Shown here piece by piece: positions 1 through 33,423 of a stretch of 33,423 nucleotides of DNA. Position 1 is the stretch's first letter, and each line of letters starts with the position of its first letter. The stretch lies in contig JACQVI010000153.1 of assembly GCA_016209795.1 (NCBI GenBank), positions 1 through 33,423 of the forward strand. The letters run 5' to 3'. The stretch comes from Ignavibacteriota bacterium. GTDB lineage: Bacteria > Bacteroidota > Ignavibacteria > UBA10030 > SZUA-254. The notes under the pieces are model-generated. The model was not told where the DNA came from and searched no databases. It saw only the letters and a program-made list of their open reading frames with translations. Position numbers and translations under genes: made by a program.

Positions 1-321
1 AATATATTCTCTCCTATTAAATATATATGTGCTTTACATCACAATTTTATATAACACTAATATAGTGAACTTGTTTACGATTGTCAACATTTGTTGGCAT
101 AGGTAGATTGATTTTGATTTTTCAAATTGCCCCACTACCAAAAATTGGATTTGAGTTGAGCTATTTCTTTGCGTTTGCTATTGCATTACATTGTTGGATT
201 TATCAGAGGGGAAGCCTGTCCTGAAACGGAAGCAATGCACGTAGAAGGAAGATACATGTCGACATGCTTTCAGTTTTTTGGTGTTGTTACGCTCTTTCAC
301 GGCATCGAGGATGTTCCAAAC
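1..321 (-). promoter_or_regulatory. Promoter and RBS for a gene beyond the left edge; otherwise non-coding
   Basis: This stretch holds no convincing gene. On the minus strand there is a sigma-70-like promoter pointing left: TTGACA (82-87), a 17-base spacer and TATATT (59-64). An AGGAG Shine-Dalgarno sequence follows at 11-15, ten bases from the window edge. A gene on the minus strand therefore probably starts just outside the window. A perfect 12-bp palindrome, CATGTCGACATG, lies at 255-266 between that promoter and the 3' end of the neighbouring operon; its role is unknown. A short plus-strand reading frame at 169-408 overlaps the real gene at 322-681 and resembles nothing known to me. Confidence 0.6.
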
Positions 322-681
322 TTAAAAGTTCTTAGGATGACTGTAGTGGTTCATGTAAATAGCACTGAGGCTGATGAAGAAGATCAAAGCCATTCCGTAC
401 ACCTTTAGACTTTTCACTACAATATTACCGCGCAGATGAGGTTCCAGTAACACGAAGAACCACGCTATCGTCAACCACATCATGAAGTTGTAGAAGTACG
501 ATGTCATCCAGTCAACTGTAGTGAAACCAGTGTTAAAGTACGCTGAGCTTCTCTCCATTGCTGAAAAAAGCTGTGGTAAGATAAGCCACTGCTCGAGCCA
601 AATGGGAACAGTGTAACGCACGACATTGAGAGCAATAACTAAACCTAAAAATTTTAGAAGTATGAAAAGTCTGGTTTTCAT
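322..681 (-). CDS. Small hypothetical membrane protein (119 aa)
   Basis: I do not recognise the family. The protein begins with charged residues and then has about three hydrophobic segments, at roughly residues 5-27, 58-80 and 90-110, so it is probably an inner-membrane protein. Its ATG overlaps the stop codon of the upstream short-chain dehydrogenase (ATGA at 678-681), which implies translational coupling and a shared transcript. GGAGA lies just upstream of the ATG and could serve as ribosome binding site. It is the last gene of the four-gene minus-strand group starting at 2764. No catalytic motif is visible, so no function is proposed. Confidence 0.7.
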   Translation of the reverse strand: MKTRLFILLKFLGLVIALNVVRYTVPIWLEQWLILPQLFSAMERSSAYFNTGFTTVDWMTSYFYNFMMWLTIAWFFVLLEPHLRGNIVVKSLKVYGMALIFFISLSAIYMNHYSHPKNF

Positions 682-1469
682 TGTCTCCCTTCTTGCAAAA
701 ACTTCGCAACAAGAATAGGAAATTTCCGCGGAACAAACCTTTGAATCTGAACTAAAGTTTTGTTTATGATTCCAGGTATAACAATCATTTTCCCTTTCAT
801 CAACCCATGAAAGCCAGCCTCAGCGACCGCCCGTGCATCCATCACCAGTATTCGGCTAAACAACCGCACATTGTTCATCTTTGCTTTTTCCTGAAATTCT
901 GTGGCTGTCGGTCCAGGGCACAAAACAGTCACACTAACACCCGTTCCATTCAGTTCAGCAGCCAGAGCGTTCGAGAACGAAACAACGTACGCTTTACTGG
1001 CGTAGTAGACAGCCATGAGCGGTCCCGGTTGAAATGCTGCCGTTGAGGCTACGTTTAAGATTTTCCCTGAGCCACGGCTAAGCATATCACGGGCAATCAG
1101 TTTCGTGAGGTGAGTCAGTGTCACTATATTGAGTTGCATCAGCTGTAGTTCGCACTCAAGATCAGTCTCAGTAAACTTTCCGTACGTCCCTATACCGGCA
1201 TTATTAACGAGAACATCAACGGTTAATCCATTGACTGTAATTTTTTTATGAAGCTCATCTGGTGAGTTTGGGTTGAAAAGATCAATGGGAAAAATCCAGC
1301 TTGTCGTTCTATGTTTTGATTGGAGATCGCTTGCAAGCTGCTGTAACTTGGATTCCCTCCTCGCCACGAGTACGAGGTTGTATCCATGTTCTGCGAAGAC
1401 ATGTGCCAGTTCAGATCCTATCCCGCTGGAAGCTCCGGTAATAAGCGCTGTAGGGTGATGAGTAGTCAT
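678..1469 (-). CDS. Short-chain dehydrogenase/reductase
   Basis: This is a classical SDR-family NAD(P)-dependent oxidoreductase of the usual length (263 aa). It has the cofactor motif TGASSGIG at residues 11-18, the structural motif NNAG at 89-92, and the catalytic Ser142, Tyr155 and Lys159 in YxxxK. Arg37-Arg38 after the second beta strand suggests NADP(H) preference. The C-terminal region (PRKFPILVAKF) resembles the DltE/YqjQ-like SDRs often annotated as acting on lipid-like or unknown carbonyl substrates, but the substrate cannot be read from sequence. It lies 5 bases after the alkylation-repair gene and overlaps the next gene by four bases, so it sits in the middle of an operon. Confidence 0.9.
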   Translation of the reverse strand: MTTHHPTALITGASSGIGSELAHVFAEHGYNLVLVARRESKLQQLASDLQSKHRTTSWIFPIDLFNPNSPDELHKKITVNGLTVDVLVNNAGIGTYGKFTETDLECELQLMQLNIVTLTHLTKLIARDMLSRGSGKILNVASTAAFQPGPLMAVYYASKAYVVSFSNALAAELNGTGVSVTVLCPGPTATEFQEKAKMNNVRLFSRILVMDARAVAEAGFHGLMKGKMIVIPGIINKTLVQIQRFVPRKFPILVAKFLQEGRQ

Positions 1470-1474
1470 AGCAC

Positions 1475-2182
1475 CTATCGTAATCTAGACTTTGTTTTCT
1501 TACTCAGTCGCCTCTGGACGGCTTTACCTGTGAGTTCTCGCAGAGCATCTGAAGCGATCCATTTTGCACTGGAAGAATTCAGCTTCTGAATTTCTCGTGC
1601 AATGCGTATCGCATGGTCATTGAGACTGAGATTCCGTTTCCCAATTTGACGCAGCGCCCAATTCACTGCCTTCTTCACAAAGTTACGCTCACCAGTCGCT
1701 TCACGTTTAATGAGCGGGAAGACTTTGACAAACTGTTTGTCATCAGCTTTTTTATCATGCACAGCAAGCCAAGCCATTAAGGCAAAGCTAGCACGCTTCA
1801 CGAATTCTTCTTTTCGCTTGCTCCACTCGATTGCTTTCCTCCATGTGAACGGTGTTCGATCGAACAGATTTCCACAGCAGGTATCGCAGACCGCCCAGTT
1901 ATCGAACTCTTGTACCCATTGCTCCATCTGTCTCTCAGTAACTTTCACTGGATTATCAACAAGCGCAGCAAGAATACGAGCTTCGAGAATTCCTGTTGTC
2001 CAAAGTTGCTGTGCTATTTCACGATTGGTTCCGATCTCTTTTGCAATCTTTCTGAGTGTCGGAACGGAAACCCCATACGCTTTAGTCGAAGTAATTCCAA
2101 AGCGTGCCATACCCTCAACATTTTGTGGATCTGCATGGGTTTAAAGACGATGTAAGATTGTCCAGAGTGTGGGTGTTTTCAA
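1475..2182 (-). pseudogene. AlkD-type DNA alkylation repair protein with an in-frame stop near the N-terminus
   Basis: The intact open part starts at ATG 2110 (211 aa) and matches HEAT-repeat DNA alkylation repair proteins (AlkD/COG4912), which bind and excise alkylated bases. Conserved blocks include MARFGI, WAVCDTCCGNLF and FVKKAVNWALRQIGKRN. Reading upstream in the same frame continues the family's N-terminus: HADPQNVEG directly precedes MARFGI, and TLWTILHRL precedes that. The two are separated by a TAA at 2141-2143. A TTG at 2182, shortly after the previous gene's stop, would be the natural start. One nonsense change therefore appears to cut off about 24 residues. A shortened protein from ATG 2110 could still be made but would lack the first helix. 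Sequencing error is an alternative. Confidence 0.7.
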
Positions 2183-2188
2183 GTCAAC

Positions 2189-2764
2189 CTACGCTGTTTC
2201 CGTCTTCGCTACTTTTACGATTGCTGCAATGCCAAACCCGGCGAGCAGCCAGCCAACGATTGCATCGATCATCATTGCAGTCGTGTAATCGAGAGGATAG
2301 CCCATCCAATTCCAAGCAGAAAGATAGGTAAAGACCGAGACAACGATGCCAAGCATCCCACAGAAGAGAACGCGTGCAAAGTACGATGATGCAGCAGCCG
2401 TACTTCGCGACAGGAACCACGCTGCGAGAAATGCAGAGATGATAAAGATAATCAATCCATTGATGAATTGACTAGCCATCATAGGATCAGATCCTTGTGG
2501 ATCATAAATGATCATACCCATCGGACCTCTCATATATTTTTGTGTATACGCTTCCATCGAGGCTTGATTGTAATCCGCTGGCATGCCCGGAAAAATGTAG
2601 ACTCCTTTGGCATCCATGTTGGTTCGTAACACCTCAATGACAGCGTCTTCGTTGGAGATATTCCTTATACTTGGCTTGTGGAGCGGGAATACCACCCACG
2701 CAAGAAATCCCCAAACCCACAGAATGATTCCGCCTGTGATTGCTGCAAGTATTATTTTTTTCAT
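2189..2764 (-). CDS. Hypothetical four-helix membrane protein (191 aa)
   Basis: I do not recognise a named family. The sequence has an N-terminal hydrophobic segment (about residues 4-27), a roughly 70-residue extracytoplasmic-looking loop containing YIFPGMP and YMRGPMGM, then three more hydrophobic segments at about 100-120, 130-152 and 160-183. This gives a probable four-pass inner-membrane protein. The start is well supported: AAAGGGGA lies about six bases upstream of the ATG. It is the first gene of the leftward operon that continues into the alkylation repair, SDR and small membrane protein genes. Confidence 0.75.
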   Translation of the reverse strand: MKKIILAAITGGIILWVWGFLAWVVFPLHKPSIRNISNEDAVIEVLRTNMDAKGVYIFPGMPADYNQASMEAYTQKYMRGPMGMIIYDPQGSDPMMASQFINGLIIFIISAFLAAWFLSRSTAAASSYFARVLFCGMLGIVVSVFTYLSAWNWMGYPLDYTTAMMIDAIVGWLLAGFGIAAIVKVAKTETA

Positions 2765-3068
2765 AAGATTCCCCTTTATTGTTAATTGATACTACCGTTA
2801 AATTGGCTAACAATATAACAAGTAAATCTGATAAGGTAAAGACGGTTAATCTTTTCCGCCAGTAAAGGGTCAAAGAAGTGTAGTTTCATAAGCACCCAAT
2901 TCCAGCTATTTTTGCAAGATTTGGAGTATTAACTCAATATTTGAGAGCACGTCTTGACAGTAAGAAAGAATTTTCTTAGGTTTATTATACCATTCGTCTG
3001 TGTTAGGAAGATAGCTTTAAGGAAAATTTCATCTAACGCAATTCAAGAACTTGAATGAGAGTGAAACA
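2765..3068. promoter_or_regulatory. Divergent intergenic region with palindromes
   Basis: This non-coding stretch separates divergent operons. On the plus strand a perfect -35 box TTGACA (2954-2959) is followed by TATTAT (2983-2988), but the spacing of 23 is long; at the normal spacing of 17 the hexamer is TAGGTT. Two small palindromes sit here: CTCAA-TAT-TTGAG (2933-2945) and TAAGAAA-gaat-TTTCTTA (2961-2978). The second lies directly after the -35 box, where a repressor could bind. These are inferences from spacing only. Confidence 0.35.
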
Positions 3069-4766
3069 ATGAACCGCCGGGTTTTTTTTGCAGAGACGCT
3101 TGAAGACATACTTTCCGCTGAACAGCCGAGAGTTGCCGATATTAAACCCAACGAGTTTGCAAACAAAGCTCTCCCTCAAGTAGCTCGAAGTCTCGCCGGC
3201 ATTGAACCTTACACAGGTCCATGGGGTTTTGAACAAGTTGCCCATCTCTTGCGCCGAACAAGTTTCGGTGCACCACGGAGTACAATTGACGCGATGCTGT
3301 CTCTTACAATGGATGAGATTGTGGAAATTCTTGTGAGTGAACTGCCTACCCCCGATCCGCCTTTGAACACCAATAGTAACGACACGGGTGCACCAGTTGG
3401 TGAAACCTGGGTGAATGCGCCCACATCTGATTTCAACGGCTCAAGGAATAATTCACTCAAATCATGGTGGACTGGATTGATCATTCAGCAGCAGCCTGTT
3501 TCGCTCCACGAGACGATGACGTTGTTCTGGCACAATCACTTTGCCACTGAAGCGACCGTCATCAAAGATGCTCGGCTCACTTATAGGCACAACACCCTTT
3601 TTCGACAATATGCACTCAATAATTTTAAAGAATTGGTCAAGCAGGTGACTATCGATCCTGCTATGCTTCGCTATCTCAATGGAGAGAAGAATACCAAGAC
3701 AAGCCCCAACGAAAATTATGCACGCGAACTACAAGAACTATTTACAGTAGGTAAGGGACCAGAGATTGCACAGGGGAATTACACAAACTATACAGAACAA
3801 GATGTCCAAGAGGCTGCTCGCGTACTTACCGGCTGGAGAATCGATACAACGACATTTACATCATACTTTGTCCCAAATCGGCACGACACTGGCAACAAGC
3901 AATTTTCTTCAGCCTACCAAAACACTGTTATCCTTGGCAAAACTGGAACAGATGGCGCAACTGAACTCGATGATCTCCTTAATATGATTTTTGCTCAGCC
4001 GGAGACTGCTAAATTCATCTGTAGAAAACTCTATCGCTGGTTCGTATATTACGTGATTGACAATGCCACTGAAGCAAACGTGATTTCTCCTCTTGCTGAT
4101 ATTTTCCGAACGAACAATTATGATATCAAACCTGTATTGCGTGTGCTATTTAAGAGTGCACACTTCTATGATCCTGTCAATAGTGGATGTATCATCAAAA
4201 ATCCAATTGATTTCAACGTTGGAATGGCACGGTTATTCTCGGTGCAGTTTCCAGACTCTGCTAATATTACAAGGCAATATAACCACTGGAAGTTTGTCAG
4301 AGAGCAAGCATCATTAATGCAGATGGATCTCTGTGAACCACCGAACGTTGCCGGCTGGCCCGCTTACTATCAAACACCACAATTTCACGAACTCTGGATA
4401 AACTCAGATACGATCCAGAAGCGTGGTAAATTCTCAGATACGTTGGCAACCACGGGCCACACCCAAAACAACTTCACACTCATCATCGATCCGATTGCAT
4501 TTGTACAACAGGTTTCCGACCCATCGGATCCTAATATCCTAATCAATGAGTTTGCAAAGTATATGTTTCCGATTGCAATCACTAACAACCAGAAGTCTTT
4601 TCTCAAGGAAGTGTTGATTCCGGGACTGCCTGATTATGAATGGACAAATGAATGGCTCGCCTTTCAAAGCGACCCGAACGATCCCATAAAACGTAATGCG
4701 ATCACGACCAAGCTCCAAACGCTCCTGCGTACTATGATGGGTTTGGCTGAGTATCATCTAATGTGA
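3069..4766 (+). CDS. DUF1800 domain-containing protein
   Basis: This 565-residue protein belongs to the DUF1800 family (PF08811), whose members almost always neighbour a DUF1501 gene. Recognisable blocks are HLLRRTSFGAP near the N-terminus, TLFWHNHFATE, YARELQELFTVG and the C-terminal CEPPNVAGWPAYYQ. The biochemical role of the family is not established. An upstream TTG at 3051 is open, but ATG 3069 is chosen because GAGAGTG precedes it. I see no clear signal peptide, unlike its partner. Its stop overlaps a possible GTG start of the next gene and lies 8 bases before the preferred ATG, so the two are translated from one message. Confidence 0.85.
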   Translation: MNRRVFFAETLEDILSAEQPRVADIKPNEFANKALPQVARSLAGIEPYTGPWGFEQVAHLLRRTSFGAPRSTIDAMLSLTMDEIVEILVSELPTPDPPLNTNSNDTGAPVGETWVNAPTSDFNGSRNNSLKSWWTGLIIQQQPVSLHETMTLFWHNHFATEATVIKDARLTYRHNTLFRQYALNNFKELVKQVTIDPAMLRYLNGEKNTKTSPNENYARELQELFTVGKGPEIAQGNYTNYTEQDVQEAARVLTGWRIDTTTFTSYFVPNRHDTGNKQFSSAYQNTVILGKTGTDGATELDDLLNMIFAQPETAKFICRKLYRWFVYYVIDNATEANVISPLADIFRTNNYDIKPVLRVLFKSAHFYDPVNSGCIIKNPIDFNVGMARLFSVQFPDSANITRQYNHWKFVREQASLMQMDLCEPPNVAGWPAYYQTPQFHELWINSDTIQKRGKFSDTLATTGHTQNNFTLIIDPIAFVQQVSDPSDPNILINEFAKYMFPIAITNNQKSFLKEVLIPGLPDYEWTNEWLAFQSDPNDPIKRNAITTKLQTLLRTMMGLAEYHLM

Positions 4767-4774
4767 GAGGAACG

Positions 4775-6346
4775 ATGGGCATAAAACGAAGAGATTTTCT
4801 TAAACGGACAGTCCCAGTATCGGTACTTCCCTTCTTCATTGGTGGATTTACGTTCAGAGCATACGGTCGTTCTGCATTACTTGATAGCTTAGTGAGAGCG
4901 GGAGTTGAGACGGATCGTGTTCTTGTCCTCGTGCAATTGAACGGTGGCAACGACGGATTAAACACGGTGATTCCCTTAGATCAGTACACTGCTATTATGA
5001 ATGCGCGAGACAATATCGCCATTCCCGAGAATCAAGTCATCCCTCTTGTAAATAATGCTGGTTTACATCCCGCGATGGGCGATATGAAGATTCTTTTCAA
5101 TGAGAAGAAACTGTGCATTGTCCGAGGTGTTGGTTATCCAAATCCCAATCTCTCACATTTCCGTGGGACGGACATCTGGCTAACGGCTTCAGATGCTAAT
5201 CAAACATTGACAAGCGGATGGCTCGGTCGTTACCTAGATCAAGAATTTCCTGATTACCCCGATGGTTACCCAAACACGGTAGCTCCAGATCCGTTAGCTT
5301 TACAGATCGGTTCCGTGGTGTCCCTGGGGTTACAGGGACCAACTGTCTCGATGGGCATGGCAATTACAAGTCCAACATCGTTCTACCAACTGATTACAGG
5401 GGGAGTTGATGAAGCACCAAATACACCTGCCGGGCATGAATTGACATTCATCCGACAGGTTGCACTTCAAACTCAGCAATATGCAACCTCAATTAAAGCA
5501 GCCGCTGGAAACGGAAATAACTTATCGCCCCTTTACCCTGCTGCCGGTCAGAATGCCCTTGCCGACCAATTAAAGATCGTTGCACAATTGATCTCCGGCG
5601 GATTGAAAACCAGAATCTACGTCGTCAACATTGGAGGATTCGATACTCACTCGGATCAAGTTGATGAAACCTTCGCCATTCATGCATTTCAGGATGATTT
5701 GAGACTTCTGGGTGTCGAGCATCGTGTTATTGGAATGACATTTTCTGAATTCGGTAGACGCATCAAATCTAACGCAAGCTTTGGAACTGACCACGGTACA
5801 TCAGCTCCATTGTTTGTGTTTGGAAAAAATGTTCGACCACAAATCATTGGCACCAATCCTGTGCTACCATTAAATGCAACGCAATCCGATAATCTTGAAA
5901 TGCAATTTGATTTTCGCTCAGTCTATGCCTCAATCTTAAGAGATTGGTTTGGAGTCTCACAGGCTGCACTCGAAGCTGTCTTGCTGAAGAATTTTGCATC
6001 ACTCCCAATCATTATGAAGCAAAGGGGTATTAAATACCCGATCATCAGTGGTAATGAGCCATCGACCATAGTAGAAAATGTTCCTACCGAGCCAGGATTA
6101 CATCCAAATTACCCGAATCCATTTAATCCCTCAACAAAGATTCGATTTTCAACCGATGGAAAGCCAGTTCAGATTAAAGTCTATGACACACTTGGCCGTG
6201 AAATCACGACGTTAGTGAATGGTGTATATCCAAGTGGTATTCACGAAGTTGTCTTTGATGCAGCGGATCTTCCCGCCGGCGTTTATTATTATCGTTTCCA
6301 AAGCGGTGATATCCAGCAGATCAGATCGATGACGTTAGTAAAATAA
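4775..6346 (+). CDS. DUF1501 protein with Tat signal and C-terminal T9SS sorting domain
   Basis: This 523-aa DUF1501 (PF07394) protein is distantly related to sulfatase/alkaline-phosphatase-like folds; its activity is unproven. The N-terminus carries a twin-arginine signal, KRRDFLKRT, followed by a hydrophobic stretch. Family blocks are GGNDGLNTVIPLD, SHFRGTDIW, GGFDTHSDQ, TFSEFGRRI and TDHGT. From about residue 439 the protein ends in a typical type A sorting domain of the type IX secretion system: HPNYPNPFNPSTKI, then IKVYDTLGREI, then the terminal LPAGVYYYRF region. This predicts outer-membrane passage and surface attachment or release. ATG 4775 is preferred to GTG 4763 because AGAGGA sits five bases before it. 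Tat export combined with a T9SS domain is unusual. Confidence 0.9.
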   Translation: MGIKRRDFLKRTVPVSVLPFFIGGFTFRAYGRSALLDSLVRAGVETDRVLVLVQLNGGNDGLNTVIPLDQYTAIMNARDNIAIPENQVIPLVNNAGLHPAMGDMKILFNEKKLCIVRGVGYPNPNLSHFRGTDIWLTASDANQTLTSGWLGRYLDQEFPDYPDGYPNTVAPDPLALQIGSVVSLGLQGPTVSMGMAITSPTSFYQLITGGVDEAPNTPAGHELTFIRQVALQTQQYATSIKAAAGNGNNLSPLYPAAGQNALADQLKIVAQLISGGLKTRIYVVNIGGFDTHSDQVDETFAIHAFQDDLRLLGVEHRVIGMTFSEFGRRIKSNASFGTDHGTSAPLFVFGKNVRPQIIGTNPVLPLNATQSDNLEMQFDFRSVYASILRDWFGVSQAALEAVLLKNFASLPIIMKQRGIKYPIISGNEPSTIVENVPTEPGLHPNYPNPFNPSTKIRFSTDGKPVQIKVYDTLGREITTLVNGVYPSGIHEVVFDAADLPAGVYYYRFQSGDIQQIRSMTLVK

Positions 6347-6403
6347 TATTTAGCATTTACCTCAACGTACCACTTCACATTGTAGCATTTCTTGATAGAT
6401 GAT

Positions 6404-6432
6404 TTGACAATTTTGTTGAGTCTCATTATTTT
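6404..6432 (+). promoter_or_regulatory. Candidate promoter for the YceI gene
   Basis: TTGACA (6404-6409), a 17-base spacer and TATTTT (6427-6432) form a good sigma-70-like promoter in the 274-base gap between the DUF1501 gene and the YceI gene. If used, it leaves a 5' leader of about 180 bases. I found no other structure in this gap. Confidence 0.45.
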
Positions 6433-6620
6433 AGATTCAACATGCCAAATATAGTACCACTATCGCCTCTGTCTTTACAGATAGAGAACAAGCAGAATTA
6501 TCTTGGCTATTGGAATAAACTCGTATTAGCACTAAAAGAAACAGCATAGCGTGCAGCAGGAATTGTAATTCATCATCGATAAACAATAACTTACGTTAAA
6601 ATTCTTGAAAGGATCATACT

Positions 6621-7232
6621 ATGAAGAGATCAATTATTCTTATCACAATCATATCACTGTGTGCTTGTCAACTCCTTGCACAATCCATTATCTGGAAAGT
6701 AGACAAGCCACATAGTCAAGTAAACTTTTCTGTCACCCATCTTCTCATCGCAGAGGTAACGGGCCGCTTCACGGATTTTGACGCTAACCTCACACACACG
6801 AAAGATGATTTCACGGATGCAACCATTGAGGCAAGAATCAAGACTCAGAGCATTGACACTGATATCGAAAGACGCGATAATCATCTGCGATCTGATGATT
6901 TTCTCAACGCTGAAAAGTATCCGGAGATGGTGTTCAAGAGTACCTCTGTGGAAAAAACAGGAAAAGATACCTACGCGATCAAAGGCTACTTAACCATTCG
7001 CGATAGCACAAAGCTTGTTGTCCTTGATGCAAAATTCAAGGGGCAAACCACCGATCCGTGGGGGAATACAAGGGCTGTGTTTAAAGCGACAACAACCATA
7101 GACCGATTTGAATTTGGTACAAAGTGGAATGCAGCACTCGAAACTGGTGGACTTGTTGTGGGCAGAGACGTCGAGATCACTCTTCTTATGCAATTCATCA
7201 AGCAAAAGAATGAAACAGAAGGCAAGAAATAA
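6621..7232 (+). CDS. YceI family periplasmic lipocalin-like protein
   Basis: This 203-aa protein has a Sec signal peptide of about 20 residues (MKRSIILITIISLCACQLLAQ) followed by a YceI domain. The domain shows WKVDKPHSQVNFSVTHL, VTGRFTDFDAN, HLRSDDFLNAEKYPEMVFKS and the C-terminal GGLVVGRDVEITL. YceI proteins form an extended beta-barrel that binds isoprenoid chains such as polyprenyl compounds in the periplasm. A cysteine near the signal-peptide end (CACQ) makes a lipoprotein possible, but LCAC-Q is not an ideal lipobox. AAAGGA lies about nine bases upstream of the ATG. The gene stands alone, followed by a hairpin. Confidence 0.9.
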   Translation: MKRSIILITIISLCACQLLAQSIIWKVDKPHSQVNFSVTHLLIAEVTGRFTDFDANLTHTKDDFTDATIEARIKTQSIDTDIERRDNHLRSDDFLNAEKYPEMVFKSTSVEKTGKDTYAIKGYLTIRDSTKLVVLDAKFKGQTTDPWGNTRAVFKATTTIDRFEFGTKWNAALETGGLVVGRDVEITLLMQFIKQKNETEGKK

Positions 7233-7246
7233 CATTCAGTGAATAT

Positions 7247-7298
7247 GCCGATGCTAGCGAGGTATAATGTCAGTGGGTGAGTAAACGATAGCATCGGC
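7247..7298 (+). terminator. Long-loop inverted repeat after the YceI gene, possible terminator
   Basis: GCCGATGCTA (7247-7256) is perfectly complementary to TAGCATCGGC (7289-7298), separated by 32 bases and followed by the T-rich GTTCTTTTC. It lies just after the YceI stop codon. The long loop is atypical for a Rho-independent terminator, so the call is tentative. Confidence 0.5.
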
Positions 7299-7362
7299 GT
7301 TCTTTTCAACTACCATCTCTCTTTGCTTCCAACAATTCTGTTTTTAATCCGTTCAAGCTCAG

Positions 7363-7379
7363 TAACAAAATTTTTGTTA
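7363..7379. promoter_or_regulatory. Perfect 17-bp palindrome in front of the alcohol dehydrogenase
   Basis: TAACAAAA and TTTTGTTA are exact inverted copies around a single central base. The palindrome ends 11 bases before the ATG at 7391, where a ribosome binding site would normally lie. It could be an operator or a small RNA hairpin that limits translation; which of the two cannot be told from sequence. Confidence 0.4.
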
Positions 7380-7390
7380 TATTGTCATTC

Positions 7391-8386
7391 ATGAAGGCAA
7401 TGCATCTCACATCACCTCATGTGATTGAATCATCTCCCCTTCTGCTCACAGACACGGTAATTCCGACGCCGGATGAAGATGAAATCCTCCTTAATATCTC
7501 AGCCTGTGGTATATGCCACACAGATCTCCATGTGATAGAAGGTGAACTTTCACCCAAAAAGTTGCCTCTTATTCCCGGACATCAAGTTGTTGGAACGGTG
7601 GAAAAAGTTGGCAGTCGGGTCAAAAACTTTAGCATCGGGAATCGCGCCGGGGTTGCATGGCTTCACTGGACATGCGGAGATTGTGGGTATTGCAAAAGAG
7701 GAAAAGAAAATCTGTGTCCTCATGCAAAATTCACTGGATATGACGTTGACGGAGGATACGCCGAGTATATGGTTGTGCCCGCTGACTTTGCTTACTCCAT
7801 CCCCAAGCAATTGACTGATGAGGAAGCTGCGCCGTTGCTCTGCGCAGGAATCATCGGGTATCGTGCTCTTCGACTTAGTGAAATAAAACCAGGACAACGA
7901 TTGGGATTGTTTGGCTTTGGTGCATCTGCACATATTGCAATTCAAGTTGCAAAGTACTGGAACTGTGAGGTCTTCGTGTTCTCACGTAGTGTACACCATC
8001 AAAAACTCGCCGAACAGTTAGGTGCCACGTGGACTGGGACTGCTGAAGAAATTCCTTCTCATCGTCTCCAGAGTGCTATCATCTTTGCTCCAGCCGGGGA
8101 ACTCGTACCAAAAGCACTTCGAACCCTTGATAAAGGAGGAATACTTGCGCTTGCAGGAATACATATGACACCAATCCCCTCCTTGGACTATTCTCTTCTC
8201 TACCACGAGCGCACCATTCGCAGTGTTGCAAATAGCACAAGACAAGACGGCGTTGAGTTTTTGAAACTCGCTGCAGAGATTCCAATCCGAACCGAAGTAG
8301 AAGTTTTTCCACTCAGGGAAGCAAACCGCTCCCTTCAGCTTTTGAAGGCGGGAAAGATTCGAGGAGCAGGTGTTTTACAAGTGTGA
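7391..8386 (+). CDS. Zinc-dependent alcohol dehydrogenase family protein
   Basis: This 331-aa medium-chain dehydrogenase is closest, by memory, to the zinc-binding alcohol dehydrogenase subfamily with a GFGASAH nucleotide-binding loop. The N-terminal GroES-like domain has the catalytic zinc ligands in ACGICHTDLH and IPGHQVVG, and the structural zinc cysteines in TCGDCGYCKRGKENLC. The Rossmann domain carries LGLFGFGASAHIAIQVA. It should interconvert alcohols and aldehydes with NAD(P)H. ATG 7391 gives MKAMHLTSP, the usual family start; an in-frame TTG at 7382 is less likely. No clear Shine-Dalgarno is visible, and a perfect palindrome occupies its place. Confidence 0.9.
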   Translation: MKAMHLTSPHVIESSPLLLTDTVIPTPDEDEILLNISACGICHTDLHVIEGELSPKKLPLIPGHQVVGTVEKVGSRVKNFSIGNRAGVAWLHWTCGDCGYCKRGKENLCPHAKFTGYDVDGGYAEYMVVPADFAYSIPKQLTDEEAAPLLCAGIIGYRALRLSEIKPGQRLGLFGFGASAHIAIQVAKYWNCEVFVFSRSVHHQKLAEQLGATWTGTAEEIPSHRLQSAIIFAPAGELVPKALRTLDKGGILALAGIHMTPIPSLDYSLLYHERTIRSVANSTRQDGVEFLKLAAEIPIRTEVEVFPLREANRSLQLLKAGKIRGAGVLQV

Positions 8387-8463
8387 AATATTGGACTACG
8401 TTGAATTCAGGCCCTCTTCATGTAAATCAAAAAACTTATTTGAAGTAAAAAGGTAGGTGAGTT

Positions 8464-9834
8464 ATGAAAACAAAGGTTGAATTAATACTCCACATTATCA
8501 TCTTTGCTATCGTGTTAACAACGATTGGATCCGCTCAACAGCCGCTTGAGCTTACGATTGAGCAAGCGATCCAGCTTGGATTGGAGAATAGCAGGCTACT
8601 CCACTCATCGCTTATAAACGTGCAGGCAGCCTATGCAAAGTCAAGCGAAGTTAACACGGTGAGACTTCCATCGTTGAAATTTGGCGGATCATACACACGC
8701 TTAAGTGACGTTCCGTCGTTTCAGGCAACTGTTCCTGCTGGAGCATTCGGTTCAGGATTTCCTCCACAAACTGTAACGTTTCCACTTTCTCACACAGTCA
8801 CAGACAATTACAATTTTCGTGTAAACTTCCAACAACCTCTGTTCACGGGTTTTCGTCTCCAGAGTAGTGTTGATATTGCTGATTACACTGCACGAGCGGC
8901 AGAGCAAGAATATCAGCGAGATAAATCTGAACTTATCTATAATATCAAGAATGCTTATTGGAATGTATTCAAAGCGTCGGAATTCAAGAAAGTCGTCGAT
9001 GAAAATGTTGAACAGGTTCGAGCTCACCTCACCGATGTTCGTAATCTCATGAGCCAGGGGATGATGACAACAAACGATGTCCTCAAAGTCGAAGTGCAGC
9101 TTTCCAACGCCAAGCTGATACAAATCGATGCAAACAACAACATGCGGCTTGCGATGATTACACTTAATAATATTATTGGGCAGCCACTCAATACAGAAAT
9201 TCGCCTTGCATCGAAACCGGAACAGCCTGATCCACAATTGGAAGACAAAGCTATCGATGTTAATGAATTCGTTCGACAGGCACTCGAACATCGTTCCGAG
9301 ATCAAAGCTATGCAATTTCGAAAAGCTGCGGGAGAGGCAGGTGTGACATTCGCACGCTCGGGATGGTTTCCTCAAATCTATCTGACAGGAAATTACTATT
9401 ATGCGAGACCCAATCCTCGTATCGTACCAACGCTTGATCGATTTAAAGATACGTGGGATATCGGTGTAACTGCCTCGTTCGATATCTGGAATTGGGGATC
9501 CACAATTCATCAGACCGAACAAGCTCAGGCACAACTTGCTCAGGTACAGGATGCCCTTGAGCAACTCGAGGACGCAATTACCTTAGAAGTGACGCAGCAC
9601 TTCCTTGAATTGAAAAAGGCGAAAGAACGAATCGCAGTCTCAGAAAAAGCGGTATCACAGGCAGAAGAGAATTACCGTGTTACCAACGAAAAGTTCAAAT
9701 TGGGACTTGCTTCTAATTCCGACTTACTTGATGCCGAGGTAGCACTGCTACAGGCTAAGACAAATTATACCCAGTCGCTTGTCGATTATGAGCTGGCTCA
9801 AGCGAGACTTCAAAAGTCGCTGGGTGGCGAATGA
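8464..9834 (+). CDS. TolC family outer membrane efflux protein
   Basis: This 456-aa protein is an outer-membrane channel of the TolC/OEP family. It has a signal peptide (about residues 1-24, ending IGSAQQ), then two repeats of long amphipathic helices separated by beta-strand segments. Typical blocks are LTIEQAIQLGLENSR near the start, LPSLKFGGSYTR, FRVNFQQPLFTGFR, a second half beginning FVRQALEHRSEIKAM, WFPQIYLTGNYYYA, and EENYRVTNEKFKLGLAS near the end. The Shine-Dalgarno AGGTGAG lies directly upstream. No membrane-fusion protein, RND pump or ABC gene is adjacent, so its inner-membrane partner must be encoded elsewhere. The next gene starts 20 bases downstream, so they may be cotranscribed. 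Confidence 0.93.
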   Translation: MKTKVELILHIIIFAIVLTTIGSAQQPLELTIEQAIQLGLENSRLLHSSLINVQAAYAKSSEVNTVRLPSLKFGGSYTRLSDVPSFQATVPAGAFGSGFPPQTVTFPLSHTVTDNYNFRVNFQQPLFTGFRLQSSVDIADYTARAAEQEYQRDKSELIYNIKNAYWNVFKASEFKKVVDENVEQVRAHLTDVRNLMSQGMMTTNDVLKVEVQLSNAKLIQIDANNNMRLAMITLNNIIGQPLNTEIRLASKPEQPDPQLEDKAIDVNEFVRQALEHRSEIKAMQFRKAAGEAGVTFARSGWFPQIYLTGNYYYARPNPRIVPTLDRFKDTWDIGVTASFDIWNWGSTIHQTEQAQAQLAQVQDALEQLEDAITLEVTQHFLELKKAKERIAVSEKAVSQAEENYRVTNEKFKLGLASNSDLLDAEVALLQAKTNYTQSLVDYELAQARLQKSLGGE

Positions 9835-9854
9835 GGTAAACAACGGCAACTTCA

Positions 9855-10814
9855 ATGCTTTCACGTAGAACATTTCTTTCAGCCCTTGGCTTAAGCCTTC
9901 TTAGGTCTTCTAAGCTATTTAGTGATCAAGAACAGAGGAAGCGCTCGTGGAAAGACATCATCTTCAGTGATCACGAGATTGCTCCGGCTCCAGAGCGCCC
10001 TCATCCAGCTTCATGGGACAACTCCGGTTTGACTGTATCATGGATTGGTCACGCAACTGTGCTGATAAATTTCTTCGGAACAACCATTATCACTGATCCT
10101 GTCTTTTCAGATCGGATAGGAATCAATATTCTCAATCTTTTTATCATAGGACAAAAGCGGCTCGTCTCGCCTGCACTTGCATTTGAAGGACTTCCACCAA
10201 TCGACGTTATTCTCCTTTCTCACCCCCACATGGACCATCTTGATCTTCCTACACTCAGACGATTCAAGAGAACCATTCCAATCGTGATGGCAAAAAATAC
10301 CTCTGATATTCTTTGGAGAAGAGGATGGAAGCATATTCATGAGGTAGATTGGGGAGAAACAATGATCATGGCCGGTGTATCGATTGAAGCCCTGAAGGTG
10401 AAGCATTTCGGCTGGCGCTACCCGTGGGAACAAGATCGCTCACGAGGAAACTGGAAAGGCAGAAGTTTTAACGCCTATCTCCTTTCGAAGAACGGAAGGA
10501 ACATTGTCTTCGGCGGTGATACAGCATATCATGAGTATTTCAAACAACTCGCGGAGCGAAATATTTCCATCGATCTTGCCATGATGCCGATTGGTGCGTA
10601 CGATCCCTGGGTCTTCGCACATGCAAATCCAGAACAAGCAGTTGCTATGGCAACACACATGAATGCAGCACATATCCTTCCTATACATTGGGGTACCTTC
10701 ACCCTCAGCTATGAACCAACAAACGAACCTATCGAACGATTACAAAATGCACTTACCAAACATTCACCAAAACTTGCATTGGAGAGAATTGGACAGACGT
10801 GGAAAATAGATTGA
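9855..10814 (+). CDS. Tat-exported metallo-beta-lactamase-fold hydrolase (NAPE-PLD/UlaG-like)
   Basis: This 319-aa protein starts with a twin-arginine signal, SRRTFLSALGLSLL. It continues as a Lactamase_B_2 domain: WIGHATVLINFFGTTIITDPVFS, the metal-binding motif SHPHMDHLD (HxHxDH), GGDTAYH, and PIHWGTFTLS near the C-terminus. The arrangement is that of NAPE-PLD-like hydrolases, which cleave phosphodiester bonds in N-acyl phospholipids. Bacterial members have largely unknown substrates. A Tat signal fits a protein folded around its two metals in the cytoplasm and acting in the periplasm. It directly follows the TolC gene; whether they are functionally linked is unknown. Confidence 0.88.
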   Translation: MLSRRTFLSALGLSLLRSSKLFSDQEQRKRSWKDIIFSDHEIAPAPERPHPASWDNSGLTVSWIGHATVLINFFGTTIITDPVFSDRIGINILNLFIIGQKRLVSPALAFEGLPPIDVILLSHPHMDHLDLPTLRRFKRTIPIVMAKNTSDILWRRGWKHIHEVDWGETMIMAGVSIEALKVKHFGWRYPWEQDRSRGNWKGRSFNAYLLSKNGRNIVFGGDTAYHEYFKQLAERNISIDLAMMPIGAYDPWVFAHANPEQAVAMATHMNAAHILPIHWGTFTLSYEPTNEPIERLQNALTKHSPKLALERIGQTWKID

Positions 10815-10921
10815 GAGTGTTTCGTTAGAATGGATTGCATCTATCAAGAATTTAGTTTCTGATGCTCAAGATAAGCCTATTCACCATTTCATATTTACCC
10901 ATCTAATCCGTATCTTTTTTT

Positions 10922-11500
10922 ATGAAGTCTCCAACTGCTCAACCGTATTCAACACTTTTCACTAACCTCATCCAGAAGAAAGATCTTATGCCTCTCAGTA
11001 CCGGCACTCCAGATGAAACAATTGTAAACGTGTTAAAAAAAACCATCTATGAGCAAGTATTTGGCTTCATCAAGGTTAGCGACAAAACTGCAGCGAGGCT
11101 TTGTCTTGCCGGTCTATGGCTGTTGTATGATCATCTTGATGAGTGTCATAAGATCGCCCAATCCATCGAGACAAAAGAAGGAAGCTACTGGCATGCCATT
11201 ATGCATCGGAGAGAGGAAGATTTTTCAAATAGCAAATACTGGTTCCGTCAAGTTGGTGACCATCCAATTTTCTCGGTACTCTTTGAAAAATTAAAAAAAC
11301 TTAGTGCCTCATCAGTACAAGAGCAGTCTACAACATTTTTAAGAGAGCAAAAGCGCTGGGATCCATTTGCCTTTGTTGATCTCTGCGAGTCGGCAGTGAA
11401 CACCCACACGCCCCTGGAAAACCTTTGCCGACAGATACAGCAGGTTGAGTGGCAACTACTGTTTGATTACTGCTACAACAAGGCTGTCGGAAGGCAATAA
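10922..11500 (+). CDS. Conserved protein of unknown function upstream of mqnD (192 aa)
   Basis: I recognise the conserved core (LWLLYDHLDECHKIAQSI, YWHAIMHRREEDFSNSKYWF) as that of soluble hypothetical proteins found in several phyla, but no function is known to me. The protein is rich in charged and aromatic residues, and no signal peptide or membrane segment is visible. Its HxxD/E-type residues around YWHAIMHRRE could be catalytic or metal-binding; that is speculation. The stop lies only 7 bases before the mqnD ATG, and the mqnD ribosome binding site (GGAAGG) falls inside its last codons, so the genes are coexpressed. It has no obvious Shine-Dalgarno of its own; a T-run precedes the ATG. 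Confidence 0.8.
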   Translation: MKSPTAQPYSTLFTNLIQKKDLMPLSTGTPDETIVNVLKKTIYEQVFGFIKVSDKTAARLCLAGLWLLYDHLDECHKIAQSIETKEGSYWHAIMHRREEDFSNSKYWFRQVGDHPIFSVLFEKLKKLSASSVQEQSTTFLREQKRWDPFAFVDLCESAVNTHTPLENLCRQIQQVEWQLLFDYCYNKAVGRQ

Positions 11501-11507
11501 CAAAACA

Positions 11508-12344
11508 ATGATTGAAAAACTTATTAGAATAGGTCACAGCCCCGACCCCGATGATGCGTTTATGTTCTATGGACTCGCCAGTGGCAAAGTGAAACTCGAC
11601 GGCATTCGCATTGAACATTTCTTGGAGGATATTCAATCGCTCAACCAGCGTGCAATGAAGGCAGAATTAGAAGTCACTGCAATCTCTGCGCACGCCTTTC
11701 CGTTTGTTGCCGACAAGTATTGTATTATGCGAACCGGTGCCAGTATGGGGGAAGGATACGGTCCGGTAATTATTTCACGAAAATATGAAACGCTCAGTGA
11801 GTTGAAAGGAAAGATTGTTGCAACACCGGGACCGCTGACGACAGCAACACTTCTCTTCAAGATTTTCACTGACGGCATTAAGAGCATTGACATGTCTTTC
11901 GACAAAATCATGGAAGCAGTCGATAATGGAACTGTTGATGCAGGACTGCTGATTCATGAAGGGCAACTGACGTACAAATCGCTCGGCTACTACAAGGTTC
12001 TTGACTTCGGTGAGTTGTGGGAAAAGGAAACGAACGGACTTCCGCTTCCCCTCGGTCTCGATGTTGTGCGAAAAGATTTGGGTGAAGAGCTTGCACGAAA
12101 ACTTTCACAAGGACTTCGTGACAGCATCAAATACAGCTACAAGCACCAAGATGAAGCCATTCCATACGCCATGCAGTGGGGACATGGGATTGATTACAAG
12201 CTCGGAGAAAAGTTTGTGAAAATGTATGTCAGCGAGCTGACGACTGATATGGGAGAAAGCGGAAAACGAGCACTGGAACTCCTTTTTGACATGGGGAGGA
12301 AGAAACAACTTATTCCCTTGGTCGAAGACTTTGAAGTCTATTGA
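11508..12344 (+). CDS. mqnD: 1,4-dihydroxy-6-naphthoate synthase, menaquinone (futalosine) pathway
   Basis: MqnD converts cyclic de-hypoxanthine futalosine to 1,4-dihydroxy-6-naphthoate, the step after MqnC. The 278-aa product has the periplasmic-binding-protein-like fold of the family, starting IRIGHSPDPDDAFMFYGL. It contains ISAHAFPFVADKY and GASMGEGYGPVIIS. His150 in LLIHEGQLTY corresponds to the catalytic histidine described for this family. ATG 11508 is chosen; the frame is open further upstream to a TTG, but that would overlap the preceding gene and add unrelated residues. The other menaquinone genes are on the opposite strand beginning at 13310, so mqnD converges on mqnC with one unrelated gene between them. 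Confidence 0.95.
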   Translation: MIEKLIRIGHSPDPDDAFMFYGLASGKVKLDGIRIEHFLEDIQSLNQRAMKAELEVTAISAHAFPFVADKYCIMRTGASMGEGYGPVIISRKYETLSELKGKIVATPGPLTTATLLFKIFTDGIKSIDMSFDKIMEAVDNGTVDAGLLIHEGQLTYKSLGYYKVLDFGELWEKETNGLPLPLGLDVVRKDLGEELARKLSQGLRDSIKYSYKHQDEAIPYAMQWGHGIDYKLGEKFVKMYVSELTTDMGESGKRALELLFDMGRKKQLIPLVEDFEVY

Positions 12345-12660
12345 ATAATGTTTCAGGATGAACCCAGACATAGGAAGATGGTAGAAACTGTGCGCAATTC
12401 GAGATTTGACAAAAGGCAGAGTTCTGCTTAAATTGGAACCAATCATCACGACATGAACATACGATATGATGTATGTTATGCGGAAACCATATAAGATACA
12501 CGGAAAAGAGGCTGGGTGTTATAATCTGTTGACACTATGGCGCTTACTTGCACAAACGCCTCGCATCTTATGCCGACAGAAAAGTAATCCACGATGTTAT
12601 CTAGAAACCAGATAATCAATAGTTAGGCGGCTTAGCACGTCAAGCAGACACGGAGACTGT
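12345..12660 (+). promoter_or_regulatory. Intergenic region with candidate promoter ahead of the histidine phosphatase
   Basis: No gene is visible here. TTGACA (12406-12411), a 17-base spacer and TAAATT (12429-12434) make a good promoter candidate; the spacer contains the palindrome GCAGA-gt-TCTGC. A small inverted repeat TTATCT/AGATAA lies at 12597-12615. At 12622-12631, GTTAGGCGGC begins the GC-rich segment and is the left copy of an imperfect inverted repeat discussed separately. Confidence 0.4.
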
Positions 12661-13314
12661 GTGAGATACCAGTTCTTGCTCACTCTCGCCTGGGGTACGA
12701 TCTTTGCCGCAAATCCGCCCTTGGCCCACAGCCAGGGCACCATCTTTCTGCTGCGGCACGCCGAGCGAATAGAGTACGAAACGCGAGACGGCCGGCTCTC
12801 GGAAGCTGGCGTAGCGCGTGCGCGCAGGCTGGTCTATTTCCTGAAGGACGCCAGCGTCACGGCCATTTTCACGAGCGAGCGGCAACGGACGATCCAGACC
12901 GCCCAACCACTCGCAGCGGCGCTGAACATTCCGCTCATCTCCATCAGAGGTGGAGCGGCAGAGCAAGTACAAGCCACAATCACCCGTGTGCGCGGCCTTG
13001 ATCGGAATGACGTCGTGGTCATCGTAGGCCATCAAAATACCGTGCTCATGATGCTCAAGGCGTTGGGGAACGAGCAGGATTTGATGAGTGGGGATTGGGA
13101 TTCCCTTCTCGTCATTAGTAAACTGCGGGAGTGGGAAAGGGGTCTTTGGGAGCGATATGACCGGGACTCCCTTCTTGTGATCGATAAGCCTGCTGGAATG
13201 TTGGGGAAGGAACACGTGACGATTGGGAACTATGAGCATGACGACCTTTTTGTGATTGTACGGACCCGGGATGGCCAGTCGACGATCCTACGCCTGAACT
13301 ACTAGCCGTCTAAC
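12622..13314. mobile_element. Candidate imported cassette bounded by a 10-bp imperfect inverted repeat
   Basis: GTTAGGCGGC (12622-12631) and GCCGTCTAAC (13305-13314) are inverted copies with one mismatch. They also fit the integron core-site consensus GTTRRRY and RYYYAAC. The segment between them contains a single gene. It is visibly richer in G+C (about 57-60% in the first two 60-base lines counted by hand, against about 42% in a line of mqnD). The right copy overlaps the mqnC stop codon. No complete attC hairpin or integrase gene is visible, so this is a possibility rather than an identified element. Confidence 0.3.
12661..13305 (+). CDS. Secreted histidine phosphatase family protein with internal repeats
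   Basis: This 214-aa protein has a signal peptide (about residues 1-24, ending LAHSQG) and a histidine phosphatase (phosphoglycerate-mutase-like) domain. The catalytic motif is LLRHAERIE, with SEAGVARARRL, FTSERQRTIQTAQPLA and VIVGHQNTV following. The start is GTG. Relatives usually run from the ALG after the second histidine straight to a VTIGxYEHDDLFV-type end. Here about 46 extra residues intervene, containing degenerate copies of the same block (DWDSLLVI, DRDSLLVI, then EHDDLFVI). The base composition is distinctly more GC-rich than all neighbours, pointing to acquisition from elsewhere. It converges on mqnC with four bases between the stop codons. The natural substrate is unknown. Confidence 0.85.
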   Translation: MRYQFLLTLAWGTIFAANPPLAHSQGTIFLLRHAERIEYETRDGRLSEAGVARARRLVYFLKDASVTAIFTSERQRTIQTAQPLAAALNIPLISIRGGAAEQVQATITRVRGLDRNDVVVIVGHQNTVLMMLKALGNEQDLMSGDWDSLLVISKLREWERGLWERYDRDSLLVIDKPAGMLGKEHVTIGNYEHDDLFVIVRTRDGQSTILRLNY

Positions 13315-14407
13315 AAGCGGCTTTCACCTTCTCGTGCACTTTCAGAATCTCGTACAACGTCGTCCGCTGAGCTGGAATGAATCCTGCATCCTGAATCAAC
13401 TGAATCACTTCGTTAGTATTCGTCTTGTTCACGAAGTTCGCTGCGGCGTGAACATTCTCCTCATAGAGCGTTCCACCAAAATCATCTCCCCCGAAGTGAA
13501 GCGCAATCTGCCCGATCTTCTTGCCTTCAGAAAACCATGATGCTTGAATGTGTTGAAAGTTATCGAGGTAGATACGGGAGATTGCTATGATCTGCAAATA
13601 GCGTGTTGGTGTTGCGTAGTGTGGAATTATTTTTTCTAACGGCGTGTTGCCCGGCTTAAAACTCCACGGAATGAATGCTGTGAAGCCGTGCGTTTCATCT
13701 TGCAACCGACGAATGCTCTCAAGATGTTCGATGATGTCCTCGTCCGTCTCGATATGTCCGTACATCATCGTCGCCGTAGTCTTGAAACCGATCCTGTGTG
13801 CTTCACGCATCACGTTGAGCCAATCGGCAGATGTGCCTTTCAAGCTGCTGATTTTCTTTTTCACACGGTCAGAGAGAATCTCAGCTCCGCCGCCGGGAAT
13901 CGTTCGCTGTCCAGCATCCCATAGTCTTTGCAACACCTCCTGAATCGTGAAACCTGAAACCTGAGACATTCCGATGATTTCTGAGGTGGAAAAGAAATGC
14001 GGCATCACTTCAGGCACTTCCTTCACCGTCCGTTCGACCATCTCGACGTAATACTCGAATGGAAGCTTTGGATTCACACCTCCTTGCAAGAGCACTGTCG
14101 TCACGCCGTTTGCCGCTACTTCTTTGAATTTTTGAATCATGTGGTCAACGCTGTACGTGTATTCCCCATCTTCACCTTCGTGGCGGTAGAACGCACAAAA
14201 GATGCAGTCAACGTTGCAGATGTTCGTGTAGTTTGGATTCGTATCGACAACAAACGTTACGCATGGCTTAGGATTTTTTCGGAAGCGAATTTCATTGGCA
14301 AGATCGCCGAGGTCAAGCAGTTCCGCTTTCTGTAAAAGTGTAAGACCTTCTGCTCGTGTTATGCGTTCGTTGTTTCTGACTTTGTTAAATATTTCTGATA
14401 GTTGCAT
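13310..14407 (-). CDS. mqnC: Cyclic dehypoxanthine futalosine synthase, radical SAM
   Basis: MqnC is the radical SAM enzyme that cyclises dehypoxanthine futalosine in menaquinone synthesis. The 365-aa product shows the cluster-binding CNVDCIFC (Cys64, Cys68, Cys71), LLQGGVNPKLPFEYY, TIPGGGAEILSDRVK, TTATMMYGHIET and a C-terminal ALHFGGDDFGGTLYEENVH, all typical. Its ATG comes one base after the stop of the ParE-type toxin gene, with only a weak ribosome binding site, so translation is probably coupled to the toxin. Its stop codon lies within the right copy of the inverted repeat bounding the GC-rich histidine phosphatase segment, so its last residues may have been rewritten by that insertion. 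Confidence 0.95.
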   Translation of the reverse strand: MQLSEIFNKVRNNERITRAEGLTLLQKAELLDLGDLANEIRFRKNPKPCVTFVVDTNPNYTNICNVDCIFCAFYRHEGEDGEYTYSVDHMIQKFKEVAANGVTTVLLQGGVNPKLPFEYYVEMVERTVKEVPEVMPHFFSTSEIIGMSQVSGFTIQEVLQRLWDAGQRTIPGGGAEILSDRVKKKISSLKGTSADWLNVMREAHRIGFKTTATMMYGHIETDEDIIEHLESIRRLQDETHGFTAFIPWSFKPGNTPLEKIIPHYATPTRYLQIIAISRIYLDNFQHIQASWFSEGKKIGQIALHFGGDDFGGTLYEENVHAAANFVNKTNTNEVIQLIQDAGFIPAQRTTLYEILKVHEKVKAAC

Positions 14408-14408
14408 G

Positions 14409-14708
14409 TTATTCTGATAATAGTTTCTTAGGCAAATCTTGTTTTGAATGAAGAACAGAGACTATTTCACACCTTTCACCAAGTATCCAGTAGACGACCC
14501 TATAGTTTCCAACAATGATCTCACGGACAGTTTCGATTCCAAGTTCTGGTACGATTCGCCCGCTGAATGGAAAAACTCTTAACCGCTCGACTGCGTTGTA
14601 GATTTTCTCTATCGTTACGTCAGCATAGTAGGATAAATCCTTGCTGATACGCTTGGCTATGTCCTGCAAATCGTCTTCCGACTGATCTGACCAATCTATT
14701 TGAGCCAT
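14409..14708 (-). CDS. ParE/RelE-family toxin
   Basis: This 99-aa protein is a type II toxin of the RelE/ParE superfamily. It begins with IDWSDQSEDDLQDIAKRI, contains LRVFPFSGRIVPELG, and ends with VREIIVGNYRVVYWI followed by EIVSVLHSKQ, the usual pattern. ParE-like members target gyrase and RelE-like ones cleave mRNA; sequence alone does not separate them, although the PFSGR...VREIIVGNYRVVY block favours ParE-like. Its ATG lies inside the 3' end of the antitoxin gene (13-base overlap), the standard antitoxin-first arrangement. It sits between mqnE-mqnA and mqnC with essentially no spacing on either side. Confidence 0.88.
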   Translation of the reverse strand: MAQIDWSDQSEDDLQDIAKRISKDLSYYADVTIEKIYNAVERLRVFPFSGRIVPELGIETVREIIVGNYRVVYWILGERCEIVSVLHSKQDLPKKLLSE

Positions 14709-14947
14709 TTCTTCAGTCGTTTTTTTACTTCATCGTGAGGAATAGTCTTTCCTTGCATAATTTGTTTCATGCCATTTTCAATCTTCTGCATGACGTACAA
14801 CTCGTACATAATGTCTTCGTAGGTTACATCATCCCTCAAATTCCGAAGCATTTTCAATGTCGCCTGCTTCGGTTTTGCGAGAATGCTCTGAGCCGAAGAT
14901 TTTTTCTTCGCCGAGTATGCTACTGATTGTTCTTTCACTTTACCCAT
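14696..14947 (-). CDS. Antitoxin partner of the ParE/RelE-type toxin
   Basis: This 83-aa basic protein precedes and overlaps the toxin gene. The N-terminal third is lysine- and serine-rich (KKKSSAQSILAKPKQA) and probably flexible. The rest is helical, with YEDIMYELYVMQKIENGMKQI and a lysine-rich end, as in small antitoxins of ParE modules. ATG 14947 is chosen over 14971 because AAAGGAG lies seven bases upstream. Both that Shine-Dalgarno and the ATG lie within the last codons of the mqnE-mqnA gene, giving an eight-base overlap. Production of the antitoxin is thus tied to translation of a menaquinone enzyme. It may also autoregulate, but no separate promoter is visible. Confidence 0.8.
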   Translation of the reverse strand: MGKVKEQSVAYSAKKKSSAQSILAKPKQATLKMLRNLRDDVTYEDIMYELYVMQKIENGMKQIMQGKTIPHDEVKKRLKKWLK

Positions 14948-16823
14948 GGTGAACTCCTTTGATATTAACACTTTCCGTTTCTTGCGCTAAAGATTTAAAC
15001 TCCCTCATCGCTTCCTTTTCTCGCTCGCCGAGGCGGTAATTAAATCCAGCGAGATATTCTTCCACTTCATTACGATTCAAACCAATTTCCTTTCCACGAA
15101 GTTCTCCAATCTCAGCATATCGCGGCTCAGATTGTGAGAGGGAATGTCCGATGATTTCACTCAATTCTTTTTTTGTTTCTTCAGGCAGCGATTTCTTGAC
15201 TGCCCACACTGCAAAGACGAACGGCAGTTTCTGCCATTCGTACCACTCCCTTGCAAGATCGAACACAAGCTCGAATCCCGCAAGCCCGAATTTATTTCTG
15301 CGAAGCGCTTCATCTCCGATGAGAAGAACTGCATCGTACGCAGAATAATCGTTGACGCCGGCATGGAGCCGCTCGAATCTTGCTCTCACCCCGTATCTTT
15401 TTCCTAAAAGCACTTGCAACAAACGCACAGAGGTTGCCGTTTCATCCGTCACACCGATAAGTTTTCCGTCAAGGTCTCCCCAGCCGTGATTTGAGAACAA
15501 CATCACACTCTTCACCTGATCGCGTGTGGCAATACACCAAGGGAGCAGTGCCAGATGACTTTCTTGCTGAAAATAATCCATCAAGGAAAACAAGCCTGCA
15601 TCGATCTGCCCCTTTTCTGACAAGAGTCCCATTCTCCGCGGATTGATCGGGAGAATCTTGAATTGCTGTTTTTCAAAATGATGATAGAACGGAACGGAGT
15701 TGAGATACGGAATTTTTCCAATCACGTGGTCGGTGTAGACGTTAATCGGATTGTAGTAAACGTCCCGCTCGACAGGAATTTTTCCAGCATCGTTGATGAT
15801 TTTAATAATCTGATTCTTCGCAAGCTGCATCGGCGTGATGGCTCCTGCATCGTGTGCGATATGCTCTTCGCCGACCGTGCCGTCCATATCGTCTGCGCCG
15901 AAGTTGAGCGCAACGCTTGCGACTTCTTCCGTCAGCATCACCCAGTACGCTTTGATGTGCGGGAAATTATCGAGCATGAGTCGAGAGATGGCAATCGTTT
16001 TCAAATCGTCAATTGCTGATGTGAAGTGCGAATGGGCTTTGATTCCCGTATCTCCCGGTTGGAACGCAAGCGGGATGAATGAAAGAAATCCGCCCGTTTC
16101 ATCCTGCAGCTCTCGCAGCTTCATGAAATGAACAATGCGCTCTTCAATCGTCTCGATGTGTCCATACAATAGAGTAGCGTTCGTGGGAATGCCCATCCTG
16201 TGCGCAATGCGGTGAATTTCCAGCCAGCGCTTGGCGCCGATTTTCTGATTGAAGAGCAGGCGCCGCACACGCTCGGAAAACACTTCAGCACCGCCGCCGG
16301 GCATCGTGCGTAAGCCGACTTCTTTGAGTTGGCGCAATACTTCTTCAATGGACATTCTGAATTTCTTAGCAAAGAAGTCGATCTCAACGGCGGTGAACGC
16401 TTTGATGTCGATCTCCGGAAATTTTTCTTTGATGCCGCTGAGCATTTCAAGATAATGTTCCCATCCCCAGTGTGCGGGCATGCCGCCAGTGATATGAACC
16501 TCGTGCAAGTCGGGCGTAAGTTTCGACCAGATGTCTTCGTTCGTCATCTCGTAGGCATCGGGGCGACCGGGTTTCGTGGCGAAGTCACAGAACTTGCAGG
16601 AGAGGACGCAGATGTTGGTTGGCTCGATTTTGCGGTTGAGGACGAAGTAGACCGCATCGCCGCTCTTCTGCTGCTGGACGAAGTGCGCCATCTTGCCGAG
16701 TGAGATGATGTCGTTCGTGTTGTAGAGCGCCACGCCGTCTTCGAGCGAGAGACGATTACCGTTCTGGATTTTTTGCCAGATGGGGATAAAGAATTTGTCT
16801 CTAAATTGAATGCTCACATTCAT
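14940..16823 (-). CDS. mqnE-mqnA: Bifunctional aminofutalosine synthase - chorismate dehydratase (MqnE-MqnA fusion)
   Basis: This 627-aa protein joins two menaquinone enzymes. Residues 1 to about 358 are MqnE, a radical SAM enzyme making aminofutalosine. It has CVLSCKFC (Cys72, Cys76, Cys79), HITGGMPAHWGWEHYLEM, TMPGGGAEVFSERVRRLL, LLYGHIET and ALNFGADDMDGTVGEEHI. From about residue 366 to 615 it is MqnA, chorismate dehydratase, with VIGKIPYLNSVPFYHHF, QIDAGLFSLMDYF, GVTDETATSVRLLQVLL, HAGVNDYSAYDAVLLIGD and FDLAREWYEWQKLPFVFAVW. The joint is very short, with no obvious linker. MqnA makes 3-enolpyruvyl-benzoate, the direct substrate of MqnE, so the fusion links steps one and two. I see no internal stop or frameshift. 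The gene follows the broken endonuclease by about 18 bases. Confidence 0.93.
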   Translation of the reverse strand: MNVSIQFRDKFFIPIWQKIQNGNRLSLEDGVALYNTNDIISLGKMAHFVQQQKSGDAVYFVLNRKIEPTNICVLSCKFCDFATKPGRPDAYEMTNEDIWSKLTPDLHEVHITGGMPAHWGWEHYLEMLSGIKEKFPEIDIKAFTAVEIDFFAKKFRMSIEEVLRQLKEVGLRTMPGGGAEVFSERVRRLLFNQKIGAKRWLEIHRIAHRMGIPTNATLLYGHIETIEERIVHFMKLRELQDETGGFLSFIPLAFQPGDTGIKAHSHFTSAIDDLKTIAISRLMLDNFPHIKAYWVMLTEEVASVALNFGADDMDGTVGEEHIAHDAGAITPMQLAKNQIIKIINDAGKIPVERDVYYNPINVYTDHVIGKIPYLNSVPFYHHFEKQQFKILPINPRRMGLLSEKGQIDAGLFSLMDYFQQESHLALLPWCIATRDQVKSVMLFSNHGWGDLDGKLIGVTDETATSVRLLQVLLGKRYGVRARFERLHAGVNDYSAYDAVLLIGDEALRRNKFGLAGFELVFDLAREWYEWQKLPFVFAVWAVKKSLPEETKKELSEIIGHSLSQSEPRYAEIGELRGKEIGLNRNEVEEYLAGFNYRLGEREKEAMREFKSLAQETESVNIKGVHHG

Positions 16824-16841
16824 ATAGTTTTGGAATGCTGA

Positions 16842-17428
16842 TTAGAAATCACTTGGTTCAAACTCGATCTCTATTCCATCATCGGTTTTGGAATAGTAAA
16901 CTATCACCCCGACTAGTTGTTCTCGTTGAATAACCTGCTCCTTCCAGGATTTTGGTTTGATCGAAACCTCAGTATTTCCGATGGCTCCATCAATTCCTCT
17001 GGACTCTTCTTCTGCAGTTGCTAATCGATATTGAAGCTTAACTACTTGTGACACCTTCTTTAGTATTGCTTCTTGAAAACGTAATCCAATAAAAGTTTTT
17101 ACTAAGACTAAGTCTTTTACCCATCGTTCAATCATACCATCTGTGATCTGATCGATTACTCGATGAAATTCATTGAGTTTTTTCCGTATTAAACAACGGC
17201 GTCACTGACCGTATTAGGATATCTTTCTTGATACCATTTAGCCCAATCGTCTAATGTGCGTCCATCAAAATCTTGTATAAGGTCGCTCATCTGACCTACA
17301 ACTCGTGGTCTTGTTCCACCTGCAAAACGGTTTGCCAAATTGAGAATCGGAGAAACGTACGTTGGCAAAACTGGAGAAGGAGCATTTAATGCCTCTCGAA
17401 CCTCAGACAGGGTTAGGACGATCTTCAT
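16842..17428 (-). pseudogene. MjaI-like type II restriction endonuclease broken by a frameshift
   Basis: Two adjacent fragments make one protein. The first (17428-17189, 79 aa) contains LPTYVSPILNLANRFAGGTRPRVVGQMSDLI. The second, readable in another frame down to 16842, contains MIERWVKDLVLVKTFIGLRFQEAILKK and RLATAEEESRGIDGAIG. Together they match, from memory, the MjaI family (PF09568), which cuts CTAG. The first fragment ends at TAA (17189-17191) after GCC GTT GTT. Restoring one T in the T-run there would give AVVLIRKKLNEFHRVIDQITDG and join both halves into about 195 aa, the expected size. A one-base deletion or a sequencing error explains the break. It lies 19 bases after the methyltransferase gene. 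Confidence 0.75.
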
Positions 17429-17447
17429 TTACAACCGAGGTTTGTGC

Positions 17448-18785
17448 TTAATTAGTAGAGAATCCTTTGTATTGTACTTGTCTCTTGTTAATATTCACTG
17501 ATTCGAGAATTGATTCGAATCTCCTTTTGTATTTATAATCGTAGTCTGTGTCGATATTTACCAGACCTCTCTTAATCAAGTGTGCATTAATGAAAGTTTT
17601 GTTCCTCAAGTAAACGTATGCAAGCAAGTTGCCATTTTCGTCGTACTTATTTTTGTCGTACTTCAGAAAGACCTGTTCGCTCTTTATCTTCGTTGTGAGG
17701 AATTCAATTGCTTTTTCTCTTTGCCTTGGATCTTCTTTCACCCCAAGCAGCCTAACCATTAAACCATTGTTGAGTCTAATCAACTCGGGGCTTAAAATTT
17801 CCTTAACGCTGTATAATTCGATTCTTCCTCCCGAATCACCCTGCTCAATCTTTGATCCAAACTTCAACTTGCGTGGGTCAATTCTCTTGTCAAGTTTGTG
17901 GGAGTCAACAAACTTGTATGGCAGTGAATCTATCTCTCTATTGAAATCTCGGTCACCGAGCTTTTGTATAATAAATTCATATGTAGCATCCCCGAAAATA
18001 TCATGATCTGATATCTTGAGCCTGTTCTTAATGGTAGTAATAAATTTGGCATTTATTTCATAACCAACCGAATTCCTGTCCAGATTCTTTGCTGCTAAGG
18101 AGGTTGTTCCACTACCAAGAAATGGATCAAGCACAGAATCTCCAATGAAGGAGAACATTCTAATCAGACGCCGTGGAAGTTCCTCGGGGAACATTGCAAG
18201 ATGTTTGTCCTGTTTTTCACCAGCAAAATTCCAGTGTCCAGTAAAGTATGTATTCCATTCTTCCGCTGTAAGCTTCGAAAGTTCCTTGATTTCTCTACTA
18301 ACTCTTGGTGGATCACCAAGTTTCTTGAATATTAAGATAAACTCATAGTCAATCTTTAGGATGCCATTTCGTGGATACGGGAATGAGCCCATGACTGTTG
18401 CCCCGCCTGTAGTATTTGTAGTAGTTACTTTTTGCCATATAATGGCACCCATGTAATCCATTCCCAGAGCTTCACAGAATTTGATTATCTCTGTCCTGAT
18501 GGGTATTACTTTATAGCGACCATAATAGACTGAACGAGCGAATTGATCTCCGATATTAACGCAGAGTCGACAACCCTTGTGTAAAACTCTATGACACTCT
18601 TTCCACACAAGATTAAGATTGTTAATGTAACTTTCGTAGGATTCATGGAAACCTATTTGGTTTTCCTCTCCGTAATCCTTCAGTTGCCAATATGGTGGAG
18701 AAGTAATAATAAGATGTACCGATTCATCAACAAGTTCAGGCATTTGTCTTGAATCGCCAAGTATTATCTTGTGGTGAGTAGCCAT
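17448..18785 (-). CDS. Site-specific DNA methyltransferase with C-terminal SNase-like domain
   Basis: Residues 1 to about 260 are a beta-class amino-methyltransferase: catalytic motif IV TSPPYW at 28-33 comes first and the AdoMet motif DPFLGSGTT at 220-228 comes last. SPPY is typical of N4-cytosine enzymes, including the MjaI-type partner expected for the neighbouring endonuclease; the inferred target is CTAG. From about 320 to 440 there is a staphylococcal-nuclease-like region: VRLLGVKEDPRQREKAIEFL, VFLKYDKNKYDENGNLLAYVYL, INAHLIKRGLVNID. Only Arg345 of the SNase catalytic set appears kept. The position of the second arginine is Asn386 and the DTPE-type acidic residues are replaced by KEDP, so this domain is probably non-catalytic. 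The 445-aa length is well above that of a simple methyltransferase of this class. Confidence 0.85.
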   Translation of the reverse strand: MATHHKIILGDSRQMPELVDESVHLIITSPPYWQLKDYGEENQIGFHESYESYINNLNLVWKECHRVLHKGCRLCVNIGDQFARSVYYGRYKVIPIRTEIIKFCEALGMDYMGAIIWQKVTTTNTTGGATVMGSFPYPRNGILKIDYEFILIFKKLGDPPRVSREIKELSKLTAEEWNTYFTGHWNFAGEKQDKHLAMFPEELPRRLIRMFSFIGDSVLDPFLGSGTTSLAAKNLDRNSVGYEINAKFITTIKNRLKISDHDIFGDATYEFIIQKLGDRDFNREIDSLPYKFVDSHKLDKRIDPRKLKFGSKIEQGDSGGRIELYSVKEILSPELIRLNNGLMVRLLGVKEDPRQREKAIEFLTTKIKSEQVFLKYDKNKYDENGNLLAYVYLRNKTFINAHLIKRGLVNIDTDYDYKYKRRFESILESVNINKRQVQYKGFSTN

Positions 18786-18854
18786 TGCTTTAAGCTAATT
18801 TACAAAAACTAATAATTTCATGTTGCCAAAAATCTTATGTATACTCATCTTCAC

Positions 18855-18930
18855 TTCTTTGCTCGTCGTTTTGCGTTCTTGGCGGCTTGGCGAGAAACAT
18901 TTTCATGCAAAGACGCTAAGGTGCAAAGAA
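18855..18930. repeat. Imperfect inverted intergenic repeat (TTCTTTGC ... GCAAAGAA type)
   Basis: The 149-base gap between the methyltransferase and ubiD holds a large imperfect inverted repeat. The left arm begins TTCTTTGC and contains GCGTTCTTGGC (18855-18883); the right arm is GCAAAGACGCTAAGGTGCAA followed by AGAA (18907-18930). This wording, CTTTGCG...CTTGGCG and GCAAAGACGC, resembles a family of interspersed repeats I have seen in intergenic regions of many environmental bacterial genomes. Its function is unknown. Confidence 0.5.
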
Positions 18931-18934
18931 ATTA

Positions 18935-20746
18935 TCACTTCCAAATCTTTCCCCACTTCTCATCCACACGTTTCACAATCTCATCGGTCATCACGAGCGG
19001 CTCGGGGTACCCAGGTTTCCATGTGGAATCAATGCCGAGCAGGCCTTTGTACACGGGCGAGATGCCCACGAGCTTCTGTTCTGGAAACATCACGTCACGT
19101 TCGCAATCGAAGCGAGTAAAGACTCCCCAAATATAACTCTCTTTGTCGTGAATATCCACATCAGAGGAGACAAGAGCGAGGAGTTTGAGTTTACTTAGTT
19201 CTGGAAGAGAAACGAGCTTTTGGAGAAGTTCTCTACTGCTTACAGGTTCGAGGTTTGGGGTTACAGGTGATAGGTGTTGGGTGATAGGTGTATCAACTTT
19301 GACTAACAAGAGCGTATTTTCAACAAGATTCACATCGAGAATTCGTCTATCGAACGATTTTAGATTTTTGATTTTTGATTTTTGATTTTCATCTGTAACC
19401 TCTAACCCGTGACCTCTAACCTTCTTTGTTGCGTCTATTATCATCTTGCTTCCCAAATTCATTTTATAGCTCGTGAAGTCGAGCGTATCGAGCGGGACTT
19501 TGGGAATCATGATGAAATCATAATGCGGGTCGAAGTTGTTATGAATTTCTCGAAGCACGGCGTGCCAGTCACGCACGTTCACTCCAGCAGAAACGGTGAC
19601 CATACATTTCGTGAGCGAAAGCTGGTCGGTTCCCATCAAGCCGAGCGCCGCTTTCATAGCTTCTTTTTGATAACGCTGCTCGATGGCAACGACAAGCAAG
19701 TTGTGAAATCCCGCTTCGTAATATGCCCAGAGACTTTCAACTTCTTTATGAATCAGCTTCACAAGCGGACCGAGCATCTGCTGTGTCGCATCGCCCAAGA
19801 ATTTATCTTCCATCGGCGGCTTACCGACAACGATTGCAGGATAAATCGGATTCTTTCGGTGCGTGATTGCCTTGATGTGGAAGACCGGAAACTCTGCGGC
19901 GGCGGAATAATGTCCAAAATGGTCGCCGAACGGTCCCTCCATTCTTCGTTCTTTTGGAGGAACAATTCCTTCGAGAATAAATTCAGCGGAAGCTGGAACG
20001 GGAATCGAAATTGTTTTTCCCTTTGTAAACTCAACTCGTTTGTTCTGAAGAAATCCAGCGAACATCGCTTCGTCGATTCCCTCGGGAAGTGCGGCGACAG
20101 TTGCGATGAGCAGTGCGGGATCGGTTCCAAGTGCAACGGCGAGTTCGAACTCTTTTCCTAGCTTCTCCGCTTGATAATAATGAAACCCTCCGCCCTTCTG
20201 AATTTGCCAGTGCATTCCTGTCGTCGATTTATCGAACACATGCATGCGATAGATACCGATATTGCGTTTTCCATCTCCTGGATCGTATGTGATGACTTGT
20301 CCGTACGTGATGAAGCGTCCGCCATCATGGGGCCAGCAGACTTGGATTGGAAGTGCATCAAGATTCGGCTGAACAACGACCTCTTGTGAAAGTCCCGAAG
20401 AAACTAATTTTGGTCGAGCGTTGAGAAATCGTTTAACTGTCAGTTTGTTATCGAGAAGTGTTTTGAGCGTCGGCGGAAATGCTCGTTCAAGAAATCGAAT
20501 GAGTTCTTCACCGATCTGGACGGGATGTCTGCCAAGTGCAAGCTCGATGCGTCGTGCACTTGAGAAATGATTGACAATGATAGGAACGTTCGAACCTTTC
20601 GGACGCTCTATTAATAGAGCGGGTTTGCCTTCCTTCAGTGCACGAGTGGAAACTTCAGTGAGTTCTAATACAGGGTCAATTTCAACCTGCGTGCGGTGAA
20701 GTTCGCCGCTGCGTTCGAACGATTGAAGAAATTCACGAAGAGCCAT
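18935..20746 (-). CDS. ubiD: UbiD family decarboxylase, late menaquinone synthesis (MqnL-like)
   Basis: This 603-aa prenylated-FMN-dependent decarboxylase is expected to remove the carboxyl group of the prenylated 1,4-dihydroxy-6-naphthoate in the futalosine route. Signature blocks are RNIGIYRMH (161-169), ASAEFILEG (252-260) and EGPFGDHFG (270-278). Residues about 443-465 and 486-503 are encoded by low-complexity tracts: a seven-base tandem repeat reading GATTTTT on the plus strand (19363-19389), TAACCTCTAACC-like copies (19395-19421), and TTACAGGT/GATAGGTG-like copies (19240-19290). These expand surface loops without breaking the frame. It is longer than the classical E. coli UbiD, but UbiD-like proteins of about 600 aa occur in menaquinone producers. 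It lies three bases after the nucleotidyltransferase. Confidence 0.93.
   Translation of the reverse strand: MALREFLQSFERSGELHRTQVEIDPVLELTEVSTRALKEGKPALLIERPKGSNVPIIVNHFSSARRIELALGRHPVQIGEELIRFLERAFPPTLKTLLDNKLTVKRFLNARPKLVSSGLSQEVVVQPNLDALPIQVCWPHDGGRFITYGQVITYDPGDGKRNIGIYRMHVFDKSTTGMHWQIQKGGGFHYYQAEKLGKEFELAVALGTDPALLIATVAALPEGIDEAMFAGFLQNKRVEFTKGKTISIPVPASAEFILEGIVPPKERRMEGPFGDHFGHYSAAAEFPVFHIKAITHRKNPIYPAIVVGKPPMEDKFLGDATQQMLGPLVKLIHKEVESLWAYYEAGFHNLLVVAIEQRYQKEAMKAALGLMGTDQLSLTKCMVTVSAGVNVRDWHAVLREIHNNFDPHYDFIMIPKVPLDTLDFTSYKMNLGSKMIIDATKKVRGHGLEVTDENQKSKIKNLKSFDRRILDVNLVENTLLLVKVDTPITQHLSPVTPNLEPVSSRELLQKLVSLPELSKLKLLALVSSDVDIHDKESYIWGVFTRFDCERDVMFPEQKLVGISPVYKGLLGIDSTWKPGYPEPLVMTDEIVKRVDEKWGKIWK
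19240..19290. repeat. Low-complexity repeat tract inside ubiD (GATAGGTG / TTACAGGT type)
   Basis: On the plus strand this tract contains TTACAGGTTCGAGG, GGGTTACAGGTGATAGG and a repeated GATAGGTGT. It encodes residues about 486-503 of UbiD (DTPITQHLSPVTPNLEPV) in frame. Its wording looks like an interspersed intergenic repeat rather than coding sequence under constraint. Confidence 0.55.
19363..19421. repeat. Heptanucleotide tandem repeat and adjacent degenerate repeat inside ubiD
   Basis: Nearly four copies of GATTTTT run from 19363 to 19389, followed by two copies of a (G)TAACCTCTAACC/GTGACCTCTAACC unit up to 19421. They encode a charged loop of UbiD, roughly residues 443-463 (RGHGLEVT, then ENQKSKIKNLKS). 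Seven-base units change the reading frame by one base per copy, so copy-number change would switch the gene off. Confidence 0.65.
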
Positions 20747-20749
20747 ACA

Positions 20750-21274
20750 TCAGGAATGGATGCGGCTCTGGAGATCTAGCGGGAGTAACGCTTTCAATTC
20801 AGGATGCGATTCGACAAGCCGAAGAATGTCAGCAAGATCTTTCTGGCGTTTACTTTCTCTCCGCTCCGGATCAGAATACGCCCAGAGCTTACCTCTGAGA
20901 ACATCTTCCAAAGAAGCTACTGAAAGCTCATATCCCAGAACTTTTTTTGTGACTGTACGACGAATAAATTCCTGGTAACGACTGTCAGTTTGAATCTGAA
21001 TTCGGAGGTCGGAAAACTCAACTGAAATATTAATGCTGTGCTTTTCTTCCTTTATGGAATAGTCTTTAGAAAAAGAGGAGAGTAGTTTTTCTCTATCACT
21101 TGTTGCGATAATAATATCCAAGTCAAGACTGACCACAGGTTCAGCGTAAGCATTAACAGCCAAACCACCAATTACACAGTAGTGAATCTTGTTTTGGTTG
21201 AGGAGCGCAAGAAATTCTCCCAAGAAATCCCTGCTACTGTGAGTTACCTTGTTTGTAAATTCCTTTTCAGTCAT
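20750..21274 (-). CDS. Nucleotidyltransferase-fold protein (AbiEii/MNT-like)
   Basis: This 174-aa protein has the minimal nucleotidyltransferase signature: IGGLAVNAYAEP (Gly36-Gly37) followed by SLDLDIII with Asp51 and Asp53. Further on is LEDVLRGKLWAYSDPERRESKRQKDLADILRLVE, the K...RxxxKxxxD pattern of AbiEii/DUF6036-like nucleotidyltransferases, many of which are toxins or antitoxins in bacterial defence pairs. No partner (AbiEi, HEPN) is adjacent. It sits exactly between ubiX and ubiD with three bases on either side, so it is cotranscribed with menaquinone genes. Alternatively it is a domesticated housekeeping enzyme; its substrate is unknown. Confidence 0.75.
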   Translation of the reverse strand: MTEKEFTNKVTHSSRDFLGEFLALLNQNKIHYCVIGGLAVNAYAEPVVSLDLDIIIATSDREKLLSSFSKDYSIKEEKHSINISVEFSDLRIQIQTDSRYQEFIRRTVTKKVLGYELSVASLEDVLRGKLWAYSDPERRESKRQKDLADILRLVESHPELKALLPLDLQSRIHS

Positions 21275-21277
21275 TCA

Positions 21278-21829
21278 TTACTCCAATTCCTCCGCTCTCC
21301 AACCCTTCGATTCTCTCAGTCCTAACACACCAAGAAGCTTATCTGTAAATGCACTCACATATTCTTCAACAGTTTTTGGGACAAAATACAGCGGTGGACT
21401 AACGGGCATAATGATGGCACCAGCTTGAGAGAGCCTTGCTGCTTGTTCAAGAGCGATTGCCGAGATCGGTGTTTCACGCACACAGATGACAAGTTTGAAT
21501 CTCTCCTTCAATGCAACCTGCGCCGTACGCGTGATAAGCGTATCGCCAATGCCTGAGGCAATTTTCCCAAGCGTTGAGGTTGAGCAAGGAATGATCACGT
21601 ACGCATCAAATTTATTGGAGCCAGAAGCAAGCGGTGCAGTGAGATCGTCATTTTGAAATTGTCGCTTGACGTAGGGCTGCAAATCCTTTTCTGACATGTT
21701 CATTTCGTCTTTCAGCAAAGCTTTACCCCACTTACTTACGATGAGAAATTTATCGCTTGGACATTTTTTCAAGAAATCAACGGCATGGACCACTCCCGAT
21801 GAGCCGGTAATGCCGACGACAATTTTCAT
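21278..21829 (-). CDS. ubiX: UbiX family flavin prenyltransferase (MqnM-like)
   Basis: UbiX makes prenylated FMN, the cofactor of the neighbouring UbiD. The 183-aa product starts with the flavin-binding IVVGITGSSGVVHAVDFL. It contains VIIPCSTSTLGKIASGIGDTLITRTAQVALKER and the RETPIS block, and ends with SPPLYFVPKTVEEYVSAFTDKLLGVLGL, all family hallmarks. Its ATG overlaps the ubiA stop by four bases (ATGA, 21826-21829), indicating translational coupling. The nucleotidyltransferase follows three bases after its stop. Confidence 0.95.
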   Translation of the reverse strand: MKIVVGITGSSGVVHAVDFLKKCPSDKFLIVSKWGKALLKDEMNMSEKDLQPYVKRQFQNDDLTAPLASGSNKFDAYVIIPCSTSTLGKIASGIGDTLITRTAQVALKERFKLVICVRETPISAIALEQAARLSQAGAIIMPVSPPLYFVPKTVEEYVSAFTDKLLGVLGLRESKGWRAEELE

Positions 21830-22659
21830 TTGAACGCAGCTCCCGTTACAATCATCGCAAAGACAACAAACCCCAGCGCTGCATTTATCTGGAAAAAGGC
21901 AAGTTCAACGTTCGATGCCTTACGTTGTTCATACCAGAGAAGTAAACCAGCTATGGCTAATAGAGGTATAGCATACAGCGTACGAATCGTAGTAAAAAAA
22001 AGTAATGTTAAGCAAATAAACGCTATAAGATGAAAGAGAGCTGAAAAAGCGAGACCTTTGTTCTTTCCATATCGAGAGACAAATGAATAGAGATGCTCTC
22101 GCTGATCAAACTCTTCGTCCAGCGTAGCATAGATGATGTCGAACCCGGCTCCCCAGAAAATAGTGAACACGGAAAGTAAGACTGCTGGAAAAATATTATG
22201 AAAGGAAGGAGACGCTGCAAAATATCCACCCAGTGGTGCCATGGACATACCAAGCCCCACACCGAAATGAGCAAACACTGTGAAGCGCTTCATGAATGGA
22301 TAGGTCACGAAGATGATGAGCGGAATTGGCGAGAGCATTAGACAGAACGATGAGATCAACGCTGCGGAACCAAGATAAAGTGTGCAACCAACGGCAAGTA
22401 CACAAAGCGCTTCTGCGAGAGTCATCGTACCACTCGGAAGCTCCCGCATTGCAGTTCGTGGATTACGCTTGTCAATATCTCGATCAACGATTCGATTTAA
22501 TGCAAAAGCGGCAGTCCTAGCCCCAATCGCAACGACTAGAACGAGAATGAGCAATCGAAGAGAAGGAGTCTCATTCATTCCCAGCAATAGCCCACTATAA
22601 ATCAGTGGAAGTGTGAACAAAGTATGCTCGATCTTGACAAAATTGAAGAATTTTTTCAC
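21826..22659 (-). CDS. ubiA: UbiA family prenyltransferase of menaquinone synthesis (MqnP-like)
   Basis: This membrane prenyltransferase is expected to attach the polyprenyl tail to 1,4-dihydroxy-6-naphthoate. The two aspartate motifs are NRIVDRDID (NxxxDxxxD) and DIIYATLDEEFDQ (DxxYxxxDxxxD). About eight to nine hydrophobic helices follow the usual UbiA pattern. GTG 22659 (277 aa, beginning KKFFNFVKIEHTLFTLPLIYSG) is preferred because GGAA precedes it and relatives begin there. A TTG at 22713 would add 18 unlikely residues and overlaps a candidate -35 box. It is the first gene of the menaquinone cluster here. Confidence 0.92.
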   Translation of the reverse strand: MKKFFNFVKIEHTLFTLPLIYSGLLLGMNETPSLRLLILVLVVAIGARTAAFALNRIVDRDIDKRNPRTAMRELPSGTMTLAEALCVLAVGCTLYLGSAALISSFCLMLSPIPLIIFVTYPFMKRFTVFAHFGVGLGMSMAPLGGYFAASPSFHNIFPAVLLSVFTIFWGAGFDIIYATLDEEFDQREHLYSFVSRYGKNKGLAFSALFHLIAFICLTLLFFTTIRTLYAIPLLAIAGLLLWYEQRKASNVELAFFQINAALGFVVFAMIVTGAAFK

Positions 22660-22684
22660 ACTTGTTCCAGAAAAATGGTTTGAA

Positions 22685-22713
22685 AATATAGACAAAAATG
22701 GAGTTTGAAGCAA
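22685..22713 (-). promoter_or_regulatory. Candidate promoter of the ubiA-led menaquinone cluster
   Basis: On the minus strand TTGCTT (22708-22713), a 17-base spacer and TATATT (22685-22690) lie about 25-50 bases before the GTG start of ubiA. The -10 box is good and the -35 box is weak. A small hairpin, CGTCG-tggag-CGACG (22726-22740), lies upstream, between this promoter and the end of the vWA gene. No T-run follows it. Confidence 0.35.
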
Positions 22714-22792
22714 GGAACTATCCTACGTCGTGGAGCGACGGAAAATCTTATCTTCACAGCATAAATGAAATTGAGACACAGAGAACCACTTC

Positions 22793-24982
22793 TTACAACA
22801 TCCCGCTGCGCTTTCTCATAAACCACTCTAAGGAGAACAGAACTACAAGGGCAGCCGCAAGATAATGCCAGTTCCAAAGCTCAATTTCACTTGTCTTAGT
22901 AATCTCCTTTTGGACAAACTTCACATCCTTGTTAAGATCTCTGGCAAGCTCCTCAACCGAACTTACATCATAGTACCTTCCTCCAGTCCGGTAAGCAAGT
23001 TGTTCCAAAAGTTGCTTATTCATTTTTGTCTCCAAAAATTCTACGTTCATCTGTCCTACTGAGAATTTACCCTTATCTTCACCATACAACTTACCATCCC
23101 TTGATGCCTTAGCTACGAATGAGTAATCCCCCTCACTCAAACCTTGAACCGATCCTTCATACATTCCATTGCCAATTGCGTTCAACACGAGCTGAGATTT
23201 CTCCTGACCACCGATCAGTTCAACAGTCAGTTCGGCTCCATCAATTGGACGAAGCTGCTCATCATACACCTGTCCAATGAATTCTACAGCTTCAGCAGTA
23301 GTAAACATCTCTTTCACAGTAAGGACTCGTACATTCTTCCCATCCTCTCTGGTGGTCAACCAATGGGCCGCGTTGGTTAAGAACAACGAAAAGAAGTCCT
23401 GTATCTCAGGGTTACCCTGAGACAGCATTCTCCACCGCCAGATTCCGTGACCAGTGATCGCAAGAGATTTTTGCCGATTGATACTTCGAGCTACGATTAA
23501 TGGTTCATTCAACACAACATTTTGTAACTTGACAGACGCTAGGATATCTGATTCTGGTTTAGCAAGAAAAACCGTTTGGGATTTATAAATCGGTGGTAAT
23601 TGGTGCCAGTTGTCTGCTGTGATTTTTCCCTCCAGATTGACAAGAGCGTGAAGCTTATAACGTTCGATGATTGAGGGAAACACAAATACTTCGCTTGAAC
23701 TCACCGATGACCATCGAAACGGAAGATATGAATCAAGAAGCTGAAGCTTAGCATAATCAGTCGATTTGCTATTCACAAACAGGAGTGGCTTTTTTGCTTG
23801 AAGTACAATGTCTCGAATTTGCATTAAGACATAGTTCTCAGTTGCTGAGGAGGGAAAGCCAATAAAGATCAAGCAGTCGGCGCTATCGACAATCTGTCGT
23901 GAGAAACTCCCTTCGTAAAACTCTCGCTGGTCCTTTTGAACCAGTGTTTGGATACTAAAATGTTCATCTTCTGAAAAGACTTGTCGAATTGCTGCAACAT
24001 CAGCACTGGGCGCTCCGGTAATGAGTAGGATTCGTAATCTACTTTTAAGGACGTTGATGAAAAAAGAGTTTGTGTTGTTCTTCTCAGTCAATTCGCCGGG
24101 GAGACTTGATACTTTCACCGTATATTTTTGCATCCCTTCTTCCCTCGGAACAATGAACAGCTTTGTCCTATATTCAAGGGTTCCTTCGTGAACCGTAAGC
24201 ACCTTCTTATCGTGAATTGTTGATCCTGCTATGAGCATAACTTCTACATTGTCACCACTATAGCCAGAACTTTTTACCGTCACATCGACTGGAACTCGCG
24301 TTCCAGCGTATGCTAGATTATTCGTGACAACTTTTCCAATCAGAATATCTCTTTGTTCACTTGTATCACCAACTCCAACGGTGTAGATTGGAATTCCCAA
24401 TGCCTCGGCATCATATAAAGGGTTTCTCCCTGCTGTATAATTGCCGTCAGTGATGAGAATAACAGCTTGAATATTTTTTCTGCTTAGGTCCTTCTTCAAA
24501 TCATCAAGAGCACCTGAAATATTGGTAATCTCACCAGCACTTTGTAGTGAATCTATTGGAGTTTCTGAGAGTTGTTGCAGCTTTGAAGAGAACACCATCA
24601 ACTCTGTCTTTGTTCCCGATGAAAGGTTGACAACGTGATTTTCTTTGAGCAATTGCTGACGCCACTCGGCGCGACTTACAGATTTATCACGATGCAATGG
24701 AAGTGTCATGCTTTGCGAGTTATCGACAAGCACAGCAACAACAGGCTGTTGAGTATCACTTCTAAGCAGCCGCAAAATAGGTTCAAAAAAAATGAGAAGA
24801 AGACCAATAAGCGCAATGCCACGCAGAACCGATAAGATTATTCTCCGTCTGACAGAAAGGGGTGGCAAAGTGTAACGATAGAATAGAATTGCCAGAACAG
24901 TAACTATAATGAACAGCACTAGGAAGAAGAGGAAATTTCCACCCAAGGATATGGAAATGTCGGCAAGCATCATTTTCAACAC
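22793..24982 (-). CDS. von Willebrand factor A-domain membrane protein (729 aa)
   Basis: The protein has two N-terminal membrane helices (about residues 15-38 and 50-70). A vWA domain of about 130-160 residues follows, with the MIDAS motif DNSQS near residue 87 and ITDGNYTAG. Next come beta-rich periplasmic segments, a glutamine-amidotransferase-like fold beginning LRILLITGAPSADVAAIR, and one C-terminal helix ending WFMRKRSGML. This layout resembles BatA/BatB-like and DUF4159-neighbour proteins that work with MoxR ATPases. It follows moxR after a 44-base gap, supporting a chaperone-client pair. The start is uncertain: GTG 24982 has GGAGAG upstream, but ATG 24973 or 24970 are alternatives. No DUF58 gene lies between it and moxR. 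Confidence 0.85.
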   Translation of the reverse strand: MLKMMLADISISLGGNFLFFLVLFIIVTVLAILFYRYTLPPLSVRRRIILSVLRGIALIGLLLIFFEPILRLLRSDTQQPVVAVLVDNSQSMTLPLHRDKSVSRAEWRQQLLKENHVVNLSSGTKTELMVFSSKLQQLSETPIDSLQSAGEITNISGALDDLKKDLSRKNIQAVILITDGNYTAGRNPLYDAEALGIPIYTVGVGDTSEQRDILIGKVVTNNLAYAGTRVPVDVTVKSSGYSGDNVEVMLIAGSTIHDKKVLTVHEGTLEYRTKLFIVPREEGMQKYTVKVSSLPGELTEKNNTNSFFINVLKSRLRILLITGAPSADVAAIRQVFSEDEHFSIQTLVQKDQREFYEGSFSRQIVDSADCLIFIGFPSSATENYVLMQIRDIVLQAKKPLLFVNSKSTDYAKLQLLDSYLPFRWSSVSSSEVFVFPSIIERYKLHALVNLEGKITADNWHQLPPIYKSQTVFLAKPESDILASVKLQNVVLNEPLIVARSINRQKSLAITGHGIWRWRMLSQGNPEIQDFFSLFLTNAAHWLTTREDGKNVRVLTVKEMFTTAEAVEFIGQVYDEQLRPIDGAELTVELIGGQEKSQLVLNAIGNGMYEGSVQGLSEGDYSFVAKASRDGKLYGEDKGKFSVGQMNVEFLETKMNKQLLEQLAYRTGGRYYDVSSVEELARDLNKDVKFVQKEITKTSEIELWNWHYLAAALVVLFSLEWFMRKRSGML

Positions 24983-25026
24983 ATGAGAATCATCTCTCCA
25001 CTTCCGTAGTGCAGCATCGGTGGAAT

Positions 25027-26052
25027 TTAGTCGTTCTCCAGAAGCTTCTCAACAATCTGAATCGCCGTAACGCCGTCTGCTTCGGCATTGAAGTTGGGAA
25101 CAATGCGGTGCCGAAGAACGGGACCAACGGCACTACGCACATCTTCGATATCGGGAGTATTTCTGCCATCGAGGATCGCCCGAGTCTTTGCACCGAGAAT
25201 AAGGTATTGAGAAGCACGTGGACCAGCACCCCAGCTTAACCAATCTTTTATGAATTGAGGTGAAAATGAATACTTCGGTCGTGTTCGTGTCACAATATTC
25301 ACAGCGTATGATATGACGTGATCAGCAACCGGTACACGCCGTACCAAATCCTGATAGAATAAAATTTCCTCCCTGCCAAGAATGTGGTTGAGCTGCGGTG
25401 AATACATGCTTGTCGTTGATTTGACGATTTCTAGTTCTTCTTTCTCTGATGGATATTCTAACCAGAGGTTAAACATGAAACGATCGAGCTGGGCTTCGGG
25501 CAATGGATATGTTCCTTCTTGCTCAATGGGATTCTGCGTTGCCAGGACAAAGAATGGCTCTTCGAGCACATACTTTTGTCCTGCAGCAGTGACATGGTGC
25601 TCCTGCATCGCCTCAAGAAGTGCCGCTTGTGTCTTCGGCGGCGTGCGGTTGATTTCGTCCGCTAACAGTATGTTCGCAAAAACAGGACCTTTTACAAAGC
25701 GAAAAGATTTTTCTCCTGTCGCGCGGTTATCCTCGATGATTTCCGTACCCGTGATATCGCTTGGCATCAAATCTGGAGTAAACTGGATCCGACTAAACTT
25801 TAAATCAAGCACTTCTGCAAGTGTTTTGATCAGAAGGGTTTTCGCGAGACCGGGAACTCCAACAAGTAAGCAATGCCCCCTCGCCAAAAGAGAGATGAGG
25901 AGCTGCTCAATAATCTTCTCCTGCCCAATGATGACTTTGGCTATCTCTTTCTTGATGGCTGCGAAGCCTAATTTCAATGACTGGACTGCTTCTATATCAT
26001 CCAAGGTTTTTACGTGTTCATGTGCACTCACATGATCCCCGCGCGATTTCAT
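25027..26052 (-). CDS. MoxR family AAA+ ATPase
   Basis: This 341-aa ATPase carries Walker A GVPGLAKT, Walker B LLADEINRTPPKTQAALLEAMQE, sensor-1 ATQNPIEQEGTYPLPEAQLDRF, and the C-terminal lid with GASPRA-like GAGPRASQYLILGAKTRA. MoxR proteins act as chaperones that mature or insert partner complexes, usually together with vWA proteins; the next gene encodes one. ATG 26052 is chosen because it overlaps the stop of the SurA-like gene (ATGA), implying coupled translation. An open GTG at 26097 lies within the upstream gene and is unlikely. Confidence 0.93.
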   Translation of the reverse strand: MKSRGDHVSAHEHVKTLDDIEAVQSLKLGFAAIKKEIAKVIIGQEKIIEQLLISLLARGHCLLVGVPGLAKTLLIKTLAEVLDLKFSRIQFTPDLMPSDITGTEIIEDNRATGEKSFRFVKGPVFANILLADEINRTPPKTQAALLEAMQEHHVTAAGQKYVLEEPFFVLATQNPIEQEGTYPLPEAQLDRFMFNLWLEYPSEKEELEIVKSTTSMYSPQLNHILGREEILFYQDLVRRVPVADHVISYAVNIVTRTRPKYSFSPQFIKDWLSWGAGPRASQYLILGAKTRAILDGRNTPDIEDVRSAVGPVLRHRIVPNFNAEADGVTAIQIVEKLLEND

Positions 26053-27341
26053 AAGCGAATTTCCCAATAAATTTCTTCCCGAAGCTCCTGAATCCACTTC
26101 AGGTATTCAAGATTGCGCTTGTAGTTGGCTGCAAGCAGTTCAATTCTATTCCAGTCGTCTGTCATATTCATTTGGTGTGCTTGAACGCGCCTCTTTAGAT
26201 AAACGATTTGATAGCCCCTTGTTGTTCCCTGTGTAATTTCAACAGGACTGCTGATCTCTCCTTGTATCAGATCCTTCACAATATTGAGTAAAGACTTATC
26301 GAACCGATCTATGGTTAGTTTTCCAAGAAACCCGCCGATTGGACTAGATTCTGTATCATCAGAGTGTCTCTTGGCGAGCTGCTGGAAATCACCTCCTTGA
26401 GCCACGCTGTCCTTGAGCCGCTTGAGAAAGGCAATTGTTGAATCATCCGTACGTTTATCGTGTCCAAGTTTGAAGAGAATATGACGCGGGTGCACAACGT
26501 CTCCATGCCTCTCAAGGAGCTGAATAATATGAAAACCAAATGATGTCTCTACAACGCTGCTGACCTCGTTTTCTTTCAGAGAAAAAGCTACTTCCTCGAA
26601 TTCTTTCACCAGTTGACCTCGACGAACAGAGCCAATGTCACCGCCAGATGCAACACTTCCAGCGTCTTCAGAGTACCGATGCGCAAACTCTGCAAAGTCA
26701 CCACCTGCTCGGATAGAATCGAGTATGAGCTGTGCTCGTGCTCGAACTTCTTTCTTTGCTTCATCACTCACTTTTGGAATTTTGAAGATGTGGTAAAGTT
26801 CCAACTCCTCAGGAACTTCCGGTAAGCTATCTTTGAACGTATTGTAAAATTCTTCAACTTCACGTCGTGAGACCTGGACGTTGGTAAACTTTGTCTGTTG
26901 AAGGTATTGTACGGAAAGCTGTTTCCGCGTCTCATCGCGAAATTCGCGCTTCATCCTGCTAATTGGCATGCGGTAGAGCTCTTCAAGACGTTTCTCAGAT
27001 CCAACCTGCTGCACACGTTGTGCTATCAATACGTCTAAGTGATTCGTTACTTCATCTTCGGTTACTACAATCGTGGTATCTTCGAGCGCGCGGGCGAGCA
27101 TAAGCTTTTCGTTGATCATCGCATCAAGCACCTGCTCCTGCAGTCCGGGTGTTTCTGGATCAATACGATTATTGAACGCGTAGAATTCGATTTGCGCATT
27201 GAGATCTGATAACAAAATAGCCTCTTTCCCTACAACGGCAACTACTCGATCAACAACCTCTGGTTGTGCAAGAGCCAGCACAGAACAGATAGTACTGAGG
27301 GCGACTGTCAGACCATAATGGATGTTATGAATTCTACTCAT
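26049..27341 (-). CDS. SurA-like periplasmic peptidyl-prolyl isomerase
   Basis: This 430-aa protein has a signal peptide ending near LALAQ and the SurA N-terminal chaperone region (VDRVVAVVGKEAILLSDLNAQIE). Two parvulin domains follow. The first, about residues 180-285, includes ELYHIFKIPK, GGDFAEFAHRYSED, GGDIGSVRRGQLVKEFEEVAF and SFGFHIIQLLER. The second, about 288-390, includes HPRHILFKLG, GGDFQQLAKRHSDD and GGFLGKL. It should assist folding of outer-membrane proteins. It lies 10 bases downstream of a lipoprotein relative and its stop overlaps moxR, placing it in the middle of an envelope-biogenesis operon. Confidence 0.93.
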   Translation of the reverse strand: MSRIHNIHYGLTVALSTICSVLALAQPEVVDRVVAVVGKEAILLSDLNAQIEFYAFNNRIDPETPGLQEQVLDAMINEKLMLARALEDTTIVVTEDEVTNHLDVLIAQRVQQVGSEKRLEELYRMPISRMKREFRDETRKQLSVQYLQQTKFTNVQVSRREVEEFYNTFKDSLPEVPEELELYHIFKIPKVSDEAKKEVRARAQLILDSIRAGGDFAEFAHRYSEDAGSVASGGDIGSVRRGQLVKEFEEVAFSLKENEVSSVVETSFGFHIIQLLERHGDVVHPRHILFKLGHDKRTDDSTIAFLKRLKDSVAQGGDFQQLAKRHSDDTESSPIGGFLGKLTIDRFDKSLLNIVKDLIQGEISSPVEITQGTTRGYQIVYLKRRVQAHQMNMTDDWNRIELLAANYKRNLEYLKWIQELREEIYWEIRL

Positions 27342-27351
27342 GTGGTTGAAC

Positions 27352-28200
27352 TCATAATGAAACGGGTGGTTTTAGTGAATCTAACATCATTTCCACCCTA
27401 TACTGCTTACGAAGACTATTAAGGAGATCTTCATAACGGATACGACAATTTTCCATAAGAAACCTCTGGCGAACTTCCTCCTGCACAAGCTCATATGTAG
27501 CTTGCTGCCCTACGCGCGCAATCGAAAGCAACTGGAGTACCGCGTAGCCCTGTGATGTTCTGACAGGAAATGAAACCTCATTCATGTTCAAAGCCTTTGC
27601 AACCTTCCACAATTCTGGCGGAAATAACGTTTGCTGAGTGTAATAATGAGCTGTGGTACTTGAAACCACTGCCGAAACCACAAGCGAATCACTCAGCGCC
27701 CTATCAAGAACTTTTTCCCAGATCCCCCCTTGAGCTACACTTGCAGCAAACCTACTGGCATGGTCGCGTGTCTTAAACACTATACGATTCAATTTCATCA
27801 CTTCTTCGCGCAGAGTAAACTCAGATGTATGCTGCTGGTAGTAATCATGGAATGATTGTTCACTAAGCTCGAGTGTATCGTTGTAGATACTCCGGTCAAG
27901 TAAGGCTTGAATCGCCAACATTCGTTGTACATCATGAAGTTGATGAATAAATGTCTCAGAGTTTACTATCCCTGTTTGCTTTGCTTCTTGGTAGAGGAGT
28001 TCGTTATTAATCCAGTGCAAGACGTATTGCTGTAGCGCCTGGTTTACGTTACCTTGTGTCGTATCAATGTGCGCTAATGCCTCTTCAAGACTCAACTCTG
28101 CATCACCTACACGAGCTATAACATCAGACGTCTTATGCGGTCGACAAGAGGCGAGGATTATTGGCACAATAAAAAAGAGAACATACTTGACATATTTCAT
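27352..28200 (-). CDS. PpiC-like lipoprotein, probably a degenerate isomerase
   Basis: This 282-aa protein has a lipoprotein signal with lipobox LASC (Cys19). It then has a SurA-N-like helical part (VIARVGDAELSLEEALAHID, NELLYQEAKQTGIVNSETF) and a parvulin-like C-terminal part (KLNRIVFKTRDHASRF, FPVRTSQGYAVLQLL, ATYELVQEEVRQRFL). Several parvulin hallmarks, such as the HIL and GGDLG blocks, are poorly preserved, so it may be a pure chaperone. It lies between two recognisable PPIases of the same family, suggesting duplication and divergence. No strong Shine-Dalgarno is seen before its ATG. Confidence 0.85.
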   Translation of the reverse strand: MKYVKYVLFFIVPIILASCRPHKTSDVIARVGDAELSLEEALAHIDTTQGNVNQALQQYVLHWINNELLYQEAKQTGIVNSETFIHQLHDVQRMLAIQALLDRSIYNDTLELSEQSFHDYYQQHTSEFTLREEVMKLNRIVFKTRDHASRFAASVAQGGIWEKVLDRALSDSLVVSAVVSSTTAHYYTQQTLFPPELWKVAKALNMNEVSFPVRTSQGYAVLQLLSIARVGQQATYELVQEEVRQRFLMENCRIRYEDLLNSLRKQYRVEMMLDSLKPPVSL

Positions 28201-28281
28201 TGCAAGAAAGACACTTGGAAACTTTTTATTCGAATCTTACCATACGAACGCCGCTTTGTTCAACATAGCTTCCCAGAAATA

Positions 28282-30294
28282 TTAACGAGCAGGCTGCGAT
28301 TTCGTAAATGCATGTTTGAGATGTTCTTTGTACTGCTTTACGGGGTGCTTTTCTTTGACTTTTTCGAGCCAAAGTCGTTCAAGACGTTTAGCTTCGTACT
28401 CCTGAAATGCATTCGAGACTTCTGCACCAGCTTCTTCATATGTTTTCTGTCTCGCTGGTTCCTTTGCTAAGAGTTTGACAATAGCCCATCCTCCACCTTC
28501 AAGCTCAAATGGTTCCGAGATTTCACCTATGCTCATTGCCTTTGCATATTCGGTTACCTCATCGGTATCCACTGACACCTTGTTCCTCGCACCTTTACTG
28601 GCTTTTAGGTCCGGATCGTCATTATGACGAGCTGCAAGTTCTTCAAAATCAGCACCCTGTTCAAGCGAGTCATACACTAAGACGGCGAGTGTATCCGATT
28701 CCAGGTATATCTCACGTATATCAAGGCGTTCGGGAAAGGTGAACTGACTTTTATTCTGCTCGTAGTACTCCCGCAATGCCGAGTCTGTTACTGTAGTCTT
28801 GTTCCAGACTTCTAACTGCTCTGCCTTGTATAAGACAATTCCATCCTGATACTCTTTCATTAACGCTCCAAATTTCTGATCTCGCTCTTCTAAGCCAAGA
28901 GACTCAACTTGCAGTAAGTATGATTCTGCAATTCGAACGAGCTTGCTTTTCACTTCATTCTTACGTAATGCTGTATTACGATGTTCAGGGCGATTCTCTA
29001 AGACGTTGATCAAAGAATCTACTGTAATGCCATATTGATTGATCGTCATTAATGCTCGTGCACGAAGGTCAGAGGGAACTGTATCATACCAACCACTATC
29101 CGATGTTGTCTTTAATGAATCAAGGTAAGTCATTAATGAATTAAATGTTTCACTGTTAAATGAGTAATAGTATTTTTTCTTTAATTTTGCAATGTACGTA
29201 TTATAATCGTCGTTATACCTAGTCTGTTGATACAGTCTTTTCAAATCTTCACGCACAGCAGAATATGGGGGGAGGGGCTTGACACTATCACACCGCAAAA
29301 TATGATATCCAAATGGTGTACGAACAACATCCGAGACCTGACCAACATTTAATCTAAATGCTGCTTCATCAAATGGTTGAACAAAGCGCCTTCGTTCAAA
29401 CCAGCCGAGATCGCCTCCTTGAGACGAGCTTCCGGGATCTTCGGAAAATTGCATCGCCACTTTAGAAAAATCTCCACCTCTTTTTAAGCTATCTTGTACC
29501 ACTCTTATCCGAGCATAGGCTGAAGCTGAGTCCGCCGAATCTGGTGGGTTGCTATGAAACCTCGCCATGATATGACGTACTTTGAGTGAACCCTTACTCG
29601 GTTGACGGTCAGTCACTTTGATGGTGATGTATCCAAAAGGCGTAAGAATAGGAGTTGCATTGGTTTCACCCTTCTGTAAAGAATAGGCTGCGTCTTCAAA
29701 TATGCCTGTTAAGGCACCGCCAGTAAAGTAATAAAGATCACCATAATCCTTGCTTGTAGTAGGGCTATCAGAGAATTTTAATGCAAGAGTATCAAAACTC
29801 TCTCCTGTTTTGATACGTTGAATAAGTCCCATCGTTTTAGTATATGCTTTCTGAGTATCTTCTGATGAAGCTCCTTGGATACGAATGAGTATGTGCTGAG
29901 CGCGGATTTCTTCACGTTTGCGATCATAGAGCTTTTTCACGCCCGGCTCAGTAAGTTCTTGTTCTAAGAGGTATGTTGAAGCAAGGCTACCACGATATTC
30001 ACGCAGTTCATTGACAATTTCAGAATCGTTAACAAAATTCCTCTCGTAGGCGTCCAGAAGCTTAAGCTTGTAATTCGTGAGCAGATCTAAGAAACGTTCT
30101 CGTTCTTCCTGTGAGCTTTGCTTCGCTATTTCCCATCCCCCACTATTACGCACGTAAAAGTTCTCATATTCTCCAAGGGTCACTCTGTTTTTTCCGACCT
30201 CAAGGACAACTATGTCTGTATACTTGGGTGAACACCCGGACAGAACAAGTACTAACACTACTGGAATGACAAGCATTCCAACGTTAAGCTTCAT
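28282..30294 (-). CDS. Multi-domain parvulin-type PPIase lipoprotein (670 aa)
   Basis: ATG 30294, with AAAGGA upstream, gives a lipoprotein signal and lipobox LSGC (Cys21). At least two good parvulin domains follow. One is at about residues 125-235 (REEIRAQHILIRIQ, GESFDTLALKFSDSP, TPFGYITIKVTD). The other is at about 240-345 (LKVRHIMARFHS, GGDFSKVAMQFSEDPGSSSQGGDLGWFERRRF, TPFGYHILRCDS). A third, weaker one lies near the C-terminus (RLDIREIYLES, GADFEELAARHNDDPDL, GGGWAIVKLL). It is probably anchored in a membrane and faces the periplasm as a folding factor. It is the first of three PPIase-like genes leading to moxR and has its own good promoter candidate. Confidence 0.9.
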   Translation of the reverse strand: MKLNVGMLVIPVVLVLVLSGCSPKYTDIVVLEVGKNRVTLGEYENFYVRNSGGWEIAKQSSQEERERFLDLLTNYKLKLLDAYERNFVNDSEIVNELREYRGSLASTYLLEQELTEPGVKKLYDRKREEIRAQHILIRIQGASSEDTQKAYTKTMGLIQRIKTGESFDTLALKFSDSPTTSKDYGDLYYFTGGALTGIFEDAAYSLQKGETNATPILTPFGYITIKVTDRQPSKGSLKVRHIMARFHSNPPDSADSASAYARIRVVQDSLKRGGDFSKVAMQFSEDPGSSSQGGDLGWFERRRFVQPFDEAAFRLNVGQVSDVVRTPFGYHILRCDSVKPLPPYSAVREDLKRLYQQTRYNDDYNTYIAKLKKKYYYSFNSETFNSLMTYLDSLKTTSDSGWYDTVPSDLRARALMTINQYGITVDSLINVLENRPEHRNTALRKNEVKSKLVRIAESYLLQVESLGLEERDQKFGALMKEYQDGIVLYKAEQLEVWNKTTVTDSALREYYEQNKSQFTFPERLDIREIYLESDTLAVLVYDSLEQGADFEELAARHNDDPDLKASKGARNKVSVDTDEVTEYAKAMSIGEISEPFELEGGGWAIVKLLAKEPARQKTYEEAGAEVSNAFQEYEAKRLERLWLEKVKEKHPVKQYKEHLKHAFTKSQPAR

Positions 30295-30351
30295 TGTGAT
30301 AATTCCTTTCGTATGCAACAAACGGCTGGGTTTTGCGGTTATTAAAGTTTA

Positions 30352-30380
30352 AGTATAACCAAAAATTGAGAAAGATTCAA
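30352..30380 (-). promoter_or_regulatory. Promoter of the PPIase-MoxR-vWA cluster
   Basis: On the minus strand TTGAAT (30375-30380), a spacer of exactly 17 bases and TATACT (30352-30357) precede the lipoprotein PPIase gene by about 58 bases. This separates the envelope cluster from the rpmH-rnpA-yidD-yidC operon upstream. Confidence 0.6.
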
Positions 30381-30453
30381 CATTTTTACTCTCTCGACAA
30401 AACTTCTTGAAGACCATGAGACCTGATTTAGAAATAAGAGAAGTGATCTGCTA

Positions 30454-32241
30454 TCAACGCGGTGTTTTTGGTAGATTTTTGGAAATTCGACTGATGAAAC
30501 CTCCAGTTGCCTTCTTTGGCTCAACTTTCTTCAGTGGCTCATTTTTGGCATGCTTGTTCATCCACGCCTGTTGACCGATTGAGAGAAGATTGAAAACAAA
30601 ATAATACAGGTTCAAACCGGACGGGAAACCATTGAACAACAACGTCAATAGGATTGGCATGAGCCATACCATTGCTTTTTGTCGTGGATCTTTGACAGAC
30701 ATTTTTTGTTGGATAAACATCGTGATGCCCATCAGCAACGCCAAACCACTAATCTTATCAATACCAAACAGTGGAAGGCGAAATGGAAGTGTTGTAATAA
30801 CATCCGGGATTGACAGGTCATTGATCCACCAGATGAATGCTGCTTGGCGCAGTTCAATAGTCGAGCTGAAAACCGACCATAGTGCATAGAGGATTGGAAG
30901 CTGTAACAGCAGTGGTAGACACCCTCCTGCAGGATTCACACCATACTCTTTGTATAGCCTCATGACCTGCTGATTCATTTTCTGCGGATCATCTTTGTAT
31001 TTCTCACGAATCTCTGTCATCATCGGCTGGAGTGCCTGCATCTTCTGCATCGACTTCATGCTACTTTTTGTCAAAGGATAGAGAGCAATCTTGACAATCA
31101 TTGAGAATACAATTAGGACAAAACCATAGTTTGGGATAAAGATTTTTAGGAATTTGAAGAGCGGAATGATAACATACTCAGAGATAGGTCTAATAATCCA
31201 TGCAGCGCCCAGACTCATGATTTGATCAAGATCAACATCATAACTTTTCACGATATCAAAATCAAGGGGTCCTAAGAACACCGTGAAGCGGTCTGTTTCC
31301 AATGGACGCCCAGAAAAAGGCATTTTTAATCCTAAAGTGTAATACTCCTTCATTCCATGATCTGGTTGCGGCATTCTTGTTCCTTCGAGGTAAGCACCCT
31401 GGCTCTCCTTGTGCCGAGGAATCATTGCCGTTGCGAAATACTTATTTCTCGACGCGACCCATGTGATCCTGCCCGAGATGTTCTGTTTGATAACTTCATT
31501 AATATTGGTTGCATCGATTTCTGTAAGCTCACCTCCAGCATAGGCTCCCGCCTTAGCATAATTTGATTCATCAATACTATTGTGCTCAAAATATTGCGGT
31601 CCGTACTCCCACGTTACTTGGTACTCAAAATTGGCGATAATGTTTTCCATGTTCTCAAAACGATAGACAGCGTCGAAAGAATAAACATCACCATAAAATA
31701 TCAAAGTCTTGACTATCCTGCTTTTTTTGCTGACTGGTAGGACGAGCATAACTTGAAAGGAATCTTGCTTAGCAAGGCTGACAACCGTATGATCCTGGTA
31801 GTTCGCTTCAAACGTTAAATATCTTGTGTTGATAAGTTTCCCATCAGACGTAGAAAAAAGTAAGTTACACTCTGGTATCTGAGCACCATACATGAAATTG
31901 ACGGGATGCTTGTCCCATGTTTTGTACTGTTTCAACTCCCACGAGCGTATCCCTCCTCCCTGCGTTGAAATTTCCGCTCGATAGAGTTGCGTTTTGATAA
32001 CAAGAACTTTTTCTTTTTCACCCTTCAAATGTTTAAAATACCGACCGAGAGAATCTTGTTGTGCTGTCATTTGTTCGGCAGGAGGAGTGAATTTCTTCAC
32101 AGAGTCTGTAGTTAGCTTATGAACTGCGTCCACAGAGTCAATCATAGTCGTGCGTCTTTGTGGTTCAGGCGCATTCATCCACATCCAGATCATTAACACT
32201 ATGCCGATCAAAATAAAACCAATTACAGTATTGCGATCCAT
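30454..32241 (-). CDS. yidC: Membrane protein insertase YidC
   Basis: YidC inserts proteins into the inner membrane, alone or with SecYEG. The 595-aa product starts MDRNTVIGFILIGIVLMIWMWM (first helix). A periplasmic beta-rich domain of about 320 residues follows, then the conserved helices beginning IIPLFKFLKIFIPNYGFVLIVFSMIVKIALYPLTK. The cytoplasmic hairpin (SMKSMQKMQALQPMM, YKEYGVNPAGGCLPLLLQLPI) and the final helices are intact. The long form with a periplasmic domain is that of Gram-negative bacteria. ATG 32241 is preferred to the open start at 32274 because TGAGGT lies six bases upstream. It follows yidD by 39 bases. Confidence 0.97.
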   Translation of the reverse strand: MDRNTVIGFILIGIVLMIWMWMNAPEPQRRTTMIDSVDAVHKLTTDSVKKFTPPAEQMTAQQDSLGRYFKHLKGEKEKVLVIKTQLYRAEISTQGGGIRSWELKQYKTWDKHPVNFMYGAQIPECNLLFSTSDGKLINTRYLTFEANYQDHTVVSLAKQDSFQVMLVLPVSKKSRIVKTLIFYGDVYSFDAVYRFENMENIIANFEYQVTWEYGPQYFEHNSIDESNYAKAGAYAGGELTEIDATNINEVIKQNISGRITWVASRNKYFATAMIPRHKESQGAYLEGTRMPQPDHGMKEYYTLGLKMPFSGRPLETDRFTVFLGPLDFDIVKSYDVDLDQIMSLGAAWIIRPISEYVIIPLFKFLKIFIPNYGFVLIVFSMIVKIALYPLTKSSMKSMQKMQALQPMMTEIREKYKDDPQKMNQQVMRLYKEYGVNPAGGCLPLLLQLPILYALWSVFSSTIELRQAAFIWWINDLSIPDVITTLPFRLPLFGIDKISGLALLMGITMFIQQKMSVKDPRQKAMVWLMPILLTLLFNGFPSGLNLYYFVFNLLSIGQQAWMNKHAKNEPLKKVEPKKATGGFISRISKNLPKTPR

Positions 32242-32280
32242 GAATACCTCATGTTGGTGGATGTCATGTTCCAATACTTT

Positions 32281-32484
32281 TTAAGGAACAGGATCGTAGC
32301 CCCCCGGATGTAATGGATGACACCGCAAGATCCGCTTCACTAACAAGATTGTGCCTTTGAATGTACCATAACGATCAAGCGCTTCTATCGCATAATGCGA
32401 ACACGTTGGATAAAACCGACAGACATTCACTGGAAGAAAGGGCGAAATGAGTAATTGATAAATACGTATAAATGTCTGTAACAT
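32281..32484 (-). CDS. yidD: Membrane protein insertion efficiency factor YidD
   Basis: This 67-aa protein shows the full YidD pattern: [35 protein letters not shown], then [17 protein letters not shown]. Three cysteines and an N-terminal amphipathic helix are conserved. It is membrane associated and helps YidC-dependent insertion. Its place between rnpA and yidC is the usual one in bacteria. Confidence 0.96.
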
Positions 32485-32499
32485 TACATTGTTGGACGG

Positions 32500-32892
32500 T
32501 TAGTGGAAAATCGTAGATAAAATATGTTTAACATCTTGCTCTACTTCTGCAAAAGAGGGCATTTGTAGAGATACATTTACTTTTGGAGAGTAAATAAACA
32601 AAAGCGCAATACGTTGAGAAAATTTCTCTGAATTGGTTTGCAACATGTACTTATTGAGCCGGTAAGCTTCTCGAATTAATCGTTTCATGCGGTTACGATC
32701 CACCGCACGTTTGACGACTCGACTGATTAATATGCCCACCATGAACTTTGATTGCCATCGAATCGTCCCACTATCATCTTCCAAGACAATGCAGCGAAGT
32801 ATTTTCCCCTCGATTTTCCTGCCTCGCTCAAAAATTACCTGAAACGCTTTCCTTCCTCGTACTATCTCCGACTTTTTGAGCGTATAACTCAC
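32500..32892 (-). CDS. rnpA: Ribonuclease P protein component
   Basis: RnpA is the protein subunit of RNase P, which matures the 5' ends of tRNAs. The 130-aa product has GRKAFQVIFERGRKIEG at the N-terminus, and the signature region VVKRAVDRNRMKRLIREAYR with the RNA-binding RNR motif. It starts with GTG at 32892 and shows no strong Shine-Dalgarno; rpmH ends 25 bases upstream, so expression probably depends on readthrough from rpmH. Length and order are standard. Confidence 0.95.
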   Translation of the reverse strand: MSYTLKKSEIVRGRKAFQVIFERGRKIEGKILRCIVLEDDSGTIRWQSKFMVGILISRVVKRAVDRNRMKRLIREAYRLNKYMLQTNSEKFSQRIALLFIYSPKVNVSLQMPSFAEVEQDVKHILSTIFH

Positions 32893-32917
32893 ACAGTAGA
32901 AAAGCTAATAACTGATC

Positions 32918-33064
32918 CTAACGTTCATCGCTCACGGTTAGCTTCCAACGCCCCTTAGCTCTACGTCGCGCAAGGACGTTCCGTCCATCTTTGGTTTTCA
33001 TCCTCTGGCGGAAACCCTGTTTGTTTCTTCTCTTTCGCAGACTTGGTTGAAAGGTTCTTTTCAT
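32918..33064 (-). CDS. rpmH: 50S ribosomal protein L34
   Basis: The 48-aa product [20 protein letters not shown] and onward through [19 protein letters not shown] is unmistakably L34, with a four-residue tail (SDER). ATG 33064 is chosen from the family start, with GAGAAG just upstream; the longer open frame to 33187 has no similarity. It heads the rpmH-rnpA-yidD-yidC operon next to the origin. A terminator-like hairpin lies in its leader. Confidence 0.97.
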
Positions 33065-33098
33065 ACTTCTCAGTTCACAGATAGCAGCTTTGTAAATG

Positions 33099-33128
33099 AA
33101 AAAAGAGGATTGTTGTGTACAATCCTCT
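33099..33128 (-). terminator. Terminator-like hairpin in the rpmH leader (candidate attenuator)
   Basis: Reading the minus strand, AGAGGATTGT (33128-33119), loop ACACA and ACAATCCTCT (33113-33104) form a perfect ten-base-pair stem. It is followed at once by a run of six T (33104-33099). This is a textbook intrinsic terminator, yet it lies 34 bases upstream of the rpmH ATG and downstream of the candidate rpmH promoter. Confidence 0.75.
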
Positions 33129-33158
33129 AGACTTAGATAATTATATAAACTCAAAATC

Positions 33159-33187
33159 AATATATAAAAATTATGCCAATTTACCAA
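33159..33187 (-). promoter_or_regulatory. Candidate rpmH operon promoter
   Basis: On the minus strand TTGGTA (33182-33187), a 17-base spacer and TATATT (33159-33164) predict a transcript starting near 33152. That gives a leader of nearly 90 bases that includes the terminator-like hairpin. Confidence 0.45.
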
Positions 33188-33229
33188 ACCTTTGATATAT
33201 TGTTAAAAATATTTTCCTTGCCATGAGAC

Positions 33230-33423
33230 CAAAATCTTTGTATAATTAAGAATCATCTTGCATCAAATACCTGTTGTTAGCAAGATGTGAATAACTTTTG
33301 CCACTTGTTGTTTTGTTTCTAAGCACCAAGCTATTTACTATACGTTATTAGCGCTTAACTTTTAATGACCCTAAGCTCTCTGTGGTAGAGTTGTTCACAT
33401 AGTTGTTAACATAGTGTGAATAA
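33230..33423. other. oriC: Origin of replication region (oriC) with DnaA boxes
   Basis: Two perfect DnaA boxes on the minus strand, TTATTCACA, read TGTGAATAA at 33286-33294 and 33415-33423. Close variants TTGTTCACA (33391-33399) and TTGTTAACA (33403-33411) lie on the plus strand. A perfect eight-base inverted repeat, CATCTTGC (33254-33261) and GCAAGATG (33280-33287), abuts the first box. The very AT-rich stretch at about 33133-33230 could be the unwinding element. The position beside rpmH is the classical one, so dnaA is expected just beyond the right edge on the plus strand. No gene lies between 33065 and 33423. Confidence 0.75.

Follow-up and report, generated by a model that had tools for sequence, protein, structure and literature searches.

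In the futalosine pathway of menaquinone synthesis, MqnA converts chorismate to 3-[(1-carboxyvinyl)oxy]benzoate (3-EPB), from which MqnE, using a 5'-deoxyadenosyl radical derived from S-adenosylmethionine (SAM), makes aminofutalosine. The intermediate has been obtained in isolated form and supplied to MqnE as a free substrate, and neighbouring genes whose products catalyse consecutive steps commonly fuse in evolution. The gene order mqnE-mqnA-mqnC is that of a described operon, mqnEAC (PMC4746308). The same genes occur in the same order in the window, the whole 33,423-nucleotide stretch of DNA analysed here (contig JACQVI010000153.1 of an Ignavibacteriota bacterium); however, mqnE and mqnA are separate in the operon and form one gene, mqnEA, in the window. 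The domain order MqnE-MqnA is not odd, since it copies the gene order of mqnEAC. No published MqnE-MqnA fusion was found in the literature on MqnA, MqnE and futalosine or on Ignavibacterium and menaquinone, with subscription journals lying mostly outside that search, and earlier annotation of the fused proteins in UniProt or InterPro is quite possible. The locus represents a new architecture of known enzymes, each half being an ordinary known enzyme.

The coordinates and length given for mqnEA by the initial annotation proved exact, as did its residue numbers and motifs (GADDMDGT at residues 309-316, IPYLNSVP at 371-378 and GVTDETATSVRLL at 457-469, in addition to the radical-SAM motif); the strand, absent there, is minus (Table 1). 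The uninterrupted 627-residue frame does encode a complete MqnE followed by a complete MqnA, with both profiles covered over their full length. The junction is 6 residues long in most fused members, 7-9 in some others and, in a single case, 21. Production of a free MqnA from a start codon within the junction was considered and rejected, no such start being conserved and 17 of the 45 fused genes having none there; the window's gene carries GTG at V367, and no Shine-Dalgarno-like site was detected in the junction stretch of the 45 genes.

Table 1. Positions of the fused gene, its parts and neighbouring genes in the window, and of the family f8 loci in other genomes.
Feature	Position	Strand	Basis
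mqnEA, fused MqnE-MqnA CDS, 627 aa	14940..16823	-	ATG-started single frame, no internal stop
MqnE domain (aminofutalosine synthase, radical SAM), aa 16-360	15744..16778	-	TIGR03700 469-471 bits, above cut-off
CxxxCxxC motif, aa 72-79	16587..16610	-	sequence; invariant cysteines
Junction, six residues, aa 361-366	15726..15743	-	length comparison among fused members
MqnA domain (chorismate dehydratase), aa 368-615, with N375, S439, Y590	14979..15722	-	PF02621, active-site positions, tree (MqnA, not MqnD)
mqnC, cyclic dehypoxanthinyl futalosine synthase	13310..14407	-	TIGR03699 473.7 bits, above cut-off
mqnD-like gene (1,4-dihydroxy-6-naphthoate synthase)	11445..12344	+	PF02621 252.8 bits; groups with MqnD in tree
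UbiD-family menaquinone decarboxylase (MqnL-like)	18935..20746	-	TIGR03701 504.6 bits, above cut-off
UbiX-family flavin prenyltransferase	21278..21829	-	TIGR00421 160.9 bits, above cut-off
UbiA-family prenyltransferase (MqnP-like)	21826..22713	-	TIGR01475 254.6 bits, above cut-off; MqnP models below cut-offs
ParE-type toxin gene with preceding 91-aa frame	14408..14971	-	PF05016 60 bits
MjaI-type restriction enzyme, C-terminal part	16842..17135	-	
DNA methylase with nuclease-like C-terminus	17448..18785	-	
174-aa frame, weakly AbiEii-like	20750..21274	-	PF08843 28 bits
Family f8 loci	L127:3732-7052, L146:1652-3865, L147:1423-2568, L148:2316-5473, L149:3420-6661		

In the N-terminal half, TIGR03700 matches residues 16-360 over profile positions 2-351 of 351 with 469.1 bits, above its curated cut-off of 434.55, and in a phmmer search of the PDB residues 16-364 align to the Pedobacter heparinus MqnE 6xi9 (E=7.8e-83). 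The best Foldseek matches of this half of the predicted structure are the same enzyme (6xig/6xi9, TMt 0.83-0.85), and the cysteines of the radical-SAM motif (C72, C76 and C79) are invariant in all 45 fused proteins. Full-length domain, CxxxCxxC motif and fold are therefore those of a complete radical SAM MqnE, as initially claimed; unlike the solved enzyme, the window's protein bears a C-terminal MqnA domain. A second MqnE above the TIGR03700 cut-off was not found in the genome, the next match being MqnC.

In the C-terminal half, PF02621 matches residues 368-615 over profile positions 3-252 of 252 (174.6-177.6 bits, cut-off 26), and residues 366-611 align by phmmer to Streptomyces coelicolor MqnA (7ahr/2nxo, E=2e-22 to 8.1e-22). 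This half of the model resembles solved MqnA structures (TMt 0.78-0.84) more than MqnD (0.71), and in the PF02621 tree the fused domains fall inside MqnA, with MqnD forming a separate group (support 100). Variants of the S. coelicolor enzyme deposited in the PDB have a changed Asn (7an6, 7an7), Ser (7an8) or Tyr (7an9), at positions that align to N375, S439 and Y590 of the fused protein; from these deposits we take N375 and S439 to be catalytic. Neither varies among the 45 fused proteins; at the Y590 position, 41 have Tyr and 4 have Phe. The full-length domain, the fold and the retained Asn, Ser and Tyr positions, shared with MqnA of S. coelicolor (SCO4506, 7ahr/7an5) and Deinococcus (6o9a), bear out the annotation of this half as a complete MqnA. 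It differs from these solved enzymes in not being free-standing, its first strand following the C-terminal region of MqnE with about 6 residues between the two cores.

PF02621 matches three proteins of the genome: the fused one, the window's MqnD and a 266-residue protein on contig 32 (L003). In the last, Phe replaces the MqnA Asn and Thr replaces the Ser; it has no NCBIfam match, and on these sequence features is unlikely to be a chorismate dehydratase. The initial annotation had left room for a second, standalone mqnA and mqnE; we found no other MqnE and no catalytically plausible MqnA in the genome. The gene of the divergent paralogue (L003:1414-2214 in G000) adjoins rplS-, trmD- and rimM-looking genes. 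A PF02621 protein is also the lone family member in same-order genomes without MqnE (G022, G029, G037, G049 and G052), which suggests a role outside menaquinone synthesis.

A search of 60 related genomes, mostly from the window genome's own family and order, recovered a junction-spanning frame in 48: it is full length in 44, and in the other 4 it crosses the junction before a contig edge or a break cuts it short. Many independent assemblies among the GTDB species genomes scanned have the same architecture. The fusion is not limited to the window genome but is the rule in its order, where genomes with both halves always have them joined, breaks in metagenome-assembled genomes (MAGs) aside; almost all named fused records are MAGs. 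Compared with the nearest sampled relative (L087, 81% identity), dN/dS is 0.150/1.709 (about 0.09) for the MqnE half and 0.133/1.934 (about 0.07) for the MqnA half, values near 0.1 that indicate purifying selection on both. The MqnA half changes faster than the MqnE half, with a mean majority-residue share of 0.65 versus 0.82 and identity to the window's protein of 60% versus 75%. Several candidates for further fusions were rejected. An apparent triple fusion of MqnE, MqnA and MqnC (L030, 898 aa) has a partial MqnA in its main frame and a further piece in a second one, the pattern expected from a frameshift in a single MAG, and was left out of the counts; in other Bacteroidota families (G225 and G249, open frames of 656 and 677), at least one stop lies between the genes.

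Mapped on a phylogeny, as the initial annotation had proposed, the fused proteins form one clade in both domain trees. Specifically, all 48 fused rows of the MqnE-domain tree lie on one side of a single branch (SH-aLRT 97), as do all 40 fused rows of the MqnA-domain tree (SH-aLRT 91), which points to a single fusion event, each tree needing one change of state. No reversal to separate genes was found among the sampled members of the fused clade in the MqnE tree. The fusion ranges over Ignavibacteria and close kin, one KSB1 MAG (L028) and one 'Deltaproteobacteria' MAG (L027), the last two reflecting either transfer or binning error. In both trees the neighbours of the fused clade are MAGs of Chloroflexota (SAR202, Dehalococcoidia), Latescibacterota and Acidobacteriota, all with separate mqnE and mqnA. 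In several of the nearest unfused relatives the start of mqnA lies in another frame, 10-16 nt ahead of the stop codon of mqnE, and the sequence for the MqnA core sets in 2 nt past that stop; the tails of the unfused mqnE (for example, IHVYEN) resemble the fused linker (for example, INVYTD), and the linker length agrees. Since the two genes abut or overlap out of frame in these relatives, a one-base frameshift within the overlap would be the simplest route to the fusion. The locus L132:1343-3310 (G225) holds mqnE and mqnA in one reading frame with a single TGA stop between them, an arrangement that could give rise to a further fusion. Separate genes also occur in two families of the same class (f12, f20) and one of the same phylum (f29); as these are placed elsewhere in both trees, their loci and the fused one probably do not share a common inheritance, and lateral transfer of the operon is likely.

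A distinct fusion, of an N-terminal MqnA to MqnC (L127, L146, L148 and L149), occurs in family f8, which belongs to the same class; four of its genomes carry it (G061, G071, G079 and G087). As in mqnEA, MqnA has a radical-SAM partner from its own pathway; unlike mqnEA, the f8 fusion has MqnA at the N terminus and MqnC as that partner, and it represents an independent event. The MqnE homologue of these genomes, adjacent to the fusion in three and on a different contig in G061, retains none of the three radical-SAM cysteines in any of the four; its predicted fold is nevertheless confident (pTM 0.84). No other MqnE was found in the two f8 genomes searched, G079 and G061.

MenD is absent from the 96% complete assembly of the window's genome, so the futalosine route is the sole menaquinone route found there. 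An MqnB or MTAN nucleosidase, which would carry out the next step, was not found in the assembly and may lie in its missing part; the single PF01048 protein, considered for this role, is a purine-nucleoside phosphorylase. A futalosine hydrolase was likewise not found in this genome or in other tested relatives outside f8; in f8, a weakly futalosine-hydrolase-like gene lies beside mqnD (G079:C28:88865-90370). Several genes of other kinds are interspersed with the pathway genes in the window. Between mqnEA and mqnC lies a ParE-type toxin gene, preceded by a 91-residue frame, probably of its antitoxin, that overlaps the end of mqnEA. The DNA methylase and the MjaI-type fragment, the latter possibly broken upstream, together (16842-18785, minus strand) separate the UbiD gene from mqnEA, with almost no gap in several relatives, and the AbiEii-like frame lies between the UbiX and UbiD genes.

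The AlphaFold (AF2) model of the whole 627-residue chain has a mean pLDDT of 94.5 and a pTM of 0.92, which, for parts of about 360 and 260 residues, would imply confidence in their relative placement. The model predicts two intact folds in an apparently fixed arrangement; a PDB chain spanning both halves was not found in the structure search. Together with the sequence comparisons, this makes it very probable that the enzyme encoded by mqnEA is genuinely bifunctional and catalyses both of the first committed steps of the futalosine pathway, having arisen once and been kept since. The C-terminal domain would dehydrate chorismate to 3-EPB, and the N-terminal domain, with its [4Fe-4S] cluster and SAM, would add the 5'-deoxyadenosyl radical to 3-EPB to give aminofutalosine. 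The mqnE stop would have been lost from the adjacent, overlapping mqnE and mqnA of an mqnEAC operon, and the fusion would have persisted as the sole MqnE found, in this genome with no intact standalone MqnA beside it. A single chain would fix the dosage of the two enzymes at 1:1 and keep them close together; this co-localisation and fixed dosage are probably the benefit, and direct channelling is possible. The comparisons establish the fusion itself, the completeness of its halves, their conserved catalytic positions, a single origin and the lack of another intact copy in this genome; from these we infer both catalytic activities and any functional gain.

Other explanations of the joined frame differ widely in probability. 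The assembly is a draft of MAG type in 263 contigs, in which an assembly error or frameshift could have joined two genes, and the initial annotation had allowed for a missed stop or frameshift near residue 360; the identical frame in dozens of independent assemblies refutes such an artefact, to which we give practically no credence. It is also very improbable that only one half is catalytic, the other surviving as a remnant with a regulatory or structural role while the contig 32 protein acts as the chorismate dehydratase. The faster divergence of the MqnA half and the existence of a third PF02621 protein would fit this explanation, but Asn375 and Ser439, replaced by Phe and Thr in the contig 32 protein, are invariant in all 45 fused proteins, dN/dS of the MqnA half is about 0.07, and PF02621 proteins stand alone in same-order genomes without MqnE.

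Two further alternatives concern what has kept the halves together. The stop loss may have been fixed by drift and persist only through the difficulty of reverting it, leaving two independent enzymes on one chain, an explanation we regard as a real contender whose chances fall somewhat below even. The single origin, the close unfused relatives one frameshift away, the L132 lineage, where a lone stop separates two in-frame genes, and the unequal rates of the halves all accord with it; against it, no sampled member of the fused clade has reverted, and the halves stay joined in every same-order genome that has both, MAG breaks aside. Conversely, selection may maintain a channelling enzyme in which MqnA hands 3-EPB to MqnE with no release from the protein. 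A short junction of nearly constant length, the whole-chain pTM suggestive of a fixed arrangement and retention of the fusion throughout the order speak for this, but one member has a 21-residue junction, the overlapping operon was already co-translated, and dosage or chance can account for the fusion. The premise that the MqnA product is unstable, part of the initial annotation, was not supported, the compound being stable enough to be handled free. We consider channelling unlikely, and equally doubtful the fuller proposal of a clade-defining bifunctional chorismate-to-aminofutalosine enzyme whose rigid two-domain geometry lets 3-EPB made at the dehydratase site channel to the radical-SAM site.

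As a very probable bifunctional enzyme, MqnE-MqnA offers independent 'Rosetta-stone' support for MqnA and MqnE acting together in consecutive steps, and provides one polypeptide for direct tests of the conversion of chorismate to aminofutalosine, of domain geometry and of possible channelling. In the fused clade, annotation pipelines that look for mqnA and mqnE as two genes may score the pathway as incomplete. The fusion itself marks a clade of Ignavibacteria-type bacteria.
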